From contig JAHBYL010000001.1 in the NCBI GenBank assembly GCA_019635955.1, forward strand, positions 1 to 64,000: DNA of 64,000 nucleotides. The letters run 5' to 3'. Numbering within the stretch: the stretch's first letter is position 1; every line of letters starts with the position of its first letter. The stretch comes from Parvibaculum sp. GTDB lineage: Bacteria > Pseudomonadota > Alphaproteobacteria > Parvibaculales > Parvibaculaceae. This document shows positions 1 to 64,000 of this stretch, in pieces. The notes below the pieces were generated by a model. That model had not been told where the DNA came from, did not search any database, and saw only the letters and a list, made by a program, of their open reading frames with translations. The translations under genes were made by a program, and so were the position numbers.

Positions 1-1
1 T

Positions 2-397
2 TATGCGATCCTGCGCGAGAAGGCGGGGCTGACCGACAGCCTGTGGGATGCGCAGATGGACCGGGCGCAGTGGCCCGCGATGAAGAAGAAGATCGAGGAG
101 GTCTTCAAGACCAAGACGCGCGACGAATGGTGCGCGATCATGGAAGGCACGGATATCTGCTTCGCGCCGGTTCTCTCGATCAAGGAAGCGATCAACCATC
201 CTCATAACAAGGCGCGGGAGACCATCGTCGAGATCGACGGCGTGGCACAGCCCAATATCGCGCCGCGCTTCTCGCGCACGGAATCGAAGATTCAGGGCCC
301 GGCGCCCACGATCGGCGAGCACACGGAAAGCGCGCTGAAGGATTGGGGCTTCTCCGACGGCGACGTTGCGGGCCTCAAGAAAGCGGAAGCGATTTGA
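2..397 (+). CDS. CaiB/BaiF family CoA-transferase, C-terminal part
   Basis: Only the last 131 codons are in the window; the gene enters from the left edge, reading in frame from base 2. The visible end carries the family III CoA-transferase C-terminal pattern: a DEWCAIMEGTDICFAPV segment, then an NHPHNKARET segment, then a proline-rich APRFSRTES stretch. Enzymes of this family (formyl-CoA transferase, alpha-methylacyl-CoA racemase, carnitine CoA-transferase) move CoA between carboxylic acids or racemise 2-methylacyl-CoA in the cytoplasm. The catalytic aspartate lies in the missing N-terminal part, so the substrate cannot be told. The acyl-CoA synthetase next door fits acyl-CoA metabolism. Confidence 0.88.
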   Translation, partial: YAILREKAGLTDSLWDAQMDRAQWPAMKKKIEEVFKTKTRDEWCAIMEGTDICFAPVLSIKEAINHPHNKARETIVEIDGVAQPNIAPRFSRTESKIQGPAPTIGEHTESALKDWGFSDGDVAGLKKAEAI

Positions 398-1152
398 GCG
401 CACTTCCAGGTACGACAGGCCGGCGGCGCATTTATCTGATGCGTCACGGCCATGTCGACTATTTCGGACCCGAGATCATGGCGGCCGGCGGCGACACGAA
501 AGTGGTGCCGCTGACGCCGCTCGGGCAGGAGCAGGCGAAGGCGGCGGGCATCGCGCTGTCGCATGTGAAGCTCGACCGGGCGGTTTGTTCCGGCGTGCCG
601 CGCACGAGGCAGACGGCGGAGTTCGTGCTTGCGGGGCAGGAGGGGAAGGCACCCTTCCTCGAGGAAGAGCCGGAGCTCGTCGAAATTCATGGCGGCAGCT
701 TCGGCAAGATTTCGAGCCGGGCAGAGCTTGCCGCCAAAATGGCCTTTCATTTCGACATGGCGGGCGAACCGGGCGCGACCATGCTGGACGGCGGCGAAGT
801 GTTCGAGGATGCGCTGCGCCGTGCCGTGCGCTCGCTCGAACGGCTGCTTGCCGAACCCGGCTGGCACACCATGCTCATCACCGCGCATGAAGGCATCAAC
901 CGGCTGCTGCTCGGCTGGGCGGCGACGGGATGTTCATTCACCCGCGCGCTTTCCGCCGTGCGCGCCTTCGAGCAGGACCCGGCCTGCATCAACGTGATCG
1001 ATTTCGACATGGTGCCCGCCGCCGATGGCAGCCTCGGCACGGAAATCCAGCGTGCGATCATCAAGTCCGTCAACGTGACGCCGTATAACTACGTCAAGCA
1101 CGGCATGAACATGACGAGCCTCGAGGCGATCTTCTCAAAAGACCCGCGGTGA
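394..1152 (+). CDS. Histidine phosphatase family protein (phosphoglycerate mutase-like)
   Basis: 252 aa. The phosphohistidine motif IYLMRHGH lies near residues 13-20, and the second catalytic histidine is in the TAHEGINRLLL segment near residue 167. This is the RHG-type fold shared by cofactor-dependent mutases and broad-specificity phosphatases. The start chosen is TTG at 394, which overlaps the TGA of the preceding gene (TTGA). An in-frame ATG at 343 would overlap that gene by 55 bases and add unconserved sequence. It is probably cotranslated with the CoA-transferase. The substrate is unknown; glycolytic mutase activity is unlikely from this context. Confidence 0.85.
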   Translation: MSALPGTTGRRRIYLMRHGHVDYFGPEIMAAGGDTKVVPLTPLGQEQAKAAGIALSHVKLDRAVCSGVPRTRQTAEFVLAGQEGKAPFLEEEPELVEIHGGSFGKISSRAELAAKMAFHFDMAGEPGATMLDGGEVFEDALRRAVRSLERLLAEPGWHTMLITAHEGINRLLLGWAATGCSFTRALSAVRAFEQDPACINVIDFDMVPAADGSLGTEIQRAIIKSVNVTPYNYVKHGMNMTSLEAIFSKDPR

Positions 1153-2814
1153 CTACTCCCCGATCATCGACCTCAGTTCGCGCCTGAGCACCTTGCCGAG
1201 CGGGTTGCGCGGGAGGGCGGGAGCGAATTCGAGGCGTTCGGGCAGCTTGTAGGCGGCGATGTCCGCTTTCGCGAGATGGTTGCGGATATCGTCGAGCGTC
1301 AGCGTTTCGCCATCGGCGGGAACGGCGACGGCGCAGATGCGTTCGCCCATCACGGGGTCCGCATAGCCGACGACGGCGGCTTCCTTGATCTTGGGCAGGC
1401 CCGCGAGCAGGCCGTCGATCTCGCCCGGCGAAATGTTCATGCCGCCGCGGATGATGATGTCTTTCGCGCGCTCCACGAAGCGGTAATAGCGGTTGCCGGG
1501 GCCGGCAATTTCAAAGACGTCGCCGGTGCGGAAGAAGCCGTCCTTGTCGATGGCATCGGCGGGGCCGCCGCCATCGCCTGCGCGGAAATACCCCGCGAAA
1601 AGCGTTGCGCCCTTGATCAGAAGTTCGCCGGGCTTGCCGGGTTCGGTGATTTCCTCACCTGTTTGCAGGTCGATCAGTTTCGTTTCGACGGCGCCCGCAA
1701 TTTTCGCGGGCCATTGCAGACCCTTCACGCCGAAGCGCGGGAAGAACTGCGCGCGTTCCTCCGGGTCCGGCACATCACCCGCGCCGGAAATGAGGCAGGT
1801 GCCTTCATTCGAGCCGAAGATGTTGACGATGGGCAGGCCATATTGCTCCTGCCATGTCTTCACCATCCAGGGCGAGAGCGGCGCGGAGCCGGAGCCGATG
1901 CTGCGGACGTGTGAGAAGTCGAGGCTCGCTATGAGCTTCTCCTCCTTCAGCAGCATGGTGAGTACGGCGGGCGGCGCGACCGTATAGGCGATCTTCTCCC
2001 CGACAAGCTGACGCAGGAAGACCGGGAGGTCGAATGGATGATGCTGGACCAGCGTGCCGCCCGTCAGCAGCCAGGGCATGAAGCAGCCGCCAATGGCCGC
2101 CATGTTGACGAGCGGAAACGGATTGAGCACTGCATCGCCCGGCTGCAGCTGCGCTGCGTCGGCGCAGGCAACGCCTGCGATCATCCAGTGATTGTGGCTG
2201 CGGGGCACGCCTTTGGGCCGGGCCTCGGTGCCGGACGTCCAGCAGATCGTCGCGGCTTCATTGGCATCCGCCTGCGGCAGCGCATCGAGGCGCTTTGTAT
2301 CGGCGGCGGGCCATGCCGTTTCGCCCGAGATGAAGACATGGGCGAGGGCCGGGCATTTCGCCTTCAGCTCGACGAACATGGCGCCGTGATCGTGGCCGCG
2401 GATCGAGCGCGCGGTGACGGCGGCCTTCGCGCCGACGAAATTCAGTACATCGCCGAGTTCATGCGCCCGCCATTGCACGGGGAAGGGCGTGACGATGAGC
2501 CCAAGACGCCATGCGGCGAAATACACGGCAACGAGGTCCGCCGTGTTGGGCAATTGGACGGCGACAACATCGCCCTTCTGCAATCCGGCATCGAGAAAGC
2601 CGGTGGCGATCGCATCTGAAAGTTCCTGCAACTCGCGATACGTGAGACGCTTGGGCCCGGTGCCGTCGATCTCCTCGCGGTTCGGCGGATCGGCGACGGC
2701 GAGGCGGTCGGGTGTTGCGGCCGCATTGGCGCGGAAGCGGGCGCTCACGGTTTCGGTGCCCCACCAGCCTGCCGCCGTGTGGGCTGCGATTTCCGCTTTC
2801 GATGCCAGTATCAT
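1153..2814 (-). CDS. AMP-dependent acyl-CoA synthetase/ligase
   Basis: 553 aa member of the ANL superfamily, activating a carboxylic acid to its CoA thioester through an acyl-adenylate. The P-loop-like motif reads ICWTSGTEARPKGVPRSH near residue 190. A6/A7 elements NIFGSNEG and GFFRTGDVFEIAG and the C-terminal ARNPLGKVLRREL-type lysine region (PRNPLGKVLR) are present. The start at 2814 is preceded by GGGAGGAG six bases upstream; an in-frame start further upstream at 2847 lacks such a site. It converges with the phosphatase gene with no gap and lies downstream of the nitronate monooxygenase gene. The chain length or aromatic nature of the substrate cannot be read from sequence. Confidence 0.9.
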   Translation of the reverse strand: MILASKAEIAAHTAAGWWGTETVSARFRANAAATPDRLAVADPPNREEIDGTGPKRLTYRELQELSDAIATGFLDAGLQKGDVVAVQLPNTADLVAVYFAAWRLGLIVTPFPVQWRAHELGDVLNFVGAKAAVTARSIRGHDHGAMFVELKAKCPALAHVFISGETAWPAADTKRLDALPQADANEAATICWTSGTEARPKGVPRSHNHWMIAGVACADAAQLQPGDAVLNPFPLVNMAAIGGCFMPWLLTGGTLVQHHPFDLPVFLRQLVGEKIAYTVAPPAVLTMLLKEEKLIASLDFSHVRSIGSGSAPLSPWMVKTWQEQYGLPIVNIFGSNEGTCLISGAGDVPDPEERAQFFPRFGVKGLQWPAKIAGAVETKLIDLQTGEEITEPGKPGELLIKGATLFAGYFRAGDGGGPADAIDKDGFFRTGDVFEIAGPGNRYYRFVERAKDIIIRGGMNISPGEIDGLLAGLPKIKEAAVVGYADPVMGERICAVAVPADGETLTLDDIRNHLAKADIAAYKLPERLEFAPALPRNPLGKVLRRELRSMIGE

Positions 2815-2859
2815 GAGCGCTCCTCCCAAAGCTTCATGCAGGAACATTCGTTCCCGTTC

Positions 2860-3783
2860 TTATCTCTTTCGTGCTTCCTCGTATTCCGCCTTCAGCCGCG
2901 CGACGAGACTTGCCACAGGTTCCGTCCGGTCGATCAGGCCGACGCCATGGCCGGCCGACCAGACATGCGCCCAGCGCTTCGCGCCGGATTGCGGATCGGT
3001 GAAATCGACATCCGGGTTCTTTTCCATCGCGTCGAGATCGTATCCCGCGAGCGCAATGCTCGGCTTCAGCCAGTTCGCGGCAACGCCAGTGATCGCGCGG
3101 GTAAGAATGAGGTCTTCCACCGTCGAACTCACAAGCATGTCGCGATATTCCGGTGCGGCGAGGCTTTCTTCGCAGGCGATGAAGCGCGTGCCCATATAGG
3201 CGAGATCGGCGCCCAGCACTTCCGCCGCGCGAATCCCCGCGCCATCGGTGATGCCGCCGCCGAGGATGACCGGCCCGTCGAAAAATTCGCGTACCGCCGG
3301 CACGAAGGAAAAGCCGGTCATGTTGCCGGTGTGACCGCCTGCGCCTGCGGCGACGAGGACGAGGCCGTCCACGCCCGCGTCCACGGCCTTGCGCGCGAAG
3401 GGCACGGAGTTCACATCCGCGAATACAAGACCGCCATAATCATGCACGCGCTCCACAATGGCGCGGGGGCTGCCGAGCGCCGTGATGACGAGGGGCGCCT
3501 TGTAGCGCATGACGAGATCGAGATCCTCATCGAGCCGCGAATTGGAGCGGTGGACGACGACATTCGCGGCCCAGGGCGCATCCTTTTCCGTCAGACCGGA
3601 CGTGATCCGGTCGAGCCATTGGTCGAGATCGGCGACGGTTCGCGCGTTGGGCGTCGGGAAGCTGCCGATGACGCCGTTGCGGCAGGCGGCGAGCACAAGC
3701 TCCGGCCCCGAAATCAGGAACATCGGCGCGGCGACAAGCGGCAGGGACAGGCGCGCGCGCCACTGCCCGATCCGGTCTCTCAT
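2860..3783 (-). CDS. Nitronate monooxygenase (2-nitropropane dioxygenase family)
   Basis: 307 aa, FMN-dependent TIM-barrel enzyme. It starts with the LPLVAAPMFLISGPELVLA segment typical of NMO proteins. GAGGHTGN-type phosphate-binding loops (GAGGHTGNMTGFSFVP, then GGGITDGAGIRAAEVLGAD) follow in the second half. The family oxidises alkyl nitronates to carbonyl compounds and nitrite, although many members of acyl-CoA clusters have no known nitro substrate. A GAGGGGAGGAC Shine-Dalgarno site precedes the ATG. It lies 45 bases upstream of the acyl-CoA synthetase gene on the same strand and is probably cotranscribed with it. Confidence 0.88.
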   Translation of the reverse strand: MRDRIGQWRARLSLPLVAAPMFLISGPELVLAACRNGVIGSFPTPNARTVADLDQWLDRITSGLTEKDAPWAANVVVHRSNSRLDEDLDLVMRYKAPLVITALGSPRAIVERVHDYGGLVFADVNSVPFARKAVDAGVDGLVLVAAGAGGHTGNMTGFSFVPAVREFFDGPVILGGGITDGAGIRAAEVLGADLAYMGTRFIACEESLAAPEYRDMLVSSTVEDLILTRAITGVAANWLKPSIALAGYDLDAMEKNPDVDFTDPQSGAKRWAHVWSAGHGVGLIDRTEPVASLVARLKAEYEEARKR

Positions 3784-3845
3784 TCAGTCCTCCCCTCGGA
3801 TTCTTTTCCCGAAGGATAGCAACAAGAGGGGCGCAGATGCGAGCC

Positions 3846-5198
3846 TTAGAACCGCATGGTGAGGCTCGTGCTCAGGATATCTGCGGAGGACGAGAAAGTA
3901 CCGCTCAGATTGCCACGAGCATCATTGCCGGGATCGCTCGCATCGAGGTTCATATTCGCCTTGGGGGAGTAGATATGGGTATAGGCGGCGTCGAAGGTCA
4001 TGTTCTCGGTCAGGTCGTAGCCGACGCCGGCGGAGATCCAGTAGCGGTCGGAGTCCGGAATGCGCGGGGTGCGCCGGTCCGAGGCCGGGACGACGCCCTC
4101 GTCGAAGGCGACGCCGCTGCGAAGCCGCAGCTTCTCGTTCGCCCGCCAGGTGACGCCGAGAGCGAGGAACATGCTGTCTTCCCAGTCCTCCTCCGTCAGA
4201 TCGCTGGGCTGGTTCGGATTGTCGAAATCGACGATCAGGCGGTCGAAGCGGCTCCATCGGGTCCAGGCGATTTCGGCGCCGATGGTCCAGTCGGGCGCGA
4301 TGTCGTGCTTGACGCCGAGAGACAGCATTTCCGGTGTGGTGATGGAAGCCCGGCCGCCCGTCGGCTGGAATGCGCCGGAGACCAGGGCTAGCAGCTCGCC
4401 ATAGGCACTGAGCCCGAACTCGGCGCTGCCTTCCAGATTGATGTCCATGGCCGAGCGGTAGCCGATGCCGATGCGCGTGCGCGGCTCCGGCGTGATGAGC
4501 ACACCGAGCGAATAGCCGTAGGACCAGTCGTCGCCCTCGATTGCGGCGAAGCCATCCTGTGCCGGATCTCCCGGCGAGCCGCCGGGCACGCCTTGCGCGG
4601 TGCCTATGGTGCCGAAGTCGATCGCGCTGGTGAGGCGGGCATCTGTATATTGCACCTGAACTCCGCCACCGACGGACAGCCAGGGCGTTGCCTGCCAGGC
4701 GAGGATGGGCTGCGCGTTGTAGGTCCGCATACGGGAGCCAAGCGCGTGGTAGCGGCCGATCCAGCCGCTATCTGCCGAGGTGGTGAGGCCGAACGGCGCG
4801 TTGAAGGAGAGGCCGAGGAACCAGTCCGGCGATACCTGCCATGAGGCATAGAAGGAGGGGACGAGCGCCTGAGGGGCGATATTGCCCGAAGTGCCGCCCG
4901 CTATCGGCGTGCCAAGTGCGGTAGAGGCGGAGGCATTGCCGAGTTCCACATCCGGGATGATCCACGATGCCTGGCCCGAGACGTTGATGCCCTTGTGAAG
5001 CGTGAGCGTTGCGGGATTGTAAAAGACGGTGCTGATGTCTTCGCCGCCCGCCGAGACGCCGGCAAACGAACTGCCCTGCGCGGATGTGGACTGTTCCCGA
5101 ATGGCGAAGCCTGCCGCCAGCACAGCCGCAGGAAATACACTTGCCGTCACGAGAATGCTGGTCGCCGCAAGGAGCATGCGGCGGGGCGTTTGCGTCAT
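3846..5198 (-). CDS. OmpP1/FadL/TodX family outer membrane transporter
   Basis: 450 aa. The first 29 residues are a signal peptide (basic MTQTPRRM, hydrophobic core, cleavage after VLAA). The mature N-terminus begins GFAIREQSTSAQGSSFAG, followed by EDISTVFYNPATL, which is the FadL N-terminal hatch with its NPA motif. The chain ends in alternating beta strands and a C-terminal phenylalanine (SLTMRF), as in 14-stranded FadL barrels. Such channels admit long-chain fatty acids or hydrophobic aromatics across the outer membrane. The neighbouring acyl-CoA synthetase suggests uptake coupled to activation. GGGAGGATCCG precedes the ATG. Confidence 0.93.
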   Translation of the reverse strand: MTQTPRRMLLAATSILVTASVFPAAVLAAGFAIREQSTSAQGSSFAGVSAGGEDISTVFYNPATLTLHKGINVSGQASWIIPDVELGNASASTALGTPIAGGTSGNIAPQALVPSFYASWQVSPDWFLGLSFNAPFGLTTSADSGWIGRYHALGSRMRTYNAQPILAWQATPWLSVGGGVQVQYTDARLTSAIDFGTIGTAQGVPGGSPGDPAQDGFAAIEGDDWSYGYSLGVLITPEPRTRIGIGYRSAMDINLEGSAEFGLSAYGELLALVSGAFQPTGGRASITTPEMLSLGVKHDIAPDWTIGAEIAWTRWSRFDRLIVDFDNPNQPSDLTEEDWEDSMFLALGVTWRANEKLRLRSGVAFDEGVVPASDRRTPRIPDSDRYWISAGVGYDLTENMTFDAAYTHIYSPKANMNLDASDPGNDARGNLSGTFSSSADILSTSLTMRF

Positions 5199-5363
5199 CG
5201 GATCCTCCCGTTACTCAGGTCGGCCCGGCGTCTCTTTCATGCCCCGCAACACAGCCCCAGCTTTCAAGACGCGAGCTGGTTCGGGCGGAAGCCTATCAGC
5301 TTCCCGCTATTTGCAGAAAGGAAAGAAGTTCATCGCGAAGACTTGAAAGGACGTCTCGTCACT

Positions 5364-7178
5364 CTAGTTTTCTTCGATCCACCAAGTCGAACTGCGATAG
5401 CCGTAGAGCGACGTCTTCTCCGGCAGCTTCACCTTTCGCCACAACGCCACCCATTGTTCGGGCTGATGGAAAAGCGGAATCATGTAGGCGCCGGACAGAA
5501 GCACGCGATCCATAGCGCGCACCGCCGCGGCAAAGTCTTCGCGTGTCCGCGCCGCGAGCATCGCTTCGATCATCGCGTCGACAGCCGGCTCCTTCGCGCC
5601 CATGTAATTTCGCGTTCCGGGCATATCGGCTGCGGCGGAGCCCCAATAGAAGCTTTGCTCATTGCCGGGAGAGAGCGAGGAAAACCAGCTGTTGAAGATC
5701 ATGTCGTAGTCGTAGTTGTTACGCCGTTCCTGATACTGGCTCGGATCGACGTTCCGCACCGCGATGGAGAGGCCGATACGGCTTGCCATCCGCGTATAGG
5801 TCAGAGCGAGGCGTTCTTCCGGCGGTGTCGCCACGAGAATTTCGAAGCGGAGAGGGCGCCCGCTTTTCACATTCGTCATCACGCCGTTCCGCAACTCGTA
5901 TCCGGCCTCTTTCAAAAGCGCGATGGCGCGGGCACGCGCGGCGCGATCCTGTCCGGTGGCATCGCCTCTAGGTGCTTGCCATCCATGAGCCATGATCTCC
6001 TCCGTGACGGCAGCGGGGTAAAGCGAAAGAAGCTCCCGCTCCCGCGTGTCAGCCGCGCGCCCGGCGGAGCCAAGTTCCGAGTTGTCGAAGAAGCTCTGCG
6101 TCCGGACGTAGGATCCGAAGTAGAGGTTGCGGTTCGCCCATTCGAAATTGAAAAGCTCGATCAATGCTTCGCGAACGCGCCTGTCGGCGAAGACAGGCCG
6201 CCGCGTGTTGAAGACCAGAGCATACATGCCGGAGGGCAGGCCGGTCTGGAATGTTTCCTTCCGCACTCGCCCGTCCCGCAGAGCCGGAAAATCGTAATTC
6301 GTGGCCCAGCGGCCCGGATCGTCCTCCGGCCGGGCGTGATAGACGCCCGTCTTGAACGCTTCGAAGGAGGAATTGGTGTCGCGAAAGTATTCATAGGTGA
6401 CGATGTCGATGTTGTAGTGGCCGGCATTCACAGGCAGGTCGCGGCCCCAATAGGCCGGATCGCGGCGATAGACGATGCGCCGTCCGGGGACGGTCCGCTC
6501 GACCATGTAGGGCCCGCTTCCGACGGGTGTCTCGAAGTTGGCGGCGCCGAAGTCGCGCTTCTCATAGACATGTTTTGGAATGATCGGCATGAGGCCGAGG
6601 ATCATCGGGATTTCCCGATCACCATCCGGCGTGAAATGGAGCTTAATGGTCCGCTCACCGATGCGCTCGATGCGTTCTACCTTGGAATAATAGGTCTTGT
6701 AGTTGGGCCGTCCCTTGTCCCGCAGCGTTTCCAGCGAGAAGACGACATCGTCCAGCGTGACGGGCATTCCATCGGAGAAGCGAGCTTCGGGATTCAGGGT
6801 GAAGGCGACCCAGCTCCGGTCGTCCGGGACTTCGACCGTTTCGGCAAGAAGGCCGTAAAGGCTGAAGGGCTCGTCGTAGCCCCGTGCCAGGAGGCTTTCG
6901 AAGACATGCTCGCGCAGGCCGAGCGCCGAGGTGCCCCGGACGATGAAGGGATTGAGACTGTCGAAGGAGCCCGCGGCGCCATAGGTAATGGCGCCGCCCT
7001 TGGGCGCGTCCGGATTGGCGTAGGCGAAATGGGTGAAGTCCTCCGGATAGAGGGGCTCGCCATGCATGGCAATGGCGTGGCGCGGGCCGTCCGCCGCCGC
7101 GGCGCCCACATAGAACAGCATGGCCAGCGCGGCAAACAAGGCGCCAAGGCAGAGCTTCGAATTTGAACGCAAGGTCAT
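5364..7178 (-). CDS. Extracellular solute-binding protein family 5, YejA-like
   Basis: 604 aa periplasmic ABC-transporter binding protein. A signal peptide covers about residues 1-29 (TLRSNSK, hydrophobic core, GAAAADG). The mature N-terminus holds HAIAMHGEPLYPEDF and PDAPKGGAITYGA, characteristic of the YejA subgroup that binds oligopeptides or microcin C-like ligands. The start at ATG 7178 puts a normal signal peptide at the N-terminus; an in-frame TTG at 7226 would add 16 residues before it. No permease or ATPase genes of a matching system lie nearby, so its partners must be elsewhere. It lies downstream of no obvious operon and seems to be transcribed alone. Confidence 0.9.
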   Translation of the reverse strand: MTLRSNSKLCLGALFAALAMLFYVGAAAADGPRHAIAMHGEPLYPEDFTHFAYANPDAPKGGAITYGAAGSFDSLNPFIVRGTSALGLREHVFESLLARGYDEPFSLYGLLAETVEVPDDRSWVAFTLNPEARFSDGMPVTLDDVVFSLETLRDKGRPNYKTYYSKVERIERIGERTIKLHFTPDGDREIPMILGLMPIIPKHVYEKRDFGAANFETPVGSGPYMVERTVPGRRIVYRRDPAYWGRDLPVNAGHYNIDIVTYEYFRDTNSSFEAFKTGVYHARPEDDPGRWATNYDFPALRDGRVRKETFQTGLPSGMYALVFNTRRPVFADRRVREALIELFNFEWANRNLYFGSYVRTQSFFDNSELGSAGRAADTRERELLSLYPAAVTEEIMAHGWQAPRGDATGQDRAARARAIALLKEAGYELRNGVMTNVKSGRPLRFEILVATPPEERLALTYTRMASRIGLSIAVRNVDPSQYQERRNNYDYDMIFNSWFSSLSPGNEQSFYWGSAAADMPGTRNYMGAKEPAVDAMIEAMLAARTREDFAAAVRAMDRVLLSGAYMIPLFHQPEQWVALWRKVKLPEKTSLYGYRSSTWWIEEN

Positions 7179-7403
7179 CGCTATTCCGTGGAGCCCGAGG
7201 GACCAACAAGTCGAAAGTGTCTTCAAGTTGGTTCAAGCGTTAAGCATTTCTGCGAATTTTTCAAAGTTTCCCGATGCCTTCTTTATGCCGAAATGCGAGG
7301 CTAGAGACGATTTGACGTGCTGGCGGGCTTATCTGGCCTGCAGCCGCTATCGCTGAGGAACGGACAGATTTCCGTTTGCACAAGGTTCCAAGGGGTTCCG
7401 ATC

Positions 7404-7961
7404 ATGTCACTTCGCCGTGCGCTTTCCGGCGTGTCGCTTGCCGCTGCTGTTGCTCTCTCCGCCTTCTCTCCCGCTCAGGCCCAGGGGGCCGGCGGTGACG
7501 AAGCCAAGGTCCAGAAATTCGGAACCTGGAGTTCGCGTTGCGAAACGAGCGAAACAGGCGTCGAGCAGTGCCATGCCTTTGTCGGCGTCGGCGTGGGCGA
7601 CGAGGCGGGCCAGCAGCAGCGCGTCCTTTATCTCGGTATCGGTTACGGCGCACGGGACGTGGACAATGACGGTTCGAAGGACCTCTTCATGTTCGCGATC
7701 ACGCCGCTCGGCACGGTGCTGCCGGTCGGCATCAAATGGACGATCGATGGCGGCGAGGAGTTCGGCCAGCAGTTCCTCTATTGCCTTCCAGGCGGTTGCC
7801 AGACGGAAATCCTGATCGATGAAAAGCGGCTCAAGGCGCTGCAATCGGGCAAGGAGATGAATGTCGAGTTCCGGCTCGTGCGGCAGGGCGAGGTGAAGAT
7901 TCCGGTCAAGCTCGACGGCATCACCAAGGCGATCGGCTCGCTGCCCAAGCCCAAATCCTGA
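7404..7961 (+). CDS. Invasion-associated locus B (IalB) family protein
   Basis: 185 aa exported protein. The signal peptide (SLRRALSGVSLAAAVALSAF, cleavage after AQAQ) is followed by the family hallmark KFGTWSSRCE. Further cysteines occur near ETGVEQCHAF and in the FLYCLPGGCQ pair, allowing two disulfides. IalB proteins are periplasmic or secreted and are named from Bartonella erythrocyte invasion. In free-living alphaproteobacteria their role is unknown. The start at 7404 is preceded by AAGGGG and gives a clean signal peptide. The upstream 180 bases, shared with the divergent YejA-like gene, are AT-richer than average and should hold the promoters of both. Confidence 0.88.
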   Translation: MSLRRALSGVSLAAAVALSAFSPAQAQGAGGDEAKVQKFGTWSSRCETSETGVEQCHAFVGVGVGDEAGQQQRVLYLGIGYGARDVDNDGSKDLFMFAITPLGTVLPVGIKWTIDGGEEFGQQFLYCLPGGCQTEILIDEKRLKALQSGKEMNVEFRLVRQGEVKIPVKLDGITKAIGSLPKPKS

Positions 7962-8684
7962 TCAGTCTGCGCGTGTGGGGAAGAACAGGCTGCGGAGCCA
8001 TCCGGTCAGCGTGTTCTCCCTGAGCATGTAACGCATCAGCCTGTCCATGTCCTGCTGCAGCCTGTCCGGATCGGCGAACAGGGTAGAACGGGTGCGGAAT
8101 CCGCGCGCCGGGTCCAGCTCGCGTACGACGCGGGCTGGATTTCCGGCTGCTATGCAATTGGGCGGAATGTCGGAGATGACGACGGCGCCGGCGCCGATGA
8201 TGCTGTTATCGCCGATCGTTACGCCCTTGCCGACGATAACGCGGACGCCAAGCCAGACATTCTCACCGATGACGATGGGGCGATGCTTGCTGAGCTCGGC
8301 AGTGCGGTCATAGGTGTCGTGCCAGTCGGAATCCGAGATGTAGCAGTTGCTGGCGATCATCGTGTTGCTGCCGATGACGATCCGCTCCGACGAGACGATA
8401 TGCGTGCCGGGGCTGATCAGCACGTGGTCGCCGATTTCGATGCGCCCCTCGCGCTCGCCGGTACGCCATGTCGCGAGACGCACCATGCTGCCCTTCGAGG
8501 CATGGAGATGGAGGTTCGCGCCAGCCGTGATGCCGCCGCCCCATATCTCCACATTGCGTGGGCTCGTTATGTCCGGATGGGAGCCGAGTGCATCGAAGGC
8601 GGGTGCTACGAACCGGCTTACATAGAAGCGATTCCAGCCGTCCTGCATCCGGCGGATGAAATAGGGTCTCAAGTCCCGCCGCAT
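7962..8684 (-). CDS. Hexapeptide-repeat (LbH) acyltransferase
   Basis: 240 aa. Residues of about 60-190 are a left-handed beta-helix of hexapeptide repeats (IGDHVLISPGTHIVS, IGSNTMIASNCYI, IGENVWLGVRVIVGKGV, IGDNSIIGAGAVVISDIPPN). The final repeat plus AAGNPARVVREL is the acyl-CoA-binding end of CatB/NodL/LacA-like O-acetyltransferases. The start ATG at 8684 has AAGAGG nine bases upstream; a GTG at 8726 would add 14 residues and has no site. It converges with the IalB gene with no space between stops. The acceptor is unknown; a sugar or exopolysaccharide residue is the usual guess. Confidence 0.82.
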   Translation of the reverse strand: MRRDLRPYFIRRMQDGWNRFYVSRFVAPAFDALGSHPDITSPRNVEIWGGGITAGANLHLHASKGSMVRLATWRTGEREGRIEIGDHVLISPGTHIVSSERIVIGSNTMIASNCYISDSDWHDTYDRTAELSKHRPIVIGENVWLGVRVIVGKGVTIGDNSIIGAGAVVISDIPPNCIAAGNPARVVRELDPARGFRTRSTLFADPDRLQQDMDRLMRYMLRENTLTGWLRSLFFPTRAD

Positions 8685-8737
8685 GGCGCCCAGCCTCTTG
8701 TCGTCGCGTGCCCATCTGCCTAGCACGCCGCGCCGCG

Positions 8738-9070
8738 TCAGTGTGCGGAATTTATCCGCAGGGCATAGAAGCCGTTTTTCAGCGGACCGAAGAGTTCTGC
8801 AACCTGTGGATGGCGGACGGGTTCGCCCGACTCGTCCGGGAGAAGGTTCTGCTCGGAGACATAGGCGACATATTCCGTTTCCGAATTTTCGGCCAAGAGG
8901 TGGTAGTAGGGCTGGTCCTTGCGCGGACGCACCTCCTCAGGGATCGACAGCCACCATTCCTCGGTATTGTTGAATGTCGGGTCCACATCGAAGATCACGC
9001 CCCGGAAGGGGAAGAATCTGTGGCGGACCACTTGGCCGATCCTGAACTTGGCTTCCCGGTTGATCTCCAT
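8738..9070 (-). CDS. hspQ: Heat shock protein HspQ (YccV/hemimethylated DNA-binding family)
   Basis: 110 aa, matching the 105-110 aa family. Motifs seen are KFRIGQVVRHRFFPFRGVIFDVDP at the N-terminus, then EEWWLSIPEEVRP, PYYHLLAEN and YVAYVSEQNLLPD. In E. coli HspQ promotes DnaA turnover and is a specificity factor for Lon protease. The ATG at 9070 places the conserved core at residue 7; an upstream TTG at 9097 adds nine unconserved residues. It lies 53 bases upstream of the acyltransferase gene on the same strand. Divergent from the Old Yellow Enzyme gene. Confidence 0.92.
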   Translation of the reverse strand: MEINREAKFRIGQVVRHRFFPFRGVIFDVDPTFNNTEEWWLSIPEEVRPRKDQPYYHLLAENSETEYVAYVSEQNLLPDESGEPVRHPQVAELFGPLKNGFYALRINSAH

Positions 9071-9227
9071 GACGCCACTTCGCCTTTCTCTAAACAACTC
9101 ACTCTAACAGATTGAAAGGGTTGCCGGAATCGAATCCGGCCGCCTGTTTCCGGTTTCGGGATTGCCATTCACGCCCAGACACCCAATATGGCGCGCACCG
9201 AAATTTTTCAACCACAGGAGACATCCG

Positions 9228-10331
9228 ATGAGCAGGCCGGTAGCGCCCTTGTTCGAACCCTTCACCTTCAACGGCCTGACCCTTCCGAACCGCATCGTCA
9301 TGGCGCCCATGACACGGGCCAAATCTCCGGGTGGTGTGCCCGGCCCCGATGTCGCGGCCTACTACCGCCGCCGGGCGGAAGCCGAATGCGGCCTCATCAT
9401 CACGGAAGGCACGACCGTCAATACGCCGGTCGCAACGGCCGATCCGAACTATCCGCAGTTCTGGGGCCAGGATGCGCTCAAGGGCTGGAAGCGGGTGGTC
9501 GAGGAAGTTCACGGCGCAGGCGGCAAGATCATGCCGCAGATCTGGCATGTGGGCATGGTGCGCAACCCGGAAAAGTCCACCAATTCGGAACTGCCTAGCC
9601 ATGGGCCGTCCGGTCTTGCCGTTCCCGGCAAGAAGCGCGCCGAGCCGATGACCAGGCAGGAGATCAAGGACACGATCGAAGCCTTCGGGCGGGCGGCTGC
9701 CGATGCGCGCGAGATCGGGTTCGATGGCGTCGAAGTTCACGGCGCGCATGGCTATCTCATCGACCAGTTCTTCTGGGGCGGCACCAATGAGCGCGACGAT
9801 GAGTATGGCGGCGATATGGTGGGCCGCACGCGCTTTGCGGTCGAAATCATCGAGTCGATCCGCCGTCATGCAGGCAAGGATTACCCGCTCATCCTTCGTT
9901 TCTCACAGTGGAAGCAGCAGGATTACACGGTCAAGCTCGCGCCGACGCCGGAGGAGCTGGGCGCGTTCCTGAAGCCCCTATCGGATGCGGGCGTCGACGT
10001 TTTCCATTGCTCGCAGCGGCGCTTCTGGGAGCCGGAGTTCGAAGGCTCCGATCTCAACCTTGCGGGCTGGACGAAAAAGCTCACCGGCAAGCCGAGCATC
10101 ACGGTCGGCAGCGTCAGCCTGTCGGGCGAATTCATCGCCTCCTTCGCAGGCGAATCCTCCGAGGCGACGGGCATTGACGAACTTCTCGAACGGCTCGAAC
10201 GGGGCGAGTTCGATCTCGTCGGCGTCGGCCGCGCGCTGCTGGTCGATCCGGCCTGGGCCCGCAAGGTCCATACCGGCGCTTTCGATCAGCTTATGCCGTT
10301 CCGTGCGGAAGCTCTCGCCTCGCTCTCCTGA
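9228..10331 (+). CDS. NADH:flavin oxidoreductase, Old Yellow Enzyme family
   Basis: 367 aa FMN-dependent ene-reductase. The N-terminal APLFEPFTFNGLTLPNRIVM followed by APMTR is the OYE signature. VEVHGAHGYLIDQFFW carries the substrate-binding histidine region, and the C-terminal DLVGVGRALLVDPAWARKV binds the FMN phosphate. Class III-like spacing suggests reduction of activated C=C bonds in enones or similar compounds. The start at ATG 9228 follows CAGGAGAC at good distance. It ends six bases from the convergent malyl-CoA-lyase-like gene. Confidence 0.9.
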   Translation: MSRPVAPLFEPFTFNGLTLPNRIVMAPMTRAKSPGGVPGPDVAAYYRRRAEAECGLIITEGTTVNTPVATADPNYPQFWGQDALKGWKRVVEEVHGAGGKIMPQIWHVGMVRNPEKSTNSELPSHGPSGLAVPGKKRAEPMTRQEIKDTIEAFGRAAADAREIGFDGVEVHGAHGYLIDQFFWGGTNERDDEYGGDMVGRTRFAVEIIESIRRHAGKDYPLILRFSQWKQQDYTVKLAPTPEELGAFLKPLSDAGVDVFHCSQRRFWEPEFEGSDLNLAGWTKKLTGKPSITVGSVSLSGEFIASFAGESSEATGIDELLERLERGEFDLVGVGRALLVDPAWARKVHTGAFDQLMPFRAEALASLS

Positions 10332-10337
10332 GCGGGG

Positions 10338-11381
10338 TCAGAAACCATAGGCTCTGGCGAGGTCGGGATCCTTCTCGGCAACCTTCCTCGCCAGATCCAC
10401 GATTACCTTGGCCTGCTTCCAGGTGGCGTCGTCCTGCATCTTGCCGTCGATCATGGCGACGCCTGTGCCGTCCGGCATGGCGTCGAGAATCTTCTTCGCG
10501 AAGATCACTTCATCGGGCGCGGGGCTGAAGACGCGCTTGGCAATCGCAATCTGGTTCGGGTGCAGCGACCAGGCGCCGACGCAGCCCATCAGGAAGGCAT
10601 TGCGGAACTGCTGTTCGCAGGCATCGAGGTCCTGAATGTCGCCAAAGGGGCCGTAGAAGGGACGGATGTCGTTCGCGACGCAGGCATCCACCATCTTGGC
10701 GAAGGTGTAATGCCAGAGATCCTGCTGCGCGGCGATGCGCGGGCCGCCATCTTCCTTCGGGTCTTCCAGCACGCGATAGAACGGATGGCCACCGCCGACG
10801 CGGGTTGTCTTCATCTTGCGCGAGGCTGCGAGGTCGGCGGGCCCAAGGCTCATGCCATGCATGCGGGGCGAGGCACTCGCAATCTCTTCGACATTCTTCA
10901 CGCCCTGCGCCGTTTCAAGAATGGCATGGATGAGGAGCGGTTTCTTCAGCCCGTGCCTTGCCTCGAGCTGGGCGAGGAGCTGGTCGAGATAATGGATGTC
11001 CCATGCGCCTTCGACCTTGGGCAGCATGATGACGTCGAGCTTGTCGCCGATCTCGGCCACGAGCTGCATGACGTCGTCGAGCATCCAGGGGCTGTTCAGC
11101 GGATTGATGCGCACCCAAAAGCCTGTCGAGCCGAAATTGTGCGCCTTGCCGACCTCGATCACACCGCGCCGCGCCGCATCTTTCGCATCGGCAGGAATGG
11201 CGTCTTCGAGATTGCCGAGCAGAACGTCCACCTGCGAAATCACATCGCCGATCTTCGCCCGGACCTTCTCGTTGTGGCCCGGAAAGAAATGGATCATGCG
11301 CTCCAGCGCCACCGGAAGTTCCCGGTAGGGAGCGGGCGCGCCAATGGCGAGCGGCTTGTAGAAATTCGTCGGCAGTTTCAT
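10338..11381 (-). CDS. HpcH/HpaI aldolase/CitE family protein, malyl-CoA lyase-like
   Basis: 347 aa. Conserved elements are [19 protein letters not shown] (Mg-binding acidic residues), [32 protein letters not shown] (catalytic glutamate region), [18 protein letters not shown] and [19 protein letters not shown]. These resemble L-malyl-CoA/beta-methylmalyl-CoA lyases, which cleave malyl-CoA to acetyl-CoA and glyoxylate; the length also fits. Citrate lyase beta or citramalyl-CoA lyase activity is the alternative. It lies 71 bases downstream of the MFS gene on the same strand, which may supply a dicarboxylate substrate. Confidence 0.87.
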
Positions 11382-11452
11382 GGCAATCCAATCGGACAGG
11401 GGTGGAACGGGCGCAGTCTAGCGAGGGCGCTTGTCCAAATCCATGAGCGATT

Positions 11453-12745
11453 TCAGCTTCCTACCGGTCTTTCCTTTGCCTCGATCAGAGCGCGGACGGG
11501 GCCCGCGGCGTAGAGGCTTGCGAAACCGAGGGCGGATGACAGCGTGATCGCGAGATAGGCAAGTTCATATCCACCGGCGGCGACATAAAGGAAGCCGAGC
11601 AGGGCGGGGCCCGCCGCATTGGCGCAGGTCGTGATCATTTGCGAGACGGACAGGATGCGCGCATAGGCCTTGAGCCCGAAGGCTTCCGCCACGATGAGCG
11701 GCTGCATCATCTGCATATTGCCGACCGTGGAGCCAAATACCGCGGAGGCGACAAAGAGTGCGATCGGACCCTGCACGACAGCGAAGAGAACGAAGGACAG
11801 GGCCTGCAGCACGTAGATGGCATAGAGATAGGTCTTAGAAGCGACGCGGGAGAGAACGACGCCGCCGACCAGCCGCCCGGCAATACTCGCCGCCGCCATG
11901 ATGGCGACCGCAAGGGCCGCCATTTGATCGTCGCCTGTGCGCGTGGCGACAAGGCGGAATTGATGCGCCAGCGAACCGACCTGCGCCATCATCGAAAAGA
12001 CGAAAGCGGTGGTGCAGAGAATGAAGAAGCGGCTGCGGATCGCCTCTTCGAACGAGATTCCGTCCGGCGGGAGGAGCGCACCATCGGCGCCACGGCGCGG
12101 CGGATCGCCGTCCGGCGCCTGGCCGATGGCTTCCGGACTCGCGCGAAGGACAAGCAGGGCGACGGGGATGACGCCGAGCACCAGAACGAGGCCGAGCCAG
12201 TAAGCGGCGTCCATAAGCCCGTATCGTTCGATCAGCCCCGCCGAGAGCGGCGTGAAAACGATGCCGCCAAGCGAGAGGCCGGTGGAGGCATAGGCGATGG
12301 CCTTGGAGCGCTGGCGCGTGAACCAGCGCGCCACAATGGTCATGCCTGGGATGACCGCGACGGCAGCGTTGCCGATACCGAAGAGAATGTAGAAGAGATA
12401 AAGCTGCCACAGCGCGGTGACGTGTCCGGCGCAGGCGAGAACGCCGCCCGATATGAGCGCCCCGGCAGCGACCACCCATCGCGGATCGTAGCGGTCGAGC
12501 AGCCAGCCGACAGCGAGCCCCGCAATACCAGAAGCGACGAAGAAGATCGCGGTCGCGTTCGACGTCGCCGACACCGTGAAGCCGCCTTCGGCGACAAAGG
12601 CCTTCAGGAAGATCGACAGGTTATAGAAGATCAGCCCGCAGGCGACCGTATGGATCACGAAGACGGCGGCAACGACATACCAGCCATAAAAGACCGGGCC
12701 GCGCGGCGAGGCGCGCGGTGCTTCTGGCGCGGGGCCAGCATCCAT
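11453..12745 (-). CDS. MFS transporter, oxalate/monocarboxylate-type
   Basis: 430 aa with about twelve hydrophobic segments starting at FYGWYVVAAVFVIHTVACG. A central hydrophilic loop lies near residues 205-240 (EAIGQAPDGDPPRRG). The FYGWYVV start and the DRYDPRW loop 2-3 motif are typical of the OxlT/monocarboxylate-porter branch of MFS. Its protein is a clear paralogue of the carrier encoded at 13400-14686. A GGAG site lies nine bases before the ATG. The substrate is probably an organic anion; this is inference from subfamily and from the CoA-lyase downstream. Confidence 0.88.
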   Translation of the reverse strand: MDAGPAPEAPRASPRGPVFYGWYVVAAVFVIHTVACGLIFYNLSIFLKAFVAEGGFTVSATSNATAIFFVASGIAGLAVGWLLDRYDPRWVVAAGALISGGVLACAGHVTALWQLYLFYILFGIGNAAVAVIPGMTIVARWFTRQRSKAIAYASTGLSLGGIVFTPLSAGLIERYGLMDAAYWLGLVLVLGVIPVALLVLRASPEAIGQAPDGDPPRRGADGALLPPDGISFEEAIRSRFFILCTTAFVFSMMAQVGSLAHQFRLVATRTGDDQMAALAVAIMAAASIAGRLVGGVVLSRVASKTYLYAIYVLQALSFVLFAVVQGPIALFVASAVFGSTVGNMQMMQPLIVAEAFGLKAYARILSVSQMITTCANAAGPALLGFLYVAAGGYELAYLAITLSSALGFASLYAAGPVRALIEAKERPVGS

Positions 12746-12837
12746 TTCAGGGCTCCGGGTGCCGGATGGCTTGAATAACGAATATGACCTAGATAGACGT
12801 TCCGGTCAGTTTGCCCAAGCGGAAAGTTCGGCCTGCT

Positions 12838-13407
12838 TCATTCCGCCGCCGTCAGCGCCTTCATCTCCTCGGCCATGGCGCGGCGGAAGCTCTCGCGTTC
12901 GGTGACGCGATGATCGCCCTTTGCATAGGCAAGTGCATTTTCATAGTAGAAGCGGGCGTTCATGGCGTTGGCGATACCGCTGTCGCGCGTCTTGATGACG
13001 CGAGCCGGTGCGCCGGCGACGATGGAATTTTCCGGGATGACGGTTCCTTCGGTGACGATCGAGTGACCGGCCACGATCGAATTCCGGCCGATCCTCGATC
13101 CGTCCATTAGGGTCGAGTTGATGCCGATCAGGCAGTTTTCGCCGATCTCCGCGCCATGGATGGTGCAATGATGTGTGATGGAGCAATTGTCGCCGATGAG
13201 TGTCGGCGTCTCGTTGCCGACATGGATCATCACGAAATCCTGAATATTGGTGCGGCGGCCGATGCGTACCTCGTGCATCTCGCTCCTGATCACGACATAG
13301 GGCCAGAGCGACGCGCCCTCGCCGATATGAACCTTGCCGTAGACAAGCGCCGTTTCATGAATGAAGGCGGGATTGTCGAGAGAGACACCGGGTCCGAAAT
13401 CACGCAT
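12838..13407 (-). CDS. Gamma-carbonic anhydrase-like hexapeptide protein
   Basis: 189 aa left-handed beta-helix protein of the YrdA/CaiE/PaaY group. The N-terminal NPAFIHETALVYGKVHIGEGASLWPYV region is followed by hexapeptide repeats with histidines in MIHVGNETPTLIGDN and SITHHCTIHGAEIG, the positions of the metal ligands in gamma-carbonic anhydrases. A C-terminal helix (residues 140-185) closes the fold. Either zinc-dependent hydration of CO2 or a thioesterase/acyltransferase role (as PaaY) is possible. Its start overlaps the stop of the upstream MFS gene by eight bases, so the two are translationally coupled. Confidence 0.86.
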   Translation of the reverse strand: MRDFGPGVSLDNPAFIHETALVYGKVHIGEGASLWPYVVIRSEMHEVRIGRRTNIQDFVMIHVGNETPTLIGDNCSITHHCTIHGAEIGENCLIGINSTLMDGSRIGRNSIVAGHSIVTEGTVIPENSIVAGAPARVIKTRDSGIANAMNARFYYENALAYAKGDHRVTERESFRRAMAEEMKALTAAE

Positions 13408-14686
13408 GCGGCTTGCTTTCGATGAGCGCGCGGACGGGGCCGCCCGCGAGAATGAGCAGGAAGGCGAGAAGGGACGAAACCGCCATCACGAGGAAGGCAA
13501 CCTCATATCCGCCGAGCCAATCGTAGAGCAGCCCCACGGCTGCCGGACCGACGGCGACGCCGGCCGTCATGAACAACTGGCTCAGAGAATAGATGCGGCC
13601 ATAGGCCTTGAGACCGAAGGCTTCGGCCAGCATCAGCGGCTGCATCATCAGCAAGTTGCCGACCGTCAACCCGAACAGCACGGTTGCCAGCATGAGGGCG
13701 GGAATGGATTGTGCTTGCGAATAGAAGGCGAGGGCGATGCCCTGACCGACGACAAGCGCGAAAACGAAACCGCGCGATGGAATGATCGTGAGGGCCCAGC
13801 CGCCCGCAAGACGGCCGATGATGCTCGCCATCGCCATGGTTGCGACGGCAAGGGCCGCGGTTTCGTCGCTGCCGCTGCGCGTGGCGACGAGGCGGACTTG
13901 ATGCGCGATAACGCCGACCTGGGCCATCATCGCGAAGATGAAAGCAAGGGTCGAGAGAATGAAGAAGCGGCTGCGGACGGCATCGCGATAGTCAATGCCA
14001 TCAGCGGGCAAGAGCGCGCCGCTCTCGTCGCGCTGCAGCGCATCGCCATCCGGCCCGAGACCGAGCGACTGCGGCGAAGGGCGGATCAGCAGCCAGGCGA
14101 TGGGCACGATGCCGATGATGAAGCCCGCGGCGAGCCAGGGCGTCGCCGCCTGCAGGCCGAAGCGATCGATCATGCTCGCCGCCACCGGCGTAAGGATGAT
14201 GCCGCCAAGCGACAGTCCTGTGGATGCAACGGACAATGCAATCGACCGCTTGCGCGCGAACCAGCGCGCGACAAGCGTGGTGCCGGGAATAAGCGCCGCA
14301 CCCGCATAGCCGGCGCCGAACAGGACATAGAAGAGATAGAGCTGCCAGAGTTCGCTCACATAGCCCGCGCCGAGCGTGGCACCGGCGCTCACCAGCGCAC
14401 CGGCGGTGATCACCCAGCGAGGATCGTAACGTTCGATCAGCGATGCAACGCCGAGCCCGGTTATGCCGGAGGCGACGAAGAAGCAGGCCGTACCAAAGGA
14501 CGTCGCGCGGACCGAGAAGCCGCCTTCCGCAACGAAAGCCTTGAGGTAGACGGAAAGGTTGTAGAAGCCGAGGCCCGCGGTCACCGTCATGATGATGAGC
14601 ACGCCCGCCACAACGTACCAGCCATAGAAAAGGCCCGGACGCGGGGTCCCCGGGCCGTGCTTTTCCGTGGCGCCGTCTGCGCTCAT
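13400..14686 (-). CDS. MFS transporter, paralogue of the carrier at 11453-12745
   Basis: 428 aa with about twelve membrane segments. The N-terminus LFYGWYVVAGVLIIMTVTAG, the FYNLSVYLKAFVAEGGFSV segment and the ERYDPRW loop match the other carrier almost residue for residue, so the two arose by duplication. The central loop near residue 205 (QSLGLGPDGDALQRDESGA) is also shared. GGGAGGCAGGC precedes the ATG at 14686. Likely an organic-anion or monocarboxylate porter. The 180 bases upstream, shared with the divergent glutathione transferase gene, contain no other gene. Confidence 0.88.
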   Translation of the reverse strand: MSADGATEKHGPGTPRPGLFYGWYVVAGVLIIMTVTAGLGFYNLSVYLKAFVAEGGFSVRATSFGTACFFVASGITGLGVASLIERYDPRWVITAGALVSAGATLGAGYVSELWQLYLFYVLFGAGYAGAALIPGTTLVARWFARKRSIALSVASTGLSLGGIILTPVAASMIDRFGLQAATPWLAAGFIIGIVPIAWLLIRPSPQSLGLGPDGDALQRDESGALLPADGIDYRDAVRSRFFILSTLAFIFAMMAQVGVIAHQVRLVATRSGSDETAALAVATMAMASIIGRLAGGWALTIIPSRGFVFALVVGQGIALAFYSQAQSIPALMLATVLFGLTVGNLLMMQPLMLAEAFGLKAYGRIYSLSQLFMTAGVAVGPAAVGLLYDWLGGYEVAFLVMAVSSLLAFLLILAGGPVRALIESKPHA

Positions 14687-14864
14687 GCCTGCCTCCCGTT
14701 TCGCCGGTCTTTGCCGGATTGGCCCTAGATAAACATGGAATGGAGGAGCGCCAAGGCGGAAATGATGCGAAGCGCGGTGCGCGCTGGCGCGGCAGGGCGC
14801 ATTTCGCTAATCATGGTGCCATTCCGGCATTCACGAACAGACCGGGGCAACAGGGAGACTATCC

Positions 14865-15482
14865 ATGAAATTCTACAACTCGATCGGGCCAAATCCCCGC
14901 GTCGTCAAGATGTTCATGAAGGAGAAGGGCATCGAGCTGCCTTTCGTCGATGTCGATATCATGCAGGCGGAGAACCGCAAGGAACCTTATCTTGCGAAGA
15001 ACCCGGCAGGACAGCTTCCGGCCCTCGAACTCGACGATGGCAGCTATCTCGCCGAGATCACGGCCATCTGCGAATATCTCGACGAGAAGTTCCCGGGCGG
15101 TTCGCTGATCGGCACGACGCCGGAAGAGCGCGCCGAAACGCGCATGTGGACGCGACGCGTCGATCTCAATGTCTGCGAGCCTCTGGCCAATGGCTTCCGC
15201 TTTTCCGAAGGACTGCCGCTGTTCCAGAACCGCATGCGGTGCCTGCCAGAGGCCGCGGCCGGCCTCAAGGCAATCGCGCAGGACAAGCTCGCCTGGATCG
15301 ACAAGCTGCTCGCAGGCAAGGAGTTCCTCGCCGGGAAGCGCATGACGCTCGCCGACATCCTGCTTTTCGGCTTTCTCGATTTCGGAGCGGTCGTGGGCCA
15401 GCCGATCAATCCTGCGCACAAGAATATCGTTGCCTGGTTCGAGCGGATGAAGGCGCGCCCCTCGGCTGCCGCATCTGCCTGA
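14865..15482 (+). CDS. Glutathione S-transferase family protein
   Basis: 205 aa. The N-terminal thioredoxin-like domain (residues 1-80) contains SIGPNPRVVKMFMKEKGIEL, the cis-proline segment NPAGQLPALELDDGS and the glutathione gamma-glutamyl site YLAEITAICEYLDE. The all-helical C-terminal domain contains FLAGKRMTLADILLFGFLDF, the N-capping box region of GSTs. The catalytic position near residue 6-11 is a serine/asparagine, as in beta- or theta-like bacterial GSTs. CAGGGAG precedes the ATG. A strong stem-loop follows the stop codon. Confidence 0.9.
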   Translation: MKFYNSIGPNPRVVKMFMKEKGIELPFVDVDIMQAENRKEPYLAKNPAGQLPALELDDGSYLAEITAICEYLDEKFPGGSLIGTTPEERAETRMWTRRVDLNVCEPLANGFRFSEGLPLFQNRMRCLPEAAAGLKAIAQDKLAWIDKLLAGKEFLAGKRMTLADILLFGFLDFGAVVGQPINPAHKNIVAWFERMKARPSAAASA

Positions 15483-15488
15483 ACTTCC

Positions 15489-15520
15489 GCCTCCGGACGC
15501 TCGCCGCGCTGTCCGGAGGC
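15489..15520 (+). terminator. Stem-loop after the GST gene
   Basis: A perfect 10-bp inverted repeat (GCCTCCGGAC and GTCCGGAGGC) with a 12-base loop starts seven bases after the GST stop codon. The tail TATCTTCCCTCTTG is pyrimidine-rich but not a pure T run, so it is a probable but not canonical intrinsic terminator. Confidence 0.6.
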
Positions 15521-15557
15521 TATCTTCCCTCTTGCGGGCCGTCATAATTCTGCCAGG

Positions 15558-15578
15558 ATAGTAAAAATAAATTACTAT
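15558..15578. promoter_or_regulatory. AT-rich inverted repeat upstream of the six-cysteine gene pair
   Basis: ATAGTAA and TTACTAT are perfect arms around a seven-base AAATAAA centre. The patch is far AT-richer than its surroundings and ends 30 bases before the ATG at 15609. It could be an operator or hold a promoter; no regulator gene is adjacent. Confidence 0.35.
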
Positions 15579-15608
15579 TATCGGGGGGATATCGTGGGAG
15601 GAGGATCC

Positions 15609-15995
15609 ATGAAGTACGTAGTCCAGCTCTGTCTGGCGATCGGGTTGGGGGTGATCGGCCTGAGCTTCAGCAGCGGGGGCGCACAGGCGCAGCCAGTGCC
15701 CGAATGCATCGACAGCGACAAGACAGGCAATCCGCAGGCGACCGCCGCCTGGTGGGGCCGGCGTTCGCCGGAGCAGAAGAAATACATCAGCGAGCTTCCC
15801 TGCGAGCAGCGCTATATTCCGATGGTCTGCATATTCCTCTGGGATCCGGATCTGCGCGGCTGCACCAACAAGGGCGTCGCCGAATATCGCGCCGACAAGG
15901 CATGTTCGGCAAAGGGACATGCGATTCTTTCGGAAGCGCATGAAGCCTGCAAGGCGGACTTCAAGAAGTCCTTCACGCCGCCTTTCCCGGGATAA
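15609..15995 (+). CDS. Small exported six-cysteine protein, copy 1
   Basis: 128 aa; family not recognised. A signal peptide covers about residues 1-28 (KYVVQLCLAIGLGVIGLSF, cleavage near AQAQ). The mature part has cysteines at 33, 65, 74, 85, 99 and 114, all conserved in the next gene's product, so three disulfides are likely. A WWGRRSPEQKKYI helix, a RYIPMVCIFLWDPDLRGC core and a PPFPG C-terminus are also shared. GGGAGGAGGATCC directly precedes the ATG at 15609; six extra residues are possible from 15594 but would spoil the signal peptide. Its stop overlaps an ATG 21 bases upstream of copy 2, so the pair is cotranscribed. Confidence 0.8.
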   Translation: MKYVVQLCLAIGLGVIGLSFSSGGAQAQPVPECIDSDKTGNPQATAAWWGRRSPEQKKYISELPCEQRYIPMVCIFLWDPDLRGCTNKGVAEYRADKACSAKGHAILSEAHEACKADFKKSFTPPFPG

Positions 15996-16015
15996 TGGGG
16001 GCGGAGCAGCAGGCC

Positions 16016-16426
16016 ATGAAGCTTCTCGTTCAATTATGCCTGCTTCTGGGTCTCGGCGTCGCCGCCATGGCGGCGGCGGCCGGCCCCTCCGCCGCGCAGG
16101 GCACATCCGATGGCATTCCCGATTGCATCAACAGCGATACCAACGGCACCAGACCTGCCGACGGGCTCGCCTGGTGGAACCGGCGCAGCGAAGAGCAGAA
16201 GAAATATATTCGCGAACTGCCTTGTCAGGAGCGGTATATTCCCATGGTCTGCATCTTCCTCTGGGAACCCGATCTGCGCGGTTGCACCAACAAGGGCGTT
16301 GCGGAATACAGGGCAAGCAAGCTCTGCGACGAGCAGGGCTTCGCCTTGCTGACCGAAGAGCACGAAGCCTGCAAGGCGAAGTACAAGAAGAGCTTCGTCC
16401 CGCCCTTTCCCGGCCCGACAAGTTGA
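16016..16426 (+). CDS. Small exported six-cysteine protein, copy 2
   Basis: 136 aa paralogue of the preceding gene; function unknown. Signal peptide residues 1-28 (KLLVQLCLLLGLGVAAMAA, cleavage after AAQ). Mature cysteines are at 37, 70, 79, 90, 104 and 119, with the same spacing between the last five as copy 1. An in-frame ATG at 15995 overlaps the stop of copy 1 (TAATG) and would add seven residues before the signal peptide; 16016 is preferred because it starts directly with the basic n-region. The products should be periplasmic or outer-membrane associated. The thioesterase gene follows after 46 bases. Confidence 0.8.
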   Translation: MKLLVQLCLLLGLGVAAMAAAAGPSAAQGTSDGIPDCINSDTNGTRPADGLAWWNRRSEEQKKYIRELPCQERYIPMVCIFLWEPDLRGCTNKGVAEYRASKLCDEQGFALLTEEHEACKAKYKKSFVPPFPGPTS

Positions 16427-16472
16427 ACGGGGCATCCGGGTGGGCCGAGGCCGCCCGGAAAGGAAAGCGACG

Positions 16473-16892
16473 ATGAGCATGACAGGCGCCGATAATCCGG
16501 CTCTCGATCCGGACTGGGAGTCGCCTGCGGCGGTGACGCTCGGAAAACGCGTTCTCGAGAAGGATGCCTCGCGGGGCTACATCAAGGCATCCTACGTTGC
16601 CGGCGAAAATTTCGTGAATCGCGGCGGCCGCATCTATGGCGGTTTCCTTTCGGCGATGCTGGACGGGCTGTGCGGCCATGCCGTCAGGCTCACACATGAA
16701 AAGCCTGGCACGCCGCAAGTGACGCTCGAATTGAAGACAAGCTTTGTGGGCCGCGCCGACAAGGGGATATTGGTGGGCGAAGGCTGGGTCCGCCATCGCG
16801 GCAAATCGATCGCCTTCGCCGAAGCCGAACTCCGCACCGAGGCCGGCGATCTCGTGGCGAAGGGCAGCGCCACATTCAAGATCGGCGCTTGA
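16473..16892 (+). CDS. Hotdog-fold thioesterase, PaaI family
   Basis: 139 aa. The hotdog core is seen from residue 30: a beta strand, then GGRIYGGFLSAMLDGLCGHAV (the central helix with the GG...D active-site pattern), then a strand pair PQVTLELKTSFVGRADKG and GEGWVRHRGKSIAFAEAEL, ending DLVAKGSATFKI. PaaI-type enzymes hydrolyse acyl- or phenylacetyl-CoA thioesters. GGAAAGGAAAG precedes the ATG at 16473. It follows the six-cysteine pair and precedes the tRNA. The substrate is not identifiable. Confidence 0.86.
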   Translation: MSMTGADNPALDPDWESPAAVTLGKRVLEKDASRGYIKASYVAGENFVNRGGRIYGGFLSAMLDGLCGHAVRLTHEKPGTPQVTLELKTSFVGRADKGILVGEGWVRHRGKSIAFAEAELRTEAGDLVAKGSATFKIGA

Positions 16893-16907
16893 GCCGTTTC
16901 TTTCCTG

Positions 16908-16936
16908 TTGAGAAAGCGCGCGCCAGCCGATAGTCA
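16908..16936 (+). promoter_or_regulatory. Probable sigma-70 promoter of tRNA-Ser
   Basis: TTGAGA and TAGTCA are separated by 17 bases. The -10 element ends eight bases before the first base of the tRNA, the spacing expected for a stable-RNA promoter. Confidence 0.5.
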
Positions 16937-16944
16937 GTGCGCAG

Positions 16945-17034
16945 GGAAGGGTGGCCGAGTGGTTTAAGGCACCGGTCTTGAAAACCGGCGTGGGTTAACG
17001 CCCACCGTGGGTTCGAATCCCACCCCTTCCGCCA
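16945..17034 (+). tRNA. tRNA-Ser (anticodon UGA)
   Basis: 90 bases including an encoded CCA end. The acceptor stem GGAAGGG pairs with CCCTTCC, followed by the discriminator G. The anticodon stem CCGGT/ACCGG encloses the loop CTTGAAA with anticodon TGA. A long variable arm (GTGGGTTAACGCCCAC hairpin) marks a class II tRNA, and the T loop GGTTCGAATCC is standard. No integrase gene or 3'-end repeat suggests its use as an attachment site. Confidence 0.96.
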
Positions 17035-17100
17035 ATTGCTGCGTCAACGCAAAGACGAGTTTCGCCATCAGAGTTGCACTCGTCCATTCGATGGGCCGGG

Positions 17101-17451
17101 TCACGCCCGGAGAATCTTCTCCATGGATTTTCCCTTGGCCAGTTCATCGATCAGTTTATCCAGATAGCGGATTTCCCGCATGGTCGGCTCTTCGACTTCC
17201 TCCACCCGCACGCCGCAGACCACGCCCTTGATCAGACTGCGGGAAGGATTGGGGCGGGGCGCCTCGGCAAAGAAGGTTTCGAAATCCGTCTCCTGCTCGA
17301 TCCGGGCACTCAGTCCTTTCTGATCGTAGCCCGTGAGCCAGAAGATGATCTGATCCACCTCTGCCTTTGTGCGTCCCTTTTTCTCCGCCTTGGCAACGTA
17401 GTGCGGGTAGACGCTTGCAAAGCTGGTCGAGTAGATGCGGTGCTTGGCCAT
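17101..17451 (-). CDS. DUF2200 domain-containing protein
   Basis: 116 aa. The sequence opens [29 protein letters not shown] and continues [10 protein letters not shown], a pattern typical of the DUF2200 family of small cytoplasmic proteins of unknown function. The rest is [33 protein letters not shown], a predicted helix-rich end. It stands alone on the minus strand between the tRNA and a divergent membrane-protein gene. No catalytic residues can be assigned. Confidence in the gene is high; its role is unknown. Confidence 0.85.
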
Positions 17452-17537
17452 TCGCCGCTCCCTTGCAAACCGTTCGACTACAGGATTGCCGGAATCCTAG
17501 CCGGACGGATCGTCTCAGGCCACCTCAATGTCCCGCT

Positions 17538-17566
17538 TGATATAATGACATTCATAGTGTCACTAT
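17538..17566 (+). promoter_or_regulatory. Extended -10 promoter with a palindromic operator-like site
   Basis: TGATATAAT (17538-17546) is an exact extended -10 element. ATAGTGTCACTAT (17554-17566) is a perfect palindrome with 6-bp arms around one base and sits over the predicted transcription start. Both lie 37-65 bases before the GTG start at 17603. No -35 match at the usual distance was found. Confidence 0.5.
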
Positions 17567-17602
17567 ATTCGTGACCGCATTCCGGCGGGCAGGGAGGGAT
17601 AT

Positions 17603-18241
17603 GTGAGCGCGGGATTCTGGATCTGGGGCATCGCCGCGTTGACGGCCATGGCCTTCCTTGCATGGTATCGGAACTGGCGGGCGCCGCTCACCGCGGAGGA
17701 GATCGACCGCTATATCGCGAAGGCGGTGGAACTGCATGGCTCACGCGAGAACAATGATTTCGGCATCATCCGCCGTTTCCTCGAAGCGGATGACGGACGC
17801 GAATTCGTGATGGTCAATCTTGTGCGGCTTGCGCCGGGCGAGGTGCCCGACCCCGAGACGGGCGTTCCTACAAGGGCAGCCAAACTGCTTCAGAAATATA
17901 CGGGGCCTTTCACAAGGGCGCTCATCCGGCGGGGCGGGCATCCCGCGATCGTGACGCGCAAGGTGGGGGGGTATGTGGATGCCTGGCGCGTACCGCCCGA
18001 TCCCGGCTGGACCATCGTCGGCTTCATGCGCTACCGCAGCCGCCGCGACATGATCGAGCTTGTAGTCGATCCGCGATTTGCGGATTCGCATGCGTTCAAA
18101 TTCGCGGCGACGGCGGAAACCTTTTCCTTCCCCACGCAGCCGATCCTCAGATTGTATCCGTCGCCAGTCGTCTGGGCGCCCCTGTTGCTGGCGCTGAGCG
18201 CTGCGCTTCTTCATCTCGCCACTTTGACGCTTGCGATCTGA
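17603..18241 (+). CDS. Membrane-anchored protein of unknown function (DUF1330-like central part)
   Basis: 212 aa. A membrane segment lies at about residues 5-22 (WIWGIAALTAMAFLAW) and a second at the C-terminus (about 190-212, WAPLLLALSAALLHLATLTLAI). Between them is a soluble part with FVMVNLVRLAPGE, a GGYVDAWRVPPDPGWTIVGFMRYRSR-type segment and VDPRFADSHAFKFAA. That layout resembles DUF1330/ABM-like ferredoxin-fold proteins, but this is a weak inference. The start is GTG at 17603, preceded by AGGGAGGG. The haloalkane dehalogenase gene starts 23 bases downstream and is probably in the same transcript. Confidence 0.75.
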   Translation: MSAGFWIWGIAALTAMAFLAWYRNWRAPLTAEEIDRYIAKAVELHGSRENNDFGIIRRFLEADDGREFVMVNLVRLAPGEVPDPETGVPTRAAKLLQKYTGPFTRALIRRGGHPAIVTRKVGGYVDAWRVPPDPGWTIVGFMRYRSRRDMIELVVDPRFADSHAFKFAATAETFSFPTQPILRLYPSPVVWAPLLLALSAALLHLATLTLAI

Positions 18242-18264
18242 TACGCAGGCCCGGGAGCCATCCG

Positions 18265-19185
18265 ATGAAAATCCTTCGCACGCCGGACGAGCGATTCCGC
18301 AACCTGCCGGGATATGATTTCGAACCGCATTATACGGAGATCGTCGACGAGGACGGCACGCCGGTCCGCATCCATCATGTCGATGTGGGACCGAAGGATG
18401 CAGCGCCCATTCTTCTCATGCATGGCAACCCGAGCTGGGCCTACCTCTACCGGAAGATGATACCGGGCCTCGCCGAAACGGGCCGGCGCGTGATCGCGGT
18501 CGATCTCGTCGGCTGCGGGCGTTCGGACAAACCGGCTTCGCGCGACGACTACACGCTGGCGCGTCACTACGACTGGATGTCGAAATGGCTTGCGGCGCTC
18601 GACCTCAGGGACATCACGCTTTTCTGCCAGGACTGGGGCGGCACTATAGGCCTCTATCTTGTTTCCGCCTTTCCGGAGCGCTTCGAGAGTGTGATTGCAT
18701 CGAATACCGGCCTGCCGCTCGGCGAAGGCGAGAGCGAATTCATGAAAATGTGGGTCGGCATGATGAGGGAAGCGACGAACTTCCCGTGGGAGATGTTCAA
18801 GCAAGGAATGAGCGCGCAGCTCTCGCCTGCGGAGATCGATGCCTATCTCGCTCCCTTTCCTTCGCCGGATTACGAGGCGGGCATCATCAAGTTTCCCGTT
18901 CTGATCGCTGTGCAGCCCGACAATCCCGGCGCGCCGATCAACCGCGCCGCATGGGAACGGCTCAAGACATTCGACAAGCCCTTCCTGACGATCTTCGGCG
19001 CACTCGATCCGGTTTCGAAGGGGTGGGAGAAACGCGCGCAGGCGGAGATTCCCGGAGCCAGGGGTCAGGATCACTCCGTCGTCGACCATGCTCATCATTT
19101 CATTCAGGAAGACGCACCAGACATCCTTGTACAGATGATCTCCGCATTCGTTGCAAAGAACGCCTCTCTCAGGAAAGGAAACTGA
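18265..19185 (+). CDS. Haloalkane dehalogenase-type alpha/beta-hydrolase
   Basis: 306 aa. The fold elements are HGNPSWAYLYR (oxyanion region, residues 53-63), the nucleophile elbow FCQDWGGTIGL with Asp123 and the halide-binding Trp124, the acid Asp248 in FGALDPVS, and His278 in DHAHHFIQED. Asp as nucleophile followed by Trp and an acid after strand 7 is the DhlA/subfamily I arrangement. Such enzymes hydrolyse carbon-halogen bonds to alcohol, halide and a proton. The cap domain runs from about residue 150 to 225. Epoxide hydrolase is the main alternative, but the cap lacks an obvious Tyr pair. GGGAG precedes the ATG. Confidence 0.87.
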   Translation: MKILRTPDERFRNLPGYDFEPHYTEIVDEDGTPVRIHHVDVGPKDAAPILLMHGNPSWAYLYRKMIPGLAETGRRVIAVDLVGCGRSDKPASRDDYTLARHYDWMSKWLAALDLRDITLFCQDWGGTIGLYLVSAFPERFESVIASNTGLPLGEGESEFMKMWVGMMREATNFPWEMFKQGMSAQLSPAEIDAYLAPFPSPDYEAGIIKFPVLIAVQPDNPGAPINRAAWERLKTFDKPFLTIFGALDPVSKGWEKRAQAEIPGARGQDHSVVDHAHHFIQEDAPDILVQMISAFVAKNASLRKGN

Positions 19186-19186
19186 G

Positions 19187-19624
19187 ATGCTGCTTCCGGA
19201 AAGTACAAATGTGCAATACCGGGGGTCGAAGGCCGCGGCCTGGTTTCTCGTGCTGGCGGGCGTGCTGACCCTTGTGCCAGGCGCCATTCATTTCTTTCTG
19301 CCGGATGGCGGCGCCGGTGTGATTGCCGGCATCGACCTTGGTCAGCAACGCCAGACGATCATCTCCGTCTTTGCCTGGATGGGCGCGATGCAGATGGTTC
19401 ATGGCGCGGCCCAGATCGTCATCGGGCTCCGCTACCGGCCCCTGGTGCCGCTGTTCCTTGCGCTGCTCATTGTGGAGCGGCTACTGATCGCCGTGGATGG
19501 CTGGTTCTGGAAAGGCGCCGTTTCCGGCCACCATCCGCCTGAGCATTATGCGAGCGTGATCGTATTGCCAATTGCGGCAGCCTTTCTCTGGGCATCGCTG
19601 CGCCGGGTGCACCCCGCGAGCTGA
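19187..19624 (+). CDS. Small integral membrane protein of unknown function
   Basis: 145 aa with four hydrophobic segments at about residues 16-37 (AAWFLVLAGVLTLVPGAIHF), 60-80, 86-103 (LVPLFLALLIVERLLIAV) and 120-138. Family not recognised. The ATG at 19187 has AGGAAACTGAG upstream and starts one base after the dehalogenase stop codon, so the genes are cotranscribed. It may serve the same pathway, but the sequence gives no functional residues beyond a conserved-looking GHHPPEHYAS loop. Confidence 0.75.
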   Translation: MLLPESTNVQYRGSKAAAWFLVLAGVLTLVPGAIHFFLPDGGAGVIAGIDLGQQRQTIISVFAWMGAMQMVHGAAQIVIGLRYRPLVPLFLALLIVERLLIAVDGWFWKGAVSGHHPPEHYASVIVLPIAAAFLWASLRRVHPAS

Positions 19625-19770
19625 ACGTCGTCTCCGCCTTTCCGAAAGGACGCGTCCCCCGCGACTTTATGGTTAACGCGAAATCCCTTTTGCATGCCGG
19701 GTCGAGGCTTGCCAAAATGGGACAAATGACGGCAAAAATGCCGCGGGGAAGTTTTGGGGGGAGTTCTGTT

Positions 19771-20112
19771 GTGCCATTCGATTTGACGTCGATCTGGATT
19801 CCGGTGGGCATCATCGGACTGCTGGGCATTTATATGGTCGGGCAGTTCATCCAGGAGCGGCGCGTTTCGCGCGAGTTGATCCTGGCCGAGGCCGCCGCGG
19901 CGGCGGCTCCCGCAGCTGAGCCCGCGGCCGAACCGGCGCCGCCGCCTGCACCCGTTGCGGCTCCGGCAGCTGTTGCTGCCCCTGCTCCGGAAAAGAAGAA
20001 GGCGAAGTTGCGCTGGCGCACGGCGTGGATCTGGCTGCCCTTCCTGATCGGATTTTTCGGGCAGGCCTATCTCACCTTCATCAAGCCGATGATGGAAGCA
20101 AGCGGCCAGTAA
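19771..20112 (+). CDS. Two-pass membrane protein with Ala/Pro linker
   Basis: 113 aa; no family recognised. Residues of about 8-28 (IPVGIIGLLGIYMVGQFI) and 90-108 (AWIWLPFLIGFFGQAYL) are membrane segments. They are joined by a charged helix (QERRVSRELILAE) and a low-complexity stretch of alanine and proline, then a KKKAKLRWR basic patch. The start chosen is GTG at 19771 because GGGGGGAG lies eight bases upstream; ATGs at 19669 and 19717 are in frame but add a basic unstructured leader. It converges with the MmgE/PrpD gene 16 bases away. Confidence 0.65.
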   Translation: MPFDLTSIWIPVGIIGLLGIYMVGQFIQERRVSRELILAEAAAAAAPAAEPAAEPAPPPAPVAAPAAVAAPAPEKKKAKLRWRTAWIWLPFLIGFFGQAYLTFIKPMMEASGQ

Positions 20113-20128
20113 GCCGCCCTTATCTCGC

Positions 20129-21502
20129 TCAATACAGGTCGAGGCAGGGAAGGTCGCCCCCTTCCGCCATGCGCAGGATTGCGTCCACCATACGGCCCGG
20201 GTCTGCCGCCTTGCCATGAGCGAGAAGCATTTCAGCTTTCGCGATCATCTCGTCGCGGCTGAGGGGCGCTTCCGGATCGCCCTTCGCATTCGTCCTCTCG
20301 GCCTCGTATTCCTTGCCCGTCTCAAGCTTGATCGTCACCCGGCCACCCCATGAGACGGGGTAGGCGGAGGCCCAGGGTTCGGCGCGTTTCACTTTCACCT
20401 TCGCGGCGAGCCCGGCGCAGGCGGCGCGGGATTTGTCTCCGAAGGCTTCGAAGTTCACATGCGGGCAGATGAGCGCTGCGGCAATCGAATGCTGCAGCGA
20501 AAACTTCGCTTCGTAGTCGCTGGTCGCGACGGGACGGTCGCAGACATCGAGGGCGGCCTGATAGGTTTCGACCTCGATCTCACGGATGGCATCAATGGCA
20601 ACCCCTTCCGCCAGCAGGCGTGCGCGCAATTCCTCGCCGGCATCGATCGTCGGATGCGTGTGCCGGCAGGACGGCCAAGGCTTGATCGAAGTTCGGGTGA
20701 GCTGCCAAGGCGCATGCGGGTCGCGCGTCACCGCCGCCGGGTCGGCATCGGGGCAGGTCGCACGGAAGAAGCCCTTTTCGCCTTCCAGAATTTGCGGCGG
20801 GCCGGTGAAACCGAGCGCGGCGAGTTCCGCCGCGCGAACGCCTGCCTCTGCCGCATGGCCGGCATGCAGATGTTTCGTCATGGCGCCGGTCTCGAGGAAT
20901 TGCCAGAGACCCGAAGACTGGCTGCCCGCATTGCCGAGCGCGTGAACGGCTGCGTCATCATCGAGGCCGAGAAGCGCTGCTGCCGCCAGCGCCGCCCCGA
21001 AGGGGCCGCATGTCGCCGTATTATGCCAGATGCGGTAATGGGCCGGGCCGACGGCCATGCCGATCCGGGTCGCTGCCTCGAAGCCGTGAAGAATGGCAAC
21101 AAGCAACTCACGGCCGCCGAGCCTATGTTTTTCCGCCAGGGCGAATGCAGCCGGCACGACCACGCAACCCGGATGAACGACGGACTCCCGGTGCAGGTCA
21201 TCCGTTTCCAGAATGTGACAAAGCCCGCCAAGCAGGAAGGCGACGCGGCCTGCATCCGGTGTCGTGTTGGCCGCGGCGTTGCCGCCATACCATTGCGTCA
21301 GGATGCGGCCCGCTTCCGAATTGCGGCCGGCGATGCTGTTTGCCAGTGCGTCCAGGGTGAAAAGCGCCGCCGCCTCGAGATCCGCGGCCGAGACGGGCTT
21401 TTCCCGGGTCAGGCGCACGAGATCGCGGGTTAGGGACGGGGTGGCAGATCGGGCGGGGGACGTTCCGTTCACAATGAACCTTCGGCGATAGGGAATCTTC
21501 AT
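20129..21502 (-). CDS. MmgE/PrpD family protein
   Basis: 457 aa. The N-terminal half has the family pattern SIAGRNSEAGRILTQWYGG and HILETDDLHRESVVHPGCVVVPAAFALAE, then GFEAATRIGMAVGPAHY and GFHPT-region residues in HNTATCGPFGAALAAAALLG. The C-terminal half holds KPWPSCRHTHPTID. The family includes 2-methylcitrate dehydratase (PrpD) and cis-aconitate decarboxylase. No prp genes are adjacent, so the true dehydratase substrate is open. ATG 21502 was chosen; a GTG ten codons downstream is possible. The 175-base gap to rlpA carries both promoters. Confidence 0.86.
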   Translation of the reverse strand: MKIPYRRRFIVNGTSPARSATPSLTRDLVRLTREKPVSAADLEAAALFTLDALANSIAGRNSEAGRILTQWYGGNAAANTTPDAGRVAFLLGGLCHILETDDLHRESVVHPGCVVVPAAFALAEKHRLGGRELLVAILHGFEAATRIGMAVGPAHYRIWHNTATCGPFGAALAAAALLGLDDDAAVHALGNAGSQSSGLWQFLETGAMTKHLHAGHAAEAGVRAAELAALGFTGPPQILEGEKGFFRATCPDADPAAVTRDPHAPWQLTRTSIKPWPSCRHTHPTIDAGEELRARLLAEGVAIDAIREIEVETYQAALDVCDRPVATSDYEAKFSLQHSIAAALICPHVNFEAFGDKSRAACAGLAAKVKVKRAEPWASAYPVSWGGRVTIKLETGKEYEAERTNAKGDPEAPLSRDEMIAKAEMLLAHGKAADPGRMVDAILRMAEGGDLPCLDLY

Positions 21503-21677
21503 GGCTTCATGCTGGACTTGGCCTGAGGCGCCGTTCCAGGCCCAGGCTTTCCGCGCCGCGACTATAACGCCCGGCGGCTCTGCTTGCCCGAAAAAGCGGC
21601 CCTGATTATAAGGATTTAGTCGTTCGCAGGGTGATTCGCGCAGGGACAGGCGGGAAGGCCACGAACCGGGGTTTCCG

Positions 21678-22676
21678 ATGACCATTCGATTCAGAACCAC
21701 AGACCGCCGCGGCGCCTTGGCGCGCGGCCTGATTTTGGCGGTAATGGCGCCTGCCTTTCTGCTGATCGCCGCCTGTGGAACCACAGAGACCAAAGCGCCG
21801 GTGGCCGCCGGCCCGCTGCCGAAGGGGGGCGGCTACTACAAGGTCGGCAACCCCTATCAGATCAACGGCATCTGGTATTACCCCGCCGAAAACGAGAAAT
21901 ACGACTCCACCGGCATCGCTTCCTGGTACGGCCCGGGTTTTCACGGATTGAAGACCGCCAACGGTGAGGTCTTCGACGAAAACGAGATGTCCGCCGCGCA
22001 TCCGACGCTGCCCATGCCGGTCATTGCGCGCGTGACCAATCTCGAAAATGGCAAGTCGGTGGTCGTGCGCATCAACGATCGCGGCCCCTTCGCTTCCGGG
22101 CGCGAGATCGACCTTTCGAAGAAGGCTGCCGAGGTTCTGGACTTCAAGCAAAAGGGAACGGCAAAAGTTCGAGTGCAGTATATCGGGCGGGCGCCGCTTC
22201 AGGGCGGCATCGGCGACGGGATGGGGGTTGCGGAGACATTTGTTGCGCCGCCGGTCGACACACCGCCGGAAGAGCGCCGCGTTGCGGGCACGGCACCCGT
22301 CACCGCCGTTGCGACCGTTTCCACAACGGAACTCGCACCGCCTTCGGTGCCGGTCGCATCGGCACCGCCCGCAACCATGGCGCCTATCGCCGATGCGTCT
22401 TCCGCTGCGGCGGGCACAGGAGCGGAGCCGCCGGTTGCGGCTGCACCGGGAAGCATCTATGTCCAGGCCGGGTCGTTCCAGAGTCTTCAGAACGCCGAAA
22501 CGGTCCGCCAGCAATTGAGCGGCGTCGGGCGGGTAGAAATCCAGACGACCATGGTGGACGGAACGCCGTTCTATCGCGTCCGCGTCGGCCCGTTGAGCGA
22601 CGTGCCTGCCGCCGACAGCTCGCTGCAGAATGTCATCGCCCAGGGCCATCGCAGCGCCCGTATCGTCGTCGACTGA
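21678..22676 (+). CDS. rlpA: RlpA-like septal lipoprotein with SPOR domain
   Basis: 332 aa. The N-terminal 33 residues are a lipoprotein signal with lipobox LIAAC (Cys33). A double-psi beta-barrel of RlpA type runs from about residue 75 to 165 (GIASWYGPGFHGLKTANGE, then RINDRGPFASGREIDLSKKAA). A Pro/Ala-rich linker from 190 to 255 leads to a C-terminal SPOR domain (IYVQAGSFQSLQNAETVRQQL to the end). RlpA is a lytic transglycosylase acting on denuded peptidoglycan glycans at the septum; SPOR binds such glycans. It lies 33 bases upstream of a D,D-carboxypeptidase gene, a conserved pairing. Confidence 0.93.
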   Translation: MTIRFRTTDRRGALARGLILAVMAPAFLLIAACGTTETKAPVAAGPLPKGGGYYKVGNPYQINGIWYYPAENEKYDSTGIASWYGPGFHGLKTANGEVFDENEMSAAHPTLPMPVIARVTNLENGKSVVVRINDRGPFASGREIDLSKKAAEVLDFKQKGTAKVRVQYIGRAPLQGGIGDGMGVAETFVAPPVDTPPEERRVAGTAPVTAVATVSTTELAPPSVPVASAPPATMAPIADASSAAAGTGAEPPVAAAPGSIYVQAGSFQSLQNAETVRQQLSGVGRVEIQTTMVDGTPFYRVRVGPLSDVPAADSSLQNVIAQGHRSARIVVD

Positions 22677-22709
22677 CCGCAAAGCCCGAAAAAGGAAAAG
22701 CAAGACATC

Positions 22710-23867
22710 ATGATGGCCCGCGCCACCTTCGCCTCCCTGTTCCTGTCGCTTGTGATTGCAGGCGCCGCTCTTCTGCCGCGCAGCGCTTCGGCATTCGAAA
22801 CGACCGCCGAATTCGCAATGCTGATGGACTACGACACCGGCACGGTGCTCTGGGGCAAGAATGTCGACGAGCAGATGTACCCGTCGAGCATGAGCAAGCT
22901 CATGACGCTGGAAATGCTTTTCAATGCCATCCGTGAGGGCAGCGTTTCGCTCGAGGACGAGTTCCGGATCAGCGAATATGCATGGCGTGTGGGTGGCGCC
23001 GCTTCCGGCTCGTCGACCATGTTCGCCGATCTGAACTCCTATGTTCCCGTCGAAGCGGTCCTGCGCAGCATCATCATCCAGTCCGGCAATGATGCCTGCA
23101 TCGCCACGGCCGAAGCGCTGTCCGGGTCGGAGAGCGCCTTTGCCGAGGCAATGAACGAGCGCGCCAAGGAACTCGGCATGAACAATTCCCATTTCATGAA
23201 TTCGACCGGGTGGCCGCATCCCGAACATGTCATGACGCCCTACGACCTCGGTCTGCTCGCGCGCCATCTGATCAAGGACTTTCCGGAGTTCTATCCGATC
23301 TTCCGCGAGACCGAGTTCACCTGGAACGGTATCCGCCAGGGCAACCGCAATCCGGCGCTCTATCTCGATCCGACCGTTGACGGGCTGAAGACCGGGCACA
23401 CCCAGGCCGCCGGCTACGGACTCGTCTCATCGGCCAAGCGCGGCAATCAGCGTCTCATACTCGTGGTGAACGGGCTGCAGAGCGAAAAGGCACGTGCGGA
23501 TGAAAGCGTGCGTCTGATGGATTGGGGCTTCCGCTCCTTCAAGACCTACAAGCTGTTCGAGGCCAATGCGCCGGTGGACAATGCACCCGTCTGGCAGGGT
23601 ACCTATGCGGAAGTTCCGCTCGTCAGCCGGACGGATATCAATACGATCATGTCGCCCACTCAACGCAAGGACATGAAGGTGAGCGTCGTCTATGACACGC
23701 CCGTCCGGGCGCCGGTCGAACTCGGGCAAGAGATCGGCGTCCTGAAGATCGAGGCACCGGATATGCCTGCCAAGAAATATCCGCTGGTTGCTGGCGCGGC
23801 AGTGGAGCGGCAGGGGATTTTCAGCCGTGCGATGAGCGCGCTGAAGCATATGATCCTCGGCAGCTAG
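22710..23867 (+). CDS. dacC: D-alanyl-D-alanine carboxypeptidase (PBP5/6 type)
   Basis: 385 aa class C low-molecular-weight penicillin-binding protein. Signal peptide of about 28 residues. Catalytic motifs are SMSK (Ser60 and Lys63), SGN (Ser125) and KTG (Lys227). A C-terminal beta domain (about 275-370, PVWQGTYAEVPLVSRTDI) and a terminal amphipathic helix (FSRAMSALKHMILGS) for membrane anchoring follow. It trims the terminal D-Ala from peptidoglycan pentapeptides in the periplasm. AAAAAGGAAAAG precedes the ATG. tmk starts four bases after the stop. Confidence 0.93.
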   Translation: MMARATFASLFLSLVIAGAALLPRSASAFETTAEFAMLMDYDTGTVLWGKNVDEQMYPSSMSKLMTLEMLFNAIREGSVSLEDEFRISEYAWRVGGAASGSSTMFADLNSYVPVEAVLRSIIIQSGNDACIATAEALSGSESAFAEAMNERAKELGMNNSHFMNSTGWPHPEHVMTPYDLGLLARHLIKDFPEFYPIFRETEFTWNGIRQGNRNPALYLDPTVDGLKTGHTQAAGYGLVSSAKRGNQRLILVVNGLQSEKARADESVRLMDWGFRSFKTYKLFEANAPVDNAPVWQGTYAEVPLVSRTDINTIMSPTQRKDMKVSVVYDTPVRAPVELGQEIGVLKIEAPDMPAKKYPLVAGAAVERQGIFSRAMSALKHMILGS

Positions 23868-23871
23868 CGGC

Positions 23872-24504
23872 GTGGCGCGCGGGCGTTTCATCACGCTTGA
23901 AGGCGGCGAGGGTGCCGGAAAATCCACGCAGGTGAAGCGGCTTGCGGCGAAGCTCGGAGCGGCGGGCCACCGCGTTGTCGTCACGCGCGAACCGGGCGGC
24001 GCCCCGGGGGCGGAAGATATCCGGGAACTTCTGGTGAAGGGCGATCCGGGCCGGTGGACGGCGCGCACTGAAGCGCTACTTCACTTCGCGGCCCGCGAGG
24101 AACATCTTGCGCGGACGATCCGCCCTGCGCTGGCGCGCGGCGACTGGGTGATTTCCGACCGGTTCGTCGATTCGACCATGGCCTATCAGGGCGTGGGGCA
24201 GGGGCTTGGCGAGGAATTCATCGCCCGCCTTCGCGCCCTGGTGGTCGGCGCCGACATGCCGGATTTGACGCTCATCCTCGACCTTCCGCCGGAGGCCGGG
24301 CTCGCCCGGGCCCACCGGAGGGCGAATGACGGCGAGGACCGCTATGAACGCATGAATTTGGAATTTCACCAGACTCTGCGCCAAGCCTTTCTCGACATTG
24401 CCAAAAATGAACCGGAGCGGTGTGCCGTCATCGATGCAGCGCGCGATGAGGATGCTGTTGCGGCGGCCATCTGGGCTGCGGCCGGCGAACGCCTCCCTGT
24501 GTGA
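23872..24504 (+). CDS. tmk: Thymidylate kinase
   Basis: 210 aa, normal length. The P-loop GGEGAGKST (residues 9-17), the DR motif in DRFVDSTMAYQG (base recognition) and the LID region RRANDGEDRYERM are present. It phosphorylates dTMP to dTDP for DNA synthesis. The arginine in the P-loop typical of the type I human enzyme is absent; the LID basic residues are those of the bacterial type II enzyme. GTG start, four bases after the dac stop. dac-tmk-(LytM)-holB is a common alphaproteobacterial order. Confidence 0.96.
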   Translation: MARGRFITLEGGEGAGKSTQVKRLAAKLGAAGHRVVVTREPGGAPGAEDIRELLVKGDPGRWTARTEALLHFAAREEHLARTIRPALARGDWVISDRFVDSTMAYQGVGQGLGEEFIARLRALVVGADMPDLTLILDLPPEAGLARAHRRANDGEDRYERMNLEFHQTLRQAFLDIAKNEPERCAVIDAARDEDAVAAAIWAAAGERLPV

Positions 24505-24553
24505 TGTCATTTAATTTTCACGGATTGCCGCGGCAAATCAGAGTTAATCGGGT

Positions 24554-24582
24554 TTGCCCTCGGGCCCTCCCTCGACTATAGA
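24554..24582 (+). promoter_or_regulatory. Probable sigma-70 promoter of the LytM peptidase gene
   Basis: TTGCCC and TATAGA are separated by 17 bases, 74 bases before the ATG at 24656. It lies in the 150-base gap between tmk and the peptidase gene. Confidence 0.5.
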
Positions 24583-24655
24583 ACACGGGCCTTATAGCTC
24601 CTGTGGAACAGGGCCCCGCACCGATGCCGGGTCAATAAAAGAAGATGGATCGCCG

Positions 24656-25330
24656 ATGAAACGACGACACCGGATTTCCTTTGGCCGATCGACCCTTCCG
24701 GTGGCCTTCTCGTTTCTCGCCTCTGCTTTCTTCTTCTCTCCGGTTCCGGCCCATGCGATTGACGCCGCAACCGAACTCGCGGCGCTCGGCTACGTCATCC
24801 CGATGGCGAAGCCAGAACGCGCCGCTGCCGCCTTTCCCCAGCGCGGCCTCCATTTCGGGGACCCCATCGACATCTCCAAAGCGCGCATGACCTCTGGCTT
24901 CGGCTGGCGCACGCATCCCGTCTTGAAGGACAAGCGCTTCCATCGGGGCGTGGATTACGCCGCGCCGAAGGGCACGCCCGTTTATGCGACCGAGGACGGC
25001 ATCGTCGGTCGGGCTGGCTGGCGCGGCAATTACGGCAAGCTCGTCACAGTCAAGCATTCGGACCATGTCGAAACTTTCTACGCGCATCTGTCCGGCTTTG
25101 CGCCAGGCATCCGCCCCGGCGCCGGAGTGAAGAAGGGCGATGTGATCGGCTATGTCGGCATGACCGGCCTCGCGACCGGCAATCACCTCTATTACGAGGT
25201 CGTGGTCAACAACGAGCATGTCGATCCGCTGGCTGCCGATCTGAACGAGCAGGTGAATGTCCTCGCCGCCGCTGTCCAGCGTCCCAAGAACCGCGTGGCC
25301 GAGCGCCGGGACAATATCGAGGCGCGTTAA
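24656..25330 (+). CDS. M23 (LytM) family metallopeptidase
   Basis: 224 aa exported zinc endopeptidase homologue. Signal peptide residues 1-35 (basic KRRHRISFGRS, hydrophobic core, AHA). The LytM domain holds TSGFGWRTHPVLKDKRFHRGVDYAA (first zinc His and Asp), AHLSGFAPGI (catalytic His) and TGLATGNHLYYEVVVN, where the usual final HxH reads NHLYYE with one histidine. The replaced position could weaken zinc binding, so it may be an activator rather than an enzyme. The ATG at 24656 starts a clean signal peptide. It precedes holB. Confidence 0.85.
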   Translation: MKRRHRISFGRSTLPVAFSFLASAFFFSPVPAHAIDAATELAALGYVIPMAKPERAAAAFPQRGLHFGDPIDISKARMTSGFGWRTHPVLKDKRFHRGVDYAAPKGTPVYATEDGIVGRAGWRGNYGKLVTVKHSDHVETFYAHLSGFAPGIRPGAGVKKGDVIGYVGMTGLATGNHLYYEVVVNNEHVDPLAADLNEQVNVLAAAVQRPKNRVAERRDNIEAR

Positions 25331-25370
25331 GACGCTCGCGACCGCGCAGGGCCCCGTGCTACCAAGGGGC

Positions 25371-26522
25371 ATGAGCGAGACAGAGATTCCCGAAAGCGAC
25401 CGGCTGGGCCATTTCCCGCATCCACGGGAGGTGTCGCGGCTTGCCGGGCAGGCGGAGGCCGAGCGGGCGCTTTTCGAGGCCTTCATGAGCGGCCGGATGC
25501 AGCATGCCTGGCTCCTGACCGGGCCAAAGGGTATCGGCAAGGCGACGCTCGCCTATCGCATGGCCCGGTTTGCTCTGCATTACGGGACGGCTGAGATTGC
25601 GCGCGCCGCAGGAGCGCGCGATCTGTCGGTGCCGGAAAACTCGCCGGTCTTCCACCAGGTGGCCGCCGGAAGCCACCCGAACCTGCTCACGGTGCGGCGC
25701 CCATGGGACGACAAGACGAAGAAACTGAAGACCGTGATCACCGTGGATGAAGTTCGCCGCATCGGTCATTTCTTCGGGCTGACGGCCACGGAGCGCGGCG
25801 CATGGCGCGTCGTTGTGATCGACAGCGCCGACGAAATGAACGTGAACGCGGCGAATGCACTTCTCAAAGCACTTGAAGAACCGCCCGCGAACGGGCTCTT
25901 TCTGGTGCTTTCGCATCAGCCGGGGCGCTTGTTGCCCACGATCCGGTCGCGCTGCCGGATGCTGCGCATGACGCCGCTTGAGGAAAGCGAAATCGAAGAC
26001 CTGATGGCGGAGTCGGAACTGCCGGACACAGGCAAGAAGCGCAAGAGCGCGGGTCCGACGGATGAAGAGCGCAGGCAAATCGCTCAACTTGCCGAAGGGA
26101 GCGCGGGCAGGGCGCTGTCGCTCGCCGAGGGCGGCGGGCTCGATCTCTACAAGGATGTCGCCGCACTCCTCACCGCCTTGCCGCGCCTCGACGTGGCCGC
26201 CGTTCACGCGCTTGCCGACAAGGCGGGCCGCAAGGGAGCGGACAGCGACTATGAGACCATGATCGAGCTCATCACGCACTGGCTGCAGCGGCTGATCCGG
26301 GCCGGCGCCGGGCTCGATGCCGGGCAGGACATCGTGCCGGGCGAGGGGGCCGCGATGGCCCGTCTCGCCGCCCTTGGCAACCTTGATCGCTGGGTCGAGG
26401 TATGGGAAAAGATCGTCCAATCCACGGCCCGCGGCGAAGCCTTGAACACGGATCGCAAGCTCGTGATCCTGAACGCTTTTTCGATGCTCGAAGCGGCCGC
26501 GAGCGAACGCGCCGGAGCGTAA
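25371..26522 (+). CDS. holB: DNA polymerase III subunit delta prime
   Basis: 383 aa, normal for alphaproteobacteria. The AAA+ clamp-loader core is visible: HAWLLTGPKGIGKATLAYRMA (P-loop), the VITVDEVRRIGHFF and RVVVIDSADEMNVNAANALLKALEEPP Walker B/sensor region, and RSRCRMLRM with the SRC motif. Delta prime is the stator of the clamp-loading complex in the cytoplasm. The ATG at 25371 follows AAGGGGC. It lies 34 bases upstream of metG, the same order seen in many bacteria (holB-metG-tatD). Confidence 0.93.
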   Translation: MSETEIPESDRLGHFPHPREVSRLAGQAEAERALFEAFMSGRMQHAWLLTGPKGIGKATLAYRMARFALHYGTAEIARAAGARDLSVPENSPVFHQVAAGSHPNLLTVRRPWDDKTKKLKTVITVDEVRRIGHFFGLTATERGAWRVVVIDSADEMNVNAANALLKALEEPPANGLFLVLSHQPGRLLPTIRSRCRMLRMTPLEESEIEDLMAESELPDTGKKRKSAGPTDEERRQIAQLAEGSAGRALSLAEGGGLDLYKDVAALLTALPRLDVAAVHALADKAGRKGADSDYETMIELITHWLQRLIRAGAGLDAGQDIVPGEGAAMARLAALGNLDRWVEVWEKIVQSTARGEALNTDRKLVILNAFSMLEAAASERAGA

Positions 26523-26556
26523 GCCCGGCGCTCTTTACTTCTGAGCGGATGAGTAA

Positions 26557-28113
26557 ATGACGGCTCCCAAAGCCTTTTACGTCACGACACCGATCTACTA
26601 CGTGAACGACGTGCCTCATATCGGCCACGCCTATACGACGCTTGCCTGCGATGTGCTCGCGCGGTTCAAGCGGCTCGATGGCTATGACGTGATGTTCCTG
26701 ACGGGGACCGACGAACACGGGCAGAAGGTGGAAAAGGCGGCGGCGCTTGCCGGTGTGACGCCGCAGGCTTTCACCGATCGCGTGTCGCAAAACTTCCGCG
26801 ATCTCTGCCAGACGATGAACTACACGAACGACCAGTTCATCCGCACCACCGAACCGCGCCATGCGGCAGCCTGCCAGGATCTCTGGAAGAAGCTGGAAGC
26901 CAGCGGCAATATCTATCTCGGTTCCTATTCGGGCTGGTACGCGGTGCGCGACGAGGCCTTTTACGGCGAGGATGAGCTCACCAAAGGACCGAACGGCAAG
27001 AAGATCGCGCCGACAGGCGCCGAGGTCGAGTGGGTGGAGGAGCCCTCCTATTTCTTCAAACTGTCGGCCTGGGCCGAGCCGCTGCTGAAATTCTATGAGG
27101 CGAACCCCGACTTCATCGCGCCTGCCGCGCGGCGGAACGAGGTGGTGAGTTTCGTGAAGGGCGGGCTCCACGATCTGTCGATCAGCCGCACGACCTTCGA
27201 CTGGGGCGTGCAGGTGCCCGGCGACGAGAAGCACGTGATGTATGTCTGGCTCGACGCGCTGACAAATTACATGACGGCGGTCGGCTATCCCGATACCGGC
27301 AACGAGGCCTACAAGCGCTATTGGCCGGCCGATCTGCACATGATCGGCAAGGACATTCTGCGCTTCCACGCCGTCTATTGGCCGGCTTTCCTGCTGGCAG
27401 CGGGCCTCGACACGCCGAAGCGCGTCTTCGCGCATGGCTGGTGGACAGTCGAGGGCCAGAAGATGTCGAAGTCGCTCGGCAATGTGATCGCGCCGGACCA
27501 TCTGGTTTCGACCTACGGGCTCGATGCATCGCGCTATTTCCTGCTGCGCGAAGTGCCATTCGGAAGCGATGGCGATTTCTCGCACAAGTCGATCGTTCAC
27601 CGCACGAATGGCGACCTTGCGAATGATCTCGGCAACCTGGCGCAGCGCTCGCTCTCGATGATCGCGAAGAATTGCGGCGCGGCCGTGCCGCAGCCGGGTG
27701 CCTTTACCGAGGCCGACAATGCGCTGCTCGGCAAGGCGCATGGGCTGCTTGAGCGGGTACGCGCCGAGTTCGATGCACAGCTCTTCCACAAGGGGCTCGA
27801 GGCGATCTGGTCCGTCTGCGGCGATGCCAACCGCTATATCGACGAGCAGGCGCCCTGGGCGCTCAAGAAGACCGATCCAGAGCGGATGGCCACGGTGCTT
27901 TATGTTCTGGCCGAGGCGATCCGGCATATCGCCATTCTGGTGCAGCCGGTGGTCCCGGACTCGGCGGCGAAGATGCTGGATCAGCTGGCGCTTGGACCGG
28001 GCGAGCGGAGCTTTGCCGCGCTCGGCCCGCAAAGCGCATTGAAGCCCGGCACGCCGCTGCCGGCACCGCAAGGTGTGTTCCCGCGGTATGTGGAGCCGGA
28101 GGCCGCTTCCTGA
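26557..28113 (+). CDS. metG: Methionyl-tRNA synthetase
   Basis: 518 aa. Class I signatures are HIGHAY (residues 21-26) and KMSKSLGN (about 304-311). FLTGTDEHGQKV is the tRNA-synthetase methionine pocket strand. The CxxC zinc-knuckle pairs found in the E. coli enzyme are not seen in the connective peptide, so this is the shorter single-domain form, which also lacks the C-terminal EMAP-like dimerisation domain. It charges tRNA-Met in the cytoplasm. Its stop overlaps the start of tatD by one base (TGATG). Confidence 0.96.
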   Translation: MTAPKAFYVTTPIYYVNDVPHIGHAYTTLACDVLARFKRLDGYDVMFLTGTDEHGQKVEKAAALAGVTPQAFTDRVSQNFRDLCQTMNYTNDQFIRTTEPRHAAACQDLWKKLEASGNIYLGSYSGWYAVRDEAFYGEDELTKGPNGKKIAPTGAEVEWVEEPSYFFKLSAWAEPLLKFYEANPDFIAPAARRNEVVSFVKGGLHDLSISRTTFDWGVQVPGDEKHVMYVWLDALTNYMTAVGYPDTGNEAYKRYWPADLHMIGKDILRFHAVYWPAFLLAAGLDTPKRVFAHGWWTVEGQKMSKSLGNVIAPDHLVSTYGLDASRYFLLREVPFGSDGDFSHKSIVHRTNGDLANDLGNLAQRSLSMIAKNCGAAVPQPGAFTEADNALLGKAHGLLERVRAEFDAQLFHKGLEAIWSVCGDANRYIDEQAPWALKKTDPERMATVLYVLAEAIRHIAILVQPVVPDSAAKMLDQLALGPGERSFAALGPQSALKPGTPLPAPQGVFPRYVEPEAAS

Positions 28114-28919
28114 TGCCGCTGCCCGTCCTCATCGACAGCCATTGTCATCTCGACTTCCCGGATTTCGGCCCGGAGGTCGAGGAGGTCGTCGCGCGGGCGC
28201 ATGGTGCGGGCGTCGGGCTCATGCTCACCATTTCCACGAAGGTCAGCGAGTTCGACCGGGTGAGGGCGGTGGCGGAGCGGTTTCCCCATGTCTATTGCAC
28301 GGTCGGCATCCACCCGCATGAAGCGGCGAGCGAGCCCGAAACCGACACGGCGACCTTGGTTGAAATGGCGAAGCATCCCAAGGTCGTCGGCATTGGCGAG
28401 ACGGGGCTCGACTATTTCTACGAGCATTCCCCGCGCGAGGCGCAGCAGCGGAACTTCCGCGCCCATATCGCCGCCGCGCGCGAAACGGGATTGCCGCTTG
28501 TCGTGCATACGCGCGACGCGGATGAAGACACGGGCGAGATTCTGGCTGAGGAAATGGGGAAGGGCACCTTTCCGGGGCTTCTTCATTGCTTCAGTTCCGG
28601 CCCGCAACTCGCGGAAAAGGCTCTTGAAATCGGACTTTACATCTCGCTTTCCGGTATTCTCACCTTCAAGAACGCCGTGGAATTGCGCGAGACGGCGGCG
28701 AAAGTGCCGATGGACCGGCTGCTGGTCGAAACCGATGCGCCGTATCTCGCGCCGGTGCCGAAGCGCGGCAAGCGGAACGAGCCGAGCTTTGTGGTCCACA
28801 CCGCGGAAAGGCTCGCCGAGGTGAAAGGCGTCAGCGCTGCGGAACTCGCCGAGGCGACGACGGCCAATTTCCTCAGGCTTTTCAGCAGAGTACCGGCGGA
28901 GGCTGTGCGCCGGGCATGA
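28113..28919 (+). CDS. tatD: TatD family metal-dependent hydrolase
   Basis: 268 aa. Metal-binding motifs are DSHCHLDFPDF at the N-terminus, GIHPHEA, IGETGLDYFYEHSPREAQQRNF (conserved glutamate and aspartate), HTRDADEDT, HCFSSG and VETDAPYLAPVP. TatD proteins are Mg-dependent 3'-5' DNases/RNases with roles in repair and quality control. Start ATG overlaps the metG stop by one base. Its own stop overlaps the next ATG by four bases (ATGA), so metG-tatD-MBL form one translationally coupled unit. Confidence 0.93.
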   Translation: MPLPVLIDSHCHLDFPDFGPEVEEVVARAHGAGVGLMLTISTKVSEFDRVRAVAERFPHVYCTVGIHPHEAASEPETDTATLVEMAKHPKVVGIGETGLDYFYEHSPREAQQRNFRAHIAAARETGLPLVVHTRDADEDTGEILAEEMGKGTFPGLLHCFSSGPQLAEKALEIGLYISLSGILTFKNAVELRETAAKVPMDRLLVETDAPYLAPVPKRGKRNEPSFVVHTAERLAEVKGVSAAELAEATTANFLRLFSRVPAEAVRRA

Positions 28920-29734
28920 AGATGCGCGCGACGATCCTTGGATGCGGTTCCTCAGGCGGCGTTCCGCGGCCGGGCATTGGCGGGCCGTTCTGGGGCGCCT
29001 GCGACCCGGAAGAGCCGAAGAACCGGCGACGGCGCTGCTCGCTGCTCGTTGAGCAATGGGACAAGGACCCGAACGAAAAGACCGTCGTGCTGGTCGATAC
29101 GTCGCCCGACATGCGCGACCAGCTGATCGACGCAAAGACCGGCTGGGTCGATGCTGTGCTCTTCACGCATGACCATGCCGACCAGTGCCACGGGATCGAC
29201 GATCTGCGGATGCTCGCGATCAACAAGCGCCGCCGGGTCGATTGCTGGATGGACGCACCGACCGCCGACACGCTGCTTACGCGTTTCGGCTATTGCTTTC
29301 GGGAGAAGCCGGGCTCGGGTTATCCCGCGATCCTCAACGATCACATGATCGAGAGTCCCGGCAAGCCGATCCGAATCGACGGGCCCGGCGGCACCATCAC
29401 CGCACTGCCGTTCGACCAGGATCACGGCAATATCCGTTCGCTCGGATTCCGTTTCGGACCCTTCGCCTATTCGGCGGATGCAGTCGGTATTCCGGATGAG
29501 AGTTTCGCGCTACTAGACGGAATTCATTGCTGGATCGTGGATGCGCTGCGCTATGCGCCACACCCGACGCATGCTCATGTCGACATGGCGCTCGAATGGC
29601 TGAAGCGGGCGAGGGTGCCGCAGGGCATCCTCACCAATATGCATGTCGACCTGGACTATGGCCGGCTGAAAGGCGAACTGCCGACAGGTGTCGAACCCGC
29701 CTATGACGGCATGACGGTCGAATTCGAACTCTGA
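28916..29734 (+). CDS. MBL fold metallo-hydrolase (PhnP/RNase Z-like)
   Basis: 272 aa. Starts with ATILGCGSSGGVPRPG, the phosphodiesterase-type beta-lactamase fold N-terminus, followed by LVDTSPDMRDQL and the zinc motif THDHADQCHGIDDLR, then PFDQDHGNIRSLGFRFG and a C-terminal HVDMALEWLKRARVPQGILTNMHVDLDY. Similar to PhnP, a cyclic phosphodiesterase, and to the conserved gene following tatD in alphaproteobacteria. The physiological substrate is unknown. It overlaps the tatD stop by four bases. Confidence 0.9.
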   Translation: MKMRATILGCGSSGGVPRPGIGGPFWGACDPEEPKNRRRRCSLLVEQWDKDPNEKTVVLVDTSPDMRDQLIDAKTGWVDAVLFTHDHADQCHGIDDLRMLAINKRRRVDCWMDAPTADTLLTRFGYCFREKPGSGYPAILNDHMIESPGKPIRIDGPGGTITALPFDQDHGNIRSLGFRFGPFAYSADAVGIPDESFALLDGIHCWIVDALRYAPHPTHAHVDMALEWLKRARVPQGILTNMHVDLDYGRLKGELPTGVEPAYDGMTVEFEL

Positions 29735-29742
29735 ACATGAAA

Positions 29743-29773
29743 TGGCCCGGACACGCTGAACGCGCCCGGGCCA
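29743..29773. terminator. Stem-loop between convergent genes
   Basis: TGGCCCGG and CCGGGCCA (8-bp perfect arms, 15-base loop) start eight bases after the MBL stop and lie 22 bases from the stop of the convergent gene. Short A or T runs flank both sides (AAA after, ATTTC on the minus strand), so it may serve both directions. Confidence 0.5.
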
Positions 29774-29794
29774 AATCGCAGCAAGACTTCGTGC

Positions 29795-30364
29795 TTACTG
29801 GTTTTTCGTCTGCGTCCGCGTCTCGCGGAGGATTTCTCCCGTCGCAGGATTTACGACGACTTCGACCTTGTTGCCGTGAGTGTCGAATGCCGTGAAGGCA
29901 CTGCCGTCGGCTGCGGCGGCCCCTTCGCTCGGGCGAATATCGGTGTAGCCGCGCTGCGTCAGAAGGTGGGTCGTCACGTCGGACCCGGTCGCGCCGCCGG
30001 TAACGCCGTCGACCGTGCCGGTCGTTCCTGTCGTGCCCGCGCCGCCCGTTGCGCCTGTGGCTCCGGTGCCGGCTGCTCCCGTACCCGTCGCTCCAGTGGT
30101 TCCGGTCGTGCCGGTGGCGCCCGTGGTGCCGTCCATCGTGCCGTCAACCGAGCCCGATGCGCCGCCCGTCGTGCCGGTGGTGCCGCCCATGGTGCCATCG
30201 ACGTCGCCCGTCACGCCACCTGTCGTGCCCGGCGTTCCGGTCGTTCCATCGATGGTTCCCGTGGCGCCGGCGCCAGCACCGCCTGCGTCCTGCGCAAGGG
30301 CGGGCGAAGCCGCGAGAGCAAAAACGGCAGTGCCTGCGAGAAGGGACTTGGTCCAGGATTTCAT
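29795..30364 (-). CDS. Exported Gly/Thr-repeat protein with C-terminal PepSY-like module
   Basis: 189 aa; no named family. Signal peptide residues 1-24 ([19 protein letters not shown], cleavage after ALA). Residues 26-128 are almost pure Gly, Thr, Ala and Asp, with many GxT triplets (GTT, GAT) reminiscent of collagen-like tracts but too irregular to be one. Residues 133-181 are a compact domain with [10 protein letters not shown], then [25 protein letters not shown]. This module recurs in the next three genes on this strand. It should be periplasmic or surface located. CTGGAGGACG precedes the ATG. Confidence 0.75.
29990..30290. repeat. Degenerate short tandem repeats inside the Gly/Thr-rich gene
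   Basis: Imperfect three- and nine-base repeats (plus strand: GTTCCGGTCGTGCC, GTGGCGCCCGTGGTGCCG and variants) encode the Gly-x-Thr tract of the gene on the minus strand. Such tracts are prone to slippage, so length may vary between strains. Confidence 0.6.
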
Positions 30365-30474
30365 TGATCGTCCTCCAGTCTGTATCTCGGTCCCACGTCA
30401 CCACCCATAGAAGCGAACTGGGGCGGCGGGAGGATGGGTCAATGGGAGGAGGGCCGATTACGCCCGGCAGGACG

Positions 30475-30511
30475 AAAAAGCCTGGCCCGCGCATCACACA
30501 GATGGCGGGCC
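30475..30511 (-). terminator. Rho-independent terminator after the gene at 30536-30952
   Basis: On the minus strand a 7-bp stem (GGCCCGC and GCGGGCC, 14-base loop) is followed after four bases by TTTTT (30479-30475). It lies 25 bases after the stop codon of the gene at 30536. Confidence 0.6.
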
Positions 30512-30535
30512 TGACTTTTCAGCGCGCGATGGAAC

Positions 30536-30952
30536 TTATTGTTTCGACGGTTTGTCGAGCTTGCGCAGATAGGTTTCACGCGTGATTTCGCCGGTGCGCT
30601 TGTCGACGATTAGTTTCACCGGTTCACCCATGCGGTTTGCAGCATGGAAGGCCATTTCGCTTTCGAGCGTAACACCGGGCACGCGTTCGGCGCCGTGATA
30701 GCCTTTCTCCTCAAGCCAGGCGATCGGATCGACGAGGTCCATCGTGTTGCCGACAAGCGCACCTGTCGTTGTCGTGGTCACGGTGGTCGTGGTCACCGTG
30801 CCGCTTGCCGGATCGACATAGGTGTCGCTTGCGGCGCCGACCGCAGGACCACCCTGCACAACAACCAGCGTATCGGCCAGCGCCGAAAGGGGCGCGGCGG
30901 CGATACCGGCCGCAGCGGCGGCAACAAGAAACGGCTTTCTGATCTTCTGCAT
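30536..30952 (-). CDS. Exported protein with C-terminal PepSY-like module (138 aa)
   Basis: 138 aa; second member of the local family. Signal peptide residues 1-27 (QKIRKPFLVAAAAAGIAAA, cleavage after ALA). A short Thr-rich segment (residues 50-65, TVTTTTVTTTTTG) is the counterpart of the longer low-complexity part of its neighbours. Residues 78-127 are the shared module: AWLEEKGYHGAERVPG, then AFHAANRMGEPVKLIVDKRTGEITRE. The ATG at 30952 is preceded by AAGGGAG; an upstream in-frame start would spoil the signal peptide. Likely periplasmic; function unknown. Confidence 0.72.
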   Translation of the reverse strand: MQKIRKPFLVAAAAAGIAAAPLSALADTLVVVQGGPAVGAASDTYVDPASGTVTTTTVTTTTTGALVGNTMDLVDPIAWLEEKGYHGAERVPGVTLESEMAFHAANRMGEPVKLIVDKRTGEITRETYLRKLDKPSKQ

Positions 30953-30995
30953 GAGACTTGTCTCCCTTGATCCGTCCCCATGCACCCTCACCATA

Positions 30996-31021
30996 AACGC
31001 TTCAGTGCCTGAAACCGCTCC
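30996..31021 (-). promoter_or_regulatory. Candidate ECF-type promoter, gene at 30536-30952
   Basis: On the minus strand GGAGC is followed after 17 bases by CGTT, 44 bases before the ATG. This is one mismatch from the GGAAC/CGTT pattern known for alphaproteobacterial EcfG (general stress sigma factor) promoters. It is the weakest of three similar sites in this cluster. Confidence 0.3.
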
Positions 31022-31087
31022 CGACGACGGGGAACATTGTCAGAAAATCGGACAGTGTGAATCAACACTGTGCAGAACGCTGCGCGC

Positions 31088-31124
31088 AAAAGAGAACGGC
31101 GCGGAAGCCGAAACTTCCGCGCCG
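31088..31124 (-). terminator. Rho-independent terminator after the gene at 31148-31468
   Basis: A perfect 11-bp stem (CGGCGCGGAAG and CTTCCGCGCCG, six-base loop) begins 24 bases after the stop codon. On the minus strand it is followed by the T-rich TTCTCTTTT. Confidence 0.75.
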
Positions 31125-31147
31125 CTCGTCACATCCCGGAGACGGGA

Positions 31148-31468
31148 TTAGTAGGCCGGCTCTTCGCCGATCACCGTTGCGGAGTTCGAGTCGAACTCCA
31201 CCGTCACGCGGTCGCCATCGATGTTGGTGGCGTTGAAGCGCTGCACACCATCCTCGGAAGCGTCGCCTTCAGCTTCGACCGGCTCGATATCCGTATAGCC
31301 GAGAGCCTGGAGCGAGGTTTCCGCGTCACCGGCCGGGGAGAGCTCCACGGCGCCTTCCATCTGCGCGTCGGCGCCGGCGGGCTGATCCATGTCCGCGGCA
31401 AGCGCGGGACCGGCGATCAGGCCAAGGCTGGCGGTACCGGCGAGAAGGAGCTTCTTGAAGTTCGTCAT
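31148..31468 (-). CDS. Exported protein with C-terminal PepSY-like module (106 aa)
   Basis: 106 aa; third member of the local family and the one with the shortest linker. Signal peptide residues 1-25 (TNFKKLLLAGTASLGLIAG, cleavage after ALA), nearly the same as in the 214-aa neighbour. An acidic linker (residues 26-50) leads to the shared module at 52-102: LQALGYTDIEPVEAEG, then FNATNIDGDRVTVEFDSNSATVIGE. The start at 31468 gives a nine-base spacing to GGAGG; ATG 31474, two codons upstream, is only three bases from it and is the alternative. Acidic and small; probably periplasmic. Function unknown. Confidence 0.72.
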   Translation of the reverse strand: MTNFKKLLLAGTASLGLIAGPALAADMDQPAGADAQMEGAVELSPAGDAETSLQALGYTDIEPVEAEGDASEDGVQRFNATNIDGDRVTVEFDSNSATVIGEEPAY

Positions 31469-31520
31469 GGTCATGTTCCTCCAGAAGAGTTGTGCAGCCC
31501 TGTCGTTGCTGCGATACCCA

Positions 31521-31547
31521 TACAACGTCCCGGAAGCCAAACGGTTC
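31521..31547 (-). promoter_or_regulatory. Candidate ECF-type promoter, gene at 31148-31468
   Basis: On the minus strand GAACCG, 15 bases, GTTGTA. Read as GAAC-N16-CGTT this fits the EcfG consensus except for the first G. It ends 47-53 bases before the start codon. The same two hexamers with the same spacing precede the next gene at 32379-32405. Confidence 0.45.
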
Positions 31548-31611
31548 ACCGTATCAAGAAACTGCCCCGGATGTGGCCGCGATGTGACGAAATCCCATAA
31601 TCTGCAGCACC

Positions 31612-31656
31612 AAAAAGAGAAGAGGGCGCAACACGCTCTCGGCGTATCGCACCCTC
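31612..31656 (-). terminator. Rho-independent terminator after the gene at 31686-32330
   Basis: On the minus strand the stem GAGGGTGCG...CGCCCTC encloses an inner ACGC/GCGT pair, and is followed by TTCTCTTTTT. It begins 30 bases after the stop codon. Confidence 0.65.
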
Positions 31657-31685
31657 CGTGTCCTGACGAAATGTGTGAGCCGGGA

Positions 31686-32330
31686 TTATTCCGCCTGCTC
31701 GTTGAGGACCATCCCGGTGCGCCCGTCGACGACGACTTTCACCGGCTCGCCATCCGGGTTGGTGGCAGTGAATTCAGATTCACCTCCCGCCGATGCTGCG
31801 CCTTCCACCGGCTCGATGTCGCTGTAGCCCAACTGGGCGAGGCTGGCCGCCGGGTCAATATCGGGAACCGGTGCCATGTCGCCTTCAGCCTGCGCGGTGC
31901 CGCCGCCGGAGACGCTCCCGCCGATGCCACCCAATTCCGCCTCGGTATCGCTGCTGACGGCGCCTTTGCCGGCTCCGGCGAGGCCCGAAACGGCCCCGGT
32001 GGCGGTGTCCGCCGCGCCACGGACTGTACCCTGGGCATTGTTGACGGTGTTCTGAACCGCTCCAGGGTTAGCCGCACCGGTACCCGATACCGATGCACCG
32101 CCCTTGGCGCCAACCGAAAGGCCGGTGGGGGAGCCTGCGTTCGTGCCGGCGGCGTCCATGCGCGAGTCTACGGAAGCATCGCCAGCCACGCCGCCGGAAG
32201 CGGCTCCGCCCGGGACAGCACCCGAGACGGCGCCAGTGGTGTTGCCGAGCAGGTCATTTGCCAGCACGGGCGACGCGATCAGCGCGAAGCTTGCCGTACC
32301 TGCGAGAAGTATCTTCTTCAGCTGCGTCAT
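31686..32330 (-). CDS. Exported Gly/Ala-rich protein with C-terminal PepSY-like module (214 aa)
   Basis: 214 aa; fourth and longest member of the local family. Signal peptide residues 1-24 (TQLKKILLAGTASFALIAS, cleavage after VLA). Residues 28-155 are a flexible Gly/Ala/Ser/Val-rich tract with repeated TGAVSG units (residues 32-37 and 111-116). Residues 163-212 are the shared module: LAQLGYSDIEPVEG, then FTATNPDGEPVKVVVDGRTGMVLNE. It ends VDGRTG as PepSY domains do. CTGGAGGATC precedes the ATG. It is probably periplasmic or surface-exposed. Function unknown. Confidence 0.75.
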   Translation of the reverse strand: MTQLKKILLAGTASFALIASPVLANDLLGNTTGAVSGAVPGGAASGGVAGDASVDSRMDAAGTNAGSPTGLSVGAKGGASVSGTGAANPGAVQNTVNNAQGTVRGAADTATGAVSGLAGAGKGAVSSDTEAELGGIGGSVSGGGTAQAEGDMAPVPDIDPAASLAQLGYSDIEPVEGAASAGGESEFTATNPDGEPVKVVVDGRTGMVLNEQAE

Positions 32331-32378
32331 GGGAATGATCCTCCAGACTGTCGATGCCCCCAGGCAACCCGATCCGGT

Positions 32379-32405
32379 TACAACTATCCAAACGTCACGC
32401 GGTTC
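32379..32405 (-). promoter_or_regulatory. Candidate ECF-type promoter, gene at 31686-32330
   Basis: On the minus strand GAACCG, 15 bases, GTTGTA: both hexamers and the spacing equal those at 31521-31547, and the site ends 49 bases before the ATG. The sequence between the hexamers differs, so the match is not simply a copied stretch. Confidence 0.45.
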
Positions 32406-32535
32406 GACGTCCTGGCGAAATACCCCGAAATGACCTCATGTGTGGCGGAAATGGACGAAGGTAAGCCGCTGTTACAAAAGCCTTTTGCCTGACCGGATCG
32501 TTGTTGCCCCCAAAGAACGGGCCAACCCGCCGAGG

Positions 32536-32580
32536 CATATAATATTTTCTCCATAATATATATTATCGGCTATTTAATAC
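32536..32580. other. AT-rich patch with a 14-base palindrome
   Basis: Between the sugar dehydrogenase stop and the exported-protein gene, about 45 bases are nearly all A and T, including the perfect palindrome ATAATATATATTAT (32553-32566). No gene is seen in this 286-base gap. It may be a binding site for a nucleoid protein or an upstream promoter element; nothing proves either. Confidence 0.4.
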
Positions 32581-32616
32581 AGAAGTTCCAAGCCTTGCGG
32601 ACCAGCACCCCTCCGC

Positions 32617-33795
32617 TCAATCAGCGGCGCGTGCGAGCCGCAGCACTTGTCCGTCGGAGTGCTCGGTCAGCAACCAGATGTGGCCATCCGGGCCGAGCTG
32701 CACGTCACGTATGCGCCGGCCGATTTCGATTGTTTCGGTCCCGGCGACCGCGCCATCTTCGATACGCACGCGCACGACAGCTTCGGCATGCATGGCACCG
32801 ATGAGCATGTCGCCAGACCAATCCTCATAATCGGTTCCTTCAGGAATAAAGGTCAGCCCCGACGGAGCCTTGGTTTTCTCGAAGACGTGCGCCGGCGGCG
32901 TCATGCCTTCCATCCCGTCCCCCACGCCGAGCGGCGCGTCCGAATAGTCCTTGCCGCCTGTGACAAAGGGCCAGCCGTAGTTGTTTCCGGCCGCTACCAG
33001 ATTGATCTCATCACCGCCCTGAGGCCCGTGATCGACGGCCCAAAGTTCCTGGGTGACGGGGTTGACCCCCAGAGCCTGAACATTCCGGTGACCTATGGAG
33101 AAGAGATAAGGGTCGGACTCGCCCTCCTCGTCTTCGACCTCAAATCGTGCGTTTGCTTCGTGCGGCTCGCCGCTTTCCGTCATCCGGAGGATCGATCCGG
33201 CCTGATCGGACGCATCCTGGGCCCGGGAAATGTTCCGACGCTCGCCGATCGACAGGAAGAGCGAATTGTCGGAGGGATCGAAGGCCATGCGTCCGCCAAA
33301 ATGCAGGCCGCTCGAATCCTGGTCTTCTTCCTTCATGACGAAAATGTCCTCGACATCCTCGAGGCGCGTGCCGTCGCTGTCCTGGACGACGCGGGCGCGG
33401 ATAACGGCAATGGCGGCGCCGCGATCGGTTTCGCGCGAATAGCTGATATAGGCCCAGCCATTCGAGGCGAATTCGGGATGAAGCACGATGTCGAAAAGCC
33501 CGGCCTGGCTGCGGTTCGTCTCGCCTTCGTAGCGGAACATGTCTTCCGCGGTCCAGACCGGCTCGGAAATGCCGCCGGCAGCGCTCCCCACGCGAATGGT
33601 GCCGCTGTTGCGTTCGCTCACGAGGAAACGGTCCTCGGAGATGAAGGCCATCCCCCAGGGATGCTCCAGTCCTTCGACGACCGTCTCGACCTGAAGCGTG
33701 TAGTTTCCGGCGGTCACGGACTCCTGCAAAGCCATGGCAGGCGATGCGGCCAGACAAGCGGCGGATGCAAGGGCGGCAGTTCGAAAGGATGTCAC
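32617..33795 (-). CDS. PQQ-dependent soluble sugar dehydrogenase (GSDH/YliI family)
   Basis: 392 aa periplasmic six-bladed beta-propeller. Signal peptide residues 1-22 (cleavage after AMA). Conserved elements are VEGLEHPWGMAFISEDRFLVSER (first blade), GLHFGGRMAFDPSDNSLFLSIGER with the PQQ-site histidine, YLFSIGHRNVQALGVNP, ELWAVDHGPQGGDEIN (calcium/PQQ loop) and NYGWPFVTGG. The family oxidises aldose sugars with pyrroloquinoline quinone. No pqq genes are in the window. ATG start; it is divergent from the MBL gene at 33954. Confidence 0.9.
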   Translation of the reverse strand: MTSFRTAALASAACLAASPAMALQESVTAGNYTLQVETVVEGLEHPWGMAFISEDRFLVSERNSGTIRVGSAAGGISEPVWTAEDMFRYEGETNRSQAGLFDIVLHPEFASNGWAYISYSRETDRGAAIAVIRARVVQDSDGTRLEDVEDIFVMKEEDQDSSGLHFGGRMAFDPSDNSLFLSIGERRNISRAQDASDQAGSILRMTESGEPHEANARFEVEDEEGESDPYLFSIGHRNVQALGVNPVTQELWAVDHGPQGGDEINLVAAGNNYGWPFVTGGKDYSDAPLGVGDGMEGMTPPAHVFEKTKAPSGLTFIPEGTDYEDWSGDMLIGAMHAEAVVRVRIEDGAVAGTETIEIGRRIRDVQLGPDGHIWLLTEHSDGQVLRLARAAD

Positions 33796-33953
33796 GGTGG
33801 TCTCCCCATTGGTGGCTGGCAGAAATCTCGTGCCTCAACCGGGGGAATGACCCCGAGTTCCCCTCGCGACGTCCTTGAGCTGCCGCATTTCAAATCAACG
33901 GCATTTGTCCTAGGTTCGCCCCTATCGATACTTACAAGAGACAGGTCACGCAG

Positions 33954-34604
33954 ATGGCTCTGAAAGCCGCAATTCTTCCCGTAACGCCGTTTCAGCAGAA
34001 CTGCACGCTGATCTGGAACGATGACAATATGCGCGGCGCCGTCAGCGATCCGGGCGGCGATCTTCCGCGGATCAAGGCCGCGGCTGCGGAAGCCGGCGTA
34101 ACCATCGAAAAGATCCTGCTGACCCATGGTCATCTCGACCATGCAGCAGCGGCCGGCGATCTTGCGAAGGAGCTCGGCGTGCCGATCGAGGGTCCGCATG
34201 AAGACGACCTTTTCCTGATCGAAGCCTTGCCGGACCAAGCCGCAAAGTACGGCTTCGGCGCCGTGGGCAGCTTCAGGCCGAACCGCTGGCTCAAGAATGG
34301 CGACAAGGTCGAGGTCGCCGGGCTCACGCTCGATGTCGTCCACTGCCCCGGCCACACGCCCGGCCATGTGGTGTTTTTCCATGAACCGTCACGGCTGGCG
34401 CTGGTCGGCGATGTGCTGTTCCAGGGGTCGATAGGACGGACGGACTTCCCTCGCGGCGATCATGGCGCGCTTGTCCAATCGATCCGCGAACGGCTCTGGC
34501 CGCTTGGCGATGATGTCACCTTCGTTCCAGGACACGGCCCCCTCTCGACCTTTGGAGTCGAACGGCGGACCAACCCCTTCGTCGCCGACGAGAACTTCGC
34601 CTGA
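33954..34604 (+). CDS. MBL fold hydrolase, glyoxalase II-like
   Basis: 216 aa. The zinc motif THGHLDHAAAAGDLA lies near residues 58-72, CPGHTPGHVVF holds the next histidine, and LVGDVLFQGSIGRTDFP the bridging aspartate and the GRTD pattern of YcbL-type short glyoxalase II enzymes. A C-terminal PGHGPLSTFGVERRTNPF completes the site. It hydrolyses glutathione or similar thioesters in the cytoplasm; the long helical C-terminal domain of classical GloB is absent. ATG at 33954 with a short AGG upstream. Confidence 0.92.
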   Translation: MALKAAILPVTPFQQNCTLIWNDDNMRGAVSDPGGDLPRIKAAAAEAGVTIEKILLTHGHLDHAAAAGDLAKELGVPIEGPHEDDLFLIEALPDQAAKYGFGAVGSFRPNRWLKNGDKVEVAGLTLDVVHCPGHTPGHVVFFHEPSRLALVGDVLFQGSIGRTDFPRGDHGALVQSIRERLWPLGDDVTFVPGHGPLSTFGVERRTNPFVADENFA

Positions 34605-34755
34605 CGGAACGGACCGCTCCGAAAACCACATTTTCCGTAGCGAAAAGCGTAGACAATCGCCGGGCAATCGGGTTCCTTAGCGGCGCTGACAAATAATCAA
34701 TACGACGCCCGCAAAAGGGCGCGAGCAGTATCGGCGTCGGCAGCCAGGGGAAGAA

Positions 34756-36177
34756 ATGCAACACCGGAAGAATGTCACACGCTGGCAGATGGGCGCCTAT
34801 GCCCTGCCCTCAATTCCGATGGCGGCGCTTGGCCTGCCTATCGTCGTCTACCTGCCTCCCTTTTACGGCCATGAGATGGGCCTCGGCCTCACGGTTGCCG
34901 GCACGATCTTCATGCTGGCACGCTTCTGGGACGTGTTCACCGATCCGGTCCTCGGCATGGTGTCCGACCGTTTTCCGAGCCGCTGGGGACGGCGGCGGCA
35001 CTGGATCGTGCTTTCGACGCCGATCCTGCTCATTTCCGGCTACATGCTCTTCATGCCGAGCCCGCCGGTTACATGGGTCTATCTCGCGGTCTGGATGTTC
35101 GTGCTCTATATCGGCTGGACGCTGCTCACCATTTCCCACATGTCATGGGGCGCCGAGCTCTCCGAAGACTATGATGAACGCTCGACCATTCAGGGTGCGC
35201 GCGAATTCCTGCTGATCCTCGGCATGTTCACCGTGCTTGCGTTGCCTGCCATCATCGAGATGCTGGCGGAGGATGGCGCCGGCGGCCGCGAGAAGGTTGC
35301 GGCAATGGGCTGGTTCATCCTGATCCTGCTGCCGATCACGGTGGGGCTGGCCGTCTGGAAAGCGCCGGAATTCAAGAGGGCTCCGCAAGCGCAAATCCCT
35401 TGGCAAAAAGCCTGGGCGATCATCGCGCGCAACAGGCTGCTGCAGCGCGTGCTGTTTGCCGACCTGCTGGTCAATATCGCACCCGCCATCACCGGGTCGC
35501 TCTATATCTTCTTTGCGATCCATGTGATGGAACTGCCCCGCCATGCGAGCCTGCTGTTGCTCGTCTATTTCATTTTCGGCTTTGTCGGCATTCCATTCTG
35601 GATTCGTCTCAGCCATATGGCCGGCAAGCACAAGACTCTCGCCATCGCCATGGTCTATGGCGCCGTGTCGCTGCCGCTCGTCATCTTCTTTCCGCGTGGC
35701 GAATTCTGGTGGCTCTTCCTCGGCAACTCGCTTTACGGCATCGCCTATGGCGCGGGATCGTTCCTGCTGCGCTCGATCATGGCGGATGTGATCGACACCG
35801 ATTACCTGAAGACCGGCCAGCGCCGCACGGGGCTCTACTATTCGCTGCTTACCATGACGGCGAAAATCGGCGCGGCACTTGCCGTCGGCATCACCTATCC
35901 GATCCTCGACTATATCGGCTTCATGCCCGGCGGGGGCAATTCGCCCGAAACGCTCAATCAGTTCATGGCGATGTATGTCACGCTGCCCGCCCTGACCATG
36001 CTGGCGGCTGCCGCCGTCATGTGGGGCTTTCCCCTCGACAAAGCTGCGCAGGAAAGACTTCGCGGAGAAATCCGGGCGCTCGAAGGCGACCACAAGCCGC
36101 ATGATGCGAGTGATGCGGCGGCTGCCGTGGTGCAGGTCGGCTCCGCGGGCGGTATCGTCGATCGCTCAGGCGACTAG
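34756..36177 (+). CDS. MFS/GPH-family sugar:cation symporter
   Basis: 473 aa with about twelve membrane segments. The N-terminal half includes the FWDVFTDPVLGMVSDRFPSRWGRRRHWI loop, characteristic of the glycoside-pentoside-hexuronide:cation symporters related to MelB. The last segment ends near residue 440, leaving a hydrophilic C-terminal tail. AGGGGAAGAA precedes the ATG. mazG follows after 11 bases, so the two are probably cotranscribed, although they share no obvious pathway. Substrate unknown; the neighbouring sugar dehydrogenase hints at sugars. Confidence 0.88.
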   Translation: MQHRKNVTRWQMGAYALPSIPMAALGLPIVVYLPPFYGHEMGLGLTVAGTIFMLARFWDVFTDPVLGMVSDRFPSRWGRRRHWIVLSTPILLISGYMLFMPSPPVTWVYLAVWMFVLYIGWTLLTISHMSWGAELSEDYDERSTIQGAREFLLILGMFTVLALPAIIEMLAEDGAGGREKVAAMGWFILILLPITVGLAVWKAPEFKRAPQAQIPWQKAWAIIARNRLLQRVLFADLLVNIAPAITGSLYIFFAIHVMELPRHASLLLLVYFIFGFVGIPFWIRLSHMAGKHKTLAIAMVYGAVSLPLVIFFPRGEFWWLFLGNSLYGIAYGAGSFLLRSIMADVIDTDYLKTGQRRTGLYYSLLTMTAKIGAALAVGITYPILDYIGFMPGGGNSPETLNQFMAMYVTLPALTMLAAAAVMWGFPLDKAAQERLRGEIRALEGDHKPHDASDAAAAVVQVGSAGGIVDRSGD

Positions 36178-36188
36178 GGAGCACGAAG

Positions 36189-36989
36189 TTGGCTGACCGT
36201 GCCATCGACCGGCTGCTCGCGATCATGGCGCGGCTTCGCGACCCGCAAGGCGGATGCCCCTGGGATCTCGAGCAGGATTTCGCCTCCATCGCGCCCTATA
36301 CGATCGAGGAAGCCTATGAGGTCGCCGACGCGATCGAGCGTGGCGACATGGATGATCTCAAGGACGAACTCGGCGATCTATTGCTGCAGGTCGTGTTCCA
36401 TGCGCGGATGGCAGAGGAAGCGGGCCTCTTCGCCTTCGATGACGTGGCGGACGCTATTTCCGCCAAGATGATCCGCCGTCACCCACATGTTTTCGGGGAC
36501 GAAGGAGAGCGGACTGCCGGCGAGGTGAAGAGCCGCTGGGACGAGATCAAGGCCCAGGAAAAGGCGGCAAAAGGCGCTGTGCAGGCAAGCATCCTCGACG
36601 ATGTGCCGTTTGCCCTTCCCGCTCTTGTCCGCGCGGTGAAACTTCAGAACCGCGCCGCGCGGGTCGGCTTCGATTGGCCGGAGACAAGCCTCGTCATCGA
36701 CAAGCTGAACGAGGAGATGCTGGAGCTCTCGGCCGAGATCGCAAAAGGCGGCGATCCCGACCGGCTGGAGGACGAGATGGGCGATCTGCTCTTCGTCTAT
36801 GCCAATCTCGCCCGGCACATGAAGATTGACCCGGAAGCCGCCCTCAGGCGCGCCAATGCAAAGTTCCGCCGTCGCTTTGGGCGGATCGAGGAATTGCTCG
36901 CGGCGGCAGGCAAGCGGCCCGAGGAGTCCACGCTTGAGGAGATGGACGCGCTCTGGAACGAGGCGAAGCGCGAAGAGCGCGAGGGCTAG
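36189..36989 (+). CDS. mazG: Nucleoside triphosphate pyrophosphohydrolase MazG
   Basis: 266 aa with two tandem MazG domains, as in E. coli. The first holds CPWDLEQDFASIAPYTIEEA then DLKDELGDLLLQVVFHARM, and the second LNEEMLELSAEI then RLEDEMGDLLFVYANLARHM; the ExxE...ExxD acidic residues bind magnesium. It hydrolyses NTPs and dNTPs to monophosphates and pyrophosphate. The start is TTG at 36189 with GGGAG seven bases upstream. Its end overlaps the convergent inositol-phosphatase gene by four bases. Confidence 0.94.
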   Translation: MADRAIDRLLAIMARLRDPQGGCPWDLEQDFASIAPYTIEEAYEVADAIERGDMDDLKDELGDLLLQVVFHARMAEEAGLFAFDDVADAISAKMIRRHPHVFGDEGERTAGEVKSRWDEIKAQEKAAKGAVQASILDDVPFALPALVRAVKLQNRAARVGFDWPETSLVIDKLNEEMLELSAEIAKGGDPDRLEDEMGDLLFVYANLARHMKIDPEAALRRANAKFRRRFGRIEELLAAAGKRPEESTLEEMDALWNEAKREEREG

Positions 36990-37816
36990 AGATGCCCGCG
37001 CAAAGCCCGGATCGCTTCCGCCGTGCGCTGCCAGCTTTCTTCATCGCGGGCCACGAGGTGCGGGCCCTTGAGATTTCGCGGGGCGTAGTCCATCCCGGTT
37101 TCCATGTCGCGCACGACGCCGCCTGCCTCGCGCAAGATCAACGAGCCCGGCGCATGATCCCAGGGCAGCATCCGGTGATAAGTGACGAAGTCATGTCGCC
37201 CGCGTGCGACATTGGTGTAGTCGACCGCCGAGCAGAGATAAGCCGACGACCTTCCGATCCCGGCCGAATGGGCGCTGATCGCCCCCTTCCACTCATCCGG
37301 CATGAAGCGGACATAGAAACTTGCCGATTGCGCGGCAGGCTCATGCGGTGAAGCACCCGCCTGGAGTTGCACAGCGCCGGAGGCGTCATACCACCAGGCA
37401 CCGCCGCCCTTCGACGCTACTCCAAACTCGTTCGTTACCGGCAGGTAGATCCAGGCATGCGTTACCTCGCCTTTCTCAATCAGCGAGAGCATGACGCCGA
37501 ACGTCTCCTTTCCCGCCACGAAGTTCGCCGTACCGTCGACAGGATCGACGGTCCAGAGCCGCGTGTCGCGATCGAGAAGCGACATAAGAGAGAGATCGGC
37601 GGCGGCGGCCTCTTCGCCCAGCACGTGGGACCCTGGGAGCAGGGCTTCAAGTTTCGGCGTCAGCCATTCTTCCGAGGCGCGGTCGGCGACCGTAACCAGA
37701 TCGCCCTTCTCCTTCTCTTCGACTTCGTGGTCCGCCAGGGCGCGGAAGCGCGGCATGATTTCCCGTGCCGCAATTTCGCGCATCAACGCGGAAACATCTT
37801 CGGCGAACCGGTCCAT
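36986..37816 (-). CDS. Inositol monophosphatase family protein
   Basis: 276 aa. Metal site motifs are LGEEAA (first glutamate), WTVDPVDGTANFV (the DPxDGT loop) and WDHAPGSLILREAGG (the WDxAxG motif near the C-terminus). The family includes SuhB, HisN-type histidinol phosphatases and CysQ. The typical HisN residues cannot be separated from SuhB here by eye. It begins three bases after hflX ends on the same strand, at the end of the ntr-hfq-hflX run. Confidence 0.88.
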   Translation of the reverse strand: MDRFAEDVSALMREIAAREIMPRFRALADHEVEEKEKGDLVTVADRASEEWLTPKLEALLPGSHVLGEEAAAADLSLMSLLDRDTRLWTVDPVDGTANFVAGKETFGVMLSLIEKGEVTHAWIYLPVTNEFGVASKGGGAWWYDASGAVQLQAGASPHEPAAQSASFYVRFMPDEWKGAISAHSAGIGRSSAYLCSAVDYTNVARGRHDFVTYHRMLPWDHAPGSLILREAGGVVRDMETGMDYAPRNLKGPHLVARDEESWQRTAEAIRALRGHL

Positions 37817-37818
37817 CT

Positions 37819-39240
37819 CTATTGCGCCGCCGCCGCGGCAGCCGCTTGACCAAGCGATTTTGCGAGATCGGGAAAACGTTTCTCGAACCGCCCTGCCACG
37901 ATCGGCGTCATGCCGAGATCGAGATGGACCACACCTTCATCGTCGTCGGAGCGTGCGCGCACATGTGCATTGGCGTGAAGCCAGGCGATCGCCTCGCCCT
38001 CGCTCGAGGGAAGATCGAAATGGACCGGCCGCTCCTCATCCAGGATGAGGCTGTCGATCAGCGCCAGAAGCCGGTCGGCGCCCTCCCCGGTTATCGCGGA
38101 TACGGCAACCGTCAGATTTTCGCGCGCGGCCAGATTGACGGCGGCCTCGCGCTCCTCATCCGGCAGAAGATCGATCTTGTTGAGCACGTCGACGACCTGC
38201 TGGCCGTTCTCCGCCGCGCTTTCCTTCGTCACACCGAGCGATGCCAGCACCTCCTCGACGTCCTTCTTCTGGATCGCCGTTTCCTCATGCGAGGCATCGC
38301 GGACATGGAGGATGATTTCGGCTTCGAGCACTTCTTCCAGCGTCGCGCGGAACGCGGCCACGAGATGCGTTGGCAGATCGGAGATGAAGCCCACCGTATC
38401 GGACAGGATCACCTTCCGGCCGCTCGGCAGTTCCAGGGCGCGCATGGTCGGGTCGAGCGTCGCGAAGAGCAGGTTCTCCGCGAAGACGCCGGCCGAGGTC
38501 AGCCGGTTGAACAGGGTCGATTTTCCGGCGTTGGTGTAGCCGACCAGGGCAACGATCGGATATGGGGCTTCGCGGCGCTTCTTGCGGTGGAGCTCGCGGG
38601 TGCGCGTCACGGTTTCAAGCTGGCGCTCGATCTTGGTGATGCGCTCCTGGATCATGCGGCGGTCCGCCTCGATCTGGGTTTCGCCGGGACCGCCGAGGAA
38701 GCCGAAGCCGCCGCGCTGACGCTCAAGGTGGGTCCAGCTCCGCACCAGCCGCGTCTTCTGATAATTGAGATGGGCAAGCTCGACCTGCAGCGCACCTTCG
38801 CGGGTGCGGGCGCGCTCGCCGAAAATCTCGAGAATGAGGCCGGTGCGGTCCAGCACCTTGACCTTCCATTCCTTTTCGAGATTGCGCTGCTGGCCCGGAC
38901 TCAGCGGTCCGTCCACCACCACGAGTTCCACGCGGAGTTCGGCAAGCTGGCCTTTCAGCTCCTCGACCTTGCCTTCGCCGAGCAGAGTGGCCGGGCGTGG
39001 CGTCGAGAGCGGCACCACGGCGCTGCCCACGACATTGAGCGAAATGGCAGCGGCAAGGCCTACAGCTTCTTCGAGGCGGGACTCGGGCGAACGGCTGCCG
39101 CCCTCCTCCCGCTTCGCCTTCTGTGCCGCCGATTTCAGCCAAGGCACGAGGACGAAGGCACGCGTCGGCTCCTTCGGCGACATCTGGAATCCGCCCGAAG
39201 CCCGCCTGCTCTCAATGTGGTCGTCTTGGTCTTCCGTCAA
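37819..39240 (-). CDS. hflX: GTPase HflX
   Basis: 473 aa. An N-terminal HflX domain with a Gly-rich linker (RQRGGFGFLGGPGETQIEADRRM) is followed by a TRAFAC GTPase domain: G1 GYTNAGKST, G3 DTVGF and G4 NKID. HflX binds and splits stalled 50S/70S ribosomes during stress. The start is uncertain: TTG 39240 has AAGAGAA upstream, ATG 39183 would remove 19 residues. It follows hfq by 23 bases, the conserved hfq-hflX pair. Confidence 0.94.
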   Translation of the reverse strand: MTEDQDDHIESRRASGGFQMSPKEPTRAFVLVPWLKSAAQKAKREEGGSRSPESRLEEAVGLAAAISLNVVGSAVVPLSTPRPATLLGEGKVEELKGQLAELRVELVVVDGPLSPGQQRNLEKEWKVKVLDRTGLILEIFGERARTREGALQVELAHLNYQKTRLVRSWTHLERQRGGFGFLGGPGETQIEADRRMIQERITKIERQLETVTRTRELHRKKRREAPYPIVALVGYTNAGKSTLFNRLTSAGVFAENLLFATLDPTMRALELPSGRKVILSDTVGFISDLPTHLVAAFRATLEEVLEAEIILHVRDASHEETAIQKKDVEEVLASLGVTKESAAENGQQVVDVLNKIDLLPDEEREAAVNLAARENLTVAVSAITGEGADRLLALIDSLILDEERPVHFDLPSSEGEAIAWLHANAHVRARSDDDEGVVHLDLGMTPIVAGRFEKRFPDLAKSLGQAAAAAAAQ

Positions 39241-39263
39241 TCGGTTCTCTTGCCTGAGAAAGC

Positions 39264-39509
39264 TCAGGCCTCATCCCCGTTTCCTTCAGGCTCGAAGAGC
39301 TGAACGGGCTGGGCCGGCATGATGGTCGATATCGCATGCTTGTACACGAGCTGCGAATGTCCGTCCCGGCGCAACAACACACAAAAGTTATCAAACCAGG
39401 TCACCACGCCCTGAAGCTTGACGCCGTTGACGAGGAAGATTGTCAGGGTCGTCTTGTTCTTGCGGACGTGGTTCAGGAACGTGTCCTGAAGGTTATGAGT
39501 CTTTTCCAT
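39264..39509 (-). CDS. hfq: RNA chaperone Hfq
   Basis: 81 aa, typical alphaproteobacterial length. The Sm1 motif ([20 protein letters not shown]) and Sm2 motif (VYKHAIST) are intact, as are the N-terminal [19 protein letters not shown] and the proximal-face residues. Hfq hexamers pair sRNAs with mRNAs in the cytoplasm. A short acidic tail replaces the long E. coli C-terminus. The 214-base leader holds two stem-loops and an A-rich run, listed separately. Confidence 0.98.
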
Positions 39510-39553
39510 GGGTAAGCCCCATTTTTCAAAGTTCGTGGGGCCGGACCTTCACC

Positions 39554-39571
39554 GCCGGGGCCCGGCTTTTT
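39554..39571 (+). other. Hairpin with T tract in the hfq leader, plus strand
   Basis: GCCGG, three-base loop, CCGGC is followed by TTTTT on the plus strand. No plus-strand gene ends here. On the minus strand the same bases form a hairpin preceded by AAACAAAAAG. Its role is uncertain. Confidence 0.35.
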
Positions 39572-39580
39572 GTTTGCACG

Positions 39581-39600
39581 GATTCCCGGGACCGGGAATC
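39581..39600. other. Stem-loop in the hfq leader
   Basis: GATTCCCG, four-base loop, CGGGAATC: a perfect 8-bp hairpin 72 bases before the hfq start, between the aminotransferase gene and hfq. It has no T tail on the minus strand, so it is more likely a leader structure than a terminator. Confidence 0.45.
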
Positions 39601-39723
39601 TGGCTGCGGCTCTCAATCCTTACAGTCAGGCGTTTCAATTCATGCTGCAAGTGCGAAATTGCATTCGCACCTGCAATTTGCATGGGTTTTATGCCGATTT
39701 TGTGTTTTCCGGGGCCGGAGCGT

Positions 39724-40581
39724 TCAGGTCAGCTCGCAATACTTCATGTAAGCCTCGCGGAGGCGCATTGAAAGGGAGCCCGGCGCCCCATTTCCGACCG
39801 AGGTCCCGTCTATCGAAACGACCGGAATGAGGACCGCCGAGGAAGCGCTGATGAAGGCTTCCCGGGCGTATTTAGCCTCATCTGGCGTGAAGGCCCGCTC
39901 AACAACCTCAATGCCTTCGCCGCGCGCCGCCTGAAGAAGCACAAGCCGGGTGACGCCGTTCAGAATGTCGGGCCCGGCGGGCCGGGTCACGAGGCGGCCC
40001 TCCTTGTCCACGATCCAGGCATTGGTCGAGGAGCCTTCGGTGACATTGCCCTCCGGGTCCACGAGCCATGCCTCATAGGCGCCAGCGTCGCGCGCAGATT
40101 GCTTCGCAAGAATATTGGGCAGCAGCGACACCGATTTGATGTCGCGGCGGCCCCAGCGGATGTCCGGCATTGTGACGACGGCAACGCCCTTTTCGACCGC
40201 TGCCGCGATCCGCTCGGTGCTAAGCCGCTTCGCCGTGACGACAAGCGCCGGGCGCACAGGCTTTTGCGGAAAGGGATGATCTCTCGGGGCCACGCCTCGG
40301 GTGATCTGCAGATAGACGAGCCCGTCTTTCACATGATTGCGCCTCAGTACTTCGCGCATGACGAGGCGCAATGCGGAGAGGCTGAGCGGCAGAGCGATCT
40401 TCAGTTCGGCGAGGGAGCGTTCGAGCCTCTCCAGATGGAGTCGCTCATCCATGAGCTTGCCGGCACGTACGCCGCAGACTTCATAGACGCCGTCGGAAAA
40501 CTGATAGCCCCGGTCCTCGATATGAACCGCGGCCTCGGCGTGGCGAATGTAACGGCCGTTAACATAGGCGATGCGGGACAA
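39724..40581 (-). CDS. Class IV PLP-dependent aminotransferase, D-amino acid type
   Basis: 285 aa. The N-terminal YVNGRYIRHAEAAVHIEDRGYQFSDGVYEV and the PLP-lysine segment GRRDIKSVSLLPNILAKQ place it with D-amino acid and branched-chain class IV transaminases; the middle EGSSTNAWIVDKEG is the cofactor loop. The RGYQFSDGVYEV pattern favours D-amino acid aminotransferase. TTG start with AAAGG upstream. It lies between trkA and hfq in the conserved ntr-trkA-hfq order; linkage to nitrogen control is plausible. Confidence 0.9.
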   Translation of the reverse strand: MSRIAYVNGRYIRHAEAAVHIEDRGYQFSDGVYEVCGVRAGKLMDERLHLERLERSLAELKIALPLSLSALRLVMREVLRRNHVKDGLVYLQITRGVAPRDHPFPQKPVRPALVVTAKRLSTERIAAAVEKGVAVVTMPDIRWGRRDIKSVSLLPNILAKQSARDAGAYEAWLVDPEGNVTEGSSTNAWIVDKEGRLVTRPAGPDILNGVTRLVLLQAARGEGIEVVERAFTPDEAKYAREAFISASSAVLIPVVSIDGTSVGNGAPGSLSMRLREAYMKYCELT

Positions 40582-40598
40582 GGTTCGGCCTTTCGAGG

Positions 40599-41975
40599 TC
40601 AGAAGAATTCGAGGCTGACGCGGAACATCTGCTCAACCTTCTTGACCATGTCGGCGCGAGCGAAAAGCACGACCCGGTCACCAGCGAGGATTTCGGTGTC
40701 GCCGCGCGGAATGATGACCTCTCCGTCGCGGATCACGGCGCCTACGAGAATGCCAACCGGCAAGGCAACCTCGCGGAGCGGCTTGCCGACCAATGTCGAC
40801 GTTTCGAGCGCTTCCGCCTCGATGATCTCCGCCGCGCCGTCGCGAACGGATTGCAGCCCGCGGATGCGGCCGCGCCTTACATGTTGCAGTACAGTCGAAA
40901 CGGTGGCGCTGCGCGGATTGATAAACGCGTCTATGCCGAGCGAGCGCATGAGCGGTTCGTAGGTATTGTTGTTGATCAGCGCCATGGTGCGCTGGCAGCC
41001 CTCACGCTTGGCAACGACGCAGGCAAGGATGTTCGCCTGGTCGTCATTTGTCAGCGTTACCAATGTTTCCGTTTCCGAAATTCCAGCTTCCTGCAGCAGT
41101 TCCGGATCGAGGCCGTCGCCGTGCAGCACGATTGAGCGCTTCAGCTTGTCGGCGGCCTGCACCGCCTTGTCCCGGTCGCGCTCGATCAGCTTCACGCGCG
41201 TTCCCGGATGGCTGGCTTCGAGCTCCTGCGCGACATGAAGGCCGATATTGCCTGCGCCCACAATGATGATGCGCCTTGCTGCTACTTCCTCATGCCCGAA
41301 TATGCCGAGCGTGCGGCGCACGTCCCGGACATCGGCAGCAAAATAGGCTTCGTCGCCGACCAGCATCGGATCATCACTCTGGGGCACGAAGAGTTCGCCG
41401 TTACGCACGAGACCCACGACGCGCGACTTGAGATCCGGAAAGAGATCGGTCAGCTGGCGAAGCGGTGTATTGACGATGGGGCAGTCTTCTTCCAGCGTCA
41501 CGCCGACGACGCTGACCTTGCCATCCGCGAAATTCAGAATGTCGAAGGCGCCCGGCACCGCGAGGCGGCGCAGCACGGCTTTACCGACTTCAAGCTCCGG
41601 CGAGATGATCACGTCGATCGGCAGGTGGTCCTGCGAGAACAGATCCTGGAAACCCGGCTGCAGATAGGATTGCGAGCGGATGCGCGCGATCTTGGTCGGC
41701 ACGTTGAAGACCGAATGGGCCACCTGACAGGCGATCATGTTCACTTCGTCATGGAAAGTGACGGCGATGAGCATGTCTGCCGAGGAAGCGCCTGCCCGCT
41801 CCAGCACGTCCGGGTGAGCGCCATGGCCTACAAGGGCGCGCACATCGAGCGAGTCCGATATCTGCTGAACGAGTTGCGGCGACTGATCGATCACCGTCAC
41901 GTCGTTCTGCTCGGCGGCAAGCTGGCGCGCAATGCCGAAGCCGACCTGTCCTGCGCCGCAGACGATAACTTTCAT
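40599..41975 (-). CDS. trkA: Trk potassium transport protein TrkA
   Basis: 458 aa with two tandem RCK units. Each has a Rossmann NAD-binding domain (VIVCGAGQVGFGIARQLA at residue 3, and IIIVGAGNIGLHVAQELE near 235) followed by a TrkA-C ligand domain. Full length for the cytosolic gating subunit of TrkH/TrkG potassium channels. No trkH is nearby. It lies 27 bases downstream of ntrX on the same strand, an arrangement conserved in alphaproteobacteria. Confidence 0.95.
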   Translation of the reverse strand: MKVIVCGAGQVGFGIARQLAAEQNDVTVIDQSPQLVQQISDSLDVRALVGHGAHPDVLERAGASSADMLIAVTFHDEVNMIACQVAHSVFNVPTKIARIRSQSYLQPGFQDLFSQDHLPIDVIISPELEVGKAVLRRLAVPGAFDILNFADGKVSVVGVTLEEDCPIVNTPLRQLTDLFPDLKSRVVGLVRNGELFVPQSDDPMLVGDEAYFAADVRDVRRTLGIFGHEEVAARRIIIVGAGNIGLHVAQELEASHPGTRVKLIERDRDKAVQAADKLKRSIVLHGDGLDPELLQEAGISETETLVTLTNDDQANILACVVAKREGCQRTMALINNNTYEPLMRSLGIDAFINPRSATVSTVLQHVRRGRIRGLQSVRDGAAEIIEAEALETSTLVGKPLREVALPVGILVGAVIRDGEVIIPRGDTEILAGDRVVLFARADMVKKVEQMFRVSLEFF

Positions 41976-42002
41976 GGTGGGAGCTTTCGGTTCGGGCTGC
42001 CG

Positions 42003-43397
42003 TCAGATGGGGAGGTCCGGACGGTTCGCCGCGGCGACGCCGAGCGATTTCAGCTTCCGGTGGAGGGCCGAGCGTTCCATGCCGATGAAGGCCGCCGTGC
42101 GCGAGATATTGCCGCCGAAGCGGCTGATCTGGGCCATGAGATATTCCCGCTCGAATGTCTCCCGTGCCTCGCGCAGGGGGAGCGCCATGATGTGTTCACC
42201 GCCCGAGCCGTTGACCGACATCTGCGCCGACGCCCCCACTTCCGCAGGAAGCATGTCGGCGGTTACAACGGCGGTCGGATCTCCCGAGGTGAGGATCAGC
42301 AGCCGTTCGATATTGTTGCGGAGCTGACGGACATTGCCCGGCCAGTCATGGGCCTGCAACGCCGCCATGGCGTCGTCCGACACGCGACGCGGCGGAAGGC
42401 CAGTCGCTCGCGAAATCTGCGCCATGAAATGTTCGACCAGCAGAGGAATATCCTCGCGGCGCGCTGCCAGCGGTGGAACATTGATCGGCACCACATTGAG
42501 GCGGTGATAGAGATCCTCGCGGAAGCGCCCCTTGGAAATCTCGTCGAGCAGATCGCGGCTCGAGGAGGAAACGACGCGCACGTCGACTTTCACCCGTGCG
42601 CTGCCGCCGACACGCTCGAAGGTCTGGTCGACGAGAACGCGCAAAATCTTGCTCTGCGTCTCGATGGGCATCTCCGCAACTTCATCGAGGAACAGGGTGC
42701 CGCCATGCGCCTGCTCGAAAACGCCGACCTTTCGCGGGCCCGCTGCGCTTTCTTCCGTTCCGAAGAGCTCCGCCTCCATACGCTCGGGCGCCATGTTCGC
42801 CGCGTTGAGCGCGACAAAGGCGTTCGCCACGCGCCGCGACCGCTCGTGCAGCAGGCGGGCTACGACTTCCTTGCCGGAGCCGGACGGGCCCTGGATGAGC
42901 ACACGGCTATTGGTGGGCGCCACCTTGTCCACCGTCTGCCGCACCTGGGAAAGAGCCGGAGAGATGCCGACAAGCGTCGTGTCGTCGCCGGCGCGCAGGC
43001 GCAGCTCGCTGTTCTCGCGGCGTAGCCTGTAAGCCTCGATGGCGCGGCGGACAACGAGAATGAGCCGATCGGTCTTGAACGGCTTTTCGATGAAGTCGTA
43101 GGCGCCCTTCTTGATCGCGGAGACGGCCGTTTCGATATTGCCATGGCCGCTGATTACGACAACCGGGAGATCAGGGTGACGGTCGCGCACGACATCCAGC
43201 AGCTCGAGCCCGTCGAGCTTGCTTCCCTGCAGCCAGATGTCGAGGATCAGCAAACCGGGCCGGCGCGCCTCGATGGCGGCGAGCGCCTTGTCGCTGTCGC
43301 CTGCCGTCCGCGTGTCATAGCCTTCATCGTTCAGGATGCCGGAGACGAGTTCGCGAATATCCGCTTCATCGTCGACGATCAGTATATCAGACGCCAT
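42003..43397 (-). CDS. ntrX: Response regulator NtrX
   Basis: 464 aa. The receiver domain (residues 1-120) has Asp53 as phosphoacceptor. The AAA+ domain holds the P-loop GPSGSGKE and the Walker B GTLFLDEVAEMP, and a Fis-type HTH ends the protein (NISRTAAFIGMERSALHRKL). The sigma-54 contact loop, GAFTGA in true enhancer-binding proteins, is here FGTEESAAGPRKVG, so activation with sigma-54 is unlikely. NtrX controls nitrogen, redox and envelope genes. Its start overlaps ntrY by 11 bases. Confidence 0.95.
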   Translation of the reverse strand: MASDILIVDDEADIRELVSGILNDEGYDTRTAGDSDKALAAIEARRPGLLILDIWLQGSKLDGLELLDVVRDRHPDLPVVVISGHGNIETAVSAIKKGAYDFIEKPFKTDRLILVVRRAIEAYRLRRENSELRLRAGDDTTLVGISPALSQVRQTVDKVAPTNSRVLIQGPSGSGKEVVARLLHERSRRVANAFVALNAANMAPERMEAELFGTEESAAGPRKVGVFEQAHGGTLFLDEVAEMPIETQSKILRVLVDQTFERVGGSARVKVDVRVVSSSSRDLLDEISKGRFREDLYHRLNVVPINVPPLAARREDIPLLVEHFMAQISRATGLPPRRVSDDAMAALQAHDWPGNVRQLRNNIERLLILTSGDPTAVVTADMLPAEVGASAQMSVNGSGGEHIMALPLREARETFEREYLMAQISRFGGNISRTAAFIGMERSALHRKLKSLGVAAANRPDLPI

Positions 43398-45744
43398 TTA
43401 CAGCCTCTTCGCTTGCCTTCGTGGCGGCGCTCGCGGCACTGCCGAAATTATTGTCGCCGGCCAGCCTTCTTGCGGCACGGCGTTTCGGAAAAACGAGCTT
43501 CACCCTCGCGCCGCTTTCCCAGCCTTCGCCTTGCGGCGCATCTTCGAGCAGCAACTCGCCGCCATGGTCTTCCATCACCTTGTTCACGATGGCGAGGCCG
43601 AGGCCGGTGCCCTTGGCCCGCGTCGTCATGTAAGGCTCCGTGAGACGTGACCTGTCGGCCTCGGGAAACCCGCAGCCCGAATCCGTCGCGATGATCGTTA
43701 CCTTGTCTTCCTCGTCAAACAGGCCGATGTGAATGCGTCCAATCTTCGCACCCGGCGTCGCGTGCCGCGCGGATGTCATGCCTTCCTCATCGGTCTCATC
43801 TTCCTCCGGTCCGCGTATCGCTTCGGCTGCATTCTTCAGAATGTTTGTCAGCGCCTGGCTCACCAGACGGCCGTCGCATTCGAGCGTGACAGAGCTTTCC
43901 GGCATATCGAGCTTGTAGTCGATATCGGGGTGTCCGACGCGCTGAAGGAAGACCGCCTGCCGCAGGATCTCGTTCACTTCCATTTCCTTCATGGATGCCG
44001 ATGGCATGCGCGCGAAGGAGGAGAATTCGTCCACCATCCTTCCGATATCGTTCACCTGACGGATGATCGTCTGTGTGCATTGCTCGAAGACATCCGGATC
44101 GGAGACGATCTCCTTTCCGTATTTCCGGCGGATGCGTTCTGCCGAGAGCTGGATCGGCGTCAGCGGGTTCTTGATTTCATGTGCAATGCGCCGTGCGACA
44201 TCCGCCCAGGCGGAGGTGCGCTGCGCACGCACCAGCTCGGTAATGTCGTCGAAAGTCAGCACGAAGCCACCCTGCCCTGAATCCGTCACCTCGCGGGTCG
44301 CCCGCAGATTGAGGGTGCGATCTTGCCCGGCGCGAGAAATCACGATCTGCGCCTGCGCCGTGCGCTCGGGATGAGCGCGCGAGTCCTCCGCAGCGGCAGC
44401 CATTTCGGGAATCGCAGATTCCAGCATCCGGCCCACAAGCTGCGATTCCGTCTGACCGAAAAAACGCAAGGCGGCGCGGTTTGCATGGGTGATCCGGCCT
44501 TCATTGTCGAGGCCGAGCACGCCGGCGCTGACACCGGAGAGCACTGCTTCCGTGAATTGCCGGCGTTCATCGAGCTGGTGGTTTGCCTCGATCAGGTCGT
44601 TCCGCTGACTTTCGATCTGACTGGTCATGCGGTTGAAGGCTCCGCTCAGCATATCGAGCTCGTCTCCCGTCCCGCCGACAGGCACGCGCGCGCGCAAATC
44701 GCCAAGACTGACGCGCTCGGCCGCCCCGACGAGCCGGGAGATCGGATCGACGATGCGATTTGCCGCCCAGAGACCGAGCCAGATCGCGGCGAGAAGCGTG
44801 ATCAGCGCGACCGTCACGTAGATCAGCGCGAAAGTGACCTGGAACTGATTGCGGCGGCTTTCGAGGTTTTCGTACTCGCTGACGGCTGCTCGCGTTTCCG
44901 CCAGATGCTCGAGCACCTGCGCATCCACAAGCCGGGCAACGTAAAGGAACGTCCCTTCCAGGGAAGGAAGTGCCACCAGCGCGCGGATCTGGTTGTGATC
45001 CTCGACGACGAAGAGCGCTACATCGTTCGCGCGAGCCGTGTCGAAATAGCGCGTTTCCGGCATGCCCACGTCTACACTGCCCCGGGCCTTTGCAAGGATG
45101 CGCCCATCCGCGCGGATCAGATAGGCGGCGTGAAGTGAGCGCACGCGCATCTGGCCGTTGAACAGAGTCATGAAATAGGCAGGGTTGCTGTCCAGAAGTT
45201 CGGACTCGCGGTTGATGTCCGTCGCCATGGCGAGCGTGTCGGCGCGCAGCACCTGCCTGTGTTCATTGAGATAGGCGGCGGCGACCGTCTCGGCATTCGA
45301 GATGATGGTCTGGGCTCGGTCGCCGAACCAGGTATCGAGGCCTCGATTGAGCGTCACGGCGGCGAAAACGGCCACAATGATCGCCGGCATGACGGCGACG
45401 ATGGCAAAGAGCGTCACCAGCCGGGCGTGGAGCTTGGCACCTGCCGTGCCGCTCACCCGCGCCAGAATGATCCGGATGACCCGCCAGAAGATGAGCCCGA
45501 CCAGCACCAGGACGATGGCCAGGTTTGCGAGCAGGAGGGAAATGACCAGGCCGCGCGTGGGCGAGAACGGCGTCAGGCCCGTCAGCAGCATATAGGTGAA
45601 CGACCCGAGGCAGATCGCGGCCACGACCAGACCGATCGACAAGGCAGCCGAGAAGCCCCGGTGGCTGAACATCCGCCACAGCCGGCTTTCCCAGCGAGCC
45701 GCCCGGCCTTGCCGGAGCTCATTCAATTGATCTGTCGGTACCAT
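43387..45744 (-). CDS. ntrY: Sensor histidine kinase NtrY
   Basis: 785 aa. Three membrane segments lie in the first 130 residues, followed by a periplasmic region and another membrane segment near residue 315. A HAMP domain (ANRIVDPISRLVGAAERVS) and a PAS domain follow. The H-box [20 protein letters not shown] carries the phosphorylated histidine, and the ATPase domain holds TDSGCGFP and GTGLGLAIV. The ATG at 45744 follows AGGGACTGGC; the GTG 15 codons upstream is less likely. It phosphorylates NtrX, encoded next. Confidence 0.95.
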   Translation of the reverse strand: MVPTDQLNELRQGRAARWESRLWRMFSHRGFSAALSIGLVVAAICLGSFTYMLLTGLTPFSPTRGLVISLLLANLAIVLVLVGLIFWRVIRIILARVSGTAGAKLHARLVTLFAIVAVMPAIIVAVFAAVTLNRGLDTWFGDRAQTIISNAETVAAAYLNEHRQVLRADTLAMATDINRESELLDSNPAYFMTLFNGQMRVRSLHAAYLIRADGRILAKARGSVDVGMPETRYFDTARANDVALFVVEDHNQIRALVALPSLEGTFLYVARLVDAQVLEHLAETRAAVSEYENLESRRNQFQVTFALIYVTVALITLLAAIWLGLWAANRIVDPISRLVGAAERVSLGDLRARVPVGGTGDELDMLSGAFNRMTSQIESQRNDLIEANHQLDERRQFTEAVLSGVSAGVLGLDNEGRITHANRAALRFFGQTESQLVGRMLESAIPEMAAAAEDSRAHPERTAQAQIVISRAGQDRTLNLRATREVTDSGQGGFVLTFDDITELVRAQRTSAWADVARRIAHEIKNPLTPIQLSAERIRRKYGKEIVSDPDVFEQCTQTIIRQVNDIGRMVDEFSSFARMPSASMKEMEVNEILRQAVFLQRVGHPDIDYKLDMPESSVTLECDGRLVSQALTNILKNAAEAIRGPEEDETDEEGMTSARHATPGAKIGRIHIGLFDEEDKVTIIATDSGCGFPEADRSRLTEPYMTTRAKGTGLGLAIVNKVMEDHGGELLLEDAPQGEGWESGARVKLVFPKRRAARRLAGDNNFGSAASAATKASEEAVNGV

Positions 45745-45944
45745 GCCAGTCCCTGCGCGGCCGGGACACTGCCTGCATTGAACGGGCACCGGGGGATAAC
45801 ATCTACCGCCCTACCTGTGCCCGATACGCCACGCCGCCTTTCGGCAGCGCGCATTTTGCAACTGTCGGCGATACCGATCAACAACAATGTTGCGCGTTTA
45901 CATCACCGTCATATGACAGAGAAAAACCGAAATTTCATCTTTTG

Positions 45945-45962
45945 GGCCTCTCACTTGAGGCC
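45945..45962. other. Stem-loop at the ntrC stop codon
   Basis: GGCCTC and GAGGCC flank six bases that include the ntrC stop codon. No T tract follows in the minus direction, so it may stall exonucleases rather than terminate. The 200 bases to ntrY hold no gene. Confidence 0.3.
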
Positions 45963-47393
45963 ACGGATTACCTGAATATCGAGTTCCCTGATCTTCTTGC
46001 GCAGCGTGTTGCGATTGATGCCCAGGAGATGCGCCGCCTTGATCTGGTTTCCTCTTGTCGCAGCGAGGCTCATGCTGAAAAGCGGCCTTTCCACTTCCCG
46101 CAACAGCCGGTCGTAAAGGCCGGGGGGCGGCAGGTCGTCGCCATGGGCGGCAAAGATACGATTCAGTGTCCGCTCGACCGAGACGGAAAGAGGCTCGTCG
46201 GCGGCCGCCTGTTCCGCCGGCCTGCCGAAATCGGGCTCGGCCAGTTCCGTCTCGAGAATGGAGGCACCGATCGTTTCTTCTGTATAAAGCGCGGCAAGAC
46301 GGCGCACGAGATTCTCGAGTTCGCGGACGTTGCCCGGCCAGCGATACCGCTTCAGCAGTTCCATGCCTTCGGCGTCGATGGTCTTCGGCGGCAGGCCTTC
46401 ATCCTCGGCCTGGCCGAGGAAGTGGCGGACGAGATCTGGAATATCCTCAGAACGCTCGCGCAGCGGCGGAAGGCGGATCGGCACCACATTGAGGCGGAAG
46501 AACAGATCTTCCCGGAACAGCCCCTGATTGATGAGCTGCCGCAGGTCGCGGTTCGTGGCCGCCACGATGCGCACGTCTGTCTTGATCGGGGTACGTCCGC
46601 CGACCGTTGTGTATTCGCCTTGCTGCAGCACACGCAGCAGCCTTGTCTGCGCCTCCATCGGCATGTCGCCGATTTCATCGAGGAAGAGTGTGCCGCCTTC
46701 CGCCTGTTCGAAGCGGCCTGTGGCGCGCTGGCTTGCTCCCGTAAAAGCGCCCTTCTCGTGACCGAAGAGTTCGCTTTCAATCAATTCGCGGGGGATTGCC
46801 GCCATGTTGACTGCGACGAAGGGACCGTTCCGCCGACGGCCGTAATCATGCAGTGCCCGGGCGACGAGTTCCTTGCCGGTGCCGCTTTCACCCGAGATCA
46901 TCACCGTGAGGTCGGTCTGCATTAGCCGCGCGAGAACGCGGTAGATATCCTGCATGGCCGGCGAACGGCCGATCAGCGGAATCTTCTCGTCTTCCTCCGG
47001 TTGCTGCCTCGCGATGGCGGGCTCCCGCGGCGCCGTCATGGCGCGGTCGACGACGCGGATCAGCTCATTGAGGTCGAAGGGTTTCGGCAGATACTCATAG
47101 GCACCCCGCTCCGCCGCGGTGATCGCCGTTTTCAGAGTGTTCTGCGCACTCATCACCATGATCGGAAGTTCGGGCCGTGCGCGCTTGATGCGCGGGATCA
47201 GGTCGAAGGCATTTTCGTCCGGCATCACGACGTCCGTGATGATGAGATCGCCCTCGCCCTGGCTTACCCAGCGCCAGAGCGTCGCTGCGTTACCCGTCGA
47301 GCGCACTTCATACCCGACGCGACCAAGCGCCTGATTGAGAACGGTCCTGATTGCCGCGTCGTCATCCGCGAGAAGAATGGTTCCGCTAGCCAT
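45951..47393 (-). CDS. ntrC: Nitrogen regulator NtrC
   Basis: 480 aa. The receiver domain has phosphoacceptor Asp54. The AAA+ domain has GESGTGKE and an intact [11 protein letters not shown] sigma-54 contact loop, and Walker [13 protein letters not shown]. The C-terminal Fis-type HTH reads [20 protein letters not shown]. It activates sigma-54 promoters of nitrogen assimilation genes when phosphorylated by NtrB. Its start overlaps the ntrB stop by eight bases. Confidence 0.96.
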
Positions 47394-48546
47394 TGGCCTC
47401 TCCTGTTACCTGCCGCATTGCCTGCGCCCTGGCGCCATGTCCCACGGTTGCGCCCGTATGCATGGGCAGCAGCACGCGGAAAATCGTTTTACGGGGAAGA
47501 CTCTCGCATTCGACGATGCCGCCGTGGTCGCCGATGATCTTGGCGACAAGCGCGAGGCCGAGACCCGTGCCGGATGTCTTCGTCGTCACGAAGGGATCGA
47601 AGAGGTGTTCCATGAGATCGGCCGGGACACCCGGACCGTCGTCGATCACGCAGATTTCGAGGGGAAGACTCACGCGGTCGCGGCTCCCTGGCATGGAAAG
47701 ACGCACGCCCGGCCGGTACGCCGTCGTCAGGACGATTTCGCCGTCGCCGCCGCCGATTGCCTCCGCCGCATTCTTCACGAGATTGAGAAACACCTGAATG
47801 AGCTGATCCTTGTCGCCCAGCACCGGAGGAAGCGAAGGGTCGTATTCCTCGAGGATGCGAATGTTCTTTGCAAATCCCGTCGTGGCGAGCTGCTTCACAT
47901 GGCCAAGGACGAGATGAATATTCACCGGCTCGCGCGGCACGGGCCGCTCGTCGGAGAAGACTTCCATCCGGTCCACAAGCTTGCAGATGCGGTCGGTCTC
48001 GTCGCAGATGAGGCGCGTAAGCGTCTTGTCTTCGGGCGAGCCCGACAGTTCCAGAAGCTGCGCCGCTCCGCGAATGCCCGATAGGGGGTTCTTGATCTCG
48101 TGCGCAAGTATCGCCGCCATGCCCGTAACGGAGCGGGCAGCGCCACGATGCGTAAGCTGCCGGTCCATCTTCTGTGCCATGGTACGCACCTGCAGCTGCA
48201 GCAGGACATGCCCCGGATATTCGACCAGAGGCGTCACCTGAATATCGACCTGGCGGTCGCCAATGCGCGGTGTACCGAGCTCGACGCCATATTCGTTGAC
48301 GGAGACGCCGCGCTCAAAGACCTGGTCGATAAGAGCAAGAACGGGACTTCCGAAAGCCACCACATCACTCATCGAATGCCCAAGCAGCATCGCTGAACTT
48401 GCGGCAAAAAACTCCTGTGCGCTGTCGTTCACGTATTCGATGCGCTTGTCGCGATCGATCAGCATGACCGGGTGAGGCATCGATTTCAGGATGACGCTCG
48501 CTTCGGGCGGTCCGCCGGAGCCAATGGAACGAACGGCCTGCGACAT
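47386..48546 (-). CDS. ntrB: Nitrogen sensor kinase NtrB (GlnL)
   Basis: 386 aa. An N-terminal PAS domain ([24 protein letters not shown]) is followed by the H-box [20 protein letters not shown] and an ATPase domain with DDGPGVP and [12 protein letters not shown]. Soluble; controlled by PII protein. The ATG at 48546 overlaps the dusB stop (TGATG), giving the order dusB-ntrB-ntrC usual in alphaproteobacteria. Confidence 0.96.
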
Positions 48547-49613
48547 CACGCAGCCTCCTTGTTCTTCGATTTTTGAGCGGGGTCGGTACGAGCGGCCAGA
48601 TCGTAGAATGCGGCAAGGCGCGACAACACCGCCGCCGGATTGTCCAAGCGTACGATCTCGCGCTTCGCTTCCATTGCTTCTTCGGGAAAGCGGCGCGATG
48701 CATCTTCGAGATACCAGACGAGGTGCTTGCGTGCGACGCGGAGACCGAGACCTTCGCCGTAGTGCCCGATCATGTCGCGGTAATGCGTGGCTGCGATTTC
48801 GCCCTGCTCTTCCCACGAGGGCGGTGCGAGCTTTTCACCCGTCGCAAGGTAATGCGCGACCTGGGCGAGGAACCAAGGACGTCCCTGCGCGCCGCGGCCG
48901 ATCATCACCGCATCTGCACCGCTCGCATCGAGGATCGCGCGGGCATCTTCCTCGCTCGTCACATCGCCATTCGCGACGACGGGAATCGACACCACCTTCT
49001 TTACCTCGGAAATGAAATTCCAGTCCGCCCTGCCCTTGTAGAACTGGCAGCGGGTACGACCATGGACCGTGACCATCTTCACCCCGGCAGCCTCGGCACG
49101 GGCGGCAAGTTCCGGCGCATTCCGCTTCATCTCGTCCCAGCCGGTACGCATCTTCAGCGTCACGGGCAGCTCGACGGCACCGACCGTGGCCTCGATCAAA
49201 CTCAATGCATGGTCGAGATCGCGCATCAAGGCGGAGCCAGACAGGCCGGTCGTAACCTGCTTGGCGGGACACCCCATGTTGATATCGATGATGTCCGCGC
49301 CGGCAGCTGCCGCGACCCTTGCCCCCTCAGCCATCCAGCGCGCCTCGCGGCCCGCGAGCTGGATCGAGAGCGGCCTGAACTCACCGGCACCCGCTGCCCG
49401 GCGCACGACATCGGGACGAGCGCGGACCAGTTCATCGCTCGCGACCATTTCCGACACGACGAGACCGGCTCCGAGGCGATGGGCGGCACGGCGGAAAGGC
49501 AGGTCTGTCACGCCGGCCATGGGAGCCAGCAGGACCGGGTTTGCGAGAAGGTGTGGGCCGATTGAGATGGTCAAACTTTGGGCACCGAATAAAACTGCAC
49601 AAATTTTGCCCAA
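48546..49613 (-). CDS. dusB: tRNA-dihydrouridine synthase DusB
   Basis: 355 aa FMN TIM-barrel. [22 protein letters not shown] opens the fold; [20 protein letters not shown] contains the catalytic cysteine; [12 protein letters not shown] and [12 protein letters not shown] bind FMN and tRNA. It reduces uridines in tRNA D-loops. The start is uncertain: TTG 49613 lies within a short A/T-rich leader, while TTG 49574 would begin just before the conserved [14 protein letters not shown]. It precedes ntrB with a 1-base overlap. Confidence 0.93.
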
Positions 49614-49686
49614 TTTAGCCGGTGCCTAAAGTTTCGGCAAGCCAATTCGCTTGCGCAGTTCAAGCCGGGGTGCGAAACGAGCGGAT

Positions 49687-50838
49687 ATGAAAGTCGCCGC
49701 TCTCATCGTGGCGGCCGGCCGCGGCAGCCGCGCGGGACCGGGCGCACCAAAGCAATTCCGCCTCCTGTCCGGCGAACCGGTGCTTCGCCGGACTATCTCC
49801 GCTTTCACGCAGCACCCGTCCATTTCCACCGTTCTTACGGTCATTCACCCCGAAGACCGGGCGGCCTATGACGCCGCTGCCCAAGGTCTGGCGAAGCTCC
49901 GGCCGCCCGTTTCGGGCGGCGCGATCCGGCAGGCGTCCGTACTGGCGGGCCTCGAGGCCCTGGCCGCCGGAGACACCCCCGATCTCGTCCTTATCCATGA
50001 CGGCGCCCGGCCCTTCATCTCGGCCAGACTGATCTCCGCCTGCATCGAGGCGCTCGGCTCACATGCGGGCGTCCTCGCCGCTCTTGCCGTCACCGATACG
50101 GTGCGGCGGGGCGCGAACGGCCTTGCTGGGGAAACCGTGCCGCGCGACGGGCTCTGGCGCGCGCAGACGCCCCAGGCCTTCCGCTTCGCCGCGATCCTGG
50201 AGGCACATCGGGCCGCATTGGGCAGCGAGTATACTGACGACGTGGCCGTTGCCGCCGCAGCCGGGATTTCGGTGGCGCTGGTCGAGGGCGATGAGGACAA
50301 TTTCAAGATCACGAGTGCGGCGGATATCGAGCGGGCGGAACGGATGCTGGCGCAAGGCGGCGAAACAAGAACCGGTATGGGCTACGACGTTCATCGCTTC
50401 GGCCCGGGCGACCATGTCTGGCTCTGCGGCGTGAAGGTACCGCATGTAGCCGGACTCGAGGGTCATTCGGACGCCGATGTCGGCCTCCACGCGCTCACCG
50501 ATGCGCTTCTCGGCGCGATCGGCGCCGGCGATATCGGCAAGCATTTCCCGCCCAGCGACCCGCAATGGAAGGGTACTTCTTCCGACCGCTTTCTCGCTCA
50601 TGCCGCAGGCCTCGTGCGCGAGGCGGGCGCCATCATTTCCAATGCGGATGTAACGCTTGTCTGCGAAGCACCGAAAATCTCTCCGCATACGGAAGCCATG
50701 CGCCAGCGCATCGCCGGGATTCTCTCAATCGATGTGTCCCGCGTCAGCGTCAAGGCAACGACGACCGAGGGCCTTGGATTCACTGGCCGCCGCGAAGGCA
50801 TCGCGGCGCAAGCCATCGCAACGCTTCGTTTCGGATAG
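49687..50838 (+). CDS. ispDF: Bifunctional IspD/IspF (MEP isoprenoid pathway)
   Basis: 383 aa fusion. Residues 1-225 are IspD, the CDP-ME synthase ([20 protein letters not shown], the CTP loop). Residues 228-383 are IspF, MEcPP synthase ([20 protein letters not shown], the zinc aspartate/histidine, and [20 protein letters not shown]). Fusion of the two is common in alphaproteobacteria. It feeds isoprenoid synthesis from MEP. The ATG at 49687 puts the CTP loop at residue 8. Four bases separate it from pgpA. Confidence 0.96.
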
Positions 50839-50841
50839 ACC

Positions 50842-51342
50842 ATGGCTCGCCTTACGCCCCTTCCCGCTCCGCTCCGCCTGCATCAACCGGCCGCATGGCT
50901 TGCTACCTGGTTCGGGTCCGGCCTACTTCGTCCCGCACCGGGCACATGGGGAACGCTTGCGGCCATTCCCTTCGCCTTAGGGCTCTACTACGCAGGCGGC
51001 CCGTTGCTGCTTCTCATGGCGGCGGCCGGTCTTTTTGTGGCGGGCATACCGGTCGCCACCGCCTATTGCCGCGCCGCAGAGCGGGACGATGCCTCCGAGG
51101 TCGTTGTCGACGAGGTCGTAGCGATCTGGCTCGTCCTCGTGGCGCTACCCATAACGCCTCTCGCGTGGATATCCGCCTTCTTTCTCTTTCGCTTCTTCGA
51201 CATTCTGAAGCCCTGGCCCATTCGAGTGATCGAGCGGCGCTTCAAGGGCGGCTTCGGGGTGATGATCGACGATATATTCGCCGCGCTTCTTGCCGTTGCA
51301 GCCTGGTATCTCCTGTATTTCCTCTGGATGATCATCGCATGA
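50842..51342 (+). CDS. pgpA: Phosphatidylglycerophosphatase A
   Basis: 166 aa inner-membrane protein with about four hydrophobic segments. GSGLLRPAPGTWGTLAAIP and DDASEVVVDEVVAIWLVL match the PgpA motifs, and FFDILKPWPIRVIERRFKGGFGVMIDDI the conserved C-terminal part with its acidic DD. It dephosphorylates phosphatidylglycerophosphate to phosphatidylglycerol. The stop overlaps the next ATG by four bases (ATGA). Confidence 0.94.
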   Translation: MARLTPLPAPLRLHQPAAWLATWFGSGLLRPAPGTWGTLAAIPFALGLYYAGGPLLLLMAAAGLFVAGIPVATAYCRAAERDDASEVVVDEVVAIWLVLVALPITPLAWISAFFLFRFFDILKPWPIRVIERRFKGGFGVMIDDIFAALLAVAAWYLLYFLWMIIA

Positions 51343-51833
51343 GCATGTTTCCCCGCCGCCTCGTTCATCTTGCCGAACTCACGCTTGCCGATGCGCGGGA
51401 AGCGAAGCTCAAGCTCGTAACGGCTGAGAGCTGCACGGGCGGCCTCATCGCGGGGCTACTCACGGAGATCGCCGGCTCTTCCGATGTGGTGGAACGGGGA
51501 TTCGTCGTTTACTCGAATGAAGCGAAGCGCGACATGCTCGGCGTGCCGGGCGACCTCATTGCGGATTTCGGCGCGGTGTCGGAGCCGGTCGCGCGCTCGA
51601 TGGCGGAAGGTGCGCTGAAGAATTCACGTGCGCATATCTCCGTTTCCGTGACGGGCATTGCAGGCCCGGGCGGCGGCACGCCGATGAAGCCCGTCGGGCT
51701 CGTCCATTTCGGCGCAGCACGGGCCGGCCGAAGCATCCTTCACGAGATGCAGCTCTTCGGCGATGTCGGGCGCGAGGAGATAAGGCTCAAGGCGGTCGAG
51801 ACCGCGCTTAATCTTGTGCGGCGGATGATCTAG
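51339..51833 (+). CDS. CinA family nicotinamide-nucleotide amidohydrolase (PncC domain)
   Basis: 164 aa, the single C-terminal CinA domain only. LVTAESCTGGLIAGLLTEIAGSS holds the catalytic serine region and VSVTGIAGPGGGTPMKPVGLVHFG the strand motif of PncC. It deamidates NMN in pyridine nucleotide recycling. It is translationally coupled to pgpA. Its last 26 bases overlap the end of the convergent ratA gene. Confidence 0.92.
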   Translation: MSMFPRRLVHLAELTLADAREAKLKLVTAESCTGGLIAGLLTEIAGSSDVVERGFVVYSNEAKRDMLGVPGDLIADFGAVSEPVARSMAEGALKNSRAHISVSVTGIAGPGGGTPMKPVGLVHFGAARAGRSILHEMQLFGDVGREEIRLKAVETALNLVRRMI

Positions 51834-52314
51834 CGAGTTCCGAGGCGTCATCCGCCTTGCGGCCCGGTTTCCCGTAGAGCGTATCCGCACGGTCGATGAA
51901 GGCCTGCATCATCCGTGCGAAGGCCTTCGCGAAAACGGTGCCGATCATTTTCTGCAGCATCGCGCTGCGGAATTCGAAATCGATGAAGAAATGGATGCGG
52001 GTGCCGCCGTCCGGCAGCGCTTCAAACTGCCATTTGTTGTGCAGATACTTGAAAGGGCCCTGCACATAGGCGACGTCGATGAGCCGGGCCTGACGGTCGA
52101 GCGTCACGCGGCTGGTGAACTGTTCCCGGAAAACCTTGTAAGACACGATGAGATCGGCCAGCAATACCTCGTTCGCGCCCTCGCGCTCGCGGCGGCGGAT
52201 GCGCGCGCCGTTGCACCATGGCAGGAATTCCGGGTAGCGGTCGATCGCCGCCACGAGTTCGAACATGTCGTCGGCCGCGTAGGGCACGTCGCGGGTTTGC
52301 TCGAGCGGCAGCAT
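51808..52314 (-). CDS. RatA/COQ10-like ubiquinone-binding START domain protein
   Basis: 168 aa. The START-like fold begins QTRDVPYAADDMFELVAAIDRYPEFLPWC and continues SYKVFREQFTSRVTLDRQ, then INF-type strands FFIDFEFRSAMLQKMIGTVF. These match Coq10/RatA proteins, which bind coenzyme Q for respiration; the E. coli homologue was named for a ribosome-association effect. It lies six bases downstream of lipA, the conserved alphaproteobacterial partner. The C-terminal 26 bases overlap the convergent cinA gene. Confidence 0.9.
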   Translation of the reverse strand: MLPLEQTRDVPYAADDMFELVAAIDRYPEFLPWCNGARIRRREREGANEVLLADLIVSYKVFREQFTSRVTLDRQARLIDVAYVQGPFKYLHNKWQFEALPDGGTRIHFFIDFEFRSAMLQKMIGTVFAKAFARMMQAFIDRADTLYGKPGRKADDASELARSSAAQD

Positions 52315-52320
52315 GAAAGC

Positions 52321-53286
52321 TCAGGCCCTTGCAAGCGATGCGTTGCGCGCCGCGCGCAGGCGCGCGAAATCCTCATCCGCATGATAGGAAGAGCGTGTCA
52401 GCGGGCTCGATGAAACCAGCAGGAAGCCCTTGGTGCGCGCAATGGTTTCGTAGGACTTGAATTCGTCAGGCGTAACGAAACGGTCGATGGCAGCGTGCTT
52501 GCGTGTCGGCTGGAGATATTGCCCGATGGTCAGGAAGTCGATGGCGGCCGAACGCATGTCGTCCATCACCTGCAACACTTCCTCGCGCGTTTCGCCGAGG
52601 CCCACCATGATGCCCGACTTCGTGAAGATCGTCGGGTCGAGCTCCTTCACCTGCTGTAATAGACGCAGCGAGTGGAAGTAGCGCGCGCCCGGGCGAATGT
52701 TGAGATAGAGCCGGGGTACGGTTTCGAGATTGTGATTGAAAACGTCCGGCCGGGCGGCCACAACCTTTTCAAGCGCGCCATCCTTCCGCAGGAAATCGGG
52801 CGTGAGAATTTCAATCGTCGTGCCGGGCGAACGGCGGCGGATCGCCTCTATCACCTCGACGAAGTGCTGCGCGCCACCATCGGCGAGGTCGTCGCGATCA
52901 ACCGAGGTGATCACCACATGACGCAGACCGAGCTTTGCGACGGCATTCGCCACCTTCTCCGGCTCTTCTATATCGAGCGGCGCGGGCAGGCCCGTCTTCA
53001 CGTTGCAGAAGGAACAGGCGCGCGTGCAGGTATCGCCCATGATCATCATGGTCGCGTGTTTCTTCGTCCAGCACTCACCGATATTCGGGCAGCCAGCCTC
53101 CTCGCAGACGGTGACGAGACCATTCTCGCGAACGACCTGTTTCGTCTCGGCATAGACAGGAGAGCCCGGCGCCTTTACGCGAATCCATTCCGGCTTGCGC
53201 AAAATGGGCGTGTCGGGCCGCTTCGCCTTTTCGGGATGCCGGGGCTTTGACGCGCCCGGCTTCAGCGTGTCGAGGATCGTGACCAT
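52321..53286 (-). CDS. lipA: Lipoyl synthase
   Basis: 321 aa radical SAM enzyme. The auxiliary cluster cysteines are in [13 protein letters not shown] (CxxxxCxxxxxC) and the SAM cluster in [13 protein letters not shown] (CxxxCxxC). The C-terminal RSSY motif is present ([10 protein letters not shown]). It inserts two sulfurs into protein-bound octanoyl groups, needed for the lipoyl domains of PdhB and PdhC encoded upstream. ATG start with weak site. Confidence 0.97.
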
Positions 53287-53358
53287 GAACCGGATATGCC
53301 TTTACTCGTCAGAACATGGATAGTACGTCCGCCCGATTCAAGCAAATCCGGCCGTTTT

Positions 53359-53862
53359 TCAGGCCATATGACCCGCAAGGTCGTAGAGCCCGCCGATCAC
53401 CTGTGTGCCGCCGTCTTCCGCCCTTACCGGCAGATAGATGGCTTCATAATGCACATGTTCCAGATCGATGCCGATGAACCGGCCCCGAAGGCAGGCAGGC
53501 TTTTTCTCTGCCATGATCCGGTTATGAAAGGCAATCTGGTGTACCGCCATTTCCGGCAGGTAGCAGTCCGAGAAGAGTTCGCCCGTGAACTTCCGGCCGA
53601 GGCGCCGCTCGTTTTCGCTTCCAACCAGGCGGTAGCGCATGTCCGCGCCGCCGTCGACAGGCTCGACGACGAACATCCCACCCATGGCATGGGGCATGTC
53701 GAGAGGATTGAAGACGGAACGAGGCATCAGCCCATCGGCCTGCAGGCGCGCCTTCCAATAATCCATGAGAGCGCGGCAATGCGGATGGACGGGATCTTCC
53801 ACCTCGACCACAGCATAGTCGATGCCGTTTTCAGGGGCCGGCGTCTGCATTCTTATCGCCAT
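53359..53862 (-). CDS. PAS domain-containing protein (PAS_5 type)
   Basis: 167 aa single-domain protein. DPVHPHCRALMDYWKARLQADGLMPRSVFNPLDMP, the ADMRYRLVGSENERRLGRKFTGE strand and the VHYEAIYLPVRAEDGG end fit the PAS_5 family common in alphaproteobacteria. These proteins carry no output domain; the ligand and partners are unknown. GGAGGAG lies before the ATG. It is 37 bases downstream of the sulfatase gene on the same strand, probably cotranscribed with it. Confidence 0.86.
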   Translation of the reverse strand: MAIRMQTPAPENGIDYAVVEVEDPVHPHCRALMDYWKARLQADGLMPRSVFNPLDMPHAMGGMFVVEPVDGGADMRYRLVGSENERRLGRKFTGELFSDCYLPEMAVHQIAFHNRIMAEKKPACLRGRFIGIDLEHVHYEAIYLPVRAEDGGTQVIGGLYDLAGHMA

Positions 53863-53899
53863 GAGCCACTCCTCCGGCGCTCAGGCTAGTCCGAGATCG

Positions 53900-55450
53900 T
53901 TAAGCCTTTGCTAGTGGCGGGACGAAGCCGAGCCGGTGAAACTGGCTTTCCGGTGCTTCGAGTTCGGCGAGAGCCGCGCGGAGCCGTTCTGCGATATCGG
54001 CCTCCGCCGCAGTCCCGGCCAGATTTTGCGCCTCGTCCGGGTCGTTTTCGAGGTCGTAAAGATGGTGCCCGGTGAATTTCGTCAGCGCCCAGTAAGGCAC
54101 CATATCGCCCTTCTGCCACTGCTGGTGGATCACGGGGATGCTGCTTCCCGGCATCCGGTCGAGAAAGGCGCGTTCGTCGGGCAGCGGCAGCTCCTGCTCC
54201 CGTGTCAGAAAATGCGTCGGCATGGTTGACCAGCGGTTCGACATCATGCTGAGCGGCGCATTGTCGCCAGCGGGCCCCCGAGCATATTTGTATCGCCCGT
54301 CGATGTAATGCACCTCTCTGCCCCAGACGCCGGTAAGCAGCCAGTCGCGCACCGCGACCGTTTCGCCACGCATCAATGGAAGCAGCGATTTCCCGTGTGT
54401 GCGCTGGCGTACTTCGACGCCGAACAATTCGGCAAGCGTCGCGAAGAGATCGACGCTCGTCGTCAGCGCATCGCAGGTGCCGGGCGCGATGCCGGGATGA
54501 GCGATCATCAGCGGGATATGGCCGAGAGGTTCATAGACCGGCACACCGGGTTTTCCCCAGATATCCTTCTCGCCGAGATAGTGGCCGTGATCGGTGCTGA
54601 GAACGACGAGCGTATCGTCCCACAAGCCATGGGTATCGATCTCATCGAGGATACGGCCAAACCATTTGTCGATCATGGTCAGCTTGCCGCCATAGGACGC
54701 GCGGATCTGGCGCGCCTGCCGCGCATCGATCACGCCCTTTTCAATTCCGCCCTGCACATAAGGCGGCCAGATGAGGTGCGGGCCCTCCCAGTCCGGGTCG
54801 TACATGGAGGCATAGGGTTCGGGCGTGTCGAAAGGCTCATGCGGGTCGAACTCGTCGACAAAGAGCATGAAGCGATCGTGATGGCCTGCATTCTCGGCCA
54901 GCCAGCGCGCGGCGGCGCCCATCGTGCGCGGACCCGGAAAATCCTCCTCGCCGCGAAAATAGCCGCGCGAGTCGTCATAAGGCATGTGCTTGCGCATGAA
55001 ATTAGGCGCACCGGTCCAGCTGGGGTCTGCCCGTGTTTTCCACGGGTCGCCTTCATGCCCGCGCTGATAGTCCCATGCCGTGAAGTCGACATGGTAATTC
55101 TCGCCCCCCGTTTCGAAGAGATGCGGATGGTCGGATATGAGCTGCGTCACCACGCCTTTCTTGCGCAGCTCATAGGTGATCGCATCTTCCCAGATTTCGA
55201 CCGACCCCCAAGGCCGCCAGAGAAAATCGAGCGAGCCGCAAAGAATGTCGTGCCGCGCTGGCATGCAGGGAAGCGAGCCCGTGTAGTGCCGGGTGAAGCG
55301 CGTGGCGCGGGCGGCGAAGCGGTCGAGATTGGGCGTTGCAAATTCGCGCCCGCCATAGGCGCCCAGCATGTGCCGGTTGAGACTGTCCAGCAGAATGACG
55401 ACGGCATTTTTCGGCGCGCGCGGCGCGGCCGGTGTTCCCTCGGCGGCCAA
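53900..55450 (-). CDS. Sulfatase (formylglycine-dependent family)
   Basis: 516 aa. The N-terminal NAVVILLDSLNRHMLGAYGG has the first metal aspartates, and SLPCMPARHD carries the C-x-P-x-R motif (Cys62), the residue that becomes formylglycine. DTLVVLSTDHGHYLGEKDIWGKP is the second metal site. Substrate (sulfate ester or phosphonate) is not predictable. The TTG at 55450 is chosen because GGGGAGGA lies five bases upstream. It is 29 bases downstream of lpd. Cytoplasmic by appearance; no signal peptide was seen. Confidence 0.9.
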   Translation of the reverse strand: MAAEGTPAAPRAPKNAVVILLDSLNRHMLGAYGGREFATPNLDRFAARATRFTRHYTGSLPCMPARHDILCGSLDFLWRPWGSVEIWEDAITYELRKKGVVTQLISDHPHLFETGGENYHVDFTAWDYQRGHEGDPWKTRADPSWTGAPNFMRKHMPYDDSRGYFRGEEDFPGPRTMGAAARWLAENAGHHDRFMLFVDEFDPHEPFDTPEPYASMYDPDWEGPHLIWPPYVQGGIEKGVIDARQARQIRASYGGKLTMIDKWFGRILDEIDTHGLWDDTLVVLSTDHGHYLGEKDIWGKPGVPVYEPLGHIPLMIAHPGIAPGTCDALTTSVDLFATLAELFGVEVRQRTHGKSLLPLMRGETVAVRDWLLTGVWGREVHYIDGRYKYARGPAGDNAPLSMMSNRWSTMPTHFLTREQELPLPDERAFLDRMPGSSIPVIHQQWQKGDMVPYWALTKFTGHHLYDLENDPDEAQNLAGTAAEADIAERLRAALAELEAPESQFHRLGFVPPLAKA

Positions 55451-55479
55451 TGGTTCCTCCCCTGCCCGATCCCTCGGGA

Positions 55480-56877
55480 TCAAGTATGGAGGACGCGCCC
55501 ATAGGCGTCGAGTACCGCCTCATGCATGGCTTCGGAAAGTGTCGGATGCGGGAAGATGGTGTGCATCAATTCCGCCTCGGTCGTCTCCAGCGACATGGCG
55601 ATACCATAGCCCTGGATGAGTTCCGTCACTTCCGGGCCGATCATATGGGCGCCGAGAAGCTCCCCGGTCTTGGCATCGAACACGGTTTTCACGAAGCCGC
55701 CCGTCTCGCCAAGCGCAATCGCCTTGCCGTTCGCCTTGAAGGGAAAGCGGCCGACCTTCACCTCATGGCCCTTTTCCTTCGCCTTGGCTTCGGTGAGGCC
55801 GACGCTTGCGATCTGGGGCGATGAATAGGTGCAGCCGGGAATGAGGTTCGCCTTCATCGGATGGAGGCCCTTCACGCCGGCAATGCGCTCCACCGCGATC
55901 ACGCCCTCATGGCTCGCCTTGTGCGCGAGCCAGGGCGGACCGGCGAGATCGCCGATGGCGTAAACGCCCTTCACGCCCGTCTCCAGCCATTCGTTCACGA
56001 CGACATGGGTCTTCTCGACCTTCACGCCCGCCTTTTCGAGGCCGAGATTTTCGACATTGCCGACAATGCCGACGGCCGAGATGACTTTCTCCGCTTCCAG
56101 CATCTCGGTCTTTCCGCCCGCCGTGACCTCGATCTTCGCACCGCTGCCGGAAATTTCCGTCTTGCCGATCTTTGCACCCGTCAGAATGCGGATGCCGCGC
56201 TTCTTGAAAGCACGCGCCGCTTCCTTCGAAATCTCTTCATCCTCGACGGGCAGGATGCGGTCCAGCACCTCGACCACTGTCACTTCCGCGCCGAAGGCGC
56301 GGTAGAAACTCGCGAATTCGATGCCGATGGCGCCGGAGCCGATAACGATCAGCGATTTCGGAATCGCTTTCGGCACCATCGCCTCGCGATAGGTCCAGAC
56401 CGTCTTGCCATCGGGCTCCAGACCCTCGATCACGCGGGCGCGGGCGCCGGTCGCGAGGATGACATTCTTCGCGCCGATGTCGCGCGTCTTGCCTTCCTTG
56501 TCCTTGACGGCGATCTTGCCTTCGCCGGCGAGACTGCCGGTGCCTTCGATCACATCGATCTTGTTCTTCTTCATCAGGAACGTGACGCCGTTCGAAAGCT
56601 GCGCGGCGACATCGCGGCTGCGCTTCACGATGGCTTCGGCGTCGAATGCCGCCTTCTCCACCTTCAGGCCGTACTCCGCCGCGTGCTGCATCGTCTCATA
56701 GACTTCCGCCGAGCGAAGCAGAGCCTTTGTCGGGATGCAGCCCCAGTTGAGGCAGATGCCACCCAGCGCGTCACGTTCGACGATGGCGGCCTTGAGGCCA
56801 AGCTGTGCGGCGCGGATCGCCGCGACATAGCCGCCGGGCCCGGAGCCGATCACCACCACATCGTAATTATCCGCCAT
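55480..56877 (-). CDS. lpdA: Dihydrolipoyl dehydrogenase (E3)
   Basis: 465 aa flavoprotein. FAD site IGSGPGGYVAAIRAAQLG, the redox disulfide GGICLNWGCIPTKALL, an NAD site (VIGSGAIGIEFASFYRAFG) and the C-terminal histidine-glutamate pair in HTIFPHPTLSEAMHEA. It reoxidises dihydrolipoyl groups of the pyruvate dehydrogenase complex and others. The ATG overlaps the pdhC stop (TGATG), coupling the two. Confidence 0.97.
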   Translation of the reverse strand: MADNYDVVVIGSGPGGYVAAIRAAQLGLKAAIVERDALGGICLNWGCIPTKALLRSAEVYETMQHAAEYGLKVEKAAFDAEAIVKRSRDVAAQLSNGVTFLMKKNKIDVIEGTGSLAGEGKIAVKDKEGKTRDIGAKNVILATGARARVIEGLEPDGKTVWTYREAMVPKAIPKSLIVIGSGAIGIEFASFYRAFGAEVTVVEVLDRILPVEDEEISKEAARAFKKRGIRILTGAKIGKTEISGSGAKIEVTAGGKTEMLEAEKVISAVGIVGNVENLGLEKAGVKVEKTHVVVNEWLETGVKGVYAIGDLAGPPWLAHKASHEGVIAVERIAGVKGLHPMKANLIPGCTYSSPQIASVGLTEAKAKEKGHEVKVGRFPFKANGKAIALGETGGFVKTVFDAKTGELLGAHMIGPEVTELIQGYGIAMSLETTEAELMHTIFPHPTLSEAMHEAVLDAYGRVLHT

Positions 56878-58151
56878 CAGAGCAGCATCCTTGCCGGATA
56901 TTCCACGAAGGATTTGAAGGCTTCGAGGAAGCGCGCGCCGAGCGCGCCATCGATTGCGCGGTGGTCGCAGGACATCGTCACCGTCATCACATTGGCCACT
57001 TCGAGCTTGCCGTTCCTCACCACCGGCCGCTCCTCGCCCTTGCCCACGGCAAGGATCGCCGCCTGGGGCGGATTGATAACGCCGGTGAAATGCTTGATGC
57101 CGAACATGCCGAGATTGGAGATCGAGAAGCTGCCGCCTTCATATTCGTTCGGCTTCAGCTTCTTGTTGCGTGCGCGCTCGGCAAGCGATTTCGCTTCAGC
57201 GGAGATTTCGGCCAGGCCTTTCTTTTCCGCATTGCGGATGATCGGTGTGATGAGCCCGCCATCAAGCGCCACGGCGATGCCGATATCGGCCGATTTGTGC
57301 TTCAGGATCGCATCGCCGGCGAAGCTCACATTGGCGTCCGGCACCTTGACGAGGGCGAGCGCCGCGGCGCGGATCAGGAAATCATTGACCGAGAGCTTCA
57401 CGCCCTCGCCCGCCGCATCGTTCAGCTTCTTGCGCGCCATCAGCAATTCATCGAGTTCGCAATCCACCGTCAGATAGAAATGCGGAATCTCCTGCATGGA
57501 CTGCGTGAGACGGCGCGCAATCGTCTTGCGCATACCGTCGAGCGGAATTTCCTCGTAGCTTCCTTTCTCGTAGAAAGCGCGCGCATCGATTCTGGATGCA
57601 GGCGCCGCCGCGCCCGATGCCGCCTGTTTCTTCGGTGCCGATTTCGGTGCGCCCTCAAGGTCCGCCTTCACGATGCGGCCGCGCGGGCCGGAACCTTCCA
57701 TGGCGGAAAGATCGATCCCCTGCTGTTCCGCCAGACGGCGCGCCAGCGGCGACGCGAAAATGCGGCCGGTCTTTTCAGCCTTCGGCGCGGGTACGGGCTT
57801 CGCCTCCGATTTCTCTTCCGTCTTTTTCGGTTCCTCGGCCTTCTTCTCTACCGCTTTCTTCTCGGGTTTCGGCGCCGCGTCCGCATCTTTCAGCGCGCTT
57901 GCGTCCTCGCCCTCTTCGAGAAGCACGGCGATCACGTCATTGACGGGAACGCCCTCCGTTCCCTCCGCAACGCGGATCTCGCCGATCGTGCCTTCATCGA
58001 CCGCTTCGACTTCCATCGTCGCCTTGTCGGTTTCGATCTCGGCTATCACATCGCCCGCGCTCACCTTGTCGCCCTTCTTCACATGCCATTTGGCAAGCGT
58101 GCCCTCCTCCATGGTGGGCGAAAGGGCGGGCATCAGAATGTTGACCGGCAT
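56877..58151 (-). CDS. pdhC: Dihydrolipoamide acetyltransferase (E2)
   Basis: 424 aa. One lipoyl domain (residues 1-80, lysine in [11 protein letters not shown]), an Ala/Lys/Pro linker, a peripheral-subunit-binding domain (FASPLARRLAEQQGIDLSAM) and a catalytic domain ending in SCDHRAIDGALGARFLEAF with the active-site histidine and DG motif. It forms the core of pyruvate dehydrogenase. GGAGGCGCC precedes the ATG. The pdhB stop lies ten bases upstream. Confidence 0.97.
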   Translation of the reverse strand: MPVNILMPALSPTMEEGTLAKWHVKKGDKVSAGDVIAEIETDKATMEVEAVDEGTIGEIRVAEGTEGVPVNDVIAVLLEEGEDASALKDADAAPKPEKKAVEKKAEEPKKTEEKSEAKPVPAPKAEKTGRIFASPLARRLAEQQGIDLSAMEGSGPRGRIVKADLEGAPKSAPKKQAASGAAAPASRIDARAFYEKGSYEEIPLDGMRKTIARRLTQSMQEIPHFYLTVDCELDELLMARKKLNDAAGEGVKLSVNDFLIRAAALALVKVPDANVSFAGDAILKHKSADIGIAVALDGGLITPIIRNAEKKGLAEISAEAKSLAERARNKKLKPNEYEGGSFSISNLGMFGIKHFTGVINPPQAAILAVGKGEERPVVRNGKLEVANVMTVTMSCDHRAIDGALGARFLEAFKSFVEYPARMLL

Positions 58152-58161
58152 GGGCGCCTCC

Positions 58162-59559
58162 TCAGCGGTAGCAGACGGCTTTCACCGCCTCCACCACTTC
58201 TGCGGCGCTTGGCAGCGCGAGTTTTTCGAGATTGGCCGCGTAGGGCATCGGCACGTCTTTCTGCGTCACGCGAAGGACTGGCGCGTCCAGATAGTCGAAA
58301 GCCTTTTCCTGCACTGAGGCCGCAATCTCCGCGCCGATGCCGCAGACGGGCCATGTCTCCTCGACGGTGACGAGACGGTTCGTCTTCTTTACCGAAGCGA
58401 TCACCGTGTCCATGTCGAGCGGGCGGACGGTGCGCAGGTCGATCAGTTCGACGTCGATACCTTCCTCTTCCAGTTTCGCCATAGCCTCAAGGCAATAGGT
58501 GATGCCGTGGCTATGCGAGACGAGGGTCACATCCTTGCCCTCCTTCATCACCCGCGCCTTGCCGATGGGCAGCACGAAATCCTCATGCTTCGGCACGTCG
58601 AAGCTCTTGCCGTAGAGCACTTCGTTTTCGAGGAAAATGACGGGATTCGGGTCGCGGATGGCGGCCTTGAGCAGCCCCTTAGCGTCGGCCGCCGAATAGG
58701 GCGCTATCACGATGAGGCCCGGCACATGCGCATACCAGGACGCATAGTCCTGGCTGTGCTGCGCGGCGACGCGCGCCGCCGGTCCGTTCGGCCCGCGGAA
58801 GACGATGGGGCATGACATCTGCCCGCCGGACATGTAGCGCGTCTTGGCTGCCGAATTGATGATCTGGTCGATCGCCTGCATGGCGAAATTGAAGGTCATG
58901 AATTCGACAATGGGGCGGAGCCCCGCCATCGCCGCGCCGACGCCGAGGCCGGCAAAGCCATGTTCGGTGATTGGCGTATCGACCACGCGCTTGTCGCCGA
59001 ATTCGTCGAGCAGGCCCTGCGTTACCTTGTAGGCGCCCTGATATTGCGCGACTTCCTCGCCCATGACGAAAACGGTCTCGTCGCGGCGCATTTCTTCCGC
59101 CATCGCATCACGCAGCGCCTCGCGTACGGTCTGCGTCACGAACTCTGTGCCTTCCGGCAAGTCCGGATCGGCCTTTATCTCGGCTTTGGGCTTTTTGCTC
59201 TCCGCCTTCGTTTTCTCGCCGCTTTCCCGGCTCGTCGCCTCGCCCTGCCCGGGTTTCGTTTCCGGCATCTCCTGCTTCGGCGCTTCGTCTTCGTCAGCCG
59301 CGGTGGAGGTGTCGTCATCATCGCCCGCCAGCAGGGCGATGACCTCGTTCACCTTCACATTCTCCGTGCCTTCCTCGACAAGGAGCTTTTCGATCTTGCC
59401 GTCGTCGGCAGCTTCCACCTCCATGGTGGCCTTGTCGGTTTCGATCTCGGCGATCACGTCGCCCGATTTCACCTCGTCACCGACCTTCACATGCCATTTG
59501 GCAAGCGTTCCTTCCTCCATGGTCGGAGAAAGCGCGGGCATGAGAACCTTGATCGCCAT
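58162..59559 (-). CDS. pdhB: Pyruvate dehydrogenase E1 beta with N-terminal lipoyl domain
   Basis: 465 aa. Residues 1-80 are a lipoyl domain ([11 protein letters not shown]) almost identical to that of PdhC, then a linker and the E1-beta body from about 145 ([39 protein letters not shown]). Lipoylated E1 beta is known in alphaproteobacteria. It binds TPP with PdhA. ATG 59559 follows GGAGG at ten bases; a GTG at 59568 is less likely. Its start overlaps the pdhA stop region. Confidence 0.96.
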
Positions 59560-59564
59560 CGCTC

Positions 59565-60614
59565 TCACGCCTCCATATCGGCAAGTATGTCGGTCCAGAG
59601 CTCCGACGGATCGGGCTCGGGACTCGACTGCGCGAACTCGGCTGCTTCGTTCACGATGGCCTTGATCTCCTTGTCGATCTGTTTGAGATCGTCCTCCGTC
59701 AGCGCCTTCGACTCGATCAGGCGCATGCGGACCTGTTCGATCGGGTCGTGCTCGGCGCGCATCTTGTTCACTTCTTCCTTCGCGCGGTATTTCGCCGGGT
59801 CGGACATGGAGTGGCCGCGATAGCGATAGGTCATCATCTCGAGAATGTAAGGCCCTTTCCCCGCGCGGCAGGATTCCACGGCGCGCAGACCTGCCTCCCG
59901 CACCGCACGCACATCCATGCCGTCGACCTGTTCGCCGGGGATGTTGAAACTCACGCCGCGCTTCGAGAGGTTCGTCTGCGCGCTGGCGCGGGCGACGCTC
60001 GTACCCATCGCATATTGATTGTTCTCGATCACATAGACGACCGGCAGTTCCCAGAGTTCGGCCATGTTGAAGCTCTCATAAACCTGGCCCTGGTTTGCCG
60101 CGCCATCGCCGAAATATGCGAGGCAGACGCGATCATTGCCGCGATAGCGATTGGCAAAGGCGAGGCCGGTCCCGAGCGGCACCTGCGCGCCGACGATTCC
60201 GTGGCCGCCGAAGAACTGCTTTTCGCGGCTAAACATGTGCATGGAGCCGCCCTTGCCGCGTGAATAGCCGCCCTCACGACCCGTCAGTTCCGCCATCACA
60301 CCTTTGGGGTCCATGCCGGTCGCCAGCATGTGGCCATGGTCGCGATAACCGGTGATGACCTGATCGCCCTCCTCGATCGCCATCTGCATGCCGACGACGA
60401 CCGCCTCCTGCCCGATATAGAGATGGCAGAAGCCGCCAATGAGCCCCATGCCGTACATCTGACCGGCCTTCTCCTCAAAGCGGCGGATCAGCAGCATGTC
60501 GCGATAGGCGGCAACTTCCTCTTCCTCGGAGAAGGGAGCCGGTCCGTCCACGGACTTTTTCGCCGGCTTCTTCTGGGCCGGTTTTGCGGATTTGGAAGAG
60601 GATCTGGACGTCAT
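59565..60614 (-). CDS. pdhA: Pyruvate dehydrogenase E1 alpha
   Basis: 349 aa. TPP/Mg motif [20 protein letters not shown], then the [14 protein letters not shown] loop, preceded by [17 protein letters not shown]; the phosphorylation-loop region [14 protein letters not shown] is present. It decarboxylates pyruvate with PdhB. The start at ATG 60614 has GAGG nine bases upstream; other in-frame starts give an implausible leader. It follows ftsB after a 180-base gap with a terminator-like hairpin, so it has its own promoter. Confidence 0.96.
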
Positions 60615-60721
60615 TCTGGGGGCCTCGACGCCGGTCAATTCAAGGATGCGCACAGGTATGGGCGATGCGCAATGCGCCGTCGCCACACTTTAGAAGTGGA
60701 ACATAAAGGTTTGGTTTCAAT

Positions 60722-60754
60722 GAAAAAATAAGTGATTAACCGGATTTCGGTTAA
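60722..60754 (-). terminator. Terminator-like hairpin between ftsB and pdhA
   Basis: TTAACCG and CGGTTAA (7-bp perfect arms, five-base loop, 60736-60754). On the minus strand TCACTTATTTTTT follows, the T run at 60728-60723. It could end the eno-ftsB transcript before pdhA. Confidence 0.5.
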
Positions 60755-60790
60755 GTTCCGCTGCGGCGCGGCTTCCGGGAATGCGGGCGC

Positions 60791-61153
60791 TCAGCGCGCC
60801 GGAAGCGTTCCCGCTGGGGGCGGATCGAGGAATATGACAATCTCCCCCGGATTCGCATAACCGAGCGCTGCCCGCGCGCGCTCGTCGAGAAGATCGGGAT
60901 CGAGACTTTCCGGCCTGAGCAGTGCCACCTGCCGGTCGAGCTGCTCGCGCTGCCGCTCCACATCCGAGAGCTGGTGTTCGAGAAGGTCGATACGGTTCTG
61001 GATGTCGAGCCAGGAGATGAAGCCGAGGCGCCCATAGACGGCGTGATAGGCGAAATAGCCCAGAACGATGATGCAGACGAACGGAACAAGCGCCTGACGA
61101 AGGCGCAACGGTTCCGAACTGCGAATCACGACGTTGTTTTCCATGTCCAGCAT
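60791..61153 (-). CDS. ftsB: Septum formation initiator FtsB/DivIC family protein
   Basis: 120 aa. One membrane segment (about residues 24-40, VPFVCIIVLGYFAYHAVY) is followed by a coiled coil (IQNRIDLLEHQLSDVERQREQL) and a RARAALGYANPGEIVIFLDPPP tail, the usual FtsB/DivIC layout. It joins the FtsQLB complex at the division site. The start is not secure: 61174 (TTG), 61153 and 61144 are all possible and none has a good ribosome site. It lies between eno and pdhA. Confidence 0.82.
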   Translation of the reverse strand: MLDMENNVVIRSSEPLRLRQALVPFVCIIVLGYFAYHAVYGRLGFISWLDIQNRIDLLEHQLSDVERQREQLDRQVALLRPESLDPDLLDERARAALGYANPGEIVIFLDPPPAGTLPAR

Positions 61154-61217
61154 GGAATCATATAGCGATTCCAACGGTCAAGGTGATTTGGTGGAAACCG
61201 CGTGGAAGCGGAACCTG

Positions 61218-62552
<1,335 letters not shown>

Positions 62553-62613
62553 TCATAGCGGAGCGAAGCCCGGGACGAAAGGGCCTAATCGCCGATTTGA
62601 TGTGCGTTTCCAC

Positions 62614-62631
62614 CGGGCGTTGTCACGCCCG
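62614..62631. other. Strong hairpin after the padR gene
   Basis: CGGGCGT, four-base loop, ACGCCCG, 35 bases past the padR stop. It lacks a T tract in either direction; perhaps a transcript 3' end. The 172-base gap between eno and padR holds no other feature. Confidence 0.35.
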
Positions 62632-62665
62632 CCGCTCCAGGTGGCGGAAGAGGCCGATCTCCGGC

Positions 62666-63211
62666 TCAGGCGTGATTCACTACCCTGACGTCTTCCGGGC
62701 AGCCCGCAAGAAGCTCCGCTGAATGGGCCATGATGTAGTCGCGCTGCGCCTCCATCATCGCGCGGCCGAAACCGATGCAGAAGCGCTGCCCCTCCTGCAG
62801 CACCTCCTCGGCCTCCCGCCGGTCGAGATCCAGCAAGGTTTCGTTCGTCTCCGCCAGCCTCTTGTCCAGCAGCTCTTTCACCCGCGAGCGAGGGAGAAAG
62901 GGCGCAAAGCTCAAGATGAAAATGAACTCGGAGCGCAGGCGGTGTCTGGCATCGCCTGACATCAGCGCCCGGAGCGCCACCGCCCTCCCCGCCTCGGTCA
63001 GCTCATAGACCTTTTTGTTGGGCCGATTGTCCTGTTCGACCCTCTGGAAAGTGACGAGCCCCTCAGCCGCAAGTTCATTCAGAGCCGGATAGAGGTTCGA
63101 CAGGCTCACATCGAGCAAGGTCGAAACCTCGTTCTCCATGGTCTTCTTGATGTCATATCCGGTCGCTGGACCGGACATGAGGACACTCAGCAACAGTTCT
63201 TTCGTATTCAA
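62666..63211 (-). CDS. PadR family transcriptional regulator
   Basis: 181 aa. A PadR winged helix is at residues 1-85 (LLSVLMSGPATGYDIKKTMEN, LYPALNELAAEGLVTFQRVEQ, KKVYELTEAGRA). The C-terminal 95 residues are a helical dimerisation domain with LDRREAEEVLQEG, as in Vir_act_alpha_C-type PadR proteins. Such regulators usually repress their own and adjacent genes in response to phenolics or hydrophobic compounds. It is divergent from the DUF1302 gene, with inverted repeats in the gap. Confidence 0.9.
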   Translation of the reverse strand: MNTKELLLSVLMSGPATGYDIKKTMENEVSTLLDVSLSNLYPALNELAAEGLVTFQRVEQDNRPNKKVYELTEAGRAVALRALMSGDARHRLRSEFIFILSFAPFLPRSRVKELLDKRLAETNETLLDLDRREAEEVLQEGQRFCIGFGRAMMEAQRDYIMAHSAELLAGCPEDVRVVNHA

Positions 63212-63237
63212 TCCGCGCCCTCCCCGACAGCAGATTG

Positions 63238-63258
63238 CGGTACTTGATCGGTGTACCG
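63238..63258. promoter_or_regulatory. Inverted repeat between padR and the DUF1302 gene, site 1
   Basis: CGGTAC and GTACCG flank nine bases, and TCGGT/ACCGA around GT form a nested pair; an ACTTGAT heptamer is repeated 18 bases apart. It lies 27 bases before the padR start. A candidate autoregulatory PadR operator. Confidence 0.4.
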
Positions 63259-63279
63259 ACTTGATATATCCCCTTTACT

Positions 63280-63300
63280 AATAGGTGTGTCTCACCTATT
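63280..63300. promoter_or_regulatory. Inverted repeat between padR and the DUF1302 gene, site 2
   Basis: AATAGGTG, five bases, CACCTATT: a perfect 8-bp operator-like repeat, centred about 195 bases from the DUF1302 start and 80 from padR. Confidence 0.45.
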
Positions 63301-63482
63301 GGCTTTCTCTACATAACAGACTGTCCTAACGCGAATATCCCTCCTCGATCCTCGCAAAAGGTCAGCATCCCTCACCAAACTTGTGGCCGGTTCCGGCGGA
63401 GCCGGCCGCTTACTTCCCCAAAATCCGCCGCCTTATCTGGGGCAAACACAAAGAATCCAACCATCCGGGAGGAACCTTCAAA

Positions 63483-64000
63483 ATGATAGTATCGGCAGGA
63501 AATCGCCCTGTCACGAATGAACGAGCATTGCTCCGCAATCGCCGTTCGGGGGCATGCACGGTTGCCGCAGCGTTCGCTTCGGCTTTTCTTCTTTCCACTT
63601 CGGCCTCGGCCGCAAATTTTGTTTTTGGGGACCTGAACGTTCAGATCGACACCACCGTGTCGGCCGGCGTGACGCTGCGCGCGAGCGATCGCGACTGCAC
63701 CAAGGTGTCGGTCCTCAACGGCGGTTGCGCCAATGGCGACGGCCGCACGACCGGCGTCAATTCGGACAACGGCAACCTGAACTTCGACCAGTGGGACTTC
63801 GTCAACCAGACGCTGCAAGCCACGATGGACATTCAGGGCACGTGGCAGAATTACGGCTTCTTCGTTCGCCCGACGGCGTTCTATGACTTCGTCTATGCCG
63901 AAAACGATCTGCGTTTCCGCGATCTCGACCCAAACGCCAAAGACCAGCTCGACTACGATTTCGACGTGCTCGACGCCTTTGTCTACGGCAACTGGGACAT
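63483..64000 (+). CDS. DUF1302 family outer membrane-type protein, N-terminal part
   Basis: Reads from ATG 63483 to the window edge without a stop (172 codons seen). A long signal peptide (residues 1-43, arginine-rich n-region LLRNRRSG, hydrophobic VAAAFASAFLLS, cleavage near ASA) is followed by FGDLNVQIDTTVSAGVTLRAS, the usual DUF1302 mature start, then beta-strand-rich sequence (WQNYGFFVRPTAFYDFVYAE). DUF1302 proteins are often encoded with DUF1329 and are linked to uptake or metabolism of lipids and sterols. GGGAGGAACC precedes the ATG. Confidence 0.88.
   Translation, partial: MIVSAGNRPVTNERALLRNRRSGACTVAAAFASAFLLSTSASAANFVFGDLNVQIDTTVSAGVTLRASDRDCTKVSVLNGGCANGDGRTTGVNSDNGNLNFDQWDFVNQTLQATMDIQGTWQNYGFFVRPTAFYDFVYAENDLRFRDLDPNAKDQLDYDFDVLDAFVYGNWD

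Follow-up and report, generated by a model that had tools for sequence, protein, structure and literature searches.

A tandem array of genes for exported proteins with a divergent PepSY-type module in Parvibaculum, and its probable link to general stress control

Four consecutive genes of a Parvibaculum genome encode predicted exported proteins that share one small C-terminal module, and together with their relatives they represent a real lineage-specific family within the known PepSY superfamily, with a new and probable link to the general stress response. The window, by which we mean the whole stretch of DNA that was analysed, comprises 64,000 nucleotides (Parvibaculum sp., assembly GCA_019635955.1, contig JAHBYL010000001.1, positions 1 to 64,000). 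We place about even confidence in the reading as a whole, according to which this is a Parvibaculum-specific family of soluble, exported PepSY_2-type proteins that was tandem-duplicated, binds a partner and is stress-induced in some species.

Results

Anatomy of the genes and proteins

A previous reading of the sequence alone described four exported proteins with a shared C-terminal module. Four open reading frames are present on the minus strand at 29795-32330, and the description stands once the starts of two of them are trimmed. We named the genes A to D by ascending window coordinate.

29795..30364, minus strand: gene A, signal peptide, 104-residue Gly/Thr/Ala linker and PepSY_2-like module; 189 aa, C-terminus KNQ
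29798..29980, minus strand: module A, E 5.5e-22 to the module profile
30536..30952, minus strand: gene B (corrected start), signal peptide, Thr-rich linker of about 50 residues, module and tail ending KPSKQ; 138 aa
30539..30730, minus strand: module B, matched by the module profile; AlphaFold order H-E-E-E-E, pLDDT 85
31148..31474, minus strand: gene C (corrected start 31474 or 31468), signal peptide, 23-residue acidic linker and module; 108 or 106 aa
31151..31327, minus strand: module C, matched by the module profile
31686..32330, minus strand: gene D, signal peptide, 134-residue Gly/Ala/Ser linker and module; 214 aa
31689..31856, minus strand: module D, matched by the module profile; AlphaFold order H-E-E-E-E, pLDDT 87

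In each protein, a Sec-type signal peptide is followed by a linker of low complexity and, at the C-terminus, by one module of about 55 residues. For B and C the starts as listed were too long, and the trimmed starts agree with the orthologues, which for gene B were found in eight other genomes. The start of B lies most likely at 30952 (138 aa, versus 152 as listed), and that of C at 31474 or 31468 (108 or 106 aa, versus 133). With these starts, every protein opens with an n-region of positive charge, followed by a hydrophobic core and a cleavage site of the AxA type (MTQLKKILLAGTASFALIASPVLA and similar). Signal peptides occur in nearly all array copies whose start is present, and they are about as well conserved as the module; they support the earlier prediction that the proteins are exported and, of the two locations that it named, periplasm or surface, they speak for the periplasm. 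An alignment of the four window modules confines all gaps to one loop, as had been noted, and in 28 modules the residues G10, G36, V39 and E53 are invariant. Spacers of about 170-210 bases lie between the genes, which need not share one transcript.

Assignment of the module

In related genomes, a profile built from the four window modules and their relatives detects some 40 copies, the majority at per-genome E-values between 1e-15 and 1e-28, and the shared module is therefore beyond chance. It almost certainly belongs to the PepSY superfamily in the broad sense. The resemblance to PepSY that had been suspected is borne out by a profile-profile match, by the predicted fold and by sub-threshold Pfam scores. 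As to PF13670, the match is significant when profiles are compared (hhalign of the 28-module profile against 21 proteins above the PF13670 cut-off, from other Alphaproteobacteria and this genome: 97.1% probability, E 4.7e-11), but every single copy scores below the gathering cut-off of 24.3 bits (A 22.4, B 10.1, C 18.1, D 17.5). Moreover, the module profile alone recovers PF13670-positive proteins in another family (G159, E 3.5e-7). The conserved Glu of the PF13670 Y-E-V motif is invariant in the member alignment (E31) and variable in the array modules. Because the cut-off is not reached and this Glu is not kept, we call the module divergent PepSY_2-type and not a member of PF13670. A search of the modules against NCBIfam likewise returned nothing above cut-off, and public annotation would therefore probably miss the array family. 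The earlier statement that no such family is known holds as far as the Pfam and NCBIfam cut-offs are concerned, but the superfamily to which the module belongs is a known one.

The AlphaFold models of D and B, the two of the four modules that were modelled, agree with each other: both predict a helix at 4-11 followed by four strands (pLDDT 87 and 85). In these models we find the helix followed by an antiparallel sheet that characterizes the PepSY superfamily, as in YpmB. Of the solved structures, that of the YpmB PepSY domain aligns best (2gu3, VIA-align; Z 7.2 over 57 residues, 2.3 A), and YpeB and UipA (PDB 7ATH, Z 4.9) are also among the matches; Z scores below 8 are in the range that the tool calls common and may reflect a common arrangement. 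Foldseek alone gave no match at E < 0.001, a single-sequence search against solved structures gave chance matches only, and there is a weak sequence match to a PepSY/M4 propeptide (E 0.034). The structure scores are not decisive alone; together with the sequence profile they are decisive.

The presence of UipA among these matches raises the alternative that the array proteins are periplasmic metal-binding proteins of its kind, in which acidic linkers and PepSY modules bind cations. UipA is a PepSY protein reported as a uranium and iron binder (as cited in PMC12714742), and the linkers of C and D are net acidic. However, the linkers of B are near neutral in some species, the module carries no conserved acidic cluster, His or Cys, its invariant residues being two G, one V and one E, and no metal-transport gene neighbours the array. 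We regard metal binding as quite unlikely.

Chromosomal site and distribution

The array occupies one fixed site in 18 of 27 Parvibaculum genomes, with 1-4 copies each, and in all 18 it begins 19-122 bases past the stop of a convergent PhnP-like gene. Conservation of the array with variation in copy number, which had been proposed for checking, is thus what we observe. Its flanks in the window are as follows.

28916..29734, plus strand: PhnP-like gene of the metallo-beta-lactamase fold, conserved flank, convergent with the array in every array-bearing genome
32617..33795, minus strand: exported glucose/sorbosone dehydrogenase-like protein, flank, with a close orthologue at the array in the two nearest relatives only

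In six species (G004, G005, G006, G007, G009 and G018) other genes follow the PhnP-like stop and no module was found at the site; three genomes (G003, G020 and G023) lie outside this judgement of presence or absence. One extra copy lies outside the array site in G019, and a nineteenth profile match, in G007 (E 0.001, in a 1431-residue frame), was discarded as chance. In four further genera of the family, the module profile matched none of the 13 members searched (0/13), and the viral contigs searched held no relative of the module. A pattern scan of public genomes with the type-C alignment returned relatives recorded as Parvibaculum, Parvibaculaceae or Rhodobiaceae, and once as Alphaproteobacteria only. 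A literature search returned no work joining the PepSY domain and Parvibaculum.

The neighbours of the array are holB, a methionyl-tRNA synthetase-like gene, tatD, the phnP-like gene, the glucose/sorbosone dehydrogenase gene (GSDH), a second metallo-beta-lactamase gene, MFS_2 and mazG; none of them is a protease, sensor kinase, metal or metal-transport gene. The sugar-dehydrogenase-like gene has close orthologues in G002 (95%) and G021 (78%) only, the other genomes having paralogues of about 40% identity elsewhere. It therefore looks like an accessory gene beside the array, and we dropped it as a candidate partner. The nearest two-component genes found, NtrBC/NtrYX-like, are more than 9 kb from the array: at 42003-48816, minus strand, the window contains two adjacent pairs, each of a sigma-54 response regulator and a histidine kinase, that resemble NtrYX and NtrBC.

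Divergence of modules and linkers

Four paralogue types, corresponding to A-D, recur as orthologues across species; the duplications are therefore mostly older than these species, and losses account for many of the later differences. A tree of the modules recovers types A, B and C, with the D-like copies loosely grouped, although it has few columns and limited support. The earlier reading held that divergence was restricted to the linkers, and this is contradicted by the identities: the modules of the window paralogues are just 27-48% identical to each other (59-69% within types), and linkers are conserved within types (38-57%, versus 30-45% for shuffled linkers). The excess over shuffled controls is clear in B and D and less so in A and C. 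Selection for presenting one module at different distances is accordingly unsupported in the form proposed, since the modules diverge too and each type keeps its own linker. In one lineage (G017 and G026), a type-C module stands on a long linker resembling those of type D (z up to 7.5 versus shuffles), and linker and module can therefore reassort.

L040 (G017) 5940-6440 and L048 (G026) 6049-6651, minus strand: type-C module with D-like linker, sharing an S-x-GAKGGAS motif

The conservation of the linkers could also mean that the Gly/Ala/Thr-rich linkers are the working part, a hydrophilin-like shield of the envelope, with the PepSY module as a folded anchor or solubility cap. Within-type linker identity of 50-57% in D, B and A (versus 33-45% shuffled), Gly contents of up to 37% and the EcfG-like promoters described below, which suggest stress control, are in keeping with such a role. 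Nevertheless, type C keeps its module on merely 23 linker residues, and in B, C and D conservation is higher in the module than in the linker. Furthermore, unlike classical hydrophilins, the mature proteins show no strong hydrophilicity (GRAVY -0.03 to -0.49), and values so near zero weaken the classical hydrophilin reading. We consider protective linkers unlikely.

Two copies are incomplete. A remnant of a type-C gene lies at 5445-5597 of L046 (G024), minus strand, and a type-D module at 2940-3194 of L047 (G025), plus strand, is in an open frame that has neither signal peptide nor long linker; the remnant and the truncated copy are decay in progress. Such copies, together with the range of 0-4 copies and a site that is empty in six species, fit a selfish or neutral expansion, in which a GC-rich, repeat-prone locus duplicates and decays without a selected multi-copy function. 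Against this, four orthologous types persist in different species, with signal peptide, linker and module all conserved, and nearly every species that carries type B has the EcfG-like site in the same form, and we hold this explanation to be very doubtful.

Candidate EcfG promoters

The EcfG promoter reported for Rhizobium etli is GGAAC-N16-CGTT (PMC3892343). Sequences close to GGAAC-N16/17-CGTT lie upstream of type B and of many type C and D genes, with one form of the site in nearly all species carrying type B. In the window, the motif was scored at 9 positions against the R. etli-derived consensus.

30996..31021, minus strand: EcfG-like site upstream of B, GGAGC-N17-CGTT, 8/9; 1.2% of random window segments score this high
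31524..31548, minus strand: EcfG-like site upstream of C, TGAAC-N16-CGTT, 8/9
32382..32406, minus strand: weak EcfG-like site upstream of D, CGAAC-N16-AGTT, 7/9; reached by 21% of random segments and not significant alone

Upstream of gene A, no EcfG-like site was found in the window, G002 or G021. Scores of at least 8/9 occur in 16 of 37 array upstreams versus 1.2% of random window segments, and a narrower position rule gives 6 of 25 non-redundant upstreams versus 0.4% of random segments and none of 81 control ORFs; these figures are optimistic, because the site was spotted by eye before scoring.

Among the 17 array-bearing genomes compared (the window's own left out), a strong site is present in 8 of 9 with NepR versus 0 of 8 without it; the resulting Fisher P of 4e-4 treats related species as independent observations, which they are not. 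Joint changes of NepR and promoter state fall on just about three independent branches, and all or nearly all of them point the same way (sign test P 0.25). A search of the window's own assembly, which is 87% complete, found no NepR, and G002, its near-identical closest relative, has two copies. At the P. lavamentivorans nepR locus, phyR, ecfG and nepR stand together. On these motifs and their distribution, we consider it probable that array genes are linked to EcfG control in PhyR-NepR-EcfG species. A literature search for PepSY together with EcfG returned nothing joining both.

Two further features were seen at these loci. In many Parvibaculum genomes (L124-L127), the phyR-ecfG locus carries a pair of nepR genes with a spacing of about 1.9 kb. 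In types C and D, a shared box near GGTMATTTC immediately precedes the promoter-like site (for example, window minus strand, about 32390-32440 and 31550-31600); it also occurs in species that lack NepR, in which TTGACC comes next, and judged by its sequence it is a possible regulator site.

Discussion

According to the reading that we prefer, each array protein would be soluble and exported by the Sec route to the periplasm, with a disordered stalk that carries a single divergent PepSY_2-type domain. The types A-D would have arisen by tandem duplication at one fixed place in the chromosome, and were then kept or lost by species. In PhyR-NepR-EcfG species, several array genes would be transcribed from EcfG-type promoters, and such transcription would place the proteins in an envelope arm of the general stress response there, a placement that is supported but unproven. 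The module may bind and modulate a periplasmic partner, such as a sensor domain or a protease, as in DbfQ or the protease propeptides, and the type-specific linker may set its reach or local environment. Because the genes beside the array include none for a protease, a sensor kinase or metals, binding of a protein partner is proposed by analogy with these systems, and we regard it as possible, though short of probable. A bolder form is that the array is a lineage-specific, stress-induced set of periplasmic PepSY regulators with exchangeable stalks, in which each paralogue, under the general stress sigma factor, tunes a different envelope target and members are gained or lost by species; we think this unlikely.

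To our knowledge, PepSY domains are widespread and mostly of unknown function, and few, for example DbfQ, have a demonstrated partner. Natural paralogues that carry one fold on different stalks are a ready comparison set, and the genus includes a cultured type strain, P. lavamentivorans DS-1, with three array copies. If the link to EcfG is true, small PepSY proteins would be an envelope branch added to the alphaproteobacterial general stress response.

Comparison with known systems

The closest known proteins are those of PepSY_2 (PF13670), small exported single-domain alphaproteobacterial proteins that, as in the array, combine a signal peptide with a helix-plus-sheet domain. They share with the array modules the GY and G-x-x-V/E-x-x-x-D-x-x-T-G pattern and a significant profile-profile match. 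The array differs in its scores under the cut-off, in F-x-A in place of the Y-E motif, in its long type-specific linkers and in its tandem layout.

In Vibrio cholerae, the PepSY protein DbfQ binds the kinase DbfS at its sensor domain (Nat Commun 2025, PMC12714742). It resembles the array proteins as a small Sec-exported protein with a single PepSY domain, and gene pairs lie side by side in some bacteria; however, dbfQ adjoins the gene of its kinase, whereas the array has no two-component gene nearby. UipA, a protein of soil bacteria, has the PepSY fold and appeared in the structure comparison with the array module. It is a reported metal binder (as cited in the same paper) and has another architecture, and no conserved metal ligands were seen in the array modules. 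Finally, YpmB and YpeB of Bacillus and the propeptides of M4 proteases have a PepSY fold like that of the array module, but there the domain forms part of a membrane protein or of a protease precursor, whereas the array module stands alone behind a flexible linker.

Follow-up and report, generated by a model that had tools for sequence, protein, structure and literature searches.

Promoters of the EcfG sigma factor (ECF15) in Alphaproteobacteria follow the consensus GGAAC-N16-CGTT. According to the accessible part of PMC7083833, their -10 boxes are flexible, e.g., TGTT or GGTT, and the AAC triplet of the -35 box is almost invariant (3/79 mismatched). The available portion of PMC6599016 contains GGAGC-N16-CGTT at one EcfG-dependent gene, with a score of 7.8, i.e., below the cut-off of 10 for direct targets. 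Free-living Alphaproteobacteria essentially all have EcfG, NepR and PhyR, as stated in the excerpt of PMC3892343 (2013) at our disposal.

We analyzed a stretch of 64,000 nucleotides from Parvibaculum sp., hereafter the window. On its minus strand, between 29795 and 32330, lie four paralogous genes for short proteins, which we read as a signal peptide followed by a C-terminal part (Table 1). The array is flanked on one side by genes that, from their translations, we take to be mbl, tatD and metG, and on the other by a GSDH gene (Pfam). The array proteins scored at most 22.4 bits against PepSY_2 (PF13670), below the curated cut-off of 24.3 bits, and matched no NCBIfam family at E 0.01. An AlphaFold model of a 107-residue array protein (last residue omitted from the query) had a mean pLDDT of 66.5 and a pTM of 0.46, and gave no fold match in the PDB at E 0.001 or better; Rv0603 (E 0.25) and YpmB (E 1.1) were too weak to count as evidence of a fold relative. 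Five terminator-like hairpins were found in the array region (shuffles, mean 2.5, sd 1.7). Such hairpins stand 3' of three of the four genes, which are therefore probably transcribed alone. In the relative G024, one array gene is apparently broken (G024:C1:2386447-2386884), with matches in separate pieces and an open frame of 51 residues.

Table 1. Array genes, predicted promoter elements and hairpins, in positions of the window.
Feature	Position	Strand	Remarks
Array gene, secreted protein	31686..32330	-	weak PepSY_2 match
Array gene, secreted protein	31148..31474	-	weak PepSY_2 match
Array gene	30536..30952	-	start set at ATG 30952; PepSY_2 E 0.87 only
Array gene without EcfG-type motif	29795..30364	-	weak PepSY_2 match
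Predicted EcfG-type promoter of gene 31686-32330	32382..32406	-	-35 CGAAC 32402-32406, 16 bases, -10 AGTT 32382-32385
Predicted EcfG-type promoter of gene 31148-31474	31524..31548	-	-35 TGAAC 31544-31548, 16 bases, -10 CGTT 31524-31527
Predicted variant EcfG-type promoter of gene 30536-30952	30996..31021	-	-35 GGAGC 31017-31021, 17 bases, -10 CGTT 30996-30999
TTGAC before gene 29795-30364	30438..30442	-	78 nt out
GGTCATTTCG element	32426..32435	-	upstream of -35 box; also at array genes of both NepR and NepR-less relatives
Terminator-like hairpin	31621..31657	-	3' of gene 31686-32330
Terminator-like hairpin	31094..31127	-	3' of gene 31148-31474
Terminator-like hairpin	29743..29773	-	3' of gene 29795-30364

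An earlier note on this DNA had described two copies of GAACCG-N15-GTTGTA on the minus strand, and both were recovered, at 31521-31547 and 32379-32405. They are near the gene starts as it said, at 46 and 48 bases rather than 47 and 49, a difference of counting. The weaker GGAGC-N17-CGTT form that it had seen before the gene at 30536 was confirmed as well, and so was the lack of the motif at gene 29795. Its description of the sequence between the hexamers as unrelated was slightly overstated: by eye, the two sites share 8 of the 16 bases that separate GAAC from the -10 box, the CG of GAACCG accounting for two. The sites at 31548, 32406 and 31021 are 49, 51 and 43 nt out (-10 box to ATG), i.e., close to the start as expected of EcfG-dependent promoters, and their spacers and -10 boxes (16/CGTT, 16/AGTT and 17/CGTT) are within the 16-17 bases and the CGTT-like sequence of EcfG sites. 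The near-invariant AAC of the -35 box is present in two of the three (TGAAC, CGAAC); the GGAGC of gene 30536 breaks the triplet as given in the consulted part of PMC7083833. Both 31474 and 32330 (A of ATG) are preceded by TGGAGG. A mechanical call had set the start of the third open reading frame at GTG 31549, which would put the motif inside the frame; this start is unlikely because the signal peptide starts at ATG 31474.

From these boxes and from their distribution in related genomes, we conclude that three of the four array genes very probably have promoters for an EcfG-type sigma factor, in which the boxes serve as -35 and -10 elements. This reading is well supported, since the same box pair stands before nepR-ecfG in 8/8 genomes and the array motifs track NepR. 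In a stressed cell, the anti-sigma factor NepR would be bound by phosphorylated PhyR. EcfG, thus freed, would guide RNA polymerase to each array gene singly, and the products would be small proteins for export whose C-terminal part is PepSY-like. We infer EcfG binding and, with it, a possible induction of the array genes in stress or stationary phase.

Within the genus, we searched for the stress system itself (G-numbers denote genomes of the comparison set, G000 being the own assembly). NepR was found at E 0.001 in 16/61 genomes (15 over the cut-off), among them 12 of the 27 in the genus; G000 gave no hit. Full-length PhyR (E below 1e-90) was present in 9/23 genus genomes scanned, all with NepR; in G005, NepR is near a contig edge and full-length PhyR is missing. 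The stress locus of G002 has the order histidine kinase (HisKA_2), nepR, phyR, ecfG, second nepR. TGAAC-N16-CGTT precedes the second nepR-ecfG unit in all eight genomes examined, out of 11 with EcfG in the stretches taken (G015, G006 and G020 were left out). The genus itself hence has T in the first position, as at array site 31548. Upstream of phyR (L092-L102), ATGAAACTC or GTGAAACTC is followed about 16 bases on by GTTCC in 11 genomes; on the other strand, this resembles GGAAC-N16-AGTT towards nepR and the kinase, possibly as part of a divergent EcfG promoter pair.

We built a promoter model from seven distinct nepR-ecfG sites of these eight genomes (G008 and G024 are identical). As its sites were picked 250-263 nt before ecfG for their good match to the consensus, the model owes nothing to the array but is not independent of the consensus; where equal-scoring alternatives occurred (G008, G024, G013), the site at the common position was taken. 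With this model, array site 31548 ranked first of 255,894 placements in the window. Site 32406 reached 9.76 bits (p 0.05 against shuffles of its upstream region), outside the top 15 of the window, and the site at 30996-31021 was not singled out.

Of 61 genomes searched, 23 had array-type matches. Four weak matches from other families were left out, and we compared 19 stretches from 18 genomes besides the window, all in the genus; the nearest relative, G002, is 94.8% identical over 9 kb at the array. An EcfG-type site 30-65 nt before the start was present at 16/22 array promoters in NepR genomes and at 1/12 in NepR-less ones, a contrast with a Fisher p of 0.0008 that is too small, as the genomes are related and not independent; the own array has 3/4. 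Relatives without the stress system are thus mostly without EcfG-type array promoters too. Six of the 22 promoters in NepR genomes lack the site. The single NepR-less exception is G023, which is 79% complete and gave no NepR hit; given this completeness and a high pattern count (20 vs 7), it may have a stress system outside the assembly. The promoter count omits a G026 gene with 57 nt upstream, open reading frames in G016, G011 and G025 whose profile match stops short of the N-terminus, and the apparently broken second gene of G024. Before orthologues of gene 30536, GGAGC-N16/17-NGTT was found in eight of nine cases, own gene included, and TGAAC-N16-CGTT in the ninth. The 17 array sites all agree in bases two, three and five of the -35 box and in the GTT of the -10 box, which is no test because the selection demanded those letters.

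The NepR-less class includes seven genomes (G001, G004, G007, G012, G017, G018 and G019) in which, at 98-100% stated completeness, neither NepR nor full-length PhyR nor canonical EcfG was found. The two classes are not perfectly clean, as G012 carries an EcfG-like gene on a 3.7 kb contig; the more distant EcfG-like matches of G012 and G019 are 40-45% identical.

In the window, the long motif with up to three mismatches was at chance level (36 found, 32.3 expected). GAAC-N16-MGTT occurred five times against 2.25 expected, and 13/100 shuffles reached five, so that this loose pattern tells little without position and relatives. A relaxed pattern gave 18 occurrences on both strands of the window, array sites included, i.e., 0.004 per 30-base zone. 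In the own assembly (3,259,428 bases), GAACCG-N15-GTTGTA has two exact matches, both at the array (reversed-pattern control, one). The genome-wide scan for GGAAC-N16-17-CGTT suggested by the earlier note showed no excess, with 52 sites against 72 of the reversed control, and plain consensus counting is hence unhelpful here; KGAACY-N15-CGTT likewise gave 14 vs 14. Across the genus, KGAACY-N15-CGTT and its reversed control numbered 344/199 in the 12 NepR genomes and 280/285 in the 15 without NepR. The Fisher p of 4e-6 and the per-genome rank p of 0.004 are again too small for related genomes, and the NepR genome G025 had no excess (22 vs 24).

At 7/12 NepR-less promoters, GGGTTGA(C/T) was found instead; it occurred at 0/22 promoters of NepR genomes and at 0/4 own ones. 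The seven come from exactly G017, G026, G001, G012, G022 and G010; the NepR-less promoters without it are one of G001, two of the distant G019, and those of G014 and G023. A tatD + mbl tree of 18 genomes unites the NepR-less G017, G026, G001, G012 and G022 in one clade (support 0.99) and places G010 beside G000/G002/G021 (support 0.999). TTGAC is 73-79 nt out in these NepR-less relatives. The own array holds both types side by side, with TTGAC before gene 29795 (78 nt out also in G002, 79 nt in G021) and EcfG-type boxes at its neighbours. Aligned on the common GGTCATTTCG element, G025 reads GGTCATTTCGTGACCGGGTGAACCTG and G017 reads GGTCATTTCGTGATTGGGTTGACCTG, the -35 boxes being in register and unlike at two bases. 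The sequence GGTMATTTCG, with at most one mismatch, occurs in 11/38 upstream regions (base shuffles, mean 0.3, largest 2; the sequences are related) and in both promoter classes, 19 nt upstream of the -35 box in the own genome and 8 nt in G025. It is possibly the binding site of another regulator.

We tentatively propose that lineages within the genus lost the general stress response and kept the array under control by a change of the -35 box from TGAAC to TTGAC in the same place, which would have handed the genes to another, perhaps housekeeping, sigma factor; we hold this for possible and do not favor it. A housekeeping promoter at the TTGAC sites is a guess: when 29700-32600 was scanned for sigma-70-type promoters, a single weak box pair came up, away from TTGAC (shuffles, mean 0.6), so that such a promoter for gene 29795 is unsupported by a -10 box. 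The EcfG-type promoters themselves are of a known type; more interesting is their replacement in those relatives that lack the stress system.

The proposal of the earlier note that EcfG reads the array is supported in part, by the relatives rather than by the own genome. Counting against EcfG are the lack of a stress locus and of a motif excess in the own assembly, the lack of an excess in G025, the 6/22 promoters without a site, the site in G023, and the broken AAC in GGAGC. G000 is 86.8% complete with a stated contamination of 5.4%; no NepR, full-length PhyR or canonical EcfG was found in it, and its sister G002 has the locus. Compared with G000, 5.9 kb of the G002 stress locus matched nothing beyond 44 bases (best 40 of 160 candidates). 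Stretches 645001-665000 and 665001-685000 of G002 gave no near-identical match (best 40 of 378 and of 229, respectively); among the candidates scored, identities were 65-89%, the longest match being 963 bases at 65%, and these look like paralogues. As the search with these 40 kb met no contig end or junction in G000, an assembly gap and a deletion are not separable. For G010 (74% complete), G002 645001-665000 gave short matches (31-369 bases, 65-94% identity) and for G021 long ones; a loss of the locus in G010 is hence unproven, and its absence may be incompleteness.

If the own strain had no canonical stress locus, the array might be driven by a second, EcfG-like sigma factor encoded on contig C138 (L139:12999-13646), near a putative short-chain dehydrogenase gene. 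This factor is 43% identical to EcfG, and a palindromic GGAAC-N16-CGTT is 41 nt before its start. In a sigma factor tree (3/24 stretches without a usable match, i.e., G000 C24, G000 C2 and G010 C13), it groups with EcfG, a split with support 0.97 setting this group off from the other ECF factors of the tree, and it pairs with C297 of G012 (support 0.82); PRK12547 is the best NCBIfam match of both this factor and G002 EcfG, below the cut-off in either case. The tetranucleotide profile of C138 resembles the window (correlation 0.984-0.988), which is no proof that the contig is the strain's own, since G002 profiles, among them 625001-645000, used in this composition comparison only, are equally close. 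The missing 40 kb speak for this explanation too. Yet at 86.8% completeness such a gap is unsurprising, G002, 94.8% identical at the array, has the locus, and the C138 gene has GGAAC, where the array has TGAAC, CGAAC and GGAGC; we therefore regard the C138 factor as an unlikely driver. The locus is probably absent from the assembly only. The completeness agrees with a gap, and so do the boxes of the own array, which are intact here and missing from the NepR-less clade.

We consider it quite improbable that the array promoters are read not by EcfG but by some other ECF sigma factor that prefers a GAAC-type -35 box. ECF sigma factors as a class typically go with AAC in this box, as far as the available part of PMC7083833 goes; besides C138, three more ECF-type matches occur in the own genome (C24, C112 and C2), and no canonical EcfG. 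However, the array sites agree with the nepR-ecfG promoters of the genus in spacing and in both boxes, and where NepR, PhyR and canonical EcfG are missing, most array sites are missing too, although other ECF-type genes remain there. Paralogy of the array genes and the agreement of half the inter-box bases could also reflect nothing but shared descent of duplicated upstream DNA, with a functionless match. This is very hard to reconcile with boxes that, throughout the genus, are kept at orthologous genes amid differing DNA, and that are gone from most NepR-less relatives though some upstream DNA still aligns. An EcfG-type sigma factor thus remains our preferred reading.

Compared with described EcfG (ECF15) promoters, the array sites are alike in spacing, in a -10 box of CGTT or a variant, in nearness to the start and, in two of three, in the GAAC core; sites of the same type precede nepR-ecfG in the genus. 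They differ in the first -35 base, which is T or C in two sites instead of G, and in GGAGC at the third. The Sphingomonas melonis EcfG regulon likewise includes short secreted or hypothetical proteins; a PepSY-type array as found here was not met in the available part of PMC6599016. The C138 factor resembles the non-canonical EcfG copies in the accessible text of PMC3892343 in being EcfG-like, in a genome without a NepR hit. Our literature search found PepSY, EcfG and the general stress response nowhere together, and nothing on stress-regulon control of this protein family in the genus. On our reading, the general stress regulon of the genus would include a family of small secreted proteins that changes fast. 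The seven nearly complete genomes without the system contrast with its near-universal occurrence as given in the consulted part of PMC3892343, and the genus is also a natural experiment in which to follow differences in target promoters where the sigma factor of the regulon is missing.
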